A stretch of DNA of 64,000 nt from an uncultured Treponema sp. (GTDB lineage: Bacteria; Spirochaetota; Spirochaetia; Treponematales; Treponemataceae), in assembly GCA_947167345.1 (NCBI GenBank), contig CAMVHR010000002.1, positions 1-64,000 of the forward strand, in the 5' to 3' direction. The position numbers and the translations under genes were made by a program. Below are positions 1 to 64,000 of this stretch, in pieces. Positions within the stretch are counted from its first letter, which is position 1; every line of letters starts with the position of its first letter. Under the pieces are notes generated by a model, which was given only the letters and a program-made list of their open reading frames with translations, made no database searches and was not told the DNA's origin.

Positions 1-43
1 CTTTTTCTATATTAGGCTATATTAGCCAATCCACAACTTTTGA

Positions 44-373
44 TTATAACTCTTTTTTTGTATAAACAGGTGGCAGTGTGTGAAAATCATAGTCAAACAG
101 GTAACTGTTGGCTTTTATGATTCCTGAAATACGAAGTTCTTTATCTGGCATGACAAGAAAATATATGTCAATAATAAGAAACAAAAACAGCCCCAGAAAA
201 AATAAAAGGCCAGCGAGTTTTTTTATTTTAAGCTCAACTTTGTCTGCTGAATAACAAAGCAAAGCTATAAAAGCAATTGTGAATATGACAGCAGTTACAA
301 GCGCTACTTTTTGACGCTTAGTAAGATCCTTGAATTTGATGTCATAGTTTTGATTATTATTTAATGATTGCAT
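44..373 (-). CDS. hypothetical small membrane protein
   Basis: 109-aa ORF with two hydrophobic segments (VALVTAVIFTIAFIALLCY, LAGLLFFLGLFLFLIIDIYFLV). Confidence 0.55.
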   Translation of the reverse strand: MQSLNNNQNYDIKFKDLTKRQKVALVTAVIFTIAFIALLCYSADKVELKIKKLAGLLFFLGLFLFLIIDIYFLVMPDKELRISGIIKANSYLFDYDFHTLPPVYTKKEL

Positions 374-548
374 TGTAATGTTTGTTTAATACATCTTTCG
401 TTATGAGGTAACTATAGAGTACTAAATCATGCCTGTCAAGATTAAGCTTTATAAAGCAGCTTTATTTTATTTTGAAATCAAATGAAAATCGGTAGATGTC
501 TTGCCGACTATTTGCAATTGAGCTTTTACTGCGATATAATTTATTGAT

Positions 549-1060
549 TTGCAAAATTATGAGAAGGTGCGATTGCTTCCGACATGGCGACTTCAAGATA
601 GAACTAATAAAATGAAAATGGCGGCGGCTTATTGTCCCATTGAAAACACGGATTGGGTTGTTATTTTGATTGCAACGGGCGAGGCTGACCTTACTAAGCG
701 TCTTCCTACATCATCGAGAGATGAAATTGGCGATGTGGTTAATGGCTTCAATTCGTTCAGCGAAAAGTTGCAGACGATTATAGGCGATGTGAAGCATTCT
801 AAGGAAGACCTTGTTGTTGCGGTGAACGAAATCACAGGGAACATCGAGTCTCTGGAGAGAATGATTGTCAGTCAGGGAAAGATCGTAACGGAAGCGTCAT
901 CTGCTGTTAATATGTCTATGGATAAAATGTCTGGTTCGTTTGAAACTTTGAGGGCGAATTCTCAAGACGGTTTTAGCAAGCAGCAGTCTGTTAATGATAA
1001 GGTCAAGGAAATCGAAACTCAATCGCAAATGCTTCAGGAAGCAAATGCAAGTCTACATAA
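549..1060 (+). pseudogene. methyl-accepting chemotaxis protein remnant (internal and C-terminal deletions)
   Basis: Sensor-domain end (YCPIENTDWVV) is joined directly to HAMP end (GEADLTKRLP...DEIGDVVNGFNSFSEKLQ) with no TM2; ends at SQMLQEANAS, just before the conserved MCP tip present in the two full MCPs in this window. Confidence 0.75.
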
Positions 1061-1077
1061 ATATTCATTGAAACCTC

Positions 1078-1995
1078 TTATCCGGCTACGTATTCAGAAA
1101 CTATAGTTCTTACAGGTTCAAGGTAGGTTTGACCGAACATGTTGAGATGATTTAAAAGCTGGTACAGGTTGTACAAGTCCCTGCGCTCTTCATAGCCGCT
1201 CTGAAGTGGTCGTACTTCGTAGTAGGCATCGTAAAAAGTCTTTGGAAAACCTCCGAACAGCTCTGTCATTGCAATATCAGTTTCGGCATTACCGACATAG
1301 GCTGCAGGATCAATAAGCATGGCTTTGCCGCTTTTGCTGCAAAATACGTTTCCTCCCCACAAGTCACCATGAAGCAAGCTTGGCTTTTCAGGCTCTATAA
1401 TGAAGTCTTCCAGATGGTCGAGTAACTTTGTAATCAGCTTGCGGTCATTAGAGGTAAAGTTGTTGTCGGCAGATTTAAACTGTGGGGCAAGGCGTTGTTC
1501 TCGGAAAAACGAAACCCAGCTTTTGGAAGGGGTGTTGTCTTGAGTTCTTGCCCCTATATAATTGTTCTGAAAAAAGCCGAATGTGCCTCCTTTTACAAAT
1601 TGTTCTGTAGGAGCATCATGAAGCGCTGCTAGTTCACGTGCAAAAGTTTCCCAGTAATTTGTTCTTTTTTTACCGCTTTCAATATATTCTAGCAAAAGAA
1701 AGCTGTATCCCACCTGTTCACCGTCGTCTGTGCCTGTGCATAGGATTCGTGGAGTTTCAATTGTTTTTGTAGATGCTATTGCTGAAAGTCCTGCAGCTTC
1801 GGCTGTAAAAAAGTCAGCGTTTTCTTTTGCATTTGCCTTCATGAAAATATGGTCACCTGTGTTTAGTGTGAGGGCATACGCTTTGTTTATGTCTCCGCCG
1901 GAAACACGGTCTGTCTGTGCAATTGAAACTGATGAACCGAATAGTGAGACTAATGCACTTGCAATAGATGTATAATGAGGTATAGCTGAGTTCAT
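1078..1995 (-). CDS. fructosamine kinase / FN3K-family protein
   Basis: Motifs LLEYIESGKK, SLLHGDLWGGNVF, AMLIDPAAYVGNAETDIAMTELFGGFP typical of fructosamine kinases; start set at internal Met (MNSAIPHY). Confidence 0.85.
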   Translation of the reverse strand: MNSAIPHYTSIASALVSLFGSSVSIAQTDRVSGGDINKAYALTLNTGDHIFMKANAKENADFFTAEAAGLSAIASTKTIETPRILCTGTDDGEQVGYSFLLLEYIESGKKRTNYWETFARELAALHDAPTEQFVKGGTFGFFQNNYIGARTQDNTPSKSWVSFFREQRLAPQFKSADNNFTSNDRKLITKLLDHLEDFIIEPEKPSLLHGDLWGGNVFCSKSGKAMLIDPAAYVGNAETDIAMTELFGGFPKTFYDAYYEVRPLQSGYEERRDLYNLYQLLNHLNMFGQTYLEPVRTIVSEYVAG

Positions 1996-2049
1996 ACAGA
2001 CAGTATTGCACAATTTGCTGGGGCTGTCGAGTAAAAGCTTATGGGAGCC

Positions 2050-2712
2050 TTAATTCTTTCCTTTTAAGAACGGACGGGCTATGTGGACGTTAAAGAATTC
2101 TATAAGTGGTCCCATAAAGAATGCTGTTATGATTGTACCAATTCCTGCTATCGTAGGAATTGCTGCAAGTTTTCCGCCTGCAATTATAAACAGCGTTACT
2201 CCCAGAATTACACATACCAAGTCCGTAATGATTCTTACGTATTGGAATTTACCTTTCTTCCAAGTGTTGCAGATTATGAGGGCTACAGCATCGTAGGTGG
2301 AAACTCCTAAATCAGCAGTCATATAGAATGCTGAACCGAAGCAAATTATTACGACACCTATGACGAGGCATAGAACCCGTATTACAATAGTCGGATTTAC
2401 AATGACTGTCTGCAAATATTCGTATGTAAACTGCGTTATGTAGCCTAAGAGAAACAGGTTTATGAATGTAGCAATGCCTATGTAATGTCTGTCAAAGACA
2501 AGTGCAAAAGAAAGTAGAAGGACATTTACTATTATGTACAGCAAGCCAAAGTCTATAGGTATGAGTTTGTCGAGTCCTGCCATGAATGACTGGAATGGAT
2601 CTACGCCAAGAGCTGCAATTTTAAATATTCCTACACTGATGGCACATATAATGACACCGAAAAAGGACATGCATATTCTTTTTGCAAGTCCTTTTGTTTT
2701 TGCTTTTTGCAT
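2050..2712 (-). CDS. YczE/YitT-like integral membrane protein
   Basis: Multi-TM ORF; ALGVDPFQSFMAGL and ADLGVSTYDAVALI repeats typical of the YczE/YitT family; AGGAG RBS before ATG at 2712. Confidence 0.7.
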   Translation of the reverse strand: MQKAKTKGLAKRICMSFFGVIICAISVGIFKIAALGVDPFQSFMAGLDKLIPIDFGLLYIIVNVLLLSFALVFDRHYIGIATFINLFLLGYITQFTYEYLQTVIVNPTIVIRVLCLVIGVVIICFGSAFYMTADLGVSTYDAVALIICNTWKKGKFQYVRIITDLVCVILGVTLFIIAGGKLAAIPTIAGIGTIITAFFMGPLIEFFNVHIARPFLKGKN

Positions 2713-2743
2713 AATATTCTCCTGTACTTTCTTTTGCAAGGCA

Positions 2744-3718
2744 TTAATAGCCTGTTTCTTTGAATACAGCATCCATGAGGATGGCATTCTTTAGGGAAAA
2801 TTCTTGTGGTATAAAAGGTTTTGCTCCTTCAAGAATGCACTTTCCAAGTTGTTCCGTTTCAAGACTGTAATTCTGCGGAACATCTATGCAGCGTTCAACA
2901 ACACCGCTATTTGTAACAACCTGATAGCACAGTTTTCCCGACTGGTTGTATTCCACATCAGATTTTATGAAACCTTTTGTGCCGTGAATGTAAAGCCTGT
3001 CAACACGTGCGTTTGTATTTTTCCCCAAAATCATGCCAACATTGAACGATGCCCGCACTCCGTTCTTAAAGCAGATGAATCCTGTTGTAATTTCATCTAC
3101 ACCTTTGTCAGAAAAGTCTGCGACGGCTTTTACTGTTTCTGGCTCGGAATCTACAAGTGACAGAATCATTGTCGTGCAATAGCAGCCAAGGTCATACATT
3201 GCTCCTCCGCCCTGTTCCTTGTAAAGTCGGATGTCTTCTTTATATCCCTGTGTGACAAATGCAGTGTCAATAAAGTCTATGTCACCGATAATGCCACTTT
3301 TCACATCATTTCGCAGACTCTTCATGTAAGGACTGTGCAGATATGCGTAGGCTTCCATCAGATATACGCCGTTTTTTTTGGCTGTTTCAAACATCTCTAG
3401 GACTTCGCCTGCATTCAAGGCAAGGGGTTTTTCGCAAAGTACGTGTTTTTTTGACTTAAGGGCTTTGATAACCCATTCTTTGTGAAGATTGTTCGGCAAT
3501 GGAATGTAAACTGCCTGTACATCTTTGTCCTGCAAAAGCTCTTCATAAGTCCCGTAATATTTTTTAAAGCCAAACTCGTCTGCAAAACTCTTTGCCTTTT
3601 CAATGCTACGTCCCGCAATTGCATAAAGCTCTGCATTTTTTGCAAGTTTGATGCCTGGTATCGTACATCCTTTTGCTATGTTTGCAGTGCCCAGAATACC
3701 CCATTTTACTGTTTCCAT
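2744..3718 (-). CDS. Gfo/Idh/MocA family oxidoreductase
   Basis: N-terminal Rossmann WGILGTANIAKG; KHVLCEKPLALNAGE motif. Confidence 0.9.
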   Translation of the reverse strand: METVKWGILGTANIAKGCTIPGIKLAKNAELYAIAGRSIEKAKSFADEFGFKKYYGTYEELLQDKDVQAVYIPLPNNLHKEWVIKALKSKKHVLCEKPLALNAGEVLEMFETAKKNGVYLMEAYAYLHSPYMKSLRNDVKSGIIGDIDFIDTAFVTQGYKEDIRLYKEQGGGAMYDLGCYCTTMILSLVDSEPETVKAVADFSDKGVDEITTGFICFKNGVRASFNVGMILGKNTNARVDRLYIHGTKGFIKSDVEYNQSGKLCYQVVTNSGVVERCIDVPQNYSLETEQLGKCILEGAKPFIPQEFSLKNAILMDAVFKETGY

Positions 3719-3727
3719 GTTTACCTC

Positions 3728-4861
3728 TTATGCAGATTTTTCTGTGTCCAGAATGCCGGCTGCTTCTTTGAGCAAGTCAATTATAGGCAGGTGCTGAGGA
3801 CATACGCCTTCGCACTGACCGCATGAAAGGCAGTCGGATGCCTTTCCGCTGCGGCTTACAAGACCTGAATAAAAGTTCTTTGCCCTCCAGTCGTCTGGAT
3901 AGCGGCGTAATGTATTGACGGTTCTGAAAACGTCTGGAATGCTGATTTTTGCAGGGCAACCATCGGTGCAGTATCTGCATGCCGTGCAGCCTATCTGAGG
4001 AATGCGCAAAATTTCATCCGTAACTTCATCAATGATTTTCATTTCGTCCGCTGTAATCGGCTCAAATTTTGTAAAGGTCTTTATGTTGTCATCCATCTGC
4101 TCTTCTGTAGACATGCCTGAAAGCACTGTCATTACACCTTCAAGAGAGGCAACGTAACGCAATGCCCATGAGGCTACTGAGTCATTCGGGCGAGCTGACT
4201 TGAACTTTGCTTCAATATCAGGAGCCATGTTTGCAAGCATTCCTCCGCGTACAGGTTCCATGATTATCATCGGGATGTTTCTTTTGTGAAGGATTTCATA
4301 GAGTTTTTGTGAACGGACTACAGGATTTGTCCTGTCAAGATAATTCAGCTGAATCTGAACAAATTCCATTTCCGGGTGTTTGTCTAGGACTTGTTCCAAA
4401 AGCTCTGGGCTTCCGTGGAAAGAAAATCCGAAGTGCTTAATGCGTCCTTCTTCTTTCTTTTTTAGCCCCCAGTTGAAGCAGTCGTATTTTTCGTAAGTGT
4501 CGTAATTTGAGCCGTCTTCTATGGAGTGCAGAAGGTAAAAGTCAAAATATTCTACTCCTGCCCTTTCACATTGCTCGCTGAAAATTCTTTCAATGTCGCT
4601 TTCCTGCTTGATTTCCCATGCAGGAAGTTTTGTTGCAATCATAAAGCTTTCGCGTGGATAGCGCTTTACCAAAGCTTCCCATGCTGCTGTTTCGGACTTG
4701 CCTCCATGGTAGATATATGCGGTATCAAAGTAGTTCATGCCGCTTTTCATGTATTTGTCTACCATTGTCTTTACGCGCTCAATGTCAATTACTCCTTCTT
4801 TTTCAGGCAGCCGCATGAGTCCAAAGCCTAATTTCGGTATTTTGTTAAAGTCAATTCCCAT
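3728..4861 (-). CDS. aldo/keto reductase with C-terminal 4Fe-4S ferredoxin-like domain
   Basis: LGFGLMRLP, NYFDTAYIYHGGKSE; C-terminal CTACRYCTDGCP and CLSCGQCEGVCPQ clusters. Confidence 0.92.
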   Translation of the reverse strand: MGIDFNKIPKLGFGLMRLPEKEGVIDIERVKTMVDKYMKSGMNYFDTAYIYHGGKSETAAWEALVKRYPRESFMIATKLPAWEIKQESDIERIFSEQCERAGVEYFDFYLLHSIEDGSNYDTYEKYDCFNWGLKKKEEGRIKHFGFSFHGSPELLEQVLDKHPEMEFVQIQLNYLDRTNPVVRSQKLYEILHKRNIPMIIMEPVRGGMLANMAPDIEAKFKSARPNDSVASWALRYVASLEGVMTVLSGMSTEEQMDDNIKTFTKFEPITADEMKIIDEVTDEILRIPQIGCTACRYCTDGCPAKISIPDVFRTVNTLRRYPDDWRAKNFYSGLVSRSGKASDCLSCGQCEGVCPQHLPIIDLLKEAAGILDTEKSA

Positions 4862-4881
4862 AAAGTCTCCAAAAAATTCTC

Positions 4882-5913
4882 TTAGAAAAGCTTTTTGCTT
4901 TCTTCTAGAGCTGAGATTACATTGTCACACCATGCATCAAATTCGGGGTCTTCCCTCTGACAGTCCTGATGTGAAAGAACATAGTCAAGGCATATTCTTA
5001 CACCCATGTTAAACGGTACAGTTGTCTGCATCTGTGGAACAATCCTTTTTAACTTTGAATTGTCAAAGACTACGGAAACAGATTTGTCTCCAATAAGGCT
5101 TCCTTCAAAGTCAAAGCCATATTTATCGCCTACGGCACTCAGATATTCTGAGGCAACGTGATATGCGTTAAGCTTTACTCCGAGTGCGTCTGCAATCGTC
5201 TGGTAAATCTGATTCCAAGAAAGGACTTCATCACCAGTAATTTGGAATTCTTCACCAATGGCATGGCGATTCAGCATTAAACCGATGTATCCTGTTGCAA
5301 AATCTTTGTTGAATGTAACGTGCCATAAAGATGTTCCGTCACCCTGTATGATTACGGGTTTTCCTTCCTGCATACGCTTTATGACTTGATAAAATCCGTT
5401 TTTACCGTGCACGCCTAGGGGAATATTTCTTTCATCATAAGTATGGCTTGGACGCACTATTGTTACAGGAAAACCTTCTTCGCGGTATTTTTTCATGAGG
5501 AATTCTTCGCAGGCAATTTTATTGCGCGAATATTCCCAGTGCGGATTAGCGAGCGTCGTTCCTTCGGTGATGATATAGCTGGCAGACGGCTTGTTGTATG
5601 CAGAGGCAGAGCTTATGTAAATGTACTGCTTTACCTTATTTGCAAAAAGTCTGTAATCACGCTCTACCTGAGGCTGTGTAAAACCAATGAATTCGTTTAT
5701 GACATCAAATTCCATGCCGGAAAGTTTTTTCTTAGCATCCTGTTCGTCTGAAATATCGCATACAATCTGATGGACGTTAGTGGGAACTGAGCTGGCTCTG
5801 TTTCCTCGGTTTAAAATCCATACGTCCCAGTCATCTCTGCCTGCAAGTTCCCTTACGATAGCGGAACTGATTGTTCCAGTTCCGCCTATAAATAATGCCT
5901 TTGATTTTGCCAT
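4882..5913 (-). CDS. NAD-dependent epimerase/dehydratase (extended SDR)
   Basis: FIGGTGTISSAIVREL Rossmann motif; YISSASAYNK; VTIVRPSHTYDER. Confidence 0.88.
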   Translation of the reverse strand: MAKSKALFIGGTGTISSAIVRELAGRDDWDVWILNRGNRASSVPTNVHQIVCDISDEQDAKKKLSGMEFDVINEFIGFTQPQVERDYRLFANKVKQYIYISSASAYNKPSASYIITEGTTLANPHWEYSRNKIACEEFLMKKYREEGFPVTIVRPSHTYDERNIPLGVHGKNGFYQVIKRMQEGKPVIIQGDGTSLWHVTFNKDFATGYIGLMLNRHAIGEEFQITGDEVLSWNQIYQTIADALGVKLNAYHVASEYLSAVGDKYGFDFEGSLIGDKSVSVVFDNSKLKRIVPQMQTTVPFNMGVRICLDYVLSHQDCQREDPEFDAWCDNVISALEESKKLF

Positions 5914-5933
5914 TAAGTTCTCCGCATTAAATC

Positions 5934-7109
5934 TTAGATCATCATTTTGTAGATTTTTGCGCAGTCATCTTCGTTCAGAGTTACAAATCCGCCGACTGTT
6001 CCTGTTCTTCCGTTTCCGTGGCAAAGGACATTTACCAGTTTAGGAATGTCTTCTTCTTTTGCGCCAAGCTCTGCAAAATTCTTTGGCATTCCTATTGAAA
6101 TAAGGTAATTTCTAAATGCTTCGATTCCTTCAAGAGCTGTTACCTCTGGATGGTCAAAATCCATCTGACAGCCCCATACGCGGACGGCGACTTTGGCAAA
6201 ACGCATTACGTCATGCTTCATTACATATTTAAATACTGCCGGCATTGTTACTGCAAGACCTGCACCGTGCGCACAGTCATAAAGCGCAGAAAGCTCATGC
6301 TCTACATCGTGACTTGTCCAGTCCTGGCTTCTGCCTACGCCGCATGAGTTGTTGTGTGCCATCATTCCTGCCCACATGATGTTTGCTCGTGCTTCATAGT
6401 TGTTTGGATCGGCAATTACTCTAGGTCCTTCGTGTTTCATTGTAAGAAGTAGGGCTTCGATAAGTCGATCGGTGACTTCAACATCCTTTGTATTTGTAAG
6501 GTAACGCTCGTAAAGGTGAGCCATAATGTCTGTAATGCCGGCTGCAGTCTGATAAGGTGGCAGTGTCTGTGTAAGTGCTGGGTTTAGTATGCTGAATTTA
6601 GGTCTGATAGCATCGCTTCCTGTTCCTCGTTTGAACATGCCTTCTTCTTTTGTAATTACGGAGTCAGGACTGCCTTCGCTTCCTGCTGCGGCTATTGTAA
6701 GGACTGTTCCTACCGGCAATGCTTTTTCAATCATTTTTCCGCTGTAAAAGTCCCAGAAGTCTCCGTCATACAGAACTCCGGCTGCAATTGCCTTTGCAGA
6801 ATCAATCGTACTTCCTCCTCCGACGGCAAGAATAAAGTCTACCTTTTCCTTTTTGCAGAGGTCTATTCCTTCATATACAAGTCCGCTCCTCGGATTGGGC
6901 TTTACTCCTCCGAGGCAAACATAAGGGATGCCAGCATTTTTTAATGAAGATTCCACTCTGTCTAATAGACCGGAAGTTTTTGCACTTTTTCCGCCAAAGT
7001 GAATAAGAACCTTGCTTCCTCCAAATTTCTTTACGTAGTCTCCTGTCTGGTTTTCGCTATCTTTTCCGAATACAAAAAACGTTGGTGAGTAAAATGTAAA
7101 ATTTTCCAT
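5934..7109 (-). CDS. iron-containing alcohol dehydrogenase (BDH-like)
   Basis: FGKDSENQTGDYVKKFGGSKVLIHFGGKSAKTSGL; GGGSTIDSAKAIAAG; metal-ligand region HNNSCGVGRSQDWTSHDVEHELSALYDCAHGAGLAV. Confidence 0.92.
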   Translation of the reverse strand: MENFTFYSPTFFVFGKDSENQTGDYVKKFGGSKVLIHFGGKSAKTSGLLDRVESSLKNAGIPYVCLGGVKPNPRSGLVYEGIDLCKKEKVDFILAVGGGSTIDSAKAIAAGVLYDGDFWDFYSGKMIEKALPVGTVLTIAAAGSEGSPDSVITKEEGMFKRGTGSDAIRPKFSILNPALTQTLPPYQTAAGITDIMAHLYERYLTNTKDVEVTDRLIEALLLTMKHEGPRVIADPNNYEARANIMWAGMMAHNNSCGVGRSQDWTSHDVEHELSALYDCAHGAGLAVTMPAVFKYVMKHDVMRFAKVAVRVWGCQMDFDHPEVTALEGIEAFRNYLISIGMPKNFAELGAKEEDIPKLVNVLCHGNGRTGTVGGFVTLNEDDCAKIYKMMI

Positions 7110-7264
7110 TGGTAATCTCCTTTGCCTTTACTTGATATTAGGATAAAGGACGTTTTAAAAAAAAGAAAGGAGCATTTTAGTTAAAATTTTGTTATTATTA
7201 GGATTAAGTTATGGCTGGGGTGTTTCTTGGTGCTGTTTTGCCTCTATTTATGGAGCATGGTTAA

Positions 7265-8002
7265 TTAGTTTGTTTCCCTGATTTTCTGTCCGTCAAATAT
7301 GTAAATGACATGATTACACATTTCTACAATGCGGGAATCATGTGTAGAAAAGATAAATGTCGTTGACAGTTCCCTATTAAGGTTCTGCATGAGTTCAAGA
7401 ATCTGTTCTCCGTTTTTACTGTCAAGGTTTGCTGTTGGTTCGTCTGCAAGAATAACTGGTGCCTTTGTAACAAGGGCTCGTGCAATGGCTACGCGCTGTC
7501 TTTGTCCTCCACTTAATTCTGCTGGCTTGTGGTTCTTCCAGGCAGTCAGTCCTACCGTTTCAATAAGGTAAGAAATCCATTCTTCCTTTTCCTTTTTGGA
7601 TATTTTTGAGCGTTTTTCCTTTTTATCCATAAGGTTCAGTGGGAGCTCAACGTTTTCGTATACGTTAAGAACAGGTATGAGGTTGAAGTTCTGAAAGATG
7701 AATCCTACATGGGAACTTCGTATCTGCGTAATGCGAGAATCCAGCTTTTTGGGAATCTTGTTGCCTTCCGGCAAGTCAAATCTTGAATATACATCAATGC
7801 CGTCAAGCGTAATGTTGCCAGCGGAAGGAAGGTCTATAAGTCCTATCATGTTAAGCAGGGTAGATTTTCCTGAACCGGAAGGACCGGATATTGCTGCAAA
7901 TTCTCCTTTGTTTATGCTGAATGAAACGTCTTTTACTGCTGGAACAGAAAGTTTTCCCATCTGATAGTTTTTACTTACATTGTGCAATTCAATTATGGCC
8001 AT
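7265..8002 (-). CDS. ABC transporter ATP-binding protein (LolD/MacB type)
   Basis: Walker A GPSGSGKST, signature LSGGQRQRVAIARAL, Walker B VILADEPTANLD; start set at MAIIELHNVSKNY. Confidence 0.92.
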   Translation of the reverse strand: MAIIELHNVSKNYQMGKLSVPAVKDVSFSINKGEFAAISGPSGSGKSTLLNMIGLIDLPSAGNITLDGIDVYSRFDLPEGNKIPKKLDSRITQIRSSHVGFIFQNFNLIPVLNVYENVELPLNLMDKKEKRSKISKKEKEEWISYLIETVGLTAWKNHKPAELSGGQRQRVAIARALVTKAPVILADEPTANLDSKNGEQILELMQNLNRELSTTFIFSTHDSRIVEMCNHVIYIFDGQKIRETN

Positions 8003-8094
8003 GCCGAAACTATAACATATTTGCAGCATTGTTTACAATTATAAAAACTTTGAAAACCTTGTTTTTTTATGTTCAGTATGGTACTATCTCTGCA

Positions 8095-9555
8095 ATGTTT
8101 GCATTCCGCTTTGCCCTGAAAAATGTTCTTTCCAGAAAAAGCTCCCTGGTCATTATTTTATTCATTGCTTTTTCAATTTCTTTACTGGTCGTCTCCAATG
8201 CCATATTTGACGGTACTGACAGCGGCATGGAAAAAACGTTTATAAACAGTTTTACAGGAAATATCGTTATTCGCCCAAAATCTGATGTTCCAATGAGTCT
8301 TTTCGGCGATGAAACTCCTTTGACGGGAAAGCTTACGGCAATCCCGGAGCTTGTTCCATATCAAGAGGTATATGACTGCGTTTCTGCAACTGAGGGAATT
8401 GATGTTATTCTTCCTCAGATTACGGGTTTTTCATCCATTCAATACAGGACTGTCGAAGGTCGCCTTGATCATGACGAGTTTTATTTTTTTGGTGTTGAAG
8501 GTGAGCAATACGTAAATAATATGCCGGGCATCCGTTTTATTGAAGGAAAAGCTTTTTCAAAGGGAGAGAAGGGCATAATGCTCAGCAAGGCAGCCTTAAA
8601 GGCAATGGAAGAAGAAAGCGAATGCCCCATTGATGTAAAGGTTGGCGATAATCTGACTGTTTATTTTACAGACGGTGTTTCTATGACTATCCGTTCTGTT
8701 CCCCTTACAGGCATATATGAATATGAGGTCGAAAATGCTACGCTTGATCAGATTGTAATTATTGACCCTGTGACATTGCGTGCCATCCATGAAATTCAGG
8801 ATGTTGTGTCTGATGAAGAAATAGATCCTGATAACATAAATCTCATAAATTCTGGTATTGATGATTTGGACGCTCTTTTTGCAGATGCTTCTGATACTGA
8901 GGGAACTGAATCTTTGGAACAGGATTTCGGAACTCCTGTAGCAGACATTGCGTCAGACTCCGACAGCAAGGTTTGGACGTTCCTTATTTGCAAGACTTCT
9001 GAAAATGTCAGCATCAATAAGATTATACGCAGCCTGAATGCAGAATTCAAAAAGAACGATTGGCCTGTACAGGCTGTAAAATGGCGTTCTGCAGCCGGCG
9101 GTTCTGTTGCCATGGTCTTTTATTTGAGGGTAATCCTTAATATTGGTATTCTTCTGATTCTTTTTACAGGCTTTATTGTAATTGCCAACACTCTTATTAT
9201 TTCTTCATTGAGCCGTGTGTGCGAGACTGGTACATTACGTGCCATTGGTGCCGGAAGAAGTTTTGTCGCACTTCAGTTCCTGTTTGAAACTGCAATTCTG
9301 ACTGTTGCCGCCGGCATTGCAGGCTGTGTGATTGGCATTGCATTAAATGCCCTGATTCATAGCCTTAACATTCATATTGGCAACAGCCTGCTTGTTCAGC
9401 TTTTCGGAGGTTCTTATATTAGAACTGTGCTTACGGCTTCAAATCTCTTAAGCTGCATGGGGCTGTCGTGTCTGCTTGCCATAATCGGCTGGCTGTATCC
9501 GTTGCGTATAGCCTTGGGTACTAATCCTGTTGTTGCAATGAGGGGGCAGGCATAA
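8095..9555 (+). CDS. FtsX/LolE-like ABC transporter permease
   Basis: N-terminal TM plus periplasmic domain plus C-terminal TMs (LRVILNIGILLILFTGFIVIANTLIISSLSRVCETGTLRAIGAGR); start at MFAFRFALKNVLSRK. Confidence 0.85.
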   Translation: MFAFRFALKNVLSRKSSLVIILFIAFSISLLVVSNAIFDGTDSGMEKTFINSFTGNIVIRPKSDVPMSLFGDETPLTGKLTAIPELVPYQEVYDCVSATEGIDVILPQITGFSSIQYRTVEGRLDHDEFYFFGVEGEQYVNNMPGIRFIEGKAFSKGEKGIMLSKAALKAMEEESECPIDVKVGDNLTVYFTDGVSMTIRSVPLTGIYEYEVENATLDQIVIIDPVTLRAIHEIQDVVSDEEIDPDNINLINSGIDDLDALFADASDTEGTESLEQDFGTPVADIASDSDSKVWTFLICKTSENVSINKIIRSLNAEFKKNDWPVQAVKWRSAAGGSVAMVFYLRVILNIGILLILFTGFIVIANTLIISSLSRVCETGTLRAIGAGRSFVALQFLFETAILTVAAGIAGCVIGIALNALIHSLNIHIGNSLLVQLFGGSYIRTVLTASNLLSCMGLSCLLAIIGWLYPLRIALGTNPVVAMRGQA

Positions 9556-10841
9556 TGAGGATGTTCTTTTCAAATCTAGCATTGCATACATTGATAAATA
9601 ACCGCAGGCAGTATATTTCTCTTTTTACTGTCTGTGTCGTAGGCATTGCAATAATGCTTTCTGCAGTGTGGATTACGGACGGTATGCTTAAGGCTGTGGA
9701 AGACAAGGCAAGAATTTATTATGGCGGTGACCTTGTTTTTATGGGCGGTATAAATGAAGAGAACATGGAAAACTCTCCTGAAAAAATGGAAGTTATAAAG
9801 TCTCTTGTTCCTGATGACATGGTTTTATCGTATCGTATTGAATATGATGCTCGCAGAACTCAGATTTTTTTTGAAGGAACAGGCATAAGACAGAGAATGT
9901 TTAAAGGAGTTGACTTTGATGATGAATATCAGCTGTTAAGCCGCATGAATTTTATAGAAGGTGGAGTTAAGACTGTTCCTGAACATAACAGCATGATTAT
10001 TTCTGAACCCATTGCTCGACAGTTAGGGGTAAAAGCAGGCGATAGTGTCATTCTTCAGGTAAAGACTGATAAAGGTTATATGAATACGCTTGACATGTAT
10101 ATTTCTGGTATATTTGTAGATTCAAGTTTGTTTGGCATGTATACGGCATATCTTGATATAAAAGCTCTCCGATTTCTTTCAGGTAGAAGTGAGGACTTTG
10201 TAAACAGAATATGTATGTATCAGCCTTCTAGACCTTTGTCAAATCTTACTGTATATAAATTGCAGAAAGAACTTGAAAAACACTTTTTTATGTATCCGCT
10301 GTCAGATAGTAAGTTAGACTTTGCACATGCGGCAGAAAAGCAGGAAAATCAGATGTATGCCCTGATTACCCTTGATGCAAACATAAAGGACCTGCAGATG
10401 CTTATAGATGCTTTAAAAGCCGTTGTCCTTCTTATAATTGTTATTCTTGTTTCAATTATTTCCGTAGGCATGGGCAGTACGTACCGCATTACTGTCATGA
10501 AACGTATTACAGAAATAGGAACATACAGGGCAATAGGCATGAAGCCCGCAGGTGTGCGGAATGTATTTCTGGTGGAATCCTTGTATCTTCTTGTACTCGG
10601 ATTTTTTGCAGCGGTTCTTTTGACCTTGGGAATAACATGGATTTTGTCTCTGTTTGACTTTTCTTTTATTCCAGCATTTGATATATTTCTTGAAAACAGT
10701 CACTTGTGTTCAAAAATAAGAATATTCAAATCTTTGGGGCTGTTTTTGATAATTGCTGTAACAACTATTTTATCTATGTTGTTTACAATACGTAATGTGG
10801 TTCACATTAGTCCTGTCAGCGCACTCGCGACAACGACTTAA
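9555..10841 (+). CDS. FtsX/LolE-like ABC transporter permease
   Basis: MGSTYRITVMKRITEIGTYRAIGMKPAGVRNVFLVESLYL, classic FtsX-family motif; overlaps preceding stop. Confidence 0.87.
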   Translation: MRMFFSNLALHTLINNRRQYISLFTVCVVGIAIMLSAVWITDGMLKAVEDKARIYYGGDLVFMGGINEENMENSPEKMEVIKSLVPDDMVLSYRIEYDARRTQIFFEGTGIRQRMFKGVDFDDEYQLLSRMNFIEGGVKTVPEHNSMIISEPIARQLGVKAGDSVILQVKTDKGYMNTLDMYISGIFVDSSLFGMYTAYLDIKALRFLSGRSEDFVNRICMYQPSRPLSNLTVYKLQKELEKHFFMYPLSDSKLDFAHAAEKQENQMYALITLDANIKDLQMLIDALKAVVLLIIVILVSIISVGMGSTYRITVMKRITEIGTYRAIGMKPAGVRNVFLVESLYLLVLGFFAAVLLTLGITWILSLFDFSFIPAFDIFLENSHLCSKIRIFKSLGLFLIIAVTTILSMLFTIRNVVHISPVSALATTT

Positions 10842-10862
10842 TTTTATATTTTGGGGTTAGAA

Positions 10863-11675
10863 ATGAAATTAGAAATGAAAAAGGGAATTGCATCAAAAAT
10901 CATCATATCGGTATTAGCCTGTGCTTTGACTGTTTCTGCAGCATTTGCAGACAGCCTTTCTTCTTCAGAGGCATCTGCCCTTCTCAAAAAGACAGATGCA
11001 ACTACAGCATTTTCTGGTACGGACTTTACCGCAAACTATTCGCTTGTTCAGGAAAAGCCTGGACAGGGAAAGACAGAAAAGTCTGTAATCATGTACAGAC
11101 GCGATGACGCTTCGTCTTATACAATCCTTTTTACAGCTCCTGCTTCTGACAGGGGTAAGGGATATGTTCAGTTTGACCAGAATATCTGGTTCTACGATCC
11201 TGCAGACAAGCAGTTTGTTTTCTCAAGCTCAAAGGATAAGCTTTCTGGTACAAATGCTACAACCGCGGACTTTACACCTCAGCATTACACTGAAAAATAC
11301 AAGATTAAGTCTGCTGAGCGGGAAAAGCTCGGAAGCCTCAAGTGTGTCGTATTCGATCTTGCTGCAAAGGTTGACGACGTAAACTATCCTTCAGTAAAAC
11401 TTTGGGTAACTGAAGAAGACGGACTTATCCGCAAGAAGGAAGACTACAGCCTTTCAGGTCAGCTTTTGAGAACAACAGCCATTCCTTCATATCAGAAATA
11501 TACAGGTCATTCTGTTCCTGACAGAATGCTGATTATTGATAATCTTCGTGGAAAGAAAATCAATAATAAAATGCAGTATGAGCAGACTCAGATAACAATT
11601 TCAAATGTTTCGTTTGCAAAGCAGAATAATACTGTATACACAAAGAAATATGTTGAGATGATGAGCAGTAAGTAA
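10863..11675 (+). CDS. outer membrane lipoprotein-sorting protein (LolA-like)
   Basis: Signal peptide then KPGQGKTEKSVIMYRRDDASSYTILFTAPASDRGKGYVQFDQNIWFYDPADKQFVF, typical of LolA-like MacB-associated proteins. Confidence 0.8.
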   Translation: MKLEMKKGIASKIIISVLACALTVSAAFADSLSSSEASALLKKTDATTAFSGTDFTANYSLVQEKPGQGKTEKSVIMYRRDDASSYTILFTAPASDRGKGYVQFDQNIWFYDPADKQFVFSSSKDKLSGTNATTADFTPQHYTEKYKIKSAEREKLGSLKCVVFDLAAKVDDVNYPSVKLWVTEEDGLIRKKEDYSLSGQLLRTTAIPSYQKYTGHSVPDRMLIIDNLRGKKINNKMQYEQTQITISNVSFAKQNNTVYTKKYVEMMSSK

Positions 11676-12904
11676 TGATGCGACAGTTCTGCTGCTTGTT
11701 TCTGGCACTCTGCATCCTTTCACTGCCTCATGCTGCTTTTGCACAGGAAGAAGATTCCTTTGACGTGGACAGTATGTTTGAAAGTGCAGAAGATGTTGAA
11801 GTGCCAAAGGAACAGGAGCAGTCTGCACCTCCTGTGGTAACGCCAGTCGCGGGAGACATGCTGCAGAATATAAAACTGTACGGTTCTTTTAATGCATCAA
11901 TGGGGCTTGTTGGAAAGATTTATCCCGATGACTTATTGATGCCTTTTGCTTCTTTTGAAAACTATCTTGGTTTTACTGCCCGTCCTGCAAAAGACATTTC
12001 TGTAAAGGGCCAGGTTTACACTTCTTTTCCAAATTTTGAAATAACTATAGACCAGCTTTATTTTGATTACATTCTCGAAGATTTCATGTACATAACGGCA
12101 GGAGCAACCGCTACAAGCTGGGGAAATTCACTGCTTTTTGATACAAATATTCTGGACGATGAGTCTGATGATGTAACGGTTTTGTTTAAGACGGAGCATG
12201 AAGCAACAAAGCGTTTCGATGCCATTTTTACAATTCCTGTCGGCCGTGGTCAAATTCAGGCAATGGGCATGTACAAAAGCAGCAATGTTGATGATTTGAG
12301 TTCAAAATACCTGTCTTATGCTGGTGCTGTAGAATATCCTCTGGGGCCTCTTTCAATAAAGCTGTTTGGCCGTAAATGGGCATCTGCCGATCCAAAGGCA
12401 ATGCAGCCTGCGCTTGGTGCTGAAATTACGACAGATTTGTTTGGCAACCATATTAATTTGTGGGGAAAGGTTCATTTTCCTCGCGGTGATTTTGAAGACG
12501 TTTCCTATGCAAAGTTCGTCGGCGGCTTTAGCCGACTCTGGTCAACAGAGAACATGGGAAAGATTGGTTTTTGTGCTGAATATCAGTTTATTTATGATTC
12601 CCGCTCTACGGAAACAAAGAAGGATGCCAAAAGATCAAACAATCTCGGCTTTACATTTGTGTGGCGTCATATTGCAAAGTCCGACATTTCTGTTGCAGCC
12701 AACTGGTATCTGAATCTTGATGAAAACTCCGGTTACTTTATTCCAAGCCTGTCTCTTGATACATTCTCTCATGTAACGATGACTTTCATTGCGCCAATTA
12801 TTTACGGTGGCGCAAGCTATACGTACAAGACTACATTTAATTCTACCAAAGATTTACCGACTATTCTTCTTGGCGTAATATTTACACTCTCGCTTGATTA
12901 CTAA
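11675..12904 (+). CDS. putative outer membrane beta-barrel protein
   Basis: Signal peptide (FCCLFLALCILSLPHAAFAQ) and alternating-hydrophobicity strands; translationally coupled to the upstream LolA-like gene. Confidence 0.6.
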   Translation: MMRQFCCLFLALCILSLPHAAFAQEEDSFDVDSMFESAEDVEVPKEQEQSAPPVVTPVAGDMLQNIKLYGSFNASMGLVGKIYPDDLLMPFASFENYLGFTARPAKDISVKGQVYTSFPNFEITIDQLYFDYILEDFMYITAGATATSWGNSLLFDTNILDDESDDVTVLFKTEHEATKRFDAIFTIPVGRGQIQAMGMYKSSNVDDLSSKYLSYAGAVEYPLGPLSIKLFGRKWASADPKAMQPALGAEITTDLFGNHINLWGKVHFPRGDFEDVSYAKFVGGFSRLWSTENMGKIGFCAEYQFIYDSRSTETKKDAKRSNNLGFTFVWRHIAKSDISVAANWYLNLDENSGYFIPSLSLDTFSHVTMTFIAPIIYGGASYTYKTTFNSTKDLPTILLGVIFTLSLDY

Positions 12905-12905
12905 A

Positions 12906-12938
12906 AAAGGCACTTCCTTTTCAGAAAGTGCCTTTATG
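12906..12938. terminator. bidirectional intrinsic terminator
   Basis: AAAGGCACTTcc-ttttc-AGAAAGTGCCTTT hairpin between convergent genes. Confidence 0.75.
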
Positions 12939-12945
12939 TATTAGC

Positions 12946-14175
12946 TTAGTCTATGCTGGTCAAATCTGTAACGTCTTTTCCGTAGTCAATTCCCTCTACA
13001 TCAAATCCGTTTATTGCAAGGAAATCGTGCCGTATTCCTGCAAGGTCAATTACCTGCTCAACATTTGCTTCTGTTATGTTTGGCATTATCTTGTCTACTT
13101 CTGCCTGAACATCGGCTGCAAGTTCCCAGTCATCAATGCGTATTCTGTTTTCTGAGTCAACAGGAACAGTTCCAGCTCCGTTGTCCGCACCCGTATAAAG
13201 GCGTTCAGCAAACAGGCGCTCCATCTGCTCAATACATCCTTCATGAGTACCCTTTGCCTTCATAACCTTGAACAGGGCACCAAGATAAAGGGCAATGATT
13301 GGAATTACAGACGATGAGCGTGTAATGAGCCCCTTGTTTACACTGACATAAGCAGCACCACCGACAGCCTTAAGAGCCTTGTCGATGTTCTTTGCACGTG
13401 CTTCAAGGTCTTTTTTTGCAGCTCCGATTGTACCGTCGCGGTAGATAGGGTGTGAAAGTTTTGGTCCTATATATGAATATGCTACAGTACGGCATCCTTG
13501 TGCCAGAACATCAGCTTCTGAAAGCTGCTTGATCCAACGCTCCCAGTCTTCGCCACCCATAACTTTTACCGTGTTTGGAATTTCGTCGCCCTGTGCAGGC
13601 TCTGCTGTCATTTCAGAGAGCTTTCCTGTCATCATGTCGAGTGCGGCACCACCGTAAGGCTGTCCTACAGGTTTAATTACGGACTTGTACATTACCTTTG
13701 TATCCGGGTCTGTTCTGACAGGGCTTGCAAGGCTGTAGACAATAAGGTCAAACTTTGTTCCCCAAGCCTTTACCTGATCAATTACAGTCTTGCGGCATTC
13801 ATCACTGTATGCGTCTGCATTTATGGTGACTGTCTTAAGGCCTTCTTTCTGTGCGGCTCTGTCAAATGCCTTGTTGTTATACCAGCCTGGAGTTCCTCCG
13901 CGCTTTTCTGAAGCTTCTTTTTCAAATGAAACACCTATAGTATCGGCACCGTATTCAAAAGCTGCTGCTATTCTGCTACCCAGACCATAACCAGTAGAGC
14001 ATCCGAGTACAAGAACGGTCTTAGGACCTTTGCCGCCTTCTTTTACTGTCTTTATTCCGCGCTTTGCTTTCTGGCTTTTTGCGTATTCAATCTGTCTTTC
14101 CGTTTCTTTTGCACATCCTGCAGGATGTGAGTTTATGCAGATGTTGCTGCGAATCATCGGTTTAATGACCATCAT
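12946..14175 (-). CDS. fabV: trans-2-enoyl-CoA reductase (FabV/Ter)
   Basis: VIKPMIRSNICINSHPAGC..., LVLGCSTGYGLGSRIAAAFEYGADTIGVSFEK..., VMGGEDWERWIKQL, RHDFLAINGFDVEGI; very close to the remembered T. denticola Ter. Confidence 0.95.
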   Translation of the reverse strand: MMVIKPMIRSNICINSHPAGCAKETERQIEYAKSQKAKRGIKTVKEGGKGPKTVLVLGCSTGYGLGSRIAAAFEYGADTIGVSFEKEASEKRGGTPGWYNNKAFDRAAQKEGLKTVTINADAYSDECRKTVIDQVKAWGTKFDLIVYSLASPVRTDPDTKVMYKSVIKPVGQPYGGAALDMMTGKLSEMTAEPAQGDEIPNTVKVMGGEDWERWIKQLSEADVLAQGCRTVAYSYIGPKLSHPIYRDGTIGAAKKDLEARAKNIDKALKAVGGAAYVSVNKGLITRSSSVIPIIALYLGALFKVMKAKGTHEGCIEQMERLFAERLYTGADNGAGTVPVDSENRIRIDDWELAADVQAEVDKIMPNITEANVEQVIDLAGIRHDFLAINGFDVEGIDYGKDVTDLTSID

Positions 14176-14268
14176 GTTCTCCTATGAAACGCTCCCAAAG
14201 TGTGGGAGCTTCTTTGAAAATGCCTTTACATTTTACAGCTTTTTGTCATAATGCGTCAATGAGCAACT

Positions 14269-15006
14269 TTATTTCTCTGGAATATTAATTGTAACTGTAT
14301 TGCTGCCTGGGCTGTCGTTTTTGTCCTGTCCGTAGCGTCCGCTGTATTTTCCTCGAGGAATGTCAGCTAATGCCTTGTTGTTACACTTTACGGCCATGTC
14401 TACAAAGTCCGTGACGGCTGTAGAAATTGAGCTGGCAACTACATTTATAAGAAAGCCCAAAAAACTGTCACTGTCAGTTACTTCAAGAGATGAATCTACA
14501 ATAACGTTTCCGCTTTTTTTGTAAAGGGTCTCGTTCGTCTTTGTTGAACGGAAAATATAGTCAATCTTTACCGTAACCGTGTAGTCCAACATGCTCTTGT
14601 TCCATGACTTTATGACTGTAAAAACCGCTACATCGGCACCAAAAATCTCCCTGAACTTTGACAAGTCTTTGTCTAGAAAAAGCTCTGCGTCATAGGCACT
14701 TTCCCTTTGGAGCGTTTCAAGCGTAAGGTAAGGCGGAAGGACGTAATATCCTGCATCTGCAATAGGTACGCTCAGCGTGGAATAGAAAAAATCCTTTGCA
14801 TCTACATTCGCACTGTTGTTGATGGGAGGCATTATGAGCATGACTACAGGATCTTCTTCGTACATCTGCCTGTAAGTATTTCCTTTGGTTGGACGCTCGT
14901 ATCCGCTGTTTCCAACATCAAAGGATATGCAGGATGTCAGTGAGAAAGCAAGTAGCAGTGTACAAATAGCCATGAATGACAGACGGAATTTACTTTTTCT
15001 GTTCAT
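14269..15006 (-). CDS. DUF799/GNA1162-like lipoprotein
   Basis: Lipobox LTSC; MLIMPPINNSANVDAKDFFYSTLSVPIADAGYYVLPPYLTLETLQRE. Confidence 0.8.
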   Translation of the reverse strand: MNRKSKFRLSFMAICTLLLAFSLTSCISFDVGNSGYERPTKGNTYRQMYEEDPVVMLIMPPINNSANVDAKDFFYSTLSVPIADAGYYVLPPYLTLETLQRESAYDAELFLDKDLSKFREIFGADVAVFTVIKSWNKSMLDYTVTVKIDYIFRSTKTNETLYKKSGNVIVDSSLEVTDSDSFLGFLINVVASSISTAVTDFVDMAVKCNNKALADIPRGKYSGRYGQDKNDSPGSNTVTINIPEK

Positions 15007-15361
15007 CAGTAAACCTCTTTAGTATTCTGTTTATGAATACGCTGGATTCAGGGTAAAGTTCCATTTCTTTTTTGAGCATGGCAATGCCTTTTTCCCTGTT
15101 GCCTTCCTTTATGAGTGCCCATCCGTAATCCGCATAAATTCCAGGAGGAACAGCTTTTCTAGCTGCCCTCTGGCTGTTTATCATGCTTTCGTAGCACTGT
15201 ATGAGCGACTTATACGAAGAAGAATCATTCTTTTTCAGATATTTGTACGATTTGTCCTGATAGCCATACCAGCTGTACAGTGTTTCTGCACTTGCCGGCA
15301 GGCAGAATGAGAGGCTTACGATTAATGCCGTAAGGATTGACTTCACTCTTTTCATGGGCAT
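14990..15361 (-). CDS. DUF4810-like protein
   Basis: TLYSWYGYQDKSYKYLKKN ... AARKAVPPGIYADYGWALIKEGNREKGIAMLKKEMELYPES. Confidence 0.75.
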   Translation of the reverse strand: MPMKRVKSILTALIVSLSFCLPASAETLYSWYGYQDKSYKYLKKNDSSSYKSLIQCYESMINSQRAARKAVPPGIYADYGWALIKEGNREKGIAMLKKEMELYPESSVFINRILKRFTDEQKK

Positions 15362-15362
15362 G

Positions 15363-15719
15363 TTACGGCAGATAGATGATTCTTATTTCCTGTGCCGCAA
15401 CAAAAATGTCTCTTGAAACAAGAATGTTGCCCTTGGAATCGAATACCTGCACGCTGTGTCTTCCCGTAGTAACTGCATAATTATGGTCACTTTCTATTGT
15501 TCTGTCTTCTGAACTGATTACTTTTGCCTTGATTGTCACGTCTTCGTCAAAGACTGCCGTAACGTTCTTGTAGTTTGAGGAACTTACAAACTGTACATAA
15601 CCGACATCAGGCATTCCATGCGATACGCTACGGGGACTTTCACAGCCAGAAAAAAAAGCTGCCGCAAGGACTGCAAGAACGGCAATTGCAAAAAGTTCGA
15701 AGAAATTAAGTTTTTTCAT
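15363..15719 (-). CDS. small lipoprotein in the CsgG cluster
   Basis: Signal peptide with lipobox FFSGC; overlapping/abutting ORFs on both sides. Confidence 0.65.
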   Translation of the reverse strand: MKKLNFFELFAIAVLAVLAAAFFSGCESPRSVSHGMPDVGYVQFVSSSNYKNVTAVFDEDVTIKAKVISSEDRTIESDHNYAVTTGRHSVQVFDSKGNILVSRDIFVAAQEIRIIYLP

Positions 15720-15720
15720 G

Positions 15721-16686
15721 TCATTTACCTCTTATTTCATAGTCTGAAAGTTTTGAAGAATCTATTGGCGTTCCCGCATACTGAACGTATGAATATTCAT
15801 TTGTAGCCGTAGAACCACCTGTTGACTGAACTGTAACAGTTCCTATCTGCTTTCCAGGAAGCTCCATGTTCATGCCTGTCTGAGGATTTTTGACCTTCTT
15901 GCCCCTCTGGTACACCTGGAATACATTGCCCGGCTTTACGCCCTGCTTTGCACCACCTGCAATAATCATGCCGTCTGCATCATAGGAAAGAATGTAAGAT
16001 TTCCAAGGGTTGTCCATACACTTGTTTATGACGTTTTCTACAAGCTGTGAGATGGCGGCACTGATTGCCTTGTCGCTCAATGTTGCATCGTAGCCTGCCT
16101 GACCTCCGAATCCTAGCACTGTGGAAGCCTCAGTTTCTGCTTCTCCAAGACCTTCTTCCGCATAGATGATTTCTCCTGTTGAAACATCAACAAGCCTTAT
16201 GCTTACTCCAGCCTGTACGATTTGCCTTTTTGTCTGTGTAAAGATTCCTGTTTCGCCAGTATTCTTGCGTCCGAACTGGGTAACAGAGCCTATTATGAGA
16301 TAGTCTGCGCCAACTTTTTGTGCGGCTTCGCTTTGACCTGAATATTTAAGTTCTTTTTCGATGAGTTCTGCGTCTGCACGTTCCAGAAGAATGAATTTGC
16401 CTGATGAAGTAAGACGTGTTGAAAGAATGTCCACAGCCTGCTTTCCAAGAGGGTCATTGTTCTTGTCGTAAAAAGCTCCTTTGGCATATTCCGTTTCGTT
16501 TGAAAAACGGGCGATAGCAACCTTTCTTTTTAGTCCTTGATAGGCTGCTGCCGTAGGCTTTGAACTCTGTTGAGCAAGGGCAGAAGTATTTGCCTTCGGA
16601 GTGTCTGGATGAGAACTTACGCATCCTATGAATGCGGCAGGAACAACAAGCAACAGTATGTACTGAACTTTTCTAATAAAACTCAT
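15721..16686 (-). CDS. CsgG/HfaB-family lipoprotein
   Basis: RKVAIARFSNETEYAKGAF, DILSTRLTSSGKFILLERADAELIEKEL, GADYLIIGSVTQFGRK. Confidence 0.88.
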   Translation of the reverse strand: MSFIRKVQYILLLVVPAAFIGCVSSHPDTPKANTSALAQQSSKPTAAAYQGLKRKVAIARFSNETEYAKGAFYDKNNDPLGKQAVDILSTRLTSSGKFILLERADAELIEKELKYSGQSEAAQKVGADYLIIGSVTQFGRKNTGETGIFTQTKRQIVQAGVSIRLVDVSTGEIIYAEEGLGEAETEASTVLGFGGQAGYDATLSDKAISAAISQLVENVINKCMDNPWKSYILSYDADGMIIAGGAKQGVKPGNVFQVYQRGKKVKNPQTGMNMELPGKQIGTVTVQSTGGSTATNEYSYVQYAGTPIDSSKLSDYEIRGK

Positions 16687-16940
16687 AAAATCTCCTTTAT
16701 TTTATATAGTTTAAATATTATATCCTACTTTTATAAATAACAACAGTTTTTTTTGCATTGTTACAAAAAAGATGGCATTTGTTCAATAAGGATTTTGGAA
16801 CCTTTGTCTATATTGTATATGGAATTTTGCTAAAAACCCCTGCCTTATTAAGCTCCATGAGTCTAGTATTTTGATATGACCGTTTTTATGTGGTACGCTT
16901 GATTATAACCATTCAGTTTTTCAGGAGTCATATATACATC

Positions 16941-18172
16941 ATGGAAGAAAATCTTGACCACTCTCAAATAGATATGCTCTGGAAAGAGCTTGCAAAAAAG
17001 ATTGCCAGAAAAATCCTTCCCAAAAAGGTAAAGAAAGCTCTTAAAATTTTGATGAACAGTGGATTTAGAGGACTTTTTATTGCCATAAAACAGCATAATG
17101 AAAAGAAAAAAATTGATTCAAAGACTAAGTTTTGGAAAAGACGACATGGCTTTCATATTAGTCCTCTTGCTTTCGGAGTGACAGACAGTGCCTACTGTAT
17201 GCAGAAGAATTATGACTTTCCAAAGAAAATAAAATTCAGCATCATTGTACCCCTATACAATACACCGAAAGATTTTTTGCGGGAAATGATAGGCTCGGTA
17301 TTGTTCCAGACGTATGAAAACTGAGAACTTTGCCTTGCCGACGGAAGCGATGCAAGCCACAAGTATGTACAGAAAGTTTGTAGAAAAATTGCACACAAAG
17401 ACAACCGCATAAAATACAAGAAGCTTTCCCATAATGGCGGAATCAGCGAAAACACTAACGACTGCACAAAGATGGCTATCGGAGATTTCATCAGCCTGCT
17501 GGATCATGATGATCTTTTGCATCCGTCGGCTCTATTTGAAACAATGAAGGCAATCTGCGAAAAGAATGCCGATTTTGTGTATACCGATGAGGCAGTCTTT
17601 AAAAGTCCCAACCTGCATGAAATAATTTGGACAGATTTTAAGCCCGATTTTGCACCGGATTACTTTTACAGCATAAATTACATCTGTCATTTTACTTCGT
17701 TTAAGCGTTCTATGCTCGAAAAACAGGCGGATTCAATTCCGAATGTGACGGTGCTCAGGATTTTGACATGTTCTTAAGGCTTTCAGAAATTGCACTGCAC
17801 ATCGTGCATGTTCCAAAGTGCCTGTACTACTGGCGTGCTTCTCCAAGTTCCACTGCAAGTTCTTCCTGTGCAAAGGTCTATACCACAGTTGCAGGTCAGA
17901 AAGCCTTGCAACATCACTTTGAAAGGGTCGGAATCCCTGTCAAAGTCCTTACTACAAAAGTACCCAATACCTACCGCATAGTTTATCCTATAGAGGGGAA
18001 GCCGGGGATTGGAAGATACACCAGAAAAGCAGGCTCGATTTAATAGTGAAATCAACAGATTGTTACAGCTGTGGGGAAATGAGATTGCAGCAGGAGATCC
18101 GTTCTACAATCCGAACCTTACCCATAAAACAGAAGATTTTGCCGTTACAGGCGATGTATTTTCGAATGTCTG
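16941..18172 (+). pseudogene. glycosyltransferase family 2-like protein, inactivated
   Basis: Fragments FSIIVPLYNTPKDFLREMIGSVLFQTYEN / ELCLADGSDASHKYVQKVCRKIAHKDNRI...ISLLDHDDLLHPSALFE / FLRLSEIALHIVHVPKCLYYWRAS / WGNEIAAGDPFYNPNLT lie in order, interrupted by an in-frame TGA where Trp is expected (about 17322) and by later frameshifts. Confidence 0.85.
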
Positions 18173-18378
18173 ATGCCAGCGTCGATAGCGGCTTGTGGCT
18201 TATTTTTCAATTTTCTTCCTTTAATTACTTGTCAATTCTTCATATATCTGCTACATTCTGTTCATGCCGTAAAATGCGGCTTTCCTTAGATTATACGTTT
18301 GCGATTAATGGTCTTGTCCAAATCACCAAGTATGTCAAAAAATTCCCTTAACATCTTTTTTTTCTCATGGAGGACGTT

Positions 18379-19458
18379 ATGAACAAGTACGTCAAGCGTT
18401 ATCTTGTTGACGCTCTGGGTGGAATGGCACTTGGTCTTTTTTCCACACTCATCATTGGTCTGATAATTGGTCAGATTGGAAAATTCTTTCCTGCCACAGC
18501 CGCAGGTCTTTTCCTTATTAAGATAGGTCAGTTGCTTACAGTCTTTACTGGTGCAGGCATTGCAGTCGGTGTAGCCCACTCACTTGGTGCTCCAAAACTT
18601 GCCGTTTATGGAAGCATCCTTACTGGTACTGTAGGTGCTTATGCTCCTAAGTTTGTGGCAGCCATTGCAGAACAATCTACAGCATTTATTACTGAATCAG
18701 GAGCCGTACTTCTTGCAGGTCCTGGAGACCCACTTTCTGCATTTGTTGCGGCTCTTGCTGGTGCAGAGCTTGGTCGGCTTGTTTTCGGAAAGACAAAGGT
18801 TGACATTCTTGTTGTTCCTGCCGTAACAATCATTACTGGTGCTCTTGTTGCAGTTGTCTTTGGTCCGCCTCTTGCAACTGCTGCAAAGTGGCTTGGACAG
18901 GCAATCAACATGGCTACAGAACTGCATCCATTCTGGATGGGAATAATACTTAGTGTTGTAATGGGATGCATCCTTACACTGCCAATTTCTTCTGCTGCCA
19001 TTGCAATCATGCTTGGCATGACAGGACTTGCGGGGGGTGCTGCTACTGCTGGATGTTCTGCACAGATGATAGGTTTTGCAATCATCAGCTTTAAAGACAA
19101 CGGCTTTAATGGACTTTTTGCACAGGGAATTGGAACTTCAATGCTTCAGATTCCAAACATTGCAAAGAATCCTCTTATATGGGTTCCTGCTACACTTGCT
19201 TCTGCAATTACGGGGCCTATAGCTACATGCATTCTTAAAATGAAGACTCTTCCTGCTGGTGCCGGAATGGGTACGAGCGGACTTGTCGGTCAGATAATGA
19301 CGTTCCAGGCAATGGCAGGGGAAGAAGCTGCGTGGGTTATCATTGTAAAGATGCTGTTCATTGACATTCTGCTTCCTGCTGCATTGAGCTATGTAATTTA
19401 CAGGTTCATGAGGACTAAGGGCTGGATAAAAGACGGCGACATGAAGCTTTCGGCATAA
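18379..19458 (+). CDS. PTS EIIC_2-like membrane protein
   Basis: KYVKRYLVDALGGMALGLFSTLIIGLIIGQIGKF and Gly/Ala-rich TM repeats; GGAGG RBS before ATG at 18379. Confidence 0.75.
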   Translation: MNKYVKRYLVDALGGMALGLFSTLIIGLIIGQIGKFFPATAAGLFLIKIGQLLTVFTGAGIAVGVAHSLGAPKLAVYGSILTGTVGAYAPKFVAAIAEQSTAFITESGAVLLAGPGDPLSAFVAALAGAELGRLVFGKTKVDILVVPAVTIITGALVAVVFGPPLATAAKWLGQAINMATELHPFWMGIILSVVMGCILTLPISSAAIAIMLGMTGLAGGAATAGCSAQMIGFAIISFKDNGFNGLFAQGIGTSMLQIPNIAKNPLIWVPATLASAITGPIATCILKMKTLPAGAGMGTSGLVGQIMTFQAMAGEEAAWVIIVKMLFIDILLPAALSYVIYRFMRTKGWIKDGDMKLSA

Positions 19459-19473
19459 AAATAAGGTTTTATA

Positions 19474-19504
19474 AAAATGTCCGGTTTACAGCCGGACATT
19501 TGAC
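19474..19504 (+). terminator. intrinsic terminator
   Basis: AAATGTCCGGtttacaGCCGGACATTT followed by a T-rich run. Confidence 0.65.
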
Positions 19505-19525
19505 TTTTTGAGCCTTTCTGATACA

Positions 19526-20209
19526 ATGCCTTTTATGAATTTAGTAGTTGCAAAAAAAGCCTTCATACAGTCAATTCCTGTGTTTGCAGGTTACATTGTG
19601 CTTGGAATGGGATTCGGCATTTTTATGAATGATGCAGGATTCGGCGTTTTGTGGACTTTTGCAATGAGCACTTTCATTTATGCAGGTTCAATGCAGTATG
19701 TTGGCATCGGTCTTTTGACAGGCGGAGCTTCTGTAATTACAACTATTGTAACGACTATTATGGTAAATGCACGGCATCTTTTTTACAGCATTTCAATGCT
19801 CGGTCGTTACAATAAATCCGGCAAGTACAAACCTTATCTGATTTTTTCGCTGACAGACGAAACTTACTCCCTTCTTTGTAATGACAGCTCTGAAGACAAG
19901 TTGCTCTTCTTTTTGGTGTCTCTTTTCAATCACTGTTACTGGATAACAGGAAGTGTTCTGGGGTGTCTTTTGGGAGATTTCTTGCCATTTGCCACAAAGG
20001 GAATTGAATTCAGCATGACGGCCCTTTTTGTCGCTTCTTTTACCCAGCAGTGGATTTCTGCTGAAACTCATATTCCGGCCGTGGCAGGAGTGGCAGGAAC
20101 TCTTGCCTGTCTTTTGATTTTTGGATCAGAGCATTTTTTAATTCCGTCCATGATTGTCATAATCCTGACGCTTACGCTGCTGAGGAGCAGACTGGAGGTG
20201 GAACAGTGA
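19526..20209 (+). CDS. azlC: AzlC-family branched-chain amino acid exporter subunit
   Basis: GFGIFMNDAGFGVLWTFAMSTFIYAGSMQYVGIGLLTGG; followed by AzlD. Confidence 0.88.
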   Translation: MPFMNLVVAKKAFIQSIPVFAGYIVLGMGFGIFMNDAGFGVLWTFAMSTFIYAGSMQYVGIGLLTGGASVITTIVTTIMVNARHLFYSISMLGRYNKSGKYKPYLIFSLTDETYSLLCNDSSEDKLLFFLVSLFNHCYWITGSVLGCLLGDFLPFATKGIEFSMTALFVASFTQQWISAETHIPAVAGVAGTLACLLIFGSEHFLIPSMIVIILTLTLLRSRLEVEQ

Positions 20210-20529
20210 GCATGACAATGCACTCAATTCTTTTAATTGTACTGATGGCTGTATTTACAATGCTCCTGCGCTTTTTGCCTTTTTTTGTGTTTAAAGGCAA
20301 AATACCTGCATATATAGAATATTTGGGAAAGGTTCTACCACAGGCAATCATTGGAATGCTCGTTGTTTACTGTCTTAAAGATACAAAAGTTTTTACATAT
20401 CCGTTTGGAATTTGTGAACTGCTTTCCGTGGCTGACATCGTCTTAATGCAGTGGTGGAGACGTAATTCATTATTGAGCATTCTTTCTGGTACTGTTGTTT
20501 ATATGATTTTGGTGCAGGTTGTGTTTTAG
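20206..20529 (+). CDS. azlD: AzlD-family protein
   Basis: About 100-aa membrane protein (LRFLPFFVFKG..PAYIEYLGKVLPQAIIGMLVVYCL) overlapping azlC by 4 nt. Confidence 0.85.
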   Translation: MSMTMHSILLIVLMAVFTMLLRFLPFFVFKGKIPAYIEYLGKVLPQAIIGMLVVYCLKDTKVFTYPFGICELLSVADIVLMQWWRRNSLLSILSGTVVYMILVQVVF

Positions 20530-20556
20530 TTTGCGTGTTAATTGCAAGCAAAAGCG

Positions 20557-21735
20557 TCATGAGTCTCCGTTTCGTTTTTCCTCATACATTTTTTTGTCGG
20601 CGGCCGCAAGAAGCGTCTTGAAATTGCGATACTCCGGTTTGTAACGTTCAAAGCCAATGCTTACAGTAACCATATATGTAAGATTCTTTTGCGTACATTT
20701 TTTTTCAACGCAGTCTTTTATCATTTCACAGAACCACTCGGCAGACTTGTCATCAATGAACATTCCTCCGATTACAAATTCATCGCCTCCAAAGCGGCAC
20801 AGCATGCACTTGTCTGCATAGAATGTACAGGCATCGCGAAGAGCGTCTGCAACAACAATCAGGGCATTGTCCCCTTCGGCATGACCATAAGTATCATTTA
20901 TGGACTTGAATTTATTTACATCGGCAATAAACAGGTAAAGACCTGTAGAGGAATGTGTTTCCTGACTGTTAATATTCTGAATGTGCTTGAAAAAGAATTT
21001 TTCACCTTGCTTGCGGTTGTTAATGCCTGTCAGGGCATCGAGTGAAACTTGATCCCTCATCTGCATTACGTAGAAAAGCAGTATTGAAATTGTAAGTCCT
21101 ATGGAAACCGAAGGTATTTCGTAATTGACAAGGTGAATGTATCCGCCTGAAAAAACAGGAATTGCATACAGGGCAATTGTAATGCAGAATCCTTTGCTTG
21201 GTTCGTTTTCCGGTCGGAATGCCATTATGAGTCCCCTTATCGTACTGAGAATGAGGTCTCCGATTATGACGCACATGCACGGAACGTACAGGAGTTCTGG
21301 ATGAAGAATTCCTTCTCTGTCAATGGAAAACAGAATGTTTGTCCATGGGTTTGTTATGATTATGGCCATGATAATCCAGAACACTACGTATGGAACGATC
21401 ATGGACGGTATGCGGTGTTTTGAAACGATTTCGAGGTTTAAATTCAATAGAAGGAACATGCAGAAAGAGCATGCGTTTATGCAACAGTAGAGAAATACGT
21501 TGCTTATCATTCGTGTGGCATGAGTCCTAGGAAGAATGCCTTCATAGACAAATATCCACACAATGTCAATCAGACAGAATACAAGAAGCATGATCATCAG
21601 GTTTATCTGATACCACCTGTTTCTGTTTCTGTCTGCATCAATAAGAGTTGTATACAGCAAGATTGCAATTATTACAAAACAGAAAGCGTCTGTCAGAGTA
21701 TAAAAAAATGCAGTCGTCTGTGCTACTGTGTTCAC
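20557..21735 (-). CDS. diguanylate cyclase (GGDEF) with N-terminal TM sensor region
   Basis: SLDALTGINNRKQGE, ADVNKFKSINDTYGHAEGDNAL, CRFGGDEFVIGG. Confidence 0.92.
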   Translation of the reverse strand: MNTVAQTTAFFYTLTDAFCFVIIAILLYTTLIDADRNRNRWYQINLMIMLLVFCLIDIVWIFVYEGILPRTHATRMISNVFLYCCINACSFCMFLLLNLNLEIVSKHRIPSMIVPYVVFWIIMAIIITNPWTNILFSIDREGILHPELLYVPCMCVIIGDLILSTIRGLIMAFRPENEPSKGFCITIALYAIPVFSGGYIHLVNYEIPSVSIGLTISILLFYVMQMRDQVSLDALTGINNRKQGEKFFFKHIQNINSQETHSSTGLYLFIADVNKFKSINDTYGHAEGDNALIVVADALRDACTFYADKCMLCRFGGDEFVIGGMFIDDKSAEWFCEMIKDCVEKKCTQKNLTYMVTVSIGFERYKPEYRNFKTLLAAADKKMYEEKRNGDS

Positions 21736-21738
21736 TCT

Positions 21739-22461
21739 CTATTTTGCTCCCCATTCCTCATAATAGGCATCGATTTCTTTTTTGATGCCATCAGTTATGA
21801 TGCCATCAGTTATAATATTATTGGAATTATCAGGTTTATAAAGATAGTCAATGACTTCCTTCATTGAAACGATTGCACGTGCTGGAAATCCATAACGGTC
21901 TGTAATGGAATCGAGCGCGCTCTTATCTGTATCCTGTGCTTTTTCCATGCGGTTCAAGCTGACCATCTCGCCCACAATAGTTATATCGTTTTTATCCTGC
22001 ACCTGTGAGTAGATTACAGGAACAGTCTCGTCAATTGATTTTCCTGAAGTTGTAACATCTTCTATAATGACAATGCGGTCTCCTTTCTTTATGTCACTTC
22101 CAAGAAGCATGCCTTTGTCCGCACCGTGATCTTTTGCTTCCTTGCGGTTTGAACAATATCGGATTTCTTTATTGTAAAGCCGGCTGTATGCAATGACTGT
22201 TGCTACGCTTAAAGGAATGCCCTTGTAGGCAGGCCCAAAAAGAACATCAAAATCATCACCGAAATTTGCATGTATTGCCTGTGCATAAAATTCTCCGAGT
22301 CTGGAAAGCTGGCTTCCTGTAACGTAAGCTCCTGCGTTCATAAAAAAAGGAGAATGTCTTCCGCTCTTAAGTGTGAAAGAGCCAAACTTCAACACTTTGC
22401 TCTCTACCATAAAGTCAATAAAATCTTTCTTGTACTGATCCATATTTTTAGTATATCCCAT
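21739..22461 (-). CDS. pyrE: orotate phosphoribosyltransferase
   Basis: FGSFTLKSGRHSPFFMNAG, FGPAYKGIPLSVATV, VIIEDVTTSGKSI. Confidence 0.93.
   Translation of the reverse strand: MGYTKNMDQYKKDFIDFMVESKVLKFGSFTLKSGRHSPFFMNAGAYVTGSQLSRLGEFYAQAIHANFGDDFDVLFGPAYKGIPLSVATVIAYSRLYNKEIRYCSNRKEAKDHGADKGMLLGSDIKKGDRIVIIEDVTTSGKSIDETVPVIYSQVQDKNDITIVGEMVSLNRMEKAQDTDKSALDSITDRYGFPARAIVSMKEVIDYLYKPDNSNNIITDGIITDGIKKEIDAYYEEWGAK
21784..21813. repeat. perfect 15-bp tandem duplication in pyrE
   Basis: GATGCCATCAGTTAT twice, encoding the repeated IITDG|IITDG. Confidence 0.9.
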
Positions 22462-22488
22462 TTTGTTCCATTGTGCTACATTTATATT

Positions 22489-23196
22489 ATGCCACAGCCA
22501 TTTTTATTCAGTGTAATAGACAAAGCCGTTTATGACTACAAGATGATTGAAGACGGAGACCGAATTCTTGTAGGTGCTTCTGGAGGAAAAGATTCAACGG
22601 TTCTGATTCAATATCTTTCAAACCGCATGAGGCGGCATGGCGAACATTTTTCATTTACTGCCATGCATGTTCAGACGGAAATAACGCCTCCGCTCAACAA
22701 AGAACTTTCCGCTTTATTTGACAGCTGGAATGTTACGCCTGAAACACTGGACGTAAACGTGCTGGGCAGACTAAAACCTGGTCGCAAAATGAACTGCTGG
22801 TGGTGTTCATGCCAGAGGCGGACGGAGCTTTTGTCTTATGCCCTAGCCAACGGTTATAACAAACTCGCATTAGGACATCATCTCGATGACATTCTTGAAA
22901 CACTGCTCATGAATATGATAAACAAAGGTCAGCTTGCCACCATGGCTCCGCGTATGCAGTACAAGAATTATCCGCTCACAGTCATACGCCCCTTGTGCTA
23001 TGCAGATGTTGATTCGATCATAGACTACGCAGAGAAGAGTGGCTTTAAAAGTGCCACCTGCACATGCACATATCAGGATAACTCTGGCAGAAAGGATGCA
23101 CGAGGCAAACTTGATGTATTGACAGACGGTGACCCTTTGAAAAAAAAGAGGATGCTTGCTTCGTTAAAAAATATTTATCCGGAATATTTACCGTAA
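22489..23196 (+). CDS. ttcA: tRNA 2-thiocytidine biosynthesis protein TtcA-like (PP-loop)
   Basis: ILVGASGGKDSTVLIQ PP-loop, CWWCSCQRR and CTCTYQDNSGRK cysteine motifs, LGHHLDDILET. Confidence 0.85.
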   Translation: MPQPFLFSVIDKAVYDYKMIEDGDRILVGASGGKDSTVLIQYLSNRMRRHGEHFSFTAMHVQTEITPPLNKELSALFDSWNVTPETLDVNVLGRLKPGRKMNCWWCSCQRRTELLSYALANGYNKLALGHHLDDILETLLMNMINKGQLATMAPRMQYKNYPLTVIRPLCYADVDSIIDYAEKSGFKSATCTCTYQDNSGRKDARGKLDVLTDGDPLKKKRMLASLKNIYPEYLP

Positions 23197-23213
23197 ACTG
23201 TAGGAGAGGAAAA

Positions 23214-23595
23214 ATTAGTCCGACATGCTGCCATTTGTATAACTACAGCTCAAACAATCCTGTGAGGTATGTTGATCCAATGGGATTGTATATTGTGATT
23301 TGAGGAAAGTGCAAATCTTCTAGAAAAAGAAGCTTCTTTTACTGGATATATTGTAACTGCCATAGATGTTGGAAAAGCTTCTACGAATCCAAATTTTGAT
23401 ACTGTTAGTGATGCTGTTATAGATATTATTGGTCTTATGGGGCCAGAAGGAGCTGTTGTCAGTATTTATCTTTCTGTTTCAAAAAAGACTTCTAAGAATC
23501 TTGCAGAATTGTTTGTAACATTTGGATACGAATATGAAAAACAAATTTTAAATAATTGGAGTCGTAGTTTAGTAGGTATAGACATTAAGAGGTGA
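23214..23595 (+). pseudogene. RHS/YD-repeat protein C-terminal remnant (core end plus variable tip)
   Basis: PTCCHLYNYSSNNPVRYVDPMGL (RHS core end) then, +1 frame, a start-less open stretch EESANLLEKEASFTGYIVTAIDVGKAS...SLVGIDIKR* that ends just before a small membrane ORF. Confidence 0.75.
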
Positions 23596-23601
23596 AAATG
23601 T

Positions 23602-23868
23602 ATGAAAAGTGTAAAATTTAGGATAGCAGGATGCATTGGATTGTTGATATGGGCGGATAGTCTTTTATTAATTGATTTTTTTATTGATTCTCAACTTTTT
23701 TCAAAATTTCTTCCTATTGGTTTTGGATTAGGCGTTTGTATAGCTACTGCATGTTCATTTATAATGAGTCGAAACTATGATGCAGATGATAATTTAGACA
23801 GGGAATTTATAACCATAGAAATATTTCTTTTAATAATTTTAGTTGTTTTATTGATTTTTCGGAGATAA
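23602..23868 (+). CDS. small three-TM protein, candidate immunity protein
   Basis: 88-aa ORF with three hydrophobic segments immediately 3' of the RHS tip. Confidence 0.5.
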   Translation: MKSVKFRIAGCIGLLIWADSLLLIDFFIDSQLFSKFLPIGFGLGVCIATACSFIMSRNYDADDNLDREFITIEIFLLIILVVLLIFRR

Positions 23869-24052
23869 GGCAACAAATATTATCACAGTATACTAAAAAA
23901 TAAACTCAAAACCCATATTCCAATTCATGGAATATAAGGTATAATATCAAAAAAGAGCTGTCGGGGAATGGCTGAAGCAAAAGAAAAACACAACGTAAAA
24001 GACAGCGTGTTAGTAACTGATGTTAATTCTCAGCAAATTGAGGTGAATATTA

Positions 24053-24215
24053 ATGAACAAATTAATAAAGATTAGTTTTATAGCCATATTTGTAATGTTG
24101 TTTTTAGTTTTCTCTTGTTTTCCTAAAAAAAGCTCTAGAGAATTAAAAAACTCTAGAGAAATTTCTACATACAGATATATTATAGGAGGTACAGAAGGAA
24201 ATACTATTAATTTTC
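24053..24215 (+). pseudogene. truncated lipoprotein N-terminus
   Basis: MNKLIKISFIAIFVMLFLVFSC lipobox signal peptide; coding sense ends where EAL-like sequence begins in another frame. Confidence 0.5.
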
Positions 24216-24219
24216 TTTC

Positions 24220-24783
24220 GTGTTCCGCAAGGCCGCATGCTTCATAGTCAAGCTCATCAAGGACACGGATTCCGACATCATCCTGTGCACGAATGTTTCA
24301 GTAATGCACCTGATGAAAAACAACTTCATTGAAGAGCTACAGGAAATCGTACAGGAAAGCGGCCTTGCTCCAAGCCACTTTGAAGTGGAAATAACGGAAT
24401 CAATCATGATAGAGTCTGCCGAAAAGGCGTTGAAATGCATAAACGAAATCAAAAAGATGGGCATAAAGATTGCCATCGATGACTTTGGCACGGGCTATTC
24501 TTCACTCAGCTATCTGAACAAGTTCCCGGTAGACATGCTCAAAATCGACAAGTCATTCATCGATGTCATGAAGTCCAGTGAATCATCGCGGCAGTACGTT
24601 GCCACCATCATCTCCATCGGTCACGTACTCAATCTTGATGTCATATCCGAAGGTGTCGAAACGGAAGACCAGCTCGAAACGCTCAAAACGATTGGATGCG
24701 ACTACATCCAGGGCTACTTGTGGGGTCGTCCATTGCCGCCGGAGGAAGCAGAAATGCTGGTAAAAGCTTCTCTAAAAAGCTAA
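24220..24783 (+). pseudogene. EAL-domain phosphodiesterase, N-terminally truncated
   Basis: CTNVSVMHLMKNNFIEEL, FEVEITESIMIE, AIDDFGTGYSSLSYLNKFPVDMLKIDKSFI, SEGVETEDQLETLKTIGCDYIQGYLWGRPLP; the N-terminal EAL motif segment is absent. Confidence 0.85.
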
Positions 24784-24911
24784 TATTTCCTTACACAGCA
24801 AACATTTATAAAAAAAACAACCCCCTCTCCATTTTTTTCTTGACATCATGTTTACATTATGAAACAATTATTATTTGCAGAATCTTCTGACAGAATTATA
24901 TAGGAGCATTT

Positions 24912-26978
24912 ATGACCAAACAGATGAGGGCTGCAGTAATTGTAACCATATTAATTTTAATCGTAATTACAAGTTTGTTTTCCATCAACAAGATTTCACG
25001 GGCATCATTCACGTCAAAAGCCCGTGAAGACATGAGACTTCATGCAAGCATCCGCACAGTAGAATTTGAAGCAAGCATGAACGAGCAGCTTACACTGGTA
25101 CGACAGATGGTAAAAACACCTTCTATTGTAAAATACCTGATGAATCCTGATGATCCGGCAATAAAAGAAGCTGCCTTTGTTGACTTCAGAGCCTATTCCG
25201 ACTCATTTCTGAGCAAATCCGTTTTCTGGACTAGCGACAAGAACCTTGAATTCTGGAGCGGCATGGAATATTCCTACACCGTAAAACCGGATGACCCGAA
25301 CGATTACTGGTACAACATGACCATGTACGAAACGGACGAGTACAACTTTAACATCAACTACAACGAAGCCCTAAACACCACCATGCTGTGGGTCAATGCC
25401 GTTGTCCGACATCAAGGAAAACCGATTGGAATAGTCGGAACGGGAATTCCCCTTCAGAATTTCATCGACACTATGTACAAAGGCCTCGACGACAAGGTAA
25501 CCATGTATCTGTACAATGACAAAGACGAAATCACAGGAGCCTTGGACTCAAATATCCTCAAAGACAAACTGAATATATTCGACAAATTCCCACACCTCAA
25601 GAACATTGACAGCAAGCCTGACAGCCTTACGTTTGAACGAACGGCAGACGGTGAATACATGCTTGCACCAATATCACTCGTAAAATGGCACATGGCATAT
25701 TACATTCCGTTTTCCATGAGCGAACGTATAAAATATGCCACAATCCCAACTCTCATTGGCATTGCCATAACCATTGTCATTATTCTTTTGATTATAGCAA
25801 TCGTTGGCATCGTAAACCAATTGCGCATACTGAAAGATGCTGTTGCAGAGCTGTCCAGCGGAAATGCAGATTTAACAAAGCGAGTTTCCATAAAGGGACG
25901 TTCGCTGTTCAAGGTGTTCGATGAGCTTGTCAATGAAGAAAACCACTTCATACAAAAGCTTCAGGGTATCATCGGTACAGTCAAGGACTCGGAAAAAAAG
26001 CTCATATCTGTAGGAAACGACATGTCTGCTTCCACAAGAAACACGGAAGAAGCCATTTCAGAAATCATTGGAAACATATCAAGTGTTCATACTCAGATAG
26101 AAAAGCAGTCTTCTAATGTACGACAGACGGCAGATGCTGTAACTGAAATCACAACAAACATAGGCTCTCTGGAACAGATGATTGGCAGTCAGACACAGGG
26201 TGTAAGCAGTGCATCCAGTGCCGTAGAAGAAATGATTGCGAATATTCGTAGCGTAAACACTGCTGTTGACAAAATGGCAAACAACTTTGCAACTCTGGAA
26301 GTCGAAGCTAAGGGTGGCCAGGACAAGCAGATGGCTGTAAATGAAAAGATAAGCCAGATTGAAGACAAGTCAAAAATGCTTCAGGAAGCAAACCTTGCAA
26401 TTGCAAACATCGCAGAACAGACAAACCTGCTTGCCATGAATGCTGCAATTGAAGCAGCCCACGCAGGAGAAGCTGGAAAGGGATTTGCTGTTGTTGCAGA
26501 CGAAATCAGAAAACTGTCCGAAACATCCAGCTCACAGTCAAAGACAATTGGAGAACAGCTCAAGAGCATTCAGGATTCTATTGGGGAAGTTGTTGATGCA
26601 TCGGTAGAATCAAGCAAGTCTTTCAACGCGGTATCAGATGAAATAGCACGCACAAACATGATTGTGCTTCAGATAAAGCAGTCCATGAAGGAACAGAACG
26701 AGGGCAGTAAGCAGGTCATAGACACCTTGCGCACCATGAACGAAAGCACAAGCAAAGTTTCGGAAGCAGCAAAAAAGATGACGGCAGGAAGCAAACTCAT
26801 CATGCAGAACATGAACGGACTTCAAGACGCAAGCAGCGACATGAAGGAAAGCATGGACGAAATGGCGCATGGAGCAAAACGAATTGACAGCAGCGGACAA
26901 GAGCTTTCCGATATTGCATCTAAAATGAAGGATTCAATCTCGGGCATTGAAACACAAATGGCCCAATTCACAGTATAA
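24912..26978 (+). CDS. methyl-accepting chemotaxis protein (dCache-like sensor)
   Basis: Two TMs, HAMP-like [13 protein letters not shown], signalling tip [38 protein letters not shown]. Confidence 0.95.
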
Positions 26979-26990
26979 ACAACATAAATT

Positions 26991-27031
26991 GAAAAGCCCC
27001 TGAACGCATTTGGTTTCAGGGCTTTTTTTTT
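26991..27031 (+). terminator. intrinsic terminator
   Basis: AAAAGCCCCTGAA...TTTCAGGGCTTTTTTTTT. Confidence 0.75.
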
Positions 27032-27049
27032 ATCAGAAAGGAAGAGGAA

Positions 27050-28876
27050 ATGCATACATACATACATACATACAAGATTCGTTTCATTGTTTTTTTCGGT
27101 CTGTTCATTCTGTTTTCAGTAGGATTAATCAGTATCATTTCTAGCCGCAGCGTAAGGCACACGGGAGAATTCATCGCATCCCAAAGTGGGTTTCCTGTTT
27201 GCGCAAAAACATTGGAAGCAATAGATGCAGACAGCTTTGCCCAATTCTTGAAGAATCCGTCAGAAGATAACCCATATTACGAAGAGACCAGACTCAAGAT
27301 GCTAGAAATAAAGAAGACGGTAGGCTGCGAATACCTGTATACCATGGCCCCCACTGGCAAAGGAAAAATCTTTAAATATATTATTGACGGCAGTTGTGAT
27401 CCAAGTGACGAAGAGCATTTTTCTCCACTGGGAGCAGAGGAAGACATTTCCCATTACGGAAGTAAACCGTTCGAAGTAATGAAGAACGGAGGAGCAGCAA
27501 GCTCTGGCATCACGGATTTGGACGAATGGGGACAGCAGGTCAGCACATACGAAGCCATAAGGACATCGAAAGGTGAAATTGTCGGCTTTATCGGCTGTGA
27601 TTTTTCATTGACCTCTACAATGGACGAAATGAACAAAGAAACCTCCCTCATTGTCACAGCTGGTGTTATCTGTACAATACTAGGAATCCTACTCGTGTAC
27701 TTCTTTACGATGAGAATGTTCGGACAGATGAAGGTTGTTTCATCAGCAATGGCAGACATCTCCAGCGGCAATGCAAACCTCACCAAGAGAATTCCCGAAT
27801 CTGGAAAAAACGAAATCACTGCTCTTGCAAATAATTTTAACAATTTCTCTGAAAAACTCCAGAAAATCATCACCACGATGAAGACAGCAAAAGATTCACT
27901 CATTGCTGTCGGAGAAGACTTAAAATCGGGAACGAAAGGAACTACGGATTCCATTGCACAGATTACCGAAAACATCAGCAGAATGGAATACAACATTAAC
28001 CAGCAGAACGAAAGTGTCAATCAGACATCAGACTCTATAAACCAGATTCTTTCTACCGTACAACAGCTTGAAAAGCTTGTCAGCGTACAGGTCAAAGATG
28101 TTGCAGAAGCTTCCAGTGCGGTCGAGCAAATGATCGGTAGCATCAGCGAAGTAAACCGTTCCGTGGACAGAATGGCATCCCAATTCCAAACTCTTGCAAA
28201 CGATGCTGAAAGCGGAGCAAAAACCCAAAGCAAACTGAGTGGCCAAATTTCTGAAATCGAAAATCAATCAAAACTTTTGAACGAAGCAAACATTGCGATT
28301 GCAAGCATCGCAAGCCAGACAAATCTGCTTGCAATGAATGCTGCAATTGAAGCTGCCCACGCAGGAGAAGCAGGAAAGGGATTTGCCGTTGTTGCAGACG
28401 AAATCAGAAAGCTGTCCGAAACATCAAGCTCACAGTCAAAGACAATCGGTCAACAGCTCAAGAGCATTCAGAACACGATAGCATCGGTAGTAACCGCAAC
28501 CCAGAACGGAGTTCAAGGATACGTAAACCTTGCACACAAAGTAAACGAAACTGACGAACTCGTTCAACAGATAAAGGCAGCAATGGCAGAACAGCAGACA
28601 GGTTCCGTTCAGATTACGAATTCACTGAAGGGTATGAACGACAGCACTATAGAAGTTCAGAAAGCATCCAAGGAAATGGCTGAGGAAAGCAAGTTAATTG
28701 TTGAAGGAGTGAATAACTTGCAGGAGGAAACAACCTTGATGAAAAAGGGAATGCTTGAAATGTCTGAAACAACAAAAAAAATAAATGAAACAGGAAGAAG
28801 CCTTACCGAAATTTCCAACGTAATGAAAAAATCCATTGAAGACATAGGAATTCAGGTAGATCAGTTTACAGTGTAA
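27050..28876 (+). CDS. methyl-accepting chemotaxis protein
   Basis: TM1 and TM2, HAMP, tip [38 protein letters not shown]. Confidence 0.95.
27053..27074. repeat. (CATA)5CA tetranucleotide simple sequence repeat
   Basis: ATG followed directly by CATACATACATACATACATACA. Confidence 0.95.
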
Positions 28877-28879
28877 AAT

Positions 28880-29035
28880 TTAAGCTTTTGCAGCATCAGT
28901 ACTACCGTGCTTGATGCTGTACATGCGTTTGTCTGCTACCGAAATGAAATTCTTCAGCGTCTTGTATTCGCGCTGATAGCGTGCAAAGCCCACGCTGATT
29001 GAAAGGGTATACGGAAGATTATGCTCCTTTACCGC
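28880..29035 (-). pseudogene. GGDEF-domain C-terminal fragment
   Basis: LPYTLSISVGFARYQREYKTLKNFISVADKRMYSIKHG, GGDEF 3' end without a catalytic core. Confidence 0.8.
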
Positions 29036-29414
29036 CATGCATGTCCAGACGGAAATAACGCCGCCGCTCAACAAAGAACTTTCTGCACTGGGACATCACC
29101 TCGATGACATTCTTGAAACGCTGCTTATGAACATGATTGGAAAAGGACAGCTTGCCACCATGGCTCCACGCATGCAGTACAAGAATTATCCGCTCACCGT
29201 CATACGCCCCTTGTGCTATGCAGATGTTGATTCAATCATAGACCACGCAGAAACGAGCGGCTTTAAAAGTTCCACCTGCACATGTACGTATCAGGACAAC
29301 TCCGGCAGAAAGGATGCACGGGGCAAACTGGACGTACTGACAGACGGTGACCCTCTGAAAAAAAAGCGGATGCTCGCCGCCCTCAAGAACATCTATCCTG
29401 AATACCTGCCGTAA
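29030..29414 (+). pseudogene. ttcA fragment with internal deletion
   Basis: MHVQTEITPPLNKELSAL|GHHLDDILETLLMNM...YPEYLP nearly identical in protein to intact TtcA but lacking the N-terminus and an in-frame 52-codon segment containing CWWCSCQRR. Confidence 0.88.
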
Positions 29415-29609
29415 GACGGTTCATATGATTACAGGATAAACAAGGTCATGCATTACCTTAAAAAGGAAATGATGAATGCTAGCCCCCCTCCTTGCACACT
29501 GCAAAAACCTTTTATTCATGCAGTTTTTTGCAAAGTTGAAGCACTTTCCGTTGACGGTAAAACATTTTAAAGATATACTGACTTCTACATATATATATGG
29601 AGGACATTA

Positions 29610-32438
29610 ATGGCTAAGACCAAATATGTTTATTACTTTGGTGATGGCGACGCAGAAGGCGATGAAACAATGCGTCCATTACTCGGCGGAAAAGGAGCCA
29701 ACCTTGCACAGATGGCAAAGAAACCTTTGAGTTTACCTGTTCCTTCAGGATTTACAATTTCTATCGACGTTTGTCAGGAATACTACAAGCTCGGCAAGAA
29801 ATATCCTGCAGGTCTTGATGCAGAGGTAGCAAAGTACCTTGCAAAGCTTGAAAAATCAATGGGTAAAAAACTCGGCGACGAAAAGGATCCTCTCCTTGTT
29901 TCAGTTCGTTCAGGTGCTGCCGAATCTATGCCAGGTATGATGGATACAATCCTCAACCTTGGTCTTAACGACAAATCAGTTCTTGGTCTTGCAAACAAGA
30001 CAAACAACCCACGTTTCGCATGGGACGCATACCGCCGCTTCATTCAGATGTACGGTAACGTTGCAATGGGTGTTGATCATGACAAATTTGAAGAAATCAT
30101 TGCAGAAGTAAAGTCACACCGTGGAATCAAGGAAGATACTGAACTCACAGCAGAAGAGCTTCAGGAAATCGTAACTAAGTACAAGGCAATGTACAAGGAA
30201 GAAAAGGGTGAACCTTTCCCTCAGGATCCACAGAAGCAGATGTGGGGTGCTATCGGTGCCGTATTCGGTTCTTGGATGAACCCACGTGCTATCACATACC
30301 GCAAGCTCAACAACATTGATGAAAGAGTAATCAAGGGCACAGCCGTAACTGTTATGGCAATGGTATTCGGTAACATGGGTGATACATCTGGAACTGGTGT
30401 TGCATTCAGCCGTGACCCTTCAACTGGTGAAAACCACTTTATGGCAGAGTACCTCATCAATGCACAGGGTGAGGATGTTGTTGCTGGTATCCGTACTCCA
30501 ATGGATATTTCTGCACTTGAAAAGCAGCAGCCAAAAATCTTTGCTGAAATCACAAAGATCCGCAACCGTCTTGAAAAGCACTATCGCGACATGCAGGATA
30601 TGGAGTTTACTGTTCAGGAAGGAAAGCTCTACATGCTCCAGTGCCGCAACGGTAAGCGCACAGGTGCAGCAGCTGTTAAGATGGCTGTTGACATGGTTGA
30701 AGAAAAGCTCATTAAGAAGGAAGAAGCTCTTTTGCGCGTAAAGCCAGATCAGCTTGATCAGCTCCTTCACCCACAGTTTGAGGCAAAGGCTCTTAAGTCT
30801 GCAACTCCAATAGCAGAAGCATTGAACGCTTCTCCTGGAGCTGGTTGTGGTCAGATTGTATTCACGGCAGAAGAAGCTGTTGAATGGAGCAAGGCTGGCA
30901 AGAAGGTAATGCTTGTTCGTAAGGAAACATCTCCTGATGACATTGAAGGAATGTATGTTGCAGAAGGTATCCTTACTTCAACAGGTGGACGTACTTCACA
31001 CGCAGCTGTTGTTGCTCGTGGTATGGGTACACCTTGTGTTTGTGGTTGTGCTGCTGTTGTATTCACAGGAAAAGACGAAGTTACTATTGGCGGAAAGAAG
31101 TTCGTTAAGGGCGATGTAATTTCTATCGATGGTTCAACAGGTAGAGTATACGGTGAAGAAATTCCTGTAACTCCAGCTTCTGTTTCTGGTGATCTTGAAA
31201 CATTCCTCGGTTGGGCAGATGAAGTTCGCGCCGCTTCTAAGCGCGTAACAGCTTCTGGCAAGAAAGTAAACGGCTTTGAAGTTCTTGCTAACGCAGAACA
31301 GAACGAAGCTCCTCAGGCATTCCGCTTTGGTGCAGCAGGTATTGGTCTTTGCCGCACAGAGCACATGTTCTTTGAAGAGCCAAAGCTTTCTTCATTCCAG
31401 AAGATGATTCTTTCTGAAAACACAGAAGAACGCAAAGAGAACCTCAAGAAGATTCTTCCTCTCCAGAAGGATGACTTCTTTGGAATCATCAAGACAATGG
31501 AAGGACGCCCTGTAACAATTCGTCTTCTTGATCCTCCTCTTAACGAATTCATTCAGGCTGCAACAAAAGAAGAAGCACAGGCTCTTGCAAACAAACTTGG
31601 TTATGATGTAGAAAAGATTCAGGCTAAGTACGCAGAGTTGAATGAGCATAACCCAATGCTCGGACACCGCGGATGCCGTCTTGCAATTACATATCCAGAA
31701 ATCTACGAAATGCAGGTTGAAGCTATTGCTCTTGCAACAGCTGAAGCTGAAAAGAAGGGACTTAAGCACGATGTTCGCATCATGATCCCTAACGTAACAG
31801 CATTCGCAGAACTTAAGCAGATTCGTGAACAGGCAGAAGCTGTTATTGCTGATGTAAATGAAAAGAAGGGTACAAACCTCAAGTTCCAGATTGGTTCTAT
31901 GATTGAGTTCCCACGTGCAGCTGCAACAGCTGACAAGATTGCAGAATATGCAGACTTCTTCTCATTTGGTACAAACGACCTTACACAGACAACATTCGGA
32001 TTTAGCCGTGACGACTATTCTAAGTTCATCGATTCTTACCTTGACCAGAAGGTTCTCTTCACTGATCCATTCAAGACTCTTGATGAAGACGGTGTTGGTG
32101 TAATGATTGGTCTTGCAGAGGAAAAGGGACGTTCTGTAAAGAACAACCTGCACCTCGGAATCTGTGGTGAGCACGGTGGAGATCCTGCTTCTATCGAATT
32201 GTGCTACAAGCTCGGCTTGAACTACGTTTCTTGTTCTCCATTCCGTGTACCAGCAGCACGTCTCGCTGGTGCTCAGGCTGTAATCAAGGCTAACGCAGCA
32301 GCTAAAAAGGCCGCAGCTCCAAAGGCTGAGTCAAAGGCAAAGACTTCTTCATCAAAGAAGGCTTCTAGCAAGACTTCAGCAAAAAAAACAACTGCAAAGT
32401 CTACAGCTAAAAAGACAACAAAAAAGTCTAAGAAATAA
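29610..32438 (+). CDS. ppdK: pyruvate, phosphate dikinase with Lys-rich C-terminal extension
   Basis: YYFGDGDAEGDETMRPLLGGKGANLAQM, GGRTSHAAVVARGMGTPCVCG, GLCRTEHMFFE; C-terminal AAKKAAAPKAESKAKTSSSKKASSKTSAKKTTAKSTAKKTTKKSKK. Confidence 0.96.
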   Translation: MAKTKYVYYFGDGDAEGDETMRPLLGGKGANLAQMAKKPLSLPVPSGFTISIDVCQEYYKLGKKYPAGLDAEVAKYLAKLEKSMGKKLGDEKDPLLVSVRSGAAESMPGMMDTILNLGLNDKSVLGLANKTNNPRFAWDAYRRFIQMYGNVAMGVDHDKFEEIIAEVKSHRGIKEDTELTAEELQEIVTKYKAMYKEEKGEPFPQDPQKQMWGAIGAVFGSWMNPRAITYRKLNNIDERVIKGTAVTVMAMVFGNMGDTSGTGVAFSRDPSTGENHFMAEYLINAQGEDVVAGIRTPMDISALEKQQPKIFAEITKIRNRLEKHYRDMQDMEFTVQEGKLYMLQCRNGKRTGAAAVKMAVDMVEEKLIKKEEALLRVKPDQLDQLLHPQFEAKALKSATPIAEALNASPGAGCGQIVFTAEEAVEWSKAGKKVMLVRKETSPDDIEGMYVAEGILTSTGGRTSHAAVVARGMGTPCVCGCAAVVFTGKDEVTIGGKKFVKGDVISIDGSTGRVYGEEIPVTPASVSGDLETFLGWADEVRAASKRVTASGKKVNGFEVLANAEQNEAPQAFRFGAAGIGLCRTEHMFFEEPKLSSFQKMILSENTEERKENLKKILPLQKDDFFGIIKTMEGRPVTIRLLDPPLNEFIQAATKEEAQALANKLGYDVEKIQAKYAELNEHNPMLGHRGCRLAITYPEIYEMQVEAIALATAEAEKKGLKHDVRIMIPNVTAFAELKQIREQAEAVIADVNEKKGTNLKFQIGSMIEFPRAAATADKIAEYADFFSFGTNDLTQTTFGFSRDDYSKFIDSYLDQKVLFTDPFKTLDEDGVGVMIGLAEEKGRSVKNNLHLGICGEHGGDPASIELCYKLGLNYVSCSPFRVPAARLAGAQAVIKANAAAKKAAAPKAESKAKTSSSKKASSKTSAKKTTAKSTAKKTTKKSKK

Positions 32439-32469
32439 GATAAGCTTTTAAAGACTTTTTGAATTAACG

Positions 32470-32514
32470 GGCTGCCTGCGATGAAGAATGATTCAAAGCA
32501 GGCAGCCTTTTTTT
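32470..32514 (+). terminator. intrinsic terminator
   Basis: GGCTGCCTGC ... GCAGGCAGCC followed by TTTTTTT. Confidence 0.75.
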
Positions 32515-32552
32515 GTCTTTTGCAAGAAAGATGAAAGTGATATACTGCTTTC

Positions 32553-33344
32553 ATGAACAAAATATCTAATTACCATACTCATACACATCTTTGCAAGCAC
32601 GCTACTGGTAATCCTTCGGACTATGCAGCACAGGCGGCAAAAGAAGGTTGCCTTGAACTTGGCATAAGCGACCATTGTCCGTATCCTGACACATTTGAAG
32701 ATACTTGGCCACATGTCAGGATGTCTGTAGATGAAGTTGAAGAATACATTGCCATGGTGGATGCCGTAAAGGAATCCTCTCCTTTTCCTGTATATCAAGG
32801 CTTTGAATGTGAATATGATGCCAGATACAAAGGCTGGTATGCCGATGAACTCAAAGGCAAATATGGAGCTGAATATCTAGTGCTCGGTTCTCACTGGGTA
32901 ACGGACGGCTCAAGCCATGTTTATTGTCCTGAAATAACTGAATCATCTCTTTTAAATCGTTACATAGACCAGACAATAGACGGAATGCGCAGCGGCATTT
33001 TTGCCTTCCTTGCCCACCCCGATTTGTTCATGAAAGGCTGGATTGAATGGGATGCTCAGGCAAAAAGCTGTCTTTCTGCAATTCTAGATGCTGCTGTTGA
33101 TCTGAACATGCCGATTGAAATAAACGGTCTTGGCATTTCGCGTAGTCCTAATAATACGAGTCATGGAATGCGATATCAGTATCCGTATGTAGAATTCTGG
33201 GAGATGGTTGCACAGACAAAAGTTCGTGTCATCTGCAATTCTGACGCACATAGTCCAGAAGACGTAATCATGAATGCCTGGAAATCAAGGGATTTTGCCG
33301 GAAGATTTGGAATTACACCAATAGACAAGCTGGACATAAATTAA
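32553..33344 (+). CDS. PHP-domain phosphatase (histidinol-phosphatase HisJ-like)
   Basis: NYHTHTHLCKHATG, GISDHCPYPD, GFECEYD, FLAHPDLF, VICNSDAHSPEDV. Confidence 0.85.
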   Translation: MNKISNYHTHTHLCKHATGNPSDYAAQAAKEGCLELGISDHCPYPDTFEDTWPHVRMSVDEVEEYIAMVDAVKESSPFPVYQGFECEYDARYKGWYADELKGKYGAEYLVLGSHWVTDGSSHVYCPEITESSLLNRYIDQTIDGMRSGIFAFLAHPDLFMKGWIEWDAQAKSCLSAILDAAVDLNMPIEINGLGISRSPNNTSHGMRYQYPYVEFWEMVAQTKVRVICNSDAHSPEDVIMNAWKSRDFAGRFGITPIDKLDIN

Positions 33345-33404
33345 ATTTGCTTTTTGATAATTCTTGATTTATAATTTAAGGGCGATAAAAAGAGAGGTTA
33401 AATT

Positions 33405-34367
33405 TTGAACGATATTGAAAAACTGTTTCAACATGATAGTGATTTAATTACTCCGCCTTCTGCAGCAGAAGAGATGAATTTTACTAGCGAAAATCCACAG
33501 ATAATTCCGAATGCAGAATACTTTGAGAAGTACCTTGCAAACTGTTACAACGAAATCCTCACATCAGAAGAGTTTGACATTAATCAAACTTCTGAAAGTT
33601 CTGGTTCCCTTGAATTCCGCAAGGCGCTGGCAACCTTCATGCAACGCTTTCATGGCATTGATGCAAATCCTGACCGAATTGTTGTCGGTGCAGGCATTCA
33701 GAGCCTTCTTACACGCATATTGAGACAGGCAAGCATTGTGCATCCTGAAGGCACGAATAATCAGGATGGGCTTCTTTCTCGTGCGGAGCAGATTGCAAGC
33801 GGTGTGCGTCCTATGGTTGTCTTTGGCGAAGACGAAGATGATCAGGTGCGCAAGCTCTTTATTAACACAAAGATAAAGATAAAGGATATTCCTGTAGACA
33901 AACAGCTAGTTAGTTATGATTCTCTGCTTTCGTCCGGGGCAACTCTGCTGTACATTACGCCGAAGGAAACATGCGGTGTTTCAGAAGAAATTCTTAACGA
34001 GCGCAGACATGAATTCCTGTCATGGGCAAAGGCCATGCCTTACCGTTTTATCATTGAATATGACTGTACAAAGAAAATTACAACGAAGACACCTTCCTTT
34101 AAGAAGGAAGACACAAACGACAATGTAATTTACTTGAATTCGTTTTCTTCACTGCTGTGCAAGGGAATTAGTGCCTCATGGGCATTGCTTCCTGAAAAGC
34201 TGTACAATGAATACACTGAAATGTACAAGAATTTTCCGTGTCCTCTTTCATATTTGGAACAGGCTGCTCTTACGATGTTCATGGAAAAACGATACTTGGA
34301 TAACTATCTTGAAACAATACAGCCATCTTTAGCAGAAGAAGAACAGGAAGATGAGCTTGCTTTCTAA
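33405..34367 (+). CDS. MocR-like aminotransferase-fold protein, catalytic Lys apparently absent
   Basis: GSLEFRKALATFMQRFHGIDANPDRIVVGAGIQSLLTRIL, YITPKETCG, IIEYDCT, YLNSFSSLLCKGISASWALLP (SFSS in place of SFSK). Confidence 0.7.
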   Translation: MNDIEKLFQHDSDLITPPSAAEEMNFTSENPQIIPNAEYFEKYLANCYNEILTSEEFDINQTSESSGSLEFRKALATFMQRFHGIDANPDRIVVGAGIQSLLTRILRQASIVHPEGTNNQDGLLSRAEQIASGVRPMVVFGEDEDDQVRKLFINTKIKIKDIPVDKQLVSYDSLLSSGATLLYITPKETCGVSEEILNERRHEFLSWAKAMPYRFIIEYDCTKKITTKTPSFKKEDTNDNVIYLNSFSSLLCKGISASWALLPEKLYNEYTEMYKNFPCPLSYLEQAALTMFMEKRYLDNYLETIQPSLAEEEQEDELAF

Positions 34368-34389
34368 CAGGCTTTGTTGTTGAAATAAA

Positions 34390-34423
34390 AATGGCTGTCC
34401 AGATATTTGGGCAGCCTTTTTTA
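34390..34423. terminator. intrinsic terminator between convergent genes
   Basis: AAATGGCTGtCCAgatatttGGGCAGCCtTTTTT, slightly imperfect stem. Confidence 0.6.
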
Positions 34424-35332
34424 TTAGTATAGTGTTTCGCCTAAAAGCCGTGCGGCAAGTGTAACGGCCATGCTTGCTGTATCATTGCGCACGTCGAGGA
34501 TTGGATTTACCTCTACAATTTCCATTGATTTTACAGTACCGAGTGTTGCCATTTCTTCCATAAGGAGAAGGGCTTCCCTGTAGTTTAGTCCGCCGGGTAC
34601 TGGGACTCCTGTTCCTGGAGCAATGGAAGGATCAAGGGAGTCCATGTCAAAGCTTATGTGTACGACATCACAGTGTGTCTTAAAGAACAGCTTTACTTTT
34701 TTTACAATGTCGCTGAATCCTTGCCTGTCAATATCGCTTACTGTGAATACTGTAACACCGGCTTCTTTCATGAGCTTTTTTTCTCCGCTGTCCAAGTCAC
34801 GCACTCCAACATAGCAGATGTTCTCAGGATCTATCTTACGCCCGTCTTTGTACAGGTTGACCAGTTGCGTTAGTCCGTAGCCAGCACATGCGGCCATGCA
34901 TTCGCCATGGATATTGCCAGTAGGCGATGTTTGATCTGTATTAAAGTCTCCGTGGGCATCTACATACAGAACGCCAAGCCGCAAACCTTTTTCTGCATAT
35001 ACGGAACTCAATCCTGCTACAGAACCCAAAACAATGGAGTGATCACCTCCAAGAATCAGTGGAAATTCTCCATTTCGCACAGACAGGTCTACTTGTTCGG
35101 CAAGTCGTGTACATGCCTCGGTAATTGGCTTAAGGTATTTTGCTTTTGGATTGTCGCCAATTTCTGCATATTCCTGTGCTTCTGTTTCAACAGGCTTGTC
35201 GCGAATTACTGTGTGGCCTAAAGACTCAATCCTGTCTGAAATTCCTGCAAGACGCATTGCTGACGGTCCCATATCTGAGCCGTGACGCCTGCCTCCAAAA
35301 TCAAGAGGCATTTCTATAATCCTTACGTTCAT
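34424..35332 (-). CDS. arginase family protein
   Basis: LILGGDHSIVLGSVAGL, YVDAHGDFNT, HGECMAA, ISFDMDSLDPSIAPGTGVPVPGG, EVNPILD. Confidence 0.92.
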   Translation of the reverse strand: MNVRIIEMPLDFGGRRHGSDMGPSAMRLAGISDRIESLGHTVIRDKPVETEAQEYAEIGDNPKAKYLKPITEACTRLAEQVDLSVRNGEFPLILGGDHSIVLGSVAGLSSVYAEKGLRLGVLYVDAHGDFNTDQTSPTGNIHGECMAACAGYGLTQLVNLYKDGRKIDPENICYVGVRDLDSGEKKLMKEAGVTVFTVSDIDRQGFSDIVKKVKLFFKTHCDVVHISFDMDSLDPSIAPGTGVPVPGGLNYREALLLMEEMATLGTVKSMEIVEVNPILDVRNDTASMAVTLAARLLGETLY

Positions 35333-35378
35333 CCTGTGCAGATATTAGCACAAACAGCCTATGAGGTAAAGTGAGAAT

Positions 35379-35424
35379 TTGCATCGCAATTTTAACTAGA
35401 CTTGCATTGCAATTATGGCTAGAA
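35379..35424. repeat. degenerate 23-bp-period tandem repeat
   Basis: TTGCATCGCAATTTTAACTAGAC | TTGCATTGCAATTATGGCTAGAA, with a weaker third unit after it. Confidence 0.7.
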
Positions 35425-35453
35425 TTATGTTGTAAATGCAGGTGTAATTTAGT

Positions 35454-36008
35454 ATGAGTTTGGAAATTGAAAAAATAAACTGGAAGGACTTTGTAAGGCC
35501 TGTTGTAAAGGGAGATGCAGCACGACTGCTTGAAATTTATTCTTATTATGTAAAGAACACTGCCGTATCTTATGAATATGATGTTCCGTCCGTTGAAGAA
35601 TTTGAAAGCCGCATAGAACATACAACACAAAAATACCCGTACCTTTGTGTAGAAAAAGACGGTAAGATACTTGGCTATGCCTATGCAGGTACCTTTCATA
35701 CCCGTGCTGCATATCAGTGGGATGTGGAGCTTTCAATTTATGTTGACAGATGTGTACGTAAGAGTGGGCTTGGGCGGTGTCTGTATCATTCTCTTGAAGA
35801 GGAACTTAAAAAAATTGGAATATTAAACATGTATGCATGTATTGCAGTGCCCAACAAAGAAGAAGATGAGTATTTGACGTATAACAGTGAAAAGTTTCAT
35901 GAACACATGGGCTTTCGGAAAGTGGGGACATTCTATAACTGTGCTAAAAAATTTAACAGGTGGTACGGCATGATTTGGATGGAAAAAATTATAGGTGAGC
36001 ATGAATGA
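35454..36008 (+). CDS. GNAT family N-acetyltransferase (phosphinothricin acetyltransferase-like)
   Basis: EIYSYYVKNTAVSYEYDVPSVEEFESRI, ILGYAYAGTFHTRAAYQWDVELSIYV, SGLGRCLYHSLEEELK. Confidence 0.85.
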   Translation: MSLEIEKINWKDFVRPVVKGDAARLLEIYSYYVKNTAVSYEYDVPSVEEFESRIEHTTQKYPYLCVEKDGKILGYAYAGTFHTRAAYQWDVELSIYVDRCVRKSGLGRCLYHSLEEELKKIGILNMYACIAVPNKEEDEYLTYNSEKFHEHMGFRKVGTFYNCAKKFNRWYGMIWMEKIIGEHE

Positions 36009-36083
36009 TTGTGGTATATAGCATATAGCCTTGTCTACGATAAGTAGGTAGCTTATGCAGTTGTGGTGTGCTAGAATTGCATC

Positions 36084-36701
36084 ATGACAGATACTTATGT
36101 TACTGGAGCTGTAATAAAGCGGCTTCGCGAAAAGAAGAATTTGACACAGGAAGAGCTTGCGCAAAAGATTTTTGTTACAAGCAAAGCTGTTAGTAAATGG
36201 GAGACTGGTAGGGGATTTCCAGATATCAGTCTGTTAGAACCACTGGCAAAAGCTCTGTGCATTTCGATTATTGAGCTCTTGTCTGGTGACTGCATTCAGA
36301 ACACAAACAAGGCGGCAAACATGATGAAAGCCCATATTTATGTTTGTCCTGTATGCGGTAATGTGATTCACTCGTGTGGAGAGTCAGTTGTAAGCTGCTG
36401 CGGCATTCCCCTTCCATCACAGGATGCAGAGTTGCCAGATATTGAGCATGCGATAAATGTCCAGATTGTTGAAGATGAATACTTTGTTTCTGTTAATCAT
36501 TCAATGACAAAGGAGCATTACATTTCATTTTTGATGGCTGTATCTGGAAATAAGACGCAGTTTGTAAAGCTGTACCCAGAACAGAATGCCGAGGCAAGGT
36601 TTAAAATTGACGGTGTAACTAGCCTGTATGCGTATTGCAATAGGCATGGTCTTTTTAAACTGAATCGTATGCCGATTGCTCTTCCTCGAATTTCTTTATG
36701 A
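36084..36701 (+). CDS. XRE HTH domain fused to desulfoferrodoxin/superoxide reductase-like domain
   Basis: HTH KNLTQEELAQKIFVTSKAVSKWETGRGFPDISLL; Dx-like CPVCGNVIHSCGESVVSCCGIPL; SOR-like EHAIN...VNHSMTKEHYISFLMAV...YAYCNRHGLFK. Confidence 0.8.
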   Translation: MTDTYVTGAVIKRLREKKNLTQEELAQKIFVTSKAVSKWETGRGFPDISLLEPLAKALCISIIELLSGDCIQNTNKAANMMKAHIYVCPVCGNVIHSCGESVVSCCGIPLPSQDAELPDIEHAINVQIVEDEYFVSVNHSMTKEHYISFLMAVSGNKTQFVKLYPEQNAEARFKIDGVTSLYAYCNRHGLFKLNRMPIALPRISL

Positions 36702-37629
36702 GCAGGTTTGCAAATCTGTCGGAGTTTTCATCTGTAGAAATGAATTTTACAGTGTCAGTTTTGCTATCAGAAAGTCTTACTGCTAAGATATAATAAAAAG
36801 CTTTTGTTTCTAGAAACATTTTTTTTGTCGTAAGGAGCTCTATTTGCATAATGGCAGCGGATTTCCTTACGAATCCTCTTCTGTATGAAAAACATTGATT
36901 CTCTTCATCAACGGTAATGGAACTGCCTATATTATCTATAAGACTAAACAGAGATAGCATTAAAAGAATTATGGTGAATGCAAAAGCTGTAATTTTTTCA
37001 CCTAAACTATCAAAGTCTTCCATATAAAATGGAAGAAGTGCCAGCATAATGCAAAAAAACACAGTGCACAAGGAATAAATGATAAAGCCTCCTTTTTGTC
37101 TGCGTACAGTATATGACTGTGTTTTTAACGACTTATTTATGGAGCCTGCATTTTCGTAGGCATAGTCTTGTGCAAAGTATAAAAATCTATCCTTATTAAC
37201 CATTGTGCTTTCGATTTTAACTTTTTCAGATCCGAATGACACAATGATGTTTCCTGCATTATCGCTTATTGCTGAAGTTATTTGACTGCGTTGAAAAAAT
37301 TTTGTTCCCCTAAAAAGCCTTGTAACTGTTATCTGCTGTCCGTCAATAACAATTTTAAAAAGCTGTTCGTGTACAAGGGCGAGTAATCCTAAGATGCATA
37401 TTATGATGAAGCATGGCACTGCAATTTTTAAATCCCACAAATACGAAAGGACGGCAAAGCTTCCAAAAAACAATTCGAATATAACTGTGAGTGGTATAAT
37501 CCATTTTGGTGCATGAACAGAAAAATTATCTACACTGTCATATTCGTGTTCGCGATATTCAGCTTCGCCTTCCTTTCGCGAGAAAAATTTAAGTACCAGA
37601 AAAATAACTTTTGTTATGATAGTTCCCAT
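36655..37629 (-). CDS. hypothetical membrane protein
   Basis: 324-aa ORF with paired TM segments and repeated TVRR/FRRGF-type soluble stretches; no confident family. Confidence 0.55.
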   Translation of the reverse strand: MGTIITKVIFLVLKFFSRKEGEAEYREHEYDSVDNFSVHAPKWIIPLTVIFELFFGSFAVLSYLWDLKIAVPCFIIICILGLLALVHEQLFKIVIDGQQITVTRLFRGTKFFQRSQITSAISDNAGNIIVSFGSEKVKIESTMVNKDRFLYFAQDYAYENAGSINKSLKTQSYTVRRQKGGFIIYSLCTVFFCIMLALLPFYMEDFDSLGEKITAFAFTIILLMLSLFSLIDNIGSSITVDEENQCFSYRRGFVRKSAAIMQIELLTTKKMFLETKAFYYILAVRLSDSKTDTVKFISTDENSDRFANLLIKKFEEEQSAYDSV

Positions 37630-37638
37630 GAACGACGA

Positions 37639-38952
37639 TTATGCCCCAAGCTTTTCCTTTGTGCTCTTTATTGTGCTGGCAAAGTATTTTATGGAATCTA
37701 TCCTTTCGTGCTCTGCCTTAAAATCCTTGAAGTAGTCGTGATTGTTAATAAGACGTACAAAGTCGTCAAAGAGAAAGCTTGTGTCCAAAGGACCAGAACA
37801 GGCTTCAGGATGAAACTGTACGCTGAACGCAGGGAATGTCGTATATGTAATGCCCTCGCAAGTACCGTCATTCGTATTTACAAAGCTTAAGACGGCTCCT
37901 GCCGGAATGCTGTCATTCTCTACTGCATAGCCATGGTTCTGGCTTGAAATGTATACTCTGCCTGTATTCAAATACTTTACAGGCTGGTTAGCACCACGAT
38001 GACCATACTTGAGCTTGCTTGTCTTTGCACCGGAAGCAAGGGCAAGAATCTGATGTCCAAGGCAGATTCCGAATACTGGGATTTTCTTTTCAAGCAATAA
38101 TTTGAGTTCCTTTATTATGCCAACATTGTCCTGTGGGTCTCCTGGTCCGTTACTCAGCATGATTCCGTCAGGATTAAGTGCCATAATCTCCTGTGCCGTA
38201 GCTGTACTTGGAACTGTAATAACTTCAAGACCACGCTTTAAAAGCTCTCGGCGAATATTTGCCTTTGCTCCAAAATCCCACAGTACGACTTTTTTGCCTT
38301 TGCCGTCTTTCATTGCTTTTTCTGGATCATTTTCTTTTGTACCGTCGGACCGAACGGGAACAAAGCGATATTCTGCACTTTCGGCAAATACAACATCTGC
38401 ACTTTCTTCTATTTTAGTAGCTGAGCATGTAACCGATTCTACTGCCTGTTCTATCTTATATGCTTTAATTTTTTCAAGGAGTGCGGTTTTCTTTTTTTCA
38501 TCTTTCAATGATTCAAATGCTTCTTGTACTTCGGCACTGTTGCCGCTTATGAGCATGCCGTTCATTACACCGACTTCGCGTAGCACTTTCGTAAGGGCAC
38601 GAGTGTCAATGTCGTAAAGACCGATTATGTTCTGAGATTTTAGATATTCGTCTAGTGTTGTACCGCAGCGGAAGTTAGAAGGTGTTTCGCACCAAGAACG
38701 GACAATATAGCCGCGGACATGACAGGCAGAACTTTCAAAATCTTTGGGAATGATGCCGTAGTTGCCTATGAGCGGAAATGTTTGCGTGACAATCTGACCG
38801 AAATAGCTTGGGTCGGTCAGCGTTTCTATGTATCCGTTCATGCCGGTAGTGAATACAGCTTCTCCGGTTATTACACCGGTAGCTCCAAAACTCTTTCCTT
38901 CAAAGACCAGTCCATTAGCCAGGACTATACAGGCTTTAGTACTATCACTCAT
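37639..38952 (-). CDS. carA: carbamoyl-phosphate synthase small subunit
   Basis: LSNGPGDPQDN, PVFGICLGHQILALASG, HGYAVE, FSVQFHPEACSGPLDT. Confidence 0.95.
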   Translation of the reverse strand: MSDSTKACIVLANGLVFEGKSFGATGVITGEAVFTTGMNGYIETLTDPSYFGQIVTQTFPLIGNYGIIPKDFESSACHVRGYIVRSWCETPSNFRCGTTLDEYLKSQNIIGLYDIDTRALTKVLREVGVMNGMLISGNSAEVQEAFESLKDEKKKTALLEKIKAYKIEQAVESVTCSATKIEESADVVFAESAEYRFVPVRSDGTKENDPEKAMKDGKGKKVVLWDFGAKANIRRELLKRGLEVITVPSTATAQEIMALNPDGIMLSNGPGDPQDNVGIIKELKLLLEKKIPVFGICLGHQILALASGAKTSKLKYGHRGANQPVKYLNTGRVYISSQNHGYAVENDSIPAGAVLSFVNTNDGTCEGITYTTFPAFSVQFHPEACSGPLDTSFLFDDFVRLINNHDYFKDFKAEHERIDSIKYFASTIKSTKEKLGA

Positions 38953-39164
38953 ACTAAAGCCTTACTATATCAGATTTTAATTTTTTTGTATACAGAAGCA
39001 TGTAAATTTTTTAGTAATAGACGAAAACTGACATTTTTATGTTTTATATGTTTTCGCAAACATTTTTTTAGCTTTTAATCCAGAAATTTATTGACATATT
39101 AAAACTTCTGTTTTATGGTGGAATGTAAGTGCGAAACTGCAATGAATACCATAGGAGTGGATAA

Positions 39165-42100
39165 ATGAACATGAATGCTATAGGCTCATTTTCAAAGTTG
39201 AATGGAATGGATGTTTATAAAATCGAAAACTACGGTAGTATGGACGATTTTTTTATGACCATTACAAGTTCGTCTGACATCTGGAACTTCTGCTGGGCAC
39301 AAGGTGGCATTACAGCAGGTCGAATGGACAGCAATCATGCAATCTTTCCGTATTACACGGCCGATAAAGTAAGTGACGCTTCAACCTATACGGGAAACTA
39401 TACTTGCATTGCAGTTGAACAGGACGATGGCATTGAGTTTTGGGAGCCGTTTTCATCATTTCATGCCCCTCAGGTACACAAACGCTCTGTACAAAAAGAG
39501 CTGAAGCATACAATATATAAGAATTTTAATGGAACACAAGTCTGGTTTGAAGAAATCAATACCAGACTTCAGCTGCTTTTTAGGACAGGCTGGACTTCCA
39601 GTGAAAAGTACGGACTTGTAAGGACTAGTTATATAGAAAACTTGTCGTCTGCTGTCAGAAAGATTGCAGTCTTGGATGGATGTCGCAACATACTTCCTGC
39701 TTGTTGTACGTCAAAGTTTCAGAATGACAACAGCATTCTGCTTGATGCATACAAAAAGACTGATTTATATATGGATTCAAACATAGCTTTGTTTACGGTG
39801 TCGTCAATAGTTTCCGATAAGGCAGAGCCAAACGAAGGTTTGTCCGCAAATACATGCTGGTTTTCTACGGCAGACAATGTAATTCTTGCAGATGATGCTC
39901 CCGAGCAGTTTATTGATATGAATATGCTTCCTTGTTTTGAACAGTTTAAGACTGAGCGTGTCATAAAGGGCAAGCGCGCTTCTTGTTACATTTGCAAAAA
40001 CATGAATCTTGCCTCCGGCAAATCAGAAAACTGGTATCAGGTATTTGATACTGCACGCACTCTTCCTCAGATAGAAGCATTAAAGTCAATACTGAAAGAC
40101 CGTGATAATGCCTTAAAAGATTTGGAATCTGATATTGCAGCTGGTGACAGCATCATGACTGAATACATACAGGCTGCTGACGGCGTTCAGGACACTGCAG
40201 ATGTCATGGCTTGTCTGCACCATCATGAAAACGTAATGTTCAACATAATGAGGGGTGGTATTTTTGCAAATGATGGAAAAATCAATCCTAAGGACTTTTT
40301 ACGTTTTGTCACTCAACGTAACAAATCTATGGTTCAGTTTTGTACAGATGTTCTGAGAAAATTGGATGGAGAGTCCAATGGTGCAGGTCTTGTCAATTAC
40401 GGAGACTTTGAAAAACTTGTGAACAGTACAAACAGTCCTCACTTTACAAGGCTGTTCCTTGAATACATGCCTCTGACATTTTCGCGAAGACACGGGGATC
40501 CAAGCCGTCCGTGGAACATCTTTAATATTAGACTAAAAGATTATGAGGGAAATCCCATCCTAAACTATGAGGGAAACTGGAGGGATATTTTTCAAAACTG
40601 GGAAGCTCTTGTCTATTCATATCCTGAATATATCAAGAACATGTGTGCAAAATTCCTTAACGCAATGACTGCCGATGGCTTTAATCCGTATAAAATAAAT
40701 AGACAGGGAATTGACTGGGAAATACCCGACCCTACAAATCCTTGGGCACAAATCGGCTATTGGGGAGACCATCAAGTCATATATTTTGAAAAACTTTTGG
40801 AATTTTATGACAAGACAAAGCGTAATGAACTTTTGAACGGAATAAATGAAAAAATATATGCAAGTACAAATGTTCCGTACAGAATCAAGTCTTATGCTGA
40901 CATACTAAAAAATCCAAGAGTAACAATAGAATTTGACAGAGACTTGAGCAACACTCTTAAGGTTAAGGAGACACGTAATGGTTCTGATGCAAAACTTGTT
41001 CAAGGGTCTGATGAACAACCTTATCTTGTAAGTTTTGCCGCAAAGGTTCTGCAGATAGTCATCAGCAAGATTGCAAATTTTGTTCCAGCAGGGGGAATCT
41101 GGCTGAATACGCAACGTCCTGAATGGAATGATGCAAATAATGCTCTTGCAGGTTACGGTCTTTCTGTCGTAACACTCTGCTATTTGTACCGCTATATTGC
41201 ACATCTGCAAGATATCTTTATTAGTACACCTGTAAAAAATGTAACGCTTCCCAAAGCTATAAAAAAATGCTTTTATGACTTGGCGAGCCTGTTTGAAAGT
41301 ACAAATGCTGAATCCTGTGCACAAAGTGATAGTGAAAGAAAATCTTTTACAGACAAGGCTGGTCTGATTTTTGAAGCTGAACGCACTGAACTATATGCAC
41401 ACGGCTATAGTTCTGGCGAAGAAGATGTTTCATGTGAAGAAATAGCGTCAATGCTTGCAAAGATTAACTCTCATTTAGAGCATTCAATAAGATTAAACAA
41501 ACGTAATGATGGTCTTTATCACTCGTATAATACGCTTAAGATAACAGATAGAGGCATGAAGGTGGAGTATCTGCAAGAAATGCTTGAAGGACAGGTTGCA
41601 ATCCTTTCTTCCAAGCTTCTTTCTCCAGAAGAAGCTCTTGATGTCATCCATGCGCTTCGTAACAGCAAAATGTATGAGCCTCGTCAGAATTCCTATATGC
41701 TGTATCCCGACAAAGAGCTTCCTGAATTCTATAATAAGAATTGTGTTTCATCAAATGACGTTGCGCCACTTTCTTCGCTGCTTAAAAGGACGGGGTGCTT
41801 ATATCTGGAAAAGGATATCAACGGAACATATCACTTTAACCCTGAGTTTAGGAATGCACATGTATTGAACGAGTTTATACAGTCACAGAAAGAAGTTGAC
41901 AGACCTTCTGAGTCAGAAAGGGATGATCTTCTTGCACTGTATGAAAAGACGTTCAATCACCAGGCCTTTACCGGTCGGTCAGGAACATTCTATGCGTATG
42001 AAGGTTTGGGAAGCATTTACTGGCACATGGTGTCAAAACTAATGCTTGCGGTGCAAGAAAATTTCTTTACAGCTTGCTCTCAGCATAAGACCAATGTTGC

Positions 42101-42563
42101 AGGTCAGCTGGAACAGGCTTACTACGACATAAGAAATGGTCTTGGGTATAACAAGTGCCCGGAATTGTATGGAGCATTCCCAGCAGATCCATACTCTCAT
42201 ACTCCTCGTTTGCAAGGTGCAAAACAGCCTGGCATGACAGGACAGGTAAAAGAAGAAGTCCTTAGTCGATGGGGTGAACTTGGTGTTTCAATAGAAAATG
42301 GAGCAGCCTCGTTTAATCCTGTATTGCTTAAAAACTCTGAAATAAAACCTGACGGTACACTGAATTTTACATGGTGTGGGGTTCCAGTGACATATCGTTT
42401 TACAAACACTGATGTATCAGCGATTACTGTGACATGCTGTGGGCATGCAGAAACTCATAAGGGAACGACCCTTACTGTTCAGGAAACCGCTGATCTGTTC
42501 TTGCGTCAGGGCAAGGTCTGTGCAATAGAAGTTCGGTTTCCTGAACAGATAAGGTGTTTTTAG
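39165..42563 (+). CDS. large putative carbohydrate-active enzyme, family not assigned
   Basis: 1132-aa soluble ORF, no signal peptide; HGDPSRPWNIFNIRLKDYEGNPILNYEGNWRDIFQNWEALVYSYPEYIKNMCAKFLNAMTADGFNPYKINRQGIDWEIPDPTNPWAQIGYWGDHQVIYFEKLLEFYD; beside a sugar ABC transporter and GH127. Confidence 0.6.
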   Translation: MNMNAIGSFSKLNGMDVYKIENYGSMDDFFMTITSSSDIWNFCWAQGGITAGRMDSNHAIFPYYTADKVSDASTYTGNYTCIAVEQDDGIEFWEPFSSFHAPQVHKRSVQKELKHTIYKNFNGTQVWFEEINTRLQLLFRTGWTSSEKYGLVRTSYIENLSSAVRKIAVLDGCRNILPACCTSKFQNDNSILLDAYKKTDLYMDSNIALFTVSSIVSDKAEPNEGLSANTCWFSTADNVILADDAPEQFIDMNMLPCFEQFKTERVIKGKRASCYICKNMNLASGKSENWYQVFDTARTLPQIEALKSILKDRDNALKDLESDIAAGDSIMTEYIQAADGVQDTADVMACLHHHENVMFNIMRGGIFANDGKINPKDFLRFVTQRNKSMVQFCTDVLRKLDGESNGAGLVNYGDFEKLVNSTNSPHFTRLFLEYMPLTFSRRHGDPSRPWNIFNIRLKDYEGNPILNYEGNWRDIFQNWEALVYSYPEYIKNMCAKFLNAMTADGFNPYKINRQGIDWEIPDPTNPWAQIGYWGDHQVIYFEKLLEFYDKTKRNELLNGINEKIYASTNVPYRIKSYADILKNPRVTIEFDRDLSNTLKVKETRNGSDAKLVQGSDEQPYLVSFAAKVLQIVISKIANFVPAGGIWLNTQRPEWNDANNALAGYGLSVVTLCYLYRYIAHLQDIFISTPVKNVTLPKAIKKCFYDLASLFESTNAESCAQSDSERKSFTDKAGLIFEAERTELYAHGYSSGEEDVSCEEIASMLAKINSHLEHSIRLNKRNDGLYHSYNTLKITDRGMKVEYLQEMLEGQVAILSSKLLSPEEALDVIHALRNSKMYEPRQNSYMLYPDKELPEFYNKNCVSSNDVAPLSSLLKRTGCLYLEKDINGTYHFNPEFRNAHVLNEFIQSQKEVDRPSESERDDLLALYEKTFNHQAFTGRSGTFYAYEGLGSIYWHMVSKLMLAVQENFFTACSQHKTNVAGQLEQAYYDIRNGLGYNKCPELYGAFPADPYSHTPRLQGAKQPGMTGQVKEEVLSRWGELGVSIENGAASFNPVLLKNSEIKPDGTLNFTWCGVPVTYRFTNTDVSAITVTCCGHAETHKGTTLTVQETADLFLRQGKVCAIEVRFPEQIRCF

Positions 42564-42576
42564 AGCTTGCCTAGGT

Positions 42577-43428
42577 TTATGCCTTTACAGCACCGTTGGT
42601 AAGTCCGCTTACTATATATTTCTGCATGAAGATGAAAATCAGCACTACAGGCAGAATGGAAACAATTCCAAATGCCATTGTTGAATTCCACAAAGTCTGA
42701 TACTGCTGTACATAGTTGTAAATGCTAGAAGTAATCGGACGCTTCAGCGGATTTGTCATGAATGTAATTCCATAAATCAAATCGCCCCAGGCATAGACAA
42801 ATGAAAATACCGCTGCAACGACTATGCCTGGCTTTGCACACGGAAGCATTATCTTTGTAAAGGCTGATATTGGACTGCATCCGTCTATTCGTGCTGCCTC
42901 ATCAAGTTCTTTTGGAATTGATATGAAATATGTTCTCAGGATGATTACAGAAAATGGAATGCCTAATGTTGCATCTGCAAAAATCGGTGACCAGTATGAA
43001 CTGAGCAGCTTAAGCCTTGAGAACATAATGTAAAGGGATGTAAGCACAAGCGTTGAAGGCAGCATCTGCATTATAAGAAACAGCAGGATTACTATTTTAT
43101 TTCCCTTGAATTTAAATCTTGCAAGTCCATAAGCTGCAGGAATTGAAAGCAGTGTAGAAATAATTGTAGTTCCAACTGCAATTATAAGACTGTTCTTAAA
43201 TCCTCGCAGGGTGTCGCCAGAAACCGAAAGCTGATATGCAAACGGTTCGAGTGTAAGGTTCCTTGGAAAGATAGGTGTCGGAACTTGAAAAATTTCAACC
43301 TGAGTTTTAAGGGCAGTTACGAGCATCCAATAAAGAGGAAATATGAATATTATAAAAATTATAAGTGCGATGGCAAAAATAAAGTAATGTTTCTCTTCTG
43401 TTTTATTTTTCATTTCGTTTTCTTTCAT
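42577..43428 (-). CDS. sugar ABC transporter permease (MalG-like)
   Basis: Multi-TM; EAAxxDG motif KELDEAARIDGCSPISAFTKIMLPCAKPG. Confidence 0.93.
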   Translation of the reverse strand: MKENEMKNKTEEKHYFIFAIALIIFIIFIFPLYWMLVTALKTQVEIFQVPTPIFPRNLTLEPFAYQLSVSGDTLRGFKNSLIIAVGTTIISTLLSIPAAYGLARFKFKGNKIVILLFLIMQMLPSTLVLTSLYIMFSRLKLLSSYWSPIFADATLGIPFSVIILRTYFISIPKELDEAARIDGCSPISAFTKIMLPCAKPGIVVAAVFSFVYAWGDLIYGITFMTNPLKRPITSSIYNYVQQYQTLWNSTMAFGIVSILPVVLIFIFMQKYIVSGLTNGAVKA

Positions 43429-44330
43429 TACATTTCCTCGCTTTCATCGATTGTTTTTATATAGAATATTCCGACTACAAAAAGAATCATGAACAGAACG
43501 TTTGCCGCTGTAGCTGCCTTACTGAACTGAAATTCTTCAAACGAAAGTCTGTATGCAAAAGTTGACATAAGTTCTGTTGCGTTTACAGGACCTCCCTTTG
43601 TCATTACCCATGCAAGATCAAAGACCTTGAATGTGTAGATAAAACCAAGTGTAAGAACAGACATGATTGCAGGCTTTATCATTGGAATTGTAATCTTGAA
43701 CAGTGTTACGACCTTTCCTGCTCCATCAAGTTTTGCACTCTCATAAATTTCTTCTGGTATGGTAGTAAGTCCTGTGGTAATCAGCATCATGTTGAACGGA
43801 ATTCCTATCCAGATGTTTGCCGTTATGATTGCGGCCATTGCTGATTTTGACTGCAAAAGCCACTCGACAGGTTCTGAGATAATTCCTATATTCATTAAAA
43901 ACTGGTTTACAATACCGCCTTTTACCTGAAACATGAACTTAAAGAGAAGTCCGACGACCGTAACGGGAAGAACCCATGAAATCATTGTTGCTCCTCTGAA
44001 AAAAGTGTTGCCAGTAAACGGTTTGTTAAACAGGAGTGCAAGGGCAAATCCTATTATAAACTGGAACAGTATAGAAAAAATTGTAAACGTTAGCGTGTTG
44101 AACATGGATCGCTGAAGAATTGAATTTCCTCCGGAAAAAAGCTCGACATAGTTTTTAAAACCTACAAAGCTTTGTTGGCTTTTGTCCGCAAAGGTATACA
44201 CATCTATGTTCTTAAAACTCAGAATGAAATTCTGGAGTGTAGGAACTCCTATGAATACAATCATGTAAATTAAGGCTGGAAGAGAGAATAATATTCCCAA
44301 ATACCTTTCAGAAATATATTTTTTTTTCAT
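43428..44330 (-). CDS. sugar ABC transporter permease (MalF-like)
   Basis: Multi-TM; EEIYESAKLDGAGKVVTLFKITIPMIKPAIM. Confidence 0.93.
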   Translation of the reverse strand: MKKKYISERYLGILFSLPALIYMIVFIGVPTLQNFILSFKNIDVYTFADKSQQSFVGFKNYVELFSGGNSILQRSMFNTLTFTIFSILFQFIIGFALALLFNKPFTGNTFFRGATMISWVLPVTVVGLLFKFMFQVKGGIVNQFLMNIGIISEPVEWLLQSKSAMAAIITANIWIGIPFNMMLITTGLTTIPEEIYESAKLDGAGKVVTLFKITIPMIKPAIMSVLTLGFIYTFKVFDLAWVMTKGGPVNATELMSTFAYRLSFEEFQFSKAATAANVLFMILFVVGIFYIKTIDESEEM

Positions 44331-44393
44331 GATAACCTCACAGAAGGCGAAAGGAGGAGGTATCCTTCCGCCAGGAAAGTTTCTATAAACAAA

Positions 44394-45623
44394 TTATTTT
44401 ATTGCATTCACGGCTTTCTGTGTATCTGCAGCTGCCTGTGCAGGAGTCTTTTTCATAGTCATAATCTCCTGGAATCCGTTCTGAATGGCTGCGGAATATG
44501 AAGGCCATGAAGGGCTTGGACCGCGTGGAATTGAAGTTTCAAGCTGCTTGATGAATGCTGCCTGAACAGGGTCATCAGTCCAGAATGGATTCTGTGCAGC
44601 CTTCACTTTTGGTGGAAATGAACCGTAAAGCTTCATTGTTTCTACCATTACTTCATCCTGATTGTAATATTTAAGGAACTCAATGCCACCAGTTGTATCG
44701 GACTTCTTTACTACACCGATGTTCTCACCGCCCAAAATAGAAGTTGCCTGCCCAGACTTCTCATCATATTTAGGAAGCACTGTAACACCGTAGTTCAAGT
44801 TTGGTGCGCTAGCTTCAAAAACAGGAATCTGCCATGGACCATTCTGTTCCATTGCAAGGCTTCCACCCATAAAATTATAGTTTACATCTGACTGAGTCCA
44901 GTTTACGGCTTCATTTGTCCAGATTCCTTCTTTTATACAGTCCTGCATAAACTCAAAAGCTTTTACACCGCCTTCAATATCCTTGTATGAACCACCAGCT
45001 GTATAGAGCCACTGAAGACACTGGAATGTTCCCTCATCTGTATTTGTAGCTGCATTACCAAATCCTGAAATTCCGTTCTTTGTAAGTTTGCGCGCAATCT
45101 CACGGAACTGTTCCCATGTAGTGTTCTCATCAGGATATGCAACACCTGCCTCATCAAAAATATCCTTATTATAGATTAAGGCCGTACAGTTTGTTGCAAA
45201 AGGAAGTCCGTAATGCTTTCCGTCAAGCATGCTTGATTCCATAGGTCCAGAAAGATATTCGTTCCATGGCAAATCTGCGGAAGAAATGTCTGCAAGTAAT
45301 CCCATCTTTACGAATGCAGCCATGCTGCATCCATCCATTATTACAAGGTCAGGAAGTTCTCCTGATGCAATGCCAAGTGTAAGCTGCTTCTGATAATCTG
45401 AGAAAGGAACATAAACGTGTGTTGCCTCGTATTCCGGGTGCGTCTTGTTAAAACCGTCCAACAGCTGTGTCATCATGATTTTTTGAGAATCCGTCTCAAA
45501 GTAATCCCAAATTACAAGTTTTGTCTTACCGCCAGCTTTTTTCTGCGACCCAGAATTTCCACATCCTGTAAAAGAAAACACGGCACCCAAAATCAGTGCA
45601 GTCAAGAAAATGATTTTTTTCAT
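44394..45623 (-). CDS. extracellular sugar-binding lipoprotein (family 1 SBP)
   Basis: Signal peptide/lipobox MKKIIFLTALILGAVFSFTGCGN; KLVIWDYFETDSQKIMMTQLLDGFNKTHPEYE. Confidence 0.92.
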   Translation of the reverse strand: MKKIIFLTALILGAVFSFTGCGNSGSQKKAGGKTKLVIWDYFETDSQKIMMTQLLDGFNKTHPEYEATHVYVPFSDYQKQLTLGIASGELPDLVIMDGCSMAAFVKMGLLADISSADLPWNEYLSGPMESSMLDGKHYGLPFATNCTALIYNKDIFDEAGVAYPDENTTWEQFREIARKLTKNGISGFGNAATNTDEGTFQCLQWLYTAGGSYKDIEGGVKAFEFMQDCIKEGIWTNEAVNWTQSDVNYNFMGGSLAMEQNGPWQIPVFEASAPNLNYGVTVLPKYDEKSGQATSILGGENIGVVKKSDTTGGIEFLKYYNQDEVMVETMKLYGSFPPKVKAAQNPFWTDDPVQAAFIKQLETSIPRGPSPSWPSYSAAIQNGFQEIMTMKKTPAQAAADTQKAVNAIK

Positions 45624-45683
45624 AAAAAACTCCTTACAAATCTTATTTAAATCTCTAAAAACTTTAGAGGTTGGTGTATTATA

Positions 45684-45705
45684 TTTACCAAAACGTTTAG
45701 GTAAA
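45684..45705. promoter_or_regulatory. LacI-family operator upstream of the SBP gene
   Basis: Near-perfect palindrome TTTACCAAAACGTTTAGGTAAA (one mismatch per half-site). Confidence 0.8.
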
Positions 45706-45847
45706 ATTTGTAAAAATAAACTTGGAAAAACATTCTTTTCCAAGTCTCTTTTACCCAGTATAAAACAACATTTGAAAAAAGCAAGCAAAATTTTTCATTT
45801 TTTTAGCAGATATTTATTTGTTATAAGCTAAAACCTTTAAGTAATAG

Positions 45848-46882
45848 TCAGGCATGTATGTTTTCAGATACAGAAGATTCCCTCTCTATTATATTACATG
45901 GCAGAAAATAATTATCTGTTTCTGATTGTGCAGAAGAAATTATAAGTTCTGCACTTTTTCGCCCCATCTCAAAGAGCGGCAGCGAGGCTGTAGATATTTG
46001 GGGGGTACAAAACCTGCTTACTTCCCTGTCATCAAATCCAAATACTGCAACATCTTTTCCTACTGCTATATTGTTGTCGCGGAACCAGTCTTCTGCACCT
46101 CCTGCCATTAAATCATTAAAGGCAAAGATTGCCGTACAGCCAGATTCATACAACTCTTTTGCATAGACATATCCATCTTCTTTTTTCCAATCTCCATACC
46201 TTACATTCTTTGCATTGTACAGTATTCCGCTGTCAAACAAAGCTTCCTGATGGCCAGAAAGCCTTTTTTGTGTATGATAGCTTAACAAGGGACCGCAGAT
46301 TACCCCTATCTTTGTGTGTTTTTTTGAAATTAGAAGTCTAGTTATCTCATATCCGGCTTTTTCATCATCCATAAGGACTGCCGGCAGCCTTTTTTCTGAC
46401 GGATAGCAGTAGGCACATGCGAACTTTACTCCCAAGTCACTTGGTATATATGTAATTTCCCTACAGTGGTTCGCTATGTAAATGATGCCTTCCACCTGCT
46501 TAGAGAGGAGGCTTCCGATATGTTTGAGGCAAAGTTCCTTCTGAGCTTCTATATTGGAAAAATCAAGCCCGAATTTCTGGAAGAACCTCATGTTTTCAAG
46601 AAGCATTTCAAATCCTGAATCCTTGCACTTTGAATCAATGCCGTCAACAATATATGGAGTATTAAAGACGGTAAGGTCTTCTGTTATTACTCCGATGCAG
46701 TTTGACTTGCCCTGTTGAAGCCTTCGTGCAAATACATTTGCCGTGTAATTTAGTTTTTTTGCAATTTCAATTATTTCCGCAGATTTTTCAGGTCCTGCTG
46801 CACCAGCCCGCCCGTTCAGCACGTTTGAAACCGTTGCGACAGAAACACCTGCCATCTGTGCTATTTGTTTTATTGTTGCCAT
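45848..46882 (-). CDS. LacI-family transcriptional regulator
   Basis: N-terminal TIKQIAQMAGVSVATVSNVLNGRAG; CTAIFAFNDLMAGGAEDWFRDNNIAVGKDVAVFGFDD. Confidence 0.95.
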   Translation of the reverse strand: MATIKQIAQMAGVSVATVSNVLNGRAGAAGPEKSAEIIEIAKKLNYTANVFARRLQQGKSNCIGVITEDLTVFNTPYIVDGIDSKCKDSGFEMLLENMRFFQKFGLDFSNIEAQKELCLKHIGSLLSKQVEGIIYIANHCREITYIPSDLGVKFACAYCYPSEKRLPAVLMDDEKAGYEITRLLISKKHTKIGVICGPLLSYHTQKRLSGHQEALFDSGILYNAKNVRYGDWKKEDGYVYAKELYESGCTAIFAFNDLMAGGAEDWFRDNNIAVGKDVAVFGFDDREVSRFCTPQISTASLPLFEMGRKSAELIISSAQSETDNYFLPCNIIERESSVSENIHA

Positions 46883-46955
46883 TCCATAAACTTTACATCA
46901 CTTTTTTGTAAATGGGAATAAAAAAAACTTGATTTTTGAATAAAATCAAGATATT

Positions 46956-46977
46956 CTATATTAAACGTTTAGGTAAT
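46956..46977. promoter_or_regulatory. second LacI-type operator upstream of the GH127 gene
   Basis: CTATATTAAACGTTTAGGTAAT shares the core AAACGTTTAGGTAA with the site at 45684. Confidence 0.7.
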
Positions 46978-47003
46978 TTTGAAAAGAATATCAGGAGTTT
47001 TTC

Positions 47004-48938
47004 ATGCATAAAGACAATGCAATAAGTTTAAAAAACATATACATTGACGACAGCTATTGGAATAAATACATCAAGCTGATAGGGGAAAAAGTCCTTCCGT
47101 ATCAGTGGCAGATTTTAAATGACAATGTTCCGGATGCAGCTCCAAGTTACTGTCTTAAGAATTTCAAAATTGCCGGTGGACTTGAAAAAGGCGAACGAAA
47201 AGGGACTGTCTTTCAGGATTCGGATGCGGCAAAATGGCTTGAAGCTGTCGCTTACAGTCTTGAAACATCTCCTGACACTGAACTGGAAAAGCAGGCAGAC
47301 TATGTAATAGACTTGATTTGCGGTGCGCAGGAAGCTGATGGTTATTTGGATACATATTATACTCTTGTTGAGCCGGAAAACAAGTGGAAGAACCTGTGCG
47401 AAGGACATGAGATGTACTGTGCCGGACACCTCATAGAAGCAGCTGTAGCTTATTATTATGCTACTGGCAAGAAAAAGTTGCTTGAATGTGCATGCAGGCT
47501 TTCTGACCTTATTGCAAAAACTTTCGGCACTGAAAAAGGAAAGGTTCGCGGTTACCCAGGGCACCCGGAAATAGAACTTGCACTCATAAAACTCTACAGG
47601 GCAACTGAAAACAAAAGCTATCTGAATCTTGCAGAATATTTTATTGATGAAAGGGGAAGCGAGCCAAACATCTTTCTGGAGCAGATGAAGATTCCTGGTT
47701 TTAAGCATATCTTCTATGAGTTTAATAATTATGAGCCTAAGTACTCCCAGTCTCATCTTCCTGTACGGCAACAGGCTACGGCCGAAGGTCATGCTGTTCG
47801 TGCCGTGTACCTGTACTGTGCCATGGCAGATCTTGCAAAAATCAATCATGATGAAAGTCTTGAAAAACAGTGCAAAATCTTATGGGAAAATATTACGAAA
47901 AAAAGGATGTACATTACAGGAGGCATTGGTTCGTCAGGTTATCTTGAACGTTTTACAACCGACTATGATCTTCCGAATGACTGCAATTATTCTGAAACTT
48001 GTGCATCTATCGGGCTTGCCCTGTTTGGATTCCGCATGGCAAACTTGACACATGAGGCTTCTTATATAGACATTTGTGAAAAGGCTATATACAACACTGT
48101 TCGGGCAGGAATATCAATGGAAGGGGATAAATATTTTTATGTCAATCCTCTTGAAGTTTGGCCAGAAAACTGCATAGTAAATACATCCAGAGCACATGTA
48201 AAACCTGTACGTCAGAAATGGTTTGACGTTGCATGCTGTCCTACAAATATTGCACGCACATTTGCATCTCTTGGGCAGTATATCTATGACATAGATGGCA
48301 GTGATTTATATGTAAACCTTTTCATACAGAACAAATCAGATATCTGCATTAATAACAAAAAGATTCATATTGAAATGAATACTGTCTATCCGAGGGATGG
48401 AAAGATAAAAATTTCAATATCAGGAGGCAAGAACGAATTTGCTCTAAATGTAAGAAAACCTGATTTTGCAAAAGACTTTTCTATAAAAATCAATGGCAAG
48501 GAGGAATGCTTTGCAGAGAACAAAGGCTACTGCAAAATTTGCCGTACTTGGGAAAATGATGTTGTTGAAGTCGAGTTCAAGATAGAACCTGAAATTGTCT
48601 TTGCAAATCCTCTTGTAAGGGCAAATTGTGGCAAGGCGGCTATCATCAGAGGTCCCGAAGTATACTGCCTTGAAGAATGTGATAACTTCCCAGATCTTGC
48701 AGCCGTATATATTGATAAAAATGTAAGTTTCAAGGAAGAATGGAAGGATAATCTTCTTGGCGGAACTTTAGTCCTGCATTTTGATGGAAGGATTCTGACT
48801 TCTCAAAAAGAAAATGCAGATTCCATCAGTCATCTGCCGCCTTCGCTAAAAGATGTAAGCCTTACAGCCATTTCGTATGGTTCATGGTGCAACAGAACTC
48901 CAGGCGAGATGATTGTGTGGCTTCATGCCACAATATAA
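47004..48938 (+). CDS. GH127 (DUF1680) beta-L-arabinofuranosidase-like glycoside hydrolase
   Basis: DAAKWLEAVAYSLE, QEADGYLDTYYTL, CEGHEMYCAGHLIEAAVAYY, YITGGIGSSGYLERFTTDYDLPNDCNYSETCASIGLALF, WFDVACCPTNIAR. Confidence 0.9.
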   Translation: MHKDNAISLKNIYIDDSYWNKYIKLIGEKVLPYQWQILNDNVPDAAPSYCLKNFKIAGGLEKGERKGTVFQDSDAAKWLEAVAYSLETSPDTELEKQADYVIDLICGAQEADGYLDTYYTLVEPENKWKNLCEGHEMYCAGHLIEAAVAYYYATGKKKLLECACRLSDLIAKTFGTEKGKVRGYPGHPEIELALIKLYRATENKSYLNLAEYFIDERGSEPNIFLEQMKIPGFKHIFYEFNNYEPKYSQSHLPVRQQATAEGHAVRAVYLYCAMADLAKINHDESLEKQCKILWENITKKRMYITGGIGSSGYLERFTTDYDLPNDCNYSETCASIGLALFGFRMANLTHEASYIDICEKAIYNTVRAGISMEGDKYFYVNPLEVWPENCIVNTSRAHVKPVRQKWFDVACCPTNIARTFASLGQYIYDIDGSDLYVNLFIQNKSDICINNKKIHIEMNTVYPRDGKIKISISGGKNEFALNVRKPDFAKDFSIKINGKEECFAENKGYCKICRTWENDVVEVEFKIEPEIVFANPLVRANCGKAAIIRGPEVYCLEECDNFPDLAAVYIDKNVSFKEEWKDNLLGGTLVLHFDGRILTSQKENADSISHLPPSLKDVSLTAISYGSWCNRTPGEMIVWLHATI

Positions 48939-49066
48939 GCGCTAATAAAAAAGGGCTGTTCATTATGTTTGGACAGCCCATCCATCCTCTGTGCAGAGAT
49001 TCCGCCATGACAGCAATAACTTGAAGCAAAGGTAGTTTTACACTAAAATTGCTTTAGGAAAGTAAA

Positions 49067-50623
49067 ATGAGTGCAAGGATTTTTTTTGTAAAGCATCACA
49101 TAATTTTTTATGGCATAATCTGCATTTTAGCAAATCTGTTAGCAGTTATATCTGCAAGCGTGCTTGCAAGTTTTACACCTGAAACAATTGCTTCAAATCA
49201 GTGGACTTCACTCAAAGAGTGGATAGACTTCCTATGCAAGCATGAAATGCTCACAAACTTTGCGGGAATAATCAGCTACCTGATTCCTATATTAATGTGT
49301 ACACAATATGGACTAAAGGCACGGGGACTTCCCCACAATGACGAAAGATATATAGAAATTATGGTACATATACCGACAGAATTTGCTCTGCGCGGCATAG
49401 CGGGATGGATATGCAACTTTCTGGTGGAACTATGCTTTCTTGCATATTTAAAGATTACGGTTGGACTTAAAGTCGGAATAATCATAATAAGTTCCGCCAT
49501 ATCACACATCTGTCTTTCCATAATAGCATTCACACTTATTTTCTTTACACTTGAAACCTTGAACAGAACGCTCGTTCTTCCCAGCATATACCCTGACGGA
49601 GGAATTTCCTCTACATCTAGAACTCACATTTCTTCAATAAAAAGCCTCTTTTTGTTCCATTTCTTTTCTGCAGCAGTATTTCCCTCTCTTTTTTTAGGAA
49701 TCAGACTTTTCATGTCAATGTATTACGGAATAGATCCGAACGGCTATTCAGATTTTGTGTTCGTAGGACTTGCCCTGCTGGCAGGATTTGCCATGTCATG
49801 CCTCATGACCCGTTTTTTTCAGGCACCGCTGAAAAAGCTGACGGAATCAGCCAATAAGATTTCTGAAGGTGACTATGAATGCAAAACTATAATATGCTCA
49901 AATGACGAGATGGGAGTGCTTGGAGATGCTTTCAATGCCATGACTGTATCTCTTAAGGAAAAAGAATTTATGCGTGATACGTTTGGAAAAATCGTAACGC
50001 CGCAGGTTCGTGACTATCTTTTAAAAGGCAATGTAGCATTGGGAGGGGAAACTGTCGATGCAACCGTAATGTTCTGCGACATAAGAAGCTTTACAACACT
50101 GTCAGAATCCATGCCCCCACGAGAAGTTGTAGCCCTCTTAAACGAATATTTTACAGGCTTGGAAAAATGCATCACTGCTCATGGCGGTGTCATAAACAAG
50201 TACATCGGTGATGCTATTATGGCTCTGTTCGGCATTCCAGTTCACACTCAGACACATGCTCATGATGCCTTTGAAGCAGCACAGGACATGAGACAGGAAC
50301 TTTTAAAGATGAACAAAAGTTTTGCATCAAGGGGGATGCCACAGCTACACTTTGGAATTGCCCTTCATTCCGGTTCTGTGCTGGCAGGAAACATCGGAGC
50401 TGCAAGCCGCATGGAATACACGGTCATAGGCGATACAGTAAATGCTGCAAGCAGAATAGAAGGACTTTGCAAGCAGTACGGAAAAGACTTGCTTATTTCG
50501 CAAGCCACCGTAGACCTGCTGAATATAAATCAAAATAGCAAAAAAATTGTGTTTGTTGATGAAGCAGAACTTCGTGGAAAAAAAGAAAAGATTCGGCTGT
50601 ATACGGATTTGTCGAACGCATAG
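49067..50623 (+). CDS. class III adenylate/guanylate cyclase with multi-TM N-terminus and HAMP
   Basis: VDATVMFCDIRSFTTLSESMPPREVVALLNEYF, INKYIGDAIMALFG, GDTVNAASRIEGLCKQYGKDLLIS. Confidence 0.94.
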   Translation: MSARIFFVKHHIIFYGIICILANLLAVISASVLASFTPETIASNQWTSLKEWIDFLCKHEMLTNFAGIISYLIPILMCTQYGLKARGLPHNDERYIEIMVHIPTEFALRGIAGWICNFLVELCFLAYLKITVGLKVGIIIISSAISHICLSIIAFTLIFFTLETLNRTLVLPSIYPDGGISSTSRTHISSIKSLFLFHFFSAAVFPSLFLGIRLFMSMYYGIDPNGYSDFVFVGLALLAGFAMSCLMTRFFQAPLKKLTESANKISEGDYECKTIICSNDEMGVLGDAFNAMTVSLKEKEFMRDTFGKIVTPQVRDYLLKGNVALGGETVDATVMFCDIRSFTTLSESMPPREVVALLNEYFTGLEKCITAHGGVINKYIGDAIMALFGIPVHTQTHAHDAFEAAQDMRQELLKMNKSFASRGMPQLHFGIALHSGSVLAGNIGAASRMEYTVIGDTVNAASRIEGLCKQYGKDLLISQATVDLLNINQNSKKIVFVDEAELRGKKEKIRLYTDLSNA

Positions 50624-50828
50624 TACATCGGCTTCAATATCTGAAAATGGAAAAGATATCAGAGGTCTTATCTAGACGAAATCAGCACATCTTAAAATAT
50701 GCAGGTTTAATAGAAGAGTTTTCAATGATTTCTCCAGATGTACAAATATACAGTTTTTCTATGTTGCCGTCAAGAATAAAACTTATTTTGTAATGTGTCA
50801 GTACATAGCGTACACTAAGTAAAAATAA

Positions 50829-50855
50829 CAAAAAAGCCCCTCCGAAGAGGGGCTA
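50829..50855. terminator. intrinsic terminator between convergent genes
   Basis: AAAAAAGCCCCTCcgaaGAGGGGCT. Confidence 0.75.
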
Positions 50856-50900
50856 AGGTCTGTCTTATAATCTAAAGCAAATTGCTTTAATTAACTGGCT

Positions 50901-51329
50901 TTAGGCTGCAGAAATCTGAATCTTGCGTTCTGCAAGCTCGGCCTTGGAAGGGATTTTGATTGTAAGAACACCGTTCTTAAACTGTGCAGAAATCTGCTGT
51001 GTATCAGCATTTCTTGGCAATGTGAATGTACGGCAGAAAGAAGAAGTGTTTCTTTCTTTTATAAGGAATCTTGATTCATCCTCGTTTTCCTTGTTCTTGC
51101 CTTTTTCAGCAGGAACAGTTTCTTTAGAAGCGATTGTAAGGGTGTTCTCCTTTACGCTAAGTTCAACGTCATCCTGAGTTTTTCCTGGCAAGTCCATTAC
51201 AAGCTCGTAAGAGTCCTTGTGTTCTACAACATCTACAGCAGGAGCATAGCAAGGAGCTTCGAGGGAAGGCATTGCAAGACCATAGTTAAGATCGTCAAAA
51301 AGTGAGTTAAGAAGTGAAAGTTTATTCAT
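50901..51329 (-). CDS. Hsp20/alpha-crystallin small heat shock protein
   Basis: PAVDVVEHKDSYELVMDLPGKTQDDVELSVKENTLTIAS ... FKNGVLTIKIPSKAE. Confidence 0.93.
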   Translation of the reverse strand: MNKLSLLNSLFDDLNYGLAMPSLEAPCYAPAVDVVEHKDSYELVMDLPGKTQDDVELSVKENTLTIASKETVPAEKGKNKENEDESRFLIKERNTSSFCRTFTLPRNADTQQISAQFKNGVLTIKIPSKAELAERKIQISAA

Positions 51330-51636
51330 AATATACCTCCAAAAAAGTACGTAGTTTAGATTTTTCACTGTCCTATCGCCAAAGCTTTAGGATAGTTCCG
51401 CGTACGGCTTTTTATTTTGCCGTACACTTTATATAAAGCAAATGCCGTGCCAATTTTTATTCATGGAAAAAAAAGAAAATTTCAGCCTGCCAACACATTT
51501 TTTAAGGTCAAAATGATACAGTAAATTCATGCAGAATTTGAAGATTTGTTCACAAATGACACAGTTTTTATGCCATAATTAATACATGAGTTCCAAAACG
51601 ATAAGACAGAGCTGCTTTTAAGGTAAAAGAGACACT

Positions 51637-51751
51637 CTTTCTTAAGTAGTTGCGTCTCGATTTCTTAAGAGATTGTGATGCAATTTCTTAAGAGATTGTG
51701 ATACAATTTCTTAAGAAGTCATGACACCATTTCTTAGAGAATTGCATCGAG
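51637..51751. repeat. five tandem degenerate 23-bp units
   Basis: CTTTCTTAAGTAGTTGCGTCTCG / ATTTCTTAAGAGATTGTGATGCA / ATTTCTTAAGAGATTGTGATACA / ATTTCTTAAGAAGTCATGACACC / ATTTCTTAGAGAATTGCATCGAG, all exactly 23 bp. Confidence 0.9.
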
Positions 51752-51997
51752 AATGTTTATGCAATTTAGACATGCATTGTAAAACAGATGATCAGGCAGT
51801 CTATGTTTTGCATTTAGCTGTTTGAAAACAACCCCACTAGCCGAACTTTTGAAAATATTGTATGATTTTAAAACGTATGGCTGTGGAATCTTGTAAGAAA
51901 AAGTTGTTTCTCATAACTTCTATCGTTCATACTTTATATTTATGTGAATTTTAAGCTGATTTCATTTTTGTGAAGTCAGCTTTTTTTTTGAGGAACA

Positions 51998-52441
51998 ATG
52001 AAACTGTTTGATTTTTTTCATAAAAAAGTAAGTAATGCAGAATTAAATGTTGTTGCCAATGCAGATGTTTATAATACTTTTGATTATACACCTTTCTCTT
52101 GGTGGTTAGATTCTGTTCTTGAAAAGTCTTTACCTAATGAAACGGTTGCAATAAATTTTAATCTTTATGAAGATGGAAAAAGTCATTGGTCATTGGAATT
52201 TGTTGCTACATCAAGTTTTGATAAAGAGAATGATGATTGGGCATGTGATGAGCTTTTTACAACTCGTGACAATCCATTTAAATGGCAGGAAGATTGTGAT
52301 TTTAATCGAGCTTTGCATTTTGTAGAAGAAATTATTCGCCGTTATCTTGCAGAAGGTAAATATAAAGATGAACTTATACGTTATTCGGCAATCGGAGTTG
52401 GTTTTGTAGATGGTGATATTTTACTTGTGTATGAAAAATAA
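51998..52441 (+). CDS. hypothetical protein (possible orphan immunity-like)
   Basis: 147-aa acidic, Trp-rich soluble ORF (DYTPFSWWLDSVLEK...), RBS GAGGAA upstream. Confidence 0.55.
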   Translation: MKLFDFFHKKVSNAELNVVANADVYNTFDYTPFSWWLDSVLEKSLPNETVAINFNLYEDGKSHWSLEFVATSSFDKENDDWACDELFTTRDNPFKWQEDCDFNRALHFVEEIIRRYLAEGKYKDELIRYSAIGVGFVDGDILLVYEK

Positions 52442-52467
52442 ATAGGTTTTTAATAGGAGTAATATAA

Positions 52468-55400
52468 ATGAAAAGAACAGACATTAACAAAGTTATGATT
52501 ATTGGCTCAGGTCCGATTGTTATTGGTCAGGCTTGCGAATTTGACTATTCAGGAACTCAGGCTTGTAAAGCTTTGCGCGAACAGGGCTACAAGATTGTTC
52601 TTGTAAACTCAAACCCTGCTACAATCATGACAGACCCTGTTATGGCTGATGCAACATATATTGAGCCGCTTAATGTAGAGCGACTTTCTCAGATTATAGA
52701 CAAGGAACGTCCTGACGCACTTCTTCCAAACCTTGGAGGTCAGACAGGATTGAACCTTGCCTGTGAACTTAACAAGGCTGGGGTTCTTGATAAGTACGGT
52801 GTAAAGGTTATTGGTGTAAACCTTGATGCTATTGAACGTGGTGAAGACCGTGAGATTTTCAAGGAAACAATGCAGAAGCTTGGCATTGCAACACCTAAGA
52901 GCGACATTTGTCACACTGTTGAAGGTGCAGAAAAAATTGCTGCAGAAATAGGATTCCCTGTTGTTGTTCGCCCTGCTTACACAATGGGTGGACAGGGAGG
53001 TGGTTTCTGTTACAATGTTGAGGAACTTCGCAATATTGTTTCAAACGGACTTGATCTTTCAATGACGCATCAGTGTCTTATTGAACAGAGCATCCTTGGC
53101 TGGGAAGAACTTGAAGTTGAAGTTGTACGCGACAGTAAGAACCAGATGGTTGCAATCTGTTTTATAGAAAACATTGATGCCGTTGGCGTGCACACTGGAG
53201 ATTCTTTCTGTTCAGCTCCATTCTTGACAATTGATAAAGATTTGGAAGAACGCCTTAAGCGTGATGCGTTTAAGATTGTTGAATCTATCGGTGTAATCGG
53301 TGGAACAAACGTACAGTTTGCACATAATCCTAAAACTGGCGAAGTTGTGATTATTGAGATTAACCCTCGTACAAGCCGCTCTTCAGCCCTTGCCTCAAAG
53401 GCGACAGGATTTCCTATTGCTCTTATTTCTGCAAAGCTTGCTTCCGGTCTTACGTTGGATGAAATTCCTTACTGGCGCGACGGTACATTGGACAAGTATA
53501 CTCCAGGCGGAGCCCCAGACGGAGACTATGTTGTTCTTAAGTTTGCACGCTGGGCTTTTGAAAAATTCCGAGGTGCAGAAGATTCCCTTGGCACAAGCAT
53601 GAAGGCTGTTGGCGAAGTTATGGCAATCGGTAAGACTTTCAAGGAAACTTTCCAGAAAGCAATCCGCGGTCTTGAAAACGGACGTTCAGGTCTTGGCTTT
53701 GCAAAAGACTTTAACAAAAAGAGTGCTGAAGAACTTTGCGAAATGCTCAAAACTGCTAGTAGCGAAAGATATTTCCAGCTTTATGAGGCTTTGCGTAAAG
53801 GTGTTTCTGTTCAGAAGCTTCATGAAATTACTTATGTAAAAGAATACTTCCTTGAGCAGATGAAGGAACTTGTTGACCTTGAAGAAGAAATGCTCAAGAC
53901 TCCTGGACGCCTTCCTTCTGATGAGCTTTTGATTAAGGCCAAGAAAGACGGATTTAGCGATAAGTACATTTCAAAGATTTTGAAAATAAGCGAAAAGTCT
54001 GTACGTGACCGCCGCAAGGAACTTGGTGTACGAGAGGCTTGGCTTGCTGTTCCTGTCAGCGGCGTAGAAAATGCAAACTATTATTATTCTACATACAATT
54101 CAGAAGACAAGAGCGTAGCAACTGATAACAAGAAAAAGATAATGATTTTGGGCGGTGGACCTAACAGAATAGGTCAGGGTATTGAGTTTGACTACTGCTG
54201 CTGTCATGCGGCTATGCAGCTTAAGGATATGGGCTATGAGACAATCATAGTAAACTGTAACCCTGAAACTGTTTCTACAGACTACGATACTTCCGACAAG
54301 CTGTACTTTGAGCCTGTTACGACAGAAGATGTCTTGCAGATTTACGAAAAGGAAAAGCCTTTTGGTGTAATAGTTCAGTTTGGTGGACAGACTCCTCTCA
54401 ACATTGCACGTGAACTTCAGGAAAATGGCGTAAACATTCTTGGTACTTCAATTGATTCAATTGATATTGCAGAAGACCGTGACTTGTTCCGCAAGATGAT
54501 GGATAACCTTAACATTCCAATGCCTGAAAGCGGAATGGCTGTAGACTTTGACGAAGCAAAATCTATTGCAGATAAGATTGGATATCCGATTATGATTCGT
54601 CCTTCTTTTGTTCTTGGTGGACGGGGAATGGAAGTTATTTATGACGAGAAGAATCTTAAGGAATATGTAGAAAAGGCTGTAGGCGTAACGCCTGACCGTC
54701 CTCTGCTTATTGACCGCTTTCTTAAGAATGCCCTTGAATGTGAGGCTGATGCACTCGCTGATTCAACTCACGTTTACATTCCGGCAGTTATGGAACATGT
54801 TGAGCTTGCAGGCATTCACTCTGGAGACAGCGCTTGTGTACTCCCTCCTGTGAATATTCCTCAGAATAACCTTGATACAATCAAGGAGTATACAAAGAAG
54901 ATTGCAGAAAACCTGCACGTATGCGGTTTGATGAACATGCAGTACGCAATTGAAGACGGCAAGGTTTATGTAATTGAGGCAAACCCTCGTGCAAGCCGTA
55001 CTGTTCCTCTTGTTTCAAAAGTATGTGATACTCAGATGGCACGCCTTGCAACAAGAATGATGCTGGGCGAAAGTCTTGAAAGCCTTGGTCTTAAAGACAA
55101 AAAGATTCCGTATCATGGAGCAAAAGAGGCTGTCTTGCCATGGGCACGTTTCCCTGGAGTTGACCCAATCCTTGGACCTGAGATGCGTTCAACTGGTGAA
55201 GTTCTTGGTCTTGCAGAAAGCTTCCCTCTTGCATTCTATAAGGCTCAGGAAGCTGCCGGTAGTGAATTGCCACATGCACCTGCTGCATGGGAAAACAAAA
55301 AGGTTCTTATAAGCCTTAGCAACAAGGACAGTCAGAAAGAACAGGTTCTTGAAATCGGAAAGACTTTGAAGGATTTGGGCTTTACTCTGATTGCCACACA

Positions 55401-55716
55401 AGGAACAGCCGACTTCTACAATGAAAACGGAATAAAGTGTGATGTTGTGAACAAGATTGGTGGCGGTCGCCCAGATGTTGTGGATTTGATTATGAACAAG
55501 GAAGTCTGTCTTGTTATCAATACTCCAAAGGCTCAGCGTAATTATGCAGAAGACCGCAAGACTATACGCAAGGCTTGTTTAAAGTACAAGGTAAGCTACA
55601 TTACAACTCTCGCTGGCGCACTTGCTGCTGTTAAGGGCATTGAAAGCGTAAAGAATGGCAACGGTGGAGAAGGTGGAGTAAAGAGCTTGCAGGAATATCA
55701 TTCGTTGATAAAATAA
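52468..55716 (+). CDS. carB: carbamoyl-phosphate synthase large subunit
   Basis: MIIGSGPIVIGQACEFDYSGTQACKAL; both ATP-grasp halves; MILGGGPNRIGQGIEFDYCCCHAA. Confidence 0.97.
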   Translation: MKRTDINKVMIIGSGPIVIGQACEFDYSGTQACKALREQGYKIVLVNSNPATIMTDPVMADATYIEPLNVERLSQIIDKERPDALLPNLGGQTGLNLACELNKAGVLDKYGVKVIGVNLDAIERGEDREIFKETMQKLGIATPKSDICHTVEGAEKIAAEIGFPVVVRPAYTMGGQGGGFCYNVEELRNIVSNGLDLSMTHQCLIEQSILGWEELEVEVVRDSKNQMVAICFIENIDAVGVHTGDSFCSAPFLTIDKDLEERLKRDAFKIVESIGVIGGTNVQFAHNPKTGEVVIIEINPRTSRSSALASKATGFPIALISAKLASGLTLDEIPYWRDGTLDKYTPGGAPDGDYVVLKFARWAFEKFRGAEDSLGTSMKAVGEVMAIGKTFKETFQKAIRGLENGRSGLGFAKDFNKKSAEELCEMLKTASSERYFQLYEALRKGVSVQKLHEITYVKEYFLEQMKELVDLEEEMLKTPGRLPSDELLIKAKKDGFSDKYISKILKISEKSVRDRRKELGVREAWLAVPVSGVENANYYYSTYNSEDKSVATDNKKKIMILGGGPNRIGQGIEFDYCCCHAAMQLKDMGYETIIVNCNPETVSTDYDTSDKLYFEPVTTEDVLQIYEKEKPFGVIVQFGGQTPLNIARELQENGVNILGTSIDSIDIAEDRDLFRKMMDNLNIPMPESGMAVDFDEAKSIADKIGYPIMIRPSFVLGGRGMEVIYDEKNLKEYVEKAVGVTPDRPLLIDRFLKNALECEADALADSTHVYIPAVMEHVELAGIHSGDSACVLPPVNIPQNNLDTIKEYTKKIAENLHVCGLMNMQYAIEDGKVYVIEANPRASRTVPLVSKVCDTQMARLATRMMLGESLESLGLKDKKIPYHGAKEAVLPWARFPGVDPILGPEMRSTGEVLGLAESFPLAFYKAQEAAGSELPHAPAAWENKKVLISLSNKDSQKEQVLEIGKTLKDLGFTLIATQGTADFYNENGIKCDVVNKIGGGRPDVVDLIMNKEVCLVINTPKAQRNYAEDRKTIRKACLKYKVSYITTLAGALAAVKGIESVKNGNGGEGGVKSLQEYHSLIK

Positions 55717-55740
55717 AATTTGCTTATAAGCATAAAAAAA

Positions 55741-55773
55741 GCCAATCTGATTTATTTCAGATTGGCTTTTTGA
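55741..55773 (+). terminator. intrinsic terminator
   Basis: AAAAAAAGCCAATCTGAtttattTCAGATTGGCTTTTT. Confidence 0.85.
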
Positions 55774-55872
55774 TGTTTAACTACTGAATATAAAAATTCT
55801 GCTATTTTTCCTGCTGTTCTGTTGCAGTGCTCTTTGCGGGCTCAAAGGCAATGTACATTCATCCCAGTTTTG

Positions 55873-55900
55873 TTGACAGATTGAAAAATTCTGCTAAAAT
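55873..55900 (+). promoter_or_regulatory. sigma70-like promoter
   Basis: TTGACA - 16 bp - TAAAAT upstream of the ORF starting at 55941. Confidence 0.65.
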
Positions 55901-55940
55901 GTAGATATAACATAGCCTTATTTGCGGTAGGAGAATCTTT

Positions 55941-57157
55941 ATGGAAAGAATACTAAAAGTTAGCTTAAAATTGGGGGGGGGGTAACCCTTTGTTTAATAT
56001 TCAGCGTTTTTAGCCTGCTGGCAAGTCTTTTCCTTGTTTCCTGTGCTGGAGGTGCGACGAGTGCCAAGACTACTGGTACTAGCGGTCTTTGTGTACGCGT
56101 GCCAAAGACATCATCTCAAAGCCGTGCCGCACAGTATAATGTTTCAGACCTTGAAGTTTTTACCGTAATTGTAGATTCTGGACGCTTTTCCACGTCAAAA
56201 TCTTGCGGACAGGGTGAAACCCTTGAATTTACAGACCTTCCTGTAGGGCGTTACAATGTGACGGCTATTGCAAAAAAGTCTGACGGAACCGTAACTGGCA
56301 GAGGTTCTGCATCTGTAGACATTGAAGCCGATGTAGTTAAAAACGTTACAATAGTCATTCACCGCCTTAATCATTATACAATTCAGGTTTATGATGCTGT
56401 GGGAACTACTCCTGCTTCTGTAGAAGTCAGCGACGGCGAAAAACTTTCAAAACCTGCAACACCTCCTTCCCCTGGAACAGACTATGAATTTGGAGGCTGG
56501 TTTGTCGGTACTTCTACTGCAACAGGTGTAACATATTCTGCTGCGGCATACGATTTTGACGCGCCTGTAACGTCAGAATTTTCTCTTTATGCAAAATGGG
56601 TATATAAAACTGCTACTTTCACTGGAAGCCTTTCAAGTTTCATAAACACTACATTTAAGGCAAATACTAAAGCTACGCCTTATAATATCCAACTTACAGG
56701 GCTTAGCAATACCGATTTGGCAGCTGTTGCCGCTCAGGTTGCGTCTAAGGGTGTTTACATAAATCTAGACCTGTCATCATGTACTGGCATAAATCATACT
56801 GGTAACAATACGTTTGATGCTTCTTCCAATGAAAGTCTTGCAGGGCTTGCTACGTATTTGACGGGAATTTCTCTTCCTCCGAATGCAAAAATAGGAAACT
56901 GGGCATTCAAGGGATGTTCAAACCTTTCTGGAACAATATCAATTCCTGCCGGATGTATATGTATTGGGCGTCAGGCATTCAAGGATACTGGCATCTCAGG
57001 ATACACTGATGGTGGCGGTGCCCGTATATGGCAGCGTGTAGATGCTGGGGCTAACAGCTGGGTAGGCGGATGGGAATGCTATCTGGTTGAGTCTCATGTA
57101 TTGGATGGAATAAATGCGGACGGCAACTATTATTATGCTCCTTCCGGCTCATACTAA
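55941..57157 (+). CDS. phase-OFF lipoprotein with InlB B-repeat-like and BspA-type LRR regions
   Basis: ATG at 55941 with TAGGAG RBS; stop TAA directly after the G10 tract; +1 frame reads GVTLCLIFSVFSLLASLFLVSCAGG (lipobox) and continues open to 57157; TDYEFGGWFVGTSTATG...SLYAKW and IGNWAFKGCSNLSGTISIPAGCICIGRQAFKDTGI. Confidence 0.85.
55973..55982. repeat. poly-G(10) homopolymer
   Basis: TTGGGGGGGGGGTAACC read directly. Confidence 0.95.
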
Positions 57158-57225
57158 CTGCTGTTTCCAAAAGACTTGTTGACGAAATGTCTGTAAAATC
57201 TTGATAGAACAGTAATGATAAATAA

Positions 57226-57268
57226 AAATCCCTGTACATTCAGCAAATAAATGTGCAGGGATTTTTAT
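57226..57268 (+). terminator. intrinsic terminator
   Basis: AAAAATCCCTGTACATtcagcaaataAATGTGCAGGGATTTTT. Confidence 0.8.
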
Positions 57269-57319
57269 TATAAGGATATCAACTTCTTCATATATGGAAA
57301 ATTCGTCTGCAAAAATTCG

Positions 57320-57487
57320 TTATCTACGAATCATCTCTTTTAAATGTATTCTCAGCTTTGCAAGTTCTTCATCGATTACGCTGTCTATTTTTGTAAAGAG
57401 GCTGTCATCGCCTGAAAATTCTCGCGGGGTGTAAAAGAAAGTTGCTGGCGTTATGTTGAAAATGACGCACAATGCATCTAGAAGATG
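57320..57487 (-). pseudogene. C-terminal remnant of an XRE-type regulator-like protein
   Basis: Minus-strand reading HLLDALCVIFNITPATFFYTPREFSGDDSLFTKIDSVIDEELAKLRIHLKEMIRR* without a recognisable HTH or start. Confidence 0.6.
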
Positions 57488-57577
57488 AGATAAGCATCTT
57501 GATTTGCCGAATCTATAATCTCTTTTGAGAGCTTCTCATTTTTGACCACTACTTCTGGTTATGCTGTGAGTTTTATT

Positions 57578-57883
57578 TTATGAATGCTCTGATAATTTTT
57601 TTTGTAATAACTCAGGAAAATCATTTTTTAAAAGTTCATCTAACACTTTTATGATTTCATTTTTTGATTTTGATGCATTACGTAAAAAAAGATCTGCTGG
57701 ATGAATGCCCAATGCATTCGCTATATTTATAATTCTATCAAATGACGGTTTTGTACTACCAGCTTCAATCTGTCCTATTAAGCCGTTTGTACAGTCTGCA
57801 CCTATTGCAAGTTGGCTTTGGGAAAGTTTTTTTTGTTCCCTGTAAAATTTTACGTTTAATCTGAATATTTCAAAATAATCCAT
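57578..57883 (-). CDS. XRE-family HTH regulator
   Basis: REQKKLSQSQLAIGADCTNGLIGQIEAGSTKPSFDRIINIANALGIHPADLF. Confidence 0.85.
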   Translation of the reverse strand: MDYFEIFRLNVKFYREQKKLSQSQLAIGADCTNGLIGQIEAGSTKPSFDRIINIANALGIHPADLFLRNASKSKNEIIKVLDELLKNDFPELLQKKLSEHS

Positions 57884-58022
57884 AAATTCAAGTCTAAATA
57901 AGAATTTTACTTGATTTTTTAGTTTCACTAAGATAATATAATCTATGTTTTAGTCATTCTAAGTGAAAAACATTGATTTTTAGTTTTACTAAGTTTGTAC
58001 TATTTTTTAAAGGGTTTTTATT

Positions 58023-59426
58023 TTGCTGTTTAATTCTATTCAATTCCTGATTTTCTTTCCTATAACGGTTCTGACTTATTTTCTATTACCAAAAAAATGT
58101 AAAAATCTATGGCTATTGTTTGCAAGTTACATATTCTATATGGGGTGGAATGTAAGATATTCTCTCTTACTTATATTTTCGACAGCAGTATCTTTTTTTG
58201 CTTCACTTATTATAGAAAGACAAAGACACAAAAAAGCAAAAACAGTTCTCATCATTGCAATTATAATTATTTTCTCTCTGATTTTTTATTTTAAATATTT
58301 GAACTTTGTAATTTCTCTTATAAATCCTTCTGCACCGAAATTTGATATCATTCTTCCCGTAGGAATATCATTCTTCACTTTTCAAGCAACTGGGTACATG
58401 ATTGATGTTTACAGAGGTGATATAAAAGCGGAGCATAATTTTATGAAATATGCGCTTTTTGTTTCATTTTTTCCACAATTAGTAGCAGGACCAATTGAGC
58501 GAAGTCGCAACCTTCTTACACAATTGGACAAGACTTACTATTTTGAGTTTGAACGTATAAAGCACGGAATTTTTATAATGCTTTACGGTTATTTCCTTAA
58601 AATGTGCATTGCTGACAGGGCTGCAATACTTGTAGATTTTGTTTATTCAAATGATATGGCTACAGGAGTTCAAATAGCTTTTGCGACTTTTATATTCTCA
58701 TTCCAAATTTACTGCGATTTTGCAGGATACTCAACAATTGCAATAGGGGCATCTAAAATACTCGGTATAAATTTAATGCAAAATTTCAGTGCTCCTTATT
58801 TTGCTTTTTCGTTCAAAGACTTTTGGCATCGATGGCATATATCTCTTTCAACATGGTTTCGTGACTATCTCTACATTCCTCTTGGAGGAAGTCGAAAAGG
58901 AAGAATTCGAAAAAAATTAAATATATTAATTGTCATGCTTATAAGTGGGCTATGGCACGGAGCTGGGCTTCAGTTTATTGCATGGGGATTTTTTAATGGT
59001 GTTTTTCAACTTTTTGATGATTTGACTCTTAAAGTCCGTGAAAAAGTTCCGAAGATTGTTCAGATTTCATTTACTTTTGTTCTTTTATGCCTATGTTGGC
59101 TTTTTTTTCGTGCAACATCTCTTTCAATAGCAATATGTAATTTAAAAAAGATTATTTATAACCCAGAATTTACTTCTCTTGTAAAAAATATAGTAGATAA
59201 ATATGGAATGAACGAACGCGAAATGCTTTTTCTTCTTATAAGTATAGTTCTGCTAATGATTATTGATTTTTACAAATATAAAGGTGTCAGTTTACAAGAA
59301 AAATTATTTTCAAAAAAATGGTATGTTCAAACCGCTTTTTTTGTTGTTGGCATTACCGTTATAGCCGTGTTCGGGGTTTGGGGAGCTGGTTATAACGCAG
59401 CAAATTTCATTTATTTTCAGTTTTAA
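58023..59426 (+). CDS. MBOAT-family O-acyltransferase (AlgI-like)
   Basis: FNSIQFLIFFPITVLTYFLLPKKCKNLWLLFASYIFYMGWN, LPVGISFFTFQATGYMIDVYRG, FFPQLVAGPIERS, FWHRWHISLSTWFRDYLYIPLGGSRKG, LISGLWHGAGLQFIAWG. Confidence 0.95.
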   Translation: MLFNSIQFLIFFPITVLTYFLLPKKCKNLWLLFASYIFYMGWNVRYSLLLIFSTAVSFFASLIIERQRHKKAKTVLIIAIIIIFSLIFYFKYLNFVISLINPSAPKFDIILPVGISFFTFQATGYMIDVYRGDIKAEHNFMKYALFVSFFPQLVAGPIERSRNLLTQLDKTYYFEFERIKHGIFIMLYGYFLKMCIADRAAILVDFVYSNDMATGVQIAFATFIFSFQIYCDFAGYSTIAIGASKILGINLMQNFSAPYFAFSFKDFWHRWHISLSTWFRDYLYIPLGGSRKGRIRKKLNILIVMLISGLWHGAGLQFIAWGFFNGVFQLFDDLTLKVREKVPKIVQISFTFVLLCLCWLFFRATSLSIAICNLKKIIYNPEFTSLVKNIVDKYGMNEREMLFLLISIVLLMIIDFYKYKGVSLQEKLFSKKWYVQTAFFVVGITVIAVFGVWGAGYNAANFIYFQF

Positions 59427-59444
59427 AGAACAAAGAAGGTTAAT

Positions 59445-60710
59445 ATGAAAAACAAAATGAAAATTAAAAGAATCCTAAAAACTATAATCACGATTATTTT
59501 TACATTTCTTTCTATTTATTTTATATCAATATGTTTTGCTAGGAATGGAAACAACAGAAAATATCACACCTTTACAAAAAGTAAAACAGACTATGATGTT
59601 CTTTTTTTTGGGACGAGTCATGTACTTAATGCAATTGCACCTATGCAACTTTGGAATGAATATGGTATAACAAGTTATAATCTTGGATACCATGGATGTG
59701 GAATTGTAAAAACTTATTACTTATTGCAAATTGCACTAAAATACCATAAACCAAAGATTGCTGTTTTTGACATTTTTACAATCGACATTACTTCAAAAAC
59801 TCCAGAAGCAGAACTTTCCCATGAATTAGGACTATTTCATGAAACATTCGATCCTTTCCCGCTTTCTAAAATAAAGATTAATGCTATTAATGATATATTT
59901 TCTGATACACGAAACAGGATGGAACTTTACTTCCCGTTTTATTTATATCATAATAGATGGACTGAAATTACCCCTCTTGAATTTGCAAAAGATTTTGGGC
60001 GAAAATATATTGTCTATTTTAAACCCTTTGAAACAAAGGGAATGGAATTACGAATAGGGATAAAAGGCAATCAATCTTTTAATATTCCTGAGAAAAATTC
60101 TTATATTGGGCAAGAATCTGTCGGAATGCAATATTCAAAGAAAATCATTGAATATTGTAAGGCAAAAGGTATTATCCCTGTTTTTATGTTTATTCCATAT
60201 TCTGCACAAGAATCTCTCTTTGAATGGCGAAATGCATTTAAAAAAATTCTAGAAGAAGAAAATGTATCTTTTTGTGACATGACAAATGGAATTGTAAATT
60301 TTGATATAGATCAATATGATTTAAATTCTCATTTAAATCCCAGTGGTGCCAAAAAAGTTACTGACATGATTGGTAAGTTCCTTATAAAAAATTATGACCT
60401 TGAAACTCATAAAAATGAACTGGAGTTCAAAAACTGGGAATCAGATTACAAGCGATATGTAAAATATATTCAGAAAAAAATATGTGAGCAAAATGACTTC
60501 AAAAATCTTCTAGTGATGCTCAACAACGATGAGGTATTTGCTAAAATTGAAGCGAAAAATACTGTAAGTTTTGATCAGATTGAAAAAGAATTGATTTTTG
60601 AAAATACGAGTGAAATTATTTTTGAAGATAATGATAATATTTTATCTGAAATAAAAGTGAGTATTTATTCAAAAGAAGATAAATCTCTTCTTTGCGAAAA
60701 GACTTTTTGA
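59445..60710 (+). CDS. SGNH/AlgJ-like protein paired with the MBOAT acyltransferase
   Basis: N-terminal TM, YDVLFFGTSHVLNAIAPMQLWNEYGITSYNLG, DLNSHLNPSGAKKVTDMIG. Confidence 0.75.
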   Translation: MKNKMKIKRILKTIITIIFTFLSIYFISICFARNGNNRKYHTFTKSKTDYDVLFFGTSHVLNAIAPMQLWNEYGITSYNLGYHGCGIVKTYYLLQIALKYHKPKIAVFDIFTIDITSKTPEAELSHELGLFHETFDPFPLSKIKINAINDIFSDTRNRMELYFPFYLYHNRWTEITPLEFAKDFGRKYIVYFKPFETKGMELRIGIKGNQSFNIPEKNSYIGQESVGMQYSKKIIEYCKAKGIIPVFMFIPYSAQESLFEWRNAFKKILEEENVSFCDMTNGIVNFDIDQYDLNSHLNPSGAKKVTDMIGKFLIKNYDLETHKNELEFKNWESDYKRYVKYIQKKICEQNDFKNLLVMLNNDEVFAKIEAKNTVSFDQIEKELIFENTSEIIFEDNDNILSEIKVSIYSKEDKSLLCEKTF

Positions 60711-60999
60711 GAATAAGTAATTTACAGATGTTTTTATTTTATAAATAAATTCTCAGCTACAATTCTTTTTAGAAGTATTCTGCCTACTTAGTGAAGTTAA
60801 TCCATACGTTGTAATCAAGGTTCCGAGAATTACAAGTTTTTGGCTTTAAAAGAATTGTATATAACTCTATTTGCAAAATTGAATGTTTTATAGTTTTTGA
60901 GGAATAGAAAGACTGTAATCTTATTTTCATGCAAGATAGCTCCTGTTAAAAGAAGCTTTTTTATAGAAACAACAAATTTCTTGTGCTATAATATGCGAT

Positions 61000-61400
61000 A
61001 TGGAAGGAAGATTTCTGCCAATTGGCATTCAGAATTTTGAAAAGATTCGTAAAGGTAATTATGTCTATGTTGATAAAACTGCATATATTTATCAACTGGC
61101 GCAGACTAGTACTCCTTACTTTTTGAGCCGTCCTCGCCGTTTTGGAAAAAGCCTTCTTCTTTCTACCATGCAGGCATATTTTCTTGGCAAAAAAGAACTT
61201 TTCAAAGGACTTGCCATTGAAAAGCTTGAAAAGGAAACTCGTTTTTATGCTCTTGATTTCCCAAACAGGGAGATAGAAGAAGGCTTTTTGAATGTTGTAC
61301 TTAAAAAGTTTGTAATGTAAGTTCTAAAAAACTGTTTCAGGTTGGTGTTGTTTATTCTTCATAAGCCAATGGAATGGTTGGTTGGAAAGTGATTGAGGTA
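61000..61400 (+). pseudogene. AAA-ATPase-like (PF09820/DUF1703-type) remnant
   Basis: [56 protein letters not shown] retained; middle missing; C-terminal-like LFQVGVVYSS* then GWKVIEV. Confidence 0.8.
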
Positions 61401-61404
61401 AAAA

Positions 61405-62085
61405 ATGCGAATGATATTTGTACGGCATGGTGAACCCGACTATGAGAAAGACTGTCTGACTGAGACAGGTAGGCAGCAGGCAATTGCTGTTTCCAAAAGA
61501 CTTGTTGATGAAAATATTTCTGAAATATATTCTTCCCCGATGGGAAGGGCATTAGAGACTGCTTCGTATACTGCAAGTTTGGTTAATTTGAATGTTTCAA
61601 AATTGAATTTTATGCGCGAACTTATATGGGGAGGTGATGGTGTTCCCGAAGAAGGGCATCCGTGGACATTAAGCAGCTTGATGCTGGATAATGACAATTT
61701 TGATTTTTATAGACAGGACTGGCAAAAACATCCATATTTTGAAAAGAATATCGTTACAGAAAATTATTTTTCCATCTGCCATAGCTTTGATAAATTTTTA
61801 GAATCGTTCGGATATATCCATGAAGGAAATCATTTTTTGTGTAAAACAGATTCTGACAAAACGATAGCTATTTTTAGTCACGGAGGTTCGGGTGCAAGTG
61901 TCATTTCTCATCTTCTGTCACTTCCGTTTCCTTATGTACTGACAGTGTTTCCTTACGGTTTGACATCTGTTACAATTTTGAATTTTCCTGTGAAAAAAGA
62001 TGAGTTTGTACATCCTCGCGTGGAACTATTTAATGACGTATCTCACATAGAACGAAAAGCCTCTAACTATGTCTTTAAAAGGTGA
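61405..62085 (+). CDS. histidine phosphatase family protein
   Basis: MIFVRHGEPDYEKDCLTETGRQQAIAVSKRL; IYSSPMGRALETASYTA; IAIFSHGGSG. Confidence 0.9.
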   Translation: MRMIFVRHGEPDYEKDCLTETGRQQAIAVSKRLVDENISEIYSSPMGRALETASYTASLVNLNVSKLNFMRELIWGGDGVPEEGHPWTLSSLMLDNDNFDFYRQDWQKHPYFEKNIVTENYFSICHSFDKFLESFGYIHEGNHFLCKTDSDKTIAIFSHGGSGASVISHLLSLPFPYVLTVFPYGLTSVTILNFPVKKDEFVHPRVELFNDVSHIERKASNYVFKR

Positions 62086-62113
62086 AGAAACTTTGTGTTT
62101 AACCAACACCGCA

Positions 62114-62596
62114 TTACTGTTTTATCTTTCTGCGGTAAACGCGCACTGTTCCGTTCCAGCGGCTTTCCATGTTCTGAAAAAACTCAAAGCCGTATTTTTC
62201 GTACAGACCTGTCTCGCCTGTAGAAATGTAAACATATTCTGACTCTGGATAGTCAGTAGCCGCAAGTGACATGCAGTGTTCTATAATCTTTCCCATAAGA
62301 TGGCGGCCGCGATATGCAGGAGCTGTAAATACAAATCCAATCCAAGGACAAAGCTGGGTGTCTATTTCGTCCCTGTCACAGAAATTGGCAAAAGATGCAA
62401 TAGTCGGCTTTTCGTCTGTAAGGTTTTCTTCATCGATGAGTACAAACAGAGTTCCGCTGCCAAGCGTTGCGTGATATTTGTCTTCTTTTATCAGTGAAAT
62501 AAGGAGCGGAATTGCCGCCCACTCTCCTTTCATGGATTCAAGCTGTGAAAGAATTGCATTTTTATCGTCATATTTGAAAAAGTCTATTATCCTCAT
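62114..62596 (-). CDS. GNAT family N-acetyltransferase
   Basis: PWIGFVFTAPAYRGRHLMGKIIEHCMSLA, VYISTGETGLYEKYGFEF. Confidence 0.85.
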   Translation of the reverse strand: MRIIDFFKYDDKNAILSQLESMKGEWAAIPLLISLIKEDKYHATLGSGTLFVLIDEENLTDEKPTIASFANFCDRDEIDTQLCPWIGFVFTAPAYRGRHLMGKIIEHCMSLAATDYPESEYVYISTGETGLYEKYGFEFFQNMESRWNGTVRVYRRKIKQ

Positions 62597-62655
62597 AAGA
62601 TAAAATGATAAATCCTGTCTACTGATATTTCAAGTAAAATATGAGTGCTTTAAAT

Positions 62656-63510
62656 TTAATCTTTTTCGTCAGTAGAGAGTTCGTCAGTAGTGACGTATGT
62701 GTCGTTTATGTGTATCTGTGCATAAAGCTGCTTTTCACCATAGCTTGTGTGCGGCATTCTTGAATCATGGTCGTCCTGACCGATTTCTATGCGGTTGACT
62801 ATAAAAAATCTCCATGATTCCGGTGGCAGCTTTGAAAAACTGTCACGCACATGTCCAAAGTCATAGCAAGCTTTTGTACATCTTGCAAAATATTCTTTCA
62901 TGTCCTTTCCGTACAGAAGGTGCGGACAGCCGTAAGTAATAAGAAGTGGCTTCTTGCCTGTGTCGGGATTAGACTTATCGCTTCTTGTGCGCCAGTTTAT
63001 TTCTTCAGATGCAAGATGTGCAAATGCACCTCCCATGCTCCATCCTGTGATTATAAGAACATACGAAGGATTGTTTTCCATCTGCTCCAAAAGTTCCTGC
63101 ATGACTTTTTCGTTTCCAGAAAGCCATACCTTTACGAATCCCCCATGCGCATTGATTGTGTAAGGTGCGTGTTCGTATGACAGCGAGCAATAGTCAAAGT
63201 CATTTATCCAGTCTGAAAGACTGTGGGAATCCTCAAATATAAGGTAGATGATTTTATTATCTGTGTCAGTACGGATGTAATAGTTTAGGGATTTTCCTGT
63301 CTCATGAAATTTTTTTCGCGACATCCGGCAGTTGTCAGAATAATTTTTCCATGGAAGGATTCTGTCTCTGTTGCCCCATTCTGAATCTTCGTAAGTGCAT
63401 GTATGCGGAGTCTTTATTTGTTTGGAGGAGGTACACCCTGCGAAAAGTGCAATGATGATAAATGCATATAACAAGGGTTTTAGTGCCTGAACAGAGAATT
63501 TTGAGTGCAC
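62656..63510 (-). CDS. lipase class 3-like lipoprotein
   Basis: Lipobox LFAGC; VLIITGWSMGGAFAHLA (GxSxG nucleophile); TYGCPHLLYGKD. Confidence 0.75.
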   Translation of the reverse strand: MHSKFSVQALKPLLYAFIIIALFAGCTSSKQIKTPHTCTYEDSEWGNRDRILPWKNYSDNCRMSRKKFHETGKSLNYYIRTDTDNKIIYLIFEDSHSLSDWINDFDYCSLSYEHAPYTINAHGGFVKVWLSGNEKVMQELLEQMENNPSYVLIITGWSMGGAFAHLASEEINWRTRSDKSNPDTGKKPLLITYGCPHLLYGKDMKEYFARCTKACYDFGHVRDSFSKLPPESWRFFIVNRIEIGQDDHDSRMPHTSYGEKQLYAQIHINDTYVTTDELSTDEKD

Positions 63511-63527
63511 GGATTTTTATTTTGGAA

Positions 63528-63995
63528 TTAAACGATGATTCCCTTTGTAGATGGAATTTCTCCATTTCTACGGGAATCAATTTCAACTGCTGCACGAATT
63601 GCACGGGCGGCAGCCTTAAAAAGACCTTCCATCTTGTGGTGGTCGCTTCTGCCTCTTATTGTGTCCAGATGAAGGTTGCACTTTGCTCCGTTTACAAACC
63701 CCTGCCAGAAGTCTTCAAAGCAATCTGTCTGAAAACTTGACTGCTTTCCTTCGTGGCTGACTGAAACAAGCGGAATGTTTGTAAGCTGAGAATTGCACAC
63801 GCAGAAGGGTCTGCCTCCAAAGTCGACGCTTGCCTGGAGCAGACTTTCGTCCATCGGATAGATGAAAAAACCGCTCCTGTAAATGCCGGCACAATCGCCT
63901 AGAGCCTTTGCAAAGCACATTCCCAAAGTAATGCCGGTGTCTTCTATCAAGTGATGCTGGTCTACTTCAAGGTCACCTTTAAGCTCACCGCTCAA
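63528..63995 (-). CDS. hisB: imidazoleglycerol-phosphate dehydratase, 5' end beyond the window
   Basis: HHLIEDTGITLGMCFAKALGD, SVDFGGRPF, FWQGFVNGAKCNLHLDTIRGRSDHHKMEGLFKAAARAIRAAV. Confidence 0.93.
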   Translation of the reverse strand: MSGELKGDLEVDQHHLIEDTGITLGMCFAKALGDCAGIYRSGFFIYPMDESLLQASVDFGGRPFCVCNSQLTNIPLVSVSHEGKQSSFQTDCFEDFWQGFVNGAKCNLHLDTIRGRSDHHKMEGLFKAAARAIRAAVEIDSRRNGEIPSTKGIIV

Positions 63996-64000
63996 ATCAA

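Follow-up and report, generated by a model that had tools for sequence, protein, structure and literature searches.

Poly-G runs in the leaders of a lipoprotein gene family suggest an Opa-like phase-variable repertoire in an uncultured Treponema

A lipoprotein gene near the end of a 64,000-nt stretch of an uncultured Treponema genome (the window) carries ten consecutive Gs between its start codon and its signal peptide, and in this assembly the two are out of frame. This gene is one of at least 14 paralogous poly-G lipoprotein genes, and we hold it highly probable that each of these is set ON or OFF independently by slippage of its run. An earlier note on this DNA had proposed slipped-strand phase variation of a surface antigen; the comparisons below support that proposal well and widen it from one switch to about 14 independently set switches, an Opa-like repertoire. 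The host is probably a commensal rumen-type Treponema.

In the proposed mechanism, each family gene would combine its own promoter and ribosome-binding site (RBS) with a short basic leader, a G run, and a signal-peptide core ending in a lipobox. Slippage at replication would shift the start codon into or out of frame with the gene body, and each lipoprotein would be made or not in a heritable and reversible manner, independently of its paralogues. The window gene would here be caught in an out-of-frame register, its leader ending at the TAA at 55983.

The window gene and its predicted protein

The features of the locus are collected in Table 1. Direct inspection of the sequence bore out the start region described in the earlier note: the promoter (TTGACA-16-TAAAAT) matches at 11/12 with a TG ahead of the −10, and a Shine-Dalgarno-like TAGGAG lies 7 nt 5' of the ATG at 55941. 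The G10 run follows ten codons past this ATG and spans codons 11-14. In the frame of the start codon the leader reads MERILKVSLKLGGG and, as had been described, is terminated by a TAA (55983-55985) right behind the run. From 55973 the body frame reads GGGVTLCLIFSVFSLLASLFLVSC-AGG, without a stop to 57154, in agreement with the claim of a frame open to 57157; the third frame closes within about 15 codons. The register arithmetic, by which one G added or two lost joins the start to the lipobox frame, also agrees on recheck. Between the run and a GTG at 56099, the body frame was searched for ATG, GTG and TTG codons and none was found. This GTG lies 3' of the lipobox, and so ORF callers report only a headless ORF of 352 aa, as the earlier note had said. 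With no body-frame start ahead of the lipobox, an alternative route to an exported lipoprotein is not evident for the window copy, and no such product would be expected from it in this register. The OFF gene is still equipped with promoter, RBS and leader, and its 390-aa body is intact. The terminator-like repeat behind carB and the probable terminator behind the gene itself suggest that it is monocistronic.

Dinucleotide shuffles of the window produced a G10 run in 0/100 cases, and runs of G≥10 number five in the whole 3.23-Mb window genome. The locus has two properties of contingency loci: a repeat in the 5' coding region longer than chance, and a run whose length sets the frame, with one frame giving the full protein and the OFF frames ending early. 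A role for the run as a promoter spacer of the T. pallidum type was ruled out by its position, 72 nt downstream of the −10 and inside the leader ORF.

The body frame encodes a lipobox signal peptide (LVSC followed by AGG), from which lipidation is predicted; the SCAG motif is invariant across 12 aligned paralogues. Of the earlier description of the body as InlB-repeat/LRR-like, the InlB part is supported by the predicted fold: an AlphaFold2 model (pLDDT 76.8) matches the InlB B-repeat 2y5p_D with a TM-score of 0.79 on the target at 2.1 Å. The LRR part is weak in this protein, its LRR_5 match (E=6e-5) falling below the Pfam cut-off. PF09479 (InlB B-repeat) was above cut-off in 9/9 other paralogues tested and PF13306 (BspA LRR) in 8/9, with DUF285 in one case. 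Complete members range from about 390 to 1000 codons, the window protein being short among them, and in full-length bodies the InlB-repeat and LRR domains are intact. Judged from domain type only, the family lipoproteins would be surface-exposed, and may serve as antigens or as adhesins.

Table 1. Features of the window locus (coordinates are those of the window)
Feature	Position	Strand	Basis
Terminator-like inverted repeat between carB and promoter	55736..55771		scan
Upstream element TTCATCCCAGTTTTGTTGA, common to most family members, overlapping the −35	55858..55876	+	genome matches
Promoter TTGACA (55873-55878), 16 nt, TAAAAT (55895-55900), TG before the −10	55873..55900	+	scan and sequence
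Shine-Dalgarno-like TAGGAG	55928..55933	+	sequence
Leader ORF MERILKVSLKLGGG-stop, gene start in the OFF register	55941..55985	+	frame reading
G10 tract, proposed slipping site	55973..55982	+	sequence, shuffles, genome counts
Hydrophobic signal-peptide core and lipobox LVS-C (Cys codon 56042-56044), body frame	55983..56044	+	frame reading, SCAG alignment
Mature lipoprotein: N-terminal beta domain, InlB-type B-repeat, C-terminal LRR_5-like segment	56045..57157	+	domain search, alignment, model
Headless ORF, GTG start	56099..57157	+	ORF list
Inverted repeat behind the gene, probable terminator	57221..57269	+	read directly; absent from terminator scan output

The paralogue family and its 5' modules

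The body-frame protein of the window gene was used as the query against the window genome (3.23 Mb, 129 contigs), and genome-wide run statistics were derived from pattern searches. The search returned ~15 paralogous N-termini with the SCAG lipobox and the N-terminal beta domain, a set that the earlier note had missed. At least 14 poly-G lipoprotein genes make up the family, with runs of G8-G10 in 13 and G5 in one (C48a). Four of the 13 are in frame from the ATG at the RBS (C91, G10; C29 and C57, G9; C19, G8), all with complete signal peptides. Out of frame are C2 (the window gene), C48b and C59, with G10; C1, C18 and C65, with G9; C4, C39 and C111, with G8; and also C48a. The in-frame share of 4/13 is near the one third expected from freely drifting registers. 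Moreover, of the 16 sites with G≥8 in the window genome, 13 are in family genes, past the start codon and ahead of the signal-peptide core. Exact-length G runs of 7, 8, 9 and 10 occur at 8, 5, 6 and 5 sites genome-wide, which departs from a steady decay; outside the family the corresponding counts are 8, 1, 1 and 1. The register class needed differs among members (nG mod 3 = 0, 1 or 2), which argues against a fixed frameshift. MutS is encoded in the window genome, suggesting that slippage is not unusually free.

A subfamily with an MSVKN leader features ATGs of the other two frames directly ahead of the run (AAAATGTTATGGGG). Its 5' modules are mostly 82-98% identical and its bodies 41-74%, a difference that suggests exchange or homogenisation of the 5' modules. 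At C111:2373-2810 (L063), a 5' module comprising promoter, leader, G8 and lipobox stops abruptly ~25 codons past the lipobox, and may be a truncated copy or a donor-like fragment. Several contigs terminate inside family genes, as repeats would do.

The family also shares an upstream element. The sequence TTYATCCCANTTTTGTWGA is matched perfectly at 14 places in the window genome. Thirteen of these are upstream of family genes, and the fourteenth precedes a distant SCAGG lipoprotein gene (C19:54232); the backwards control of the sequence has 0 matches in the same genome. A longer version, carrying two CATCCC repeats, adjoins the −35 in most family members, a position that looks operator-like; the window gene has the proximal half only. 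The tandem element is also found beside the −35 of genes for GAPDH, a sensor-like protein, a BMP-like binding protein and a few others (sites outside the family include C54:7667, C44:14897, C19:868, C3:34058, C1:60159 and C3:14820), and at two sites without any long ORF; it could mark a regulon or be a repeated element. An IS end is disfavoured, no inverted partner having turned up in a non-exhaustive look at its flanks. We suggest only tentatively that these features compose a two-tier coat, in which a common regulator acting through the tandem CATCCC element would be overlaid by a per-gene poly-G choice among at least 14 mosaic lipoproteins, the three-frame ATGs of the MSVKN subfamily would make a high/low switch, and the 5' module would spread by recombination.

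Orthologues, selection and alternative explanations

In a scan of public genomes, two MAGs of rumen Treponema yielded family loci: RUI344 (G012) and RGIG5076 (roe-deer rumen). Matches beyond these mostly aligned with the InlB-repeat section of the profile alone and were left out of membership. RGIG5076 members carry runs of G7-G9, and pairwise alignment of orthologous 5' regions with the window genome gives 93-96% identity. In two orthologous pairs, C48b/L114 (G10/G9) and C48a/L111 (G5/G9), the single internal 5' indel is located at the run, with counts that may be off by one in genomes that look like MAGs or drafts; repeat length thus differs between related alleles, a further property of contingency loci. 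A third pair, C29/L112, has a 3-nt indel touching the run and G9 in both. C48b and L114 are OFF in both assemblies and retain an ORF of ~490 codons, and their bodies differ with pS 0.146 and pN 0.065 (dN/dS 0.42, Fisher p=7e-6). This OFF/OFF pair is under purifying selection, which would fit genes expressed part of the time. The earlier note had held that headless and degraded homologues would speak against switching. Those found are not of this kind: the window genome itself has four in-frame paralogues that carry a tract, and among orthologues the indels fall at the run and the OFF/OFF pair keeps its reading frame under constraint.

Neither RGIG5076 nor RUI344 yielded an orthologue of the window gene itself, and in both the gene is missing from the region downstream of carB. 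The carB of RGIG5076 is 80% identical to that of the window and its family contigs up to 94%, and this MAG may therefore be a mixed-species bin. RUI344 is a more distant rumen species; none of the four homologues read there has a G run, and the start is in frame with the lipobox in at least three, suggesting that the run is an added device and not part of the protein. L118 in RUI344 (C126) has no G run; its best RBS-linked ATG, a tentative start, is followed by A6 and does not share the frame of the body. No relatives were found in viral contigs. When one G≥9 run was sampled from each of a small set of related genomes, a purpose-made regular expression of our own scored a lipoprotein signal just downstream in 7/28, against 2-3.4% at random positions; most of these seven runs lie upstream of the start codon.

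Poly-G runs were also seen at other kinds of gene. An HD-domain gene has a G10 at its 3' end (C1:10530-10539; L035, L064), ~80 nt ahead of the start of an M16-peptidase-like lipoprotein, and RGIG5076 has a G10 in the same place (L219); this is possibly a second type of poly-G locus. An in-frame G9 within an FkbM-type methyltransferase gene (C10:65829-65837; L042) possibly confers phase-variable surface modification. RGIG5076 also has a G8 within a family-2-like glycosyltransferase reading frame (L229), which its assembly shows out of frame, with phase-variable glycosylation as a possible consequence.

No feature of an assembly is less reliable than homopolymer length, and a lone consensus cannot display a mixture. 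The true run of the window gene might be one register off, the gene simply on and no switching involved. Such an error is very unlikely, however, to account for these data: eight further paralogues would need to be wrong too, and same-site length differences recur across two separately assembled genomes, one of them of at least 4 bases. Error would also leave unexplained why G≥8 runs cluster at this position in family genes. Less probable still is a decaying pseudogene family in which frameshifts gather in homopolymers. Decay would suit C111, a 5' fragment ending soon past its lipobox, and C48a, which is down to G5 and off, but not the complete stop-free bodies of 390-980 codons, the dN/dS well below 1 in the OFF/OFF pair, or the four in-frame members with complete signal peptides.

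Transcriptional slippage is possible on long homopolymers, and the frame might instead be mended at expression, by RNA polymerase slippage or by programmed ribosomal frameshifting, so that some lipoprotein would come from every register. The other-frame ATGs of the MSVKN subfamily could similarly allow weak expression in OFF registers. This explanation is unlikely as well, since no single shift would serve members that need different DNA registers, some of which are already in frame. Moreover, conservation would be expected of a programmed site, but the run varies in length, and the window gene has no alternative body-frame start ahead of its lipobox. We infer instead that slippage of the DNA run causes the differences in run length, and that the genes switch.

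Known switching systems and the gut setting

In its working, the family is closest to Neisseria opa, in which up to 11 dispersed paralogous surface-protein genes each carry CTCTT repeats where the leader peptide is encoded (PMC3960869). Both systems feature dispersed paralogues, each with its own leader-coding repeat that sets the frame; here, however, the repeat is a G homopolymer and not a pentamer, and the host is probably a gut commensal spirochaete. The proteins are InlB/LRR lipoproteins, not homologous to the eight-stranded outer-membrane beta-barrel of Opa. By this analogy the family would work like Opa switching, but it is no Opa. In lineage, the closest systems are the T. pallidum poly-G promoters of tpr subfamily II, tp0126 and tprL, with ~8-10 G and length-dependent expression (PMC7864442, PMC3373638). 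These likewise pair runs of about 8-10 G with surface proteins in a treponeme, of other protein families; their runs lie in promoters and change transcription, whereas a run in the coding leader would change translation. At tp0127 the run lies in the ORF, with frame effects cited as unpublished data (PMC7864442, PMC3373638). In protein type, the closest is Candidatus Mycoplasma girerdii, for which the accessible part of the source describes a large BspA-like surface repertoire, several members having frame-switching repeats with read-length variants (PMC5476646). Its repeats are dinucleotides and its host a mollicute, and that part of the source does not describe a shared N-terminal lipoprotein domain or promoter element.

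The mechanism is already known. What appears to be undescribed in the literature searched is the gene family, its host setting and, for Treponema, the placing of the run in the leader, where it would act on translation. That literature yielded no paper on such a poly-G lipoprotein family in rumen or gut Treponema, although absence is unproven. Phase-variable surface repertoires have been described mostly in pathogens. In a comparison of treponeme genomes, the gut commensal T. ruminis had the fewest homopolymeric tracts, in contrast to pathogens (PMC8049484). Poly-G switching in the leader would explain the headless lipoproteins called in such MAGs. Overall, a large translational poly-G repertoire in a rumen-type treponeme suggests that switching also serves life in the gut, where its roles may include attachment, or evasion of host IgA, of phage or of grazing protists.
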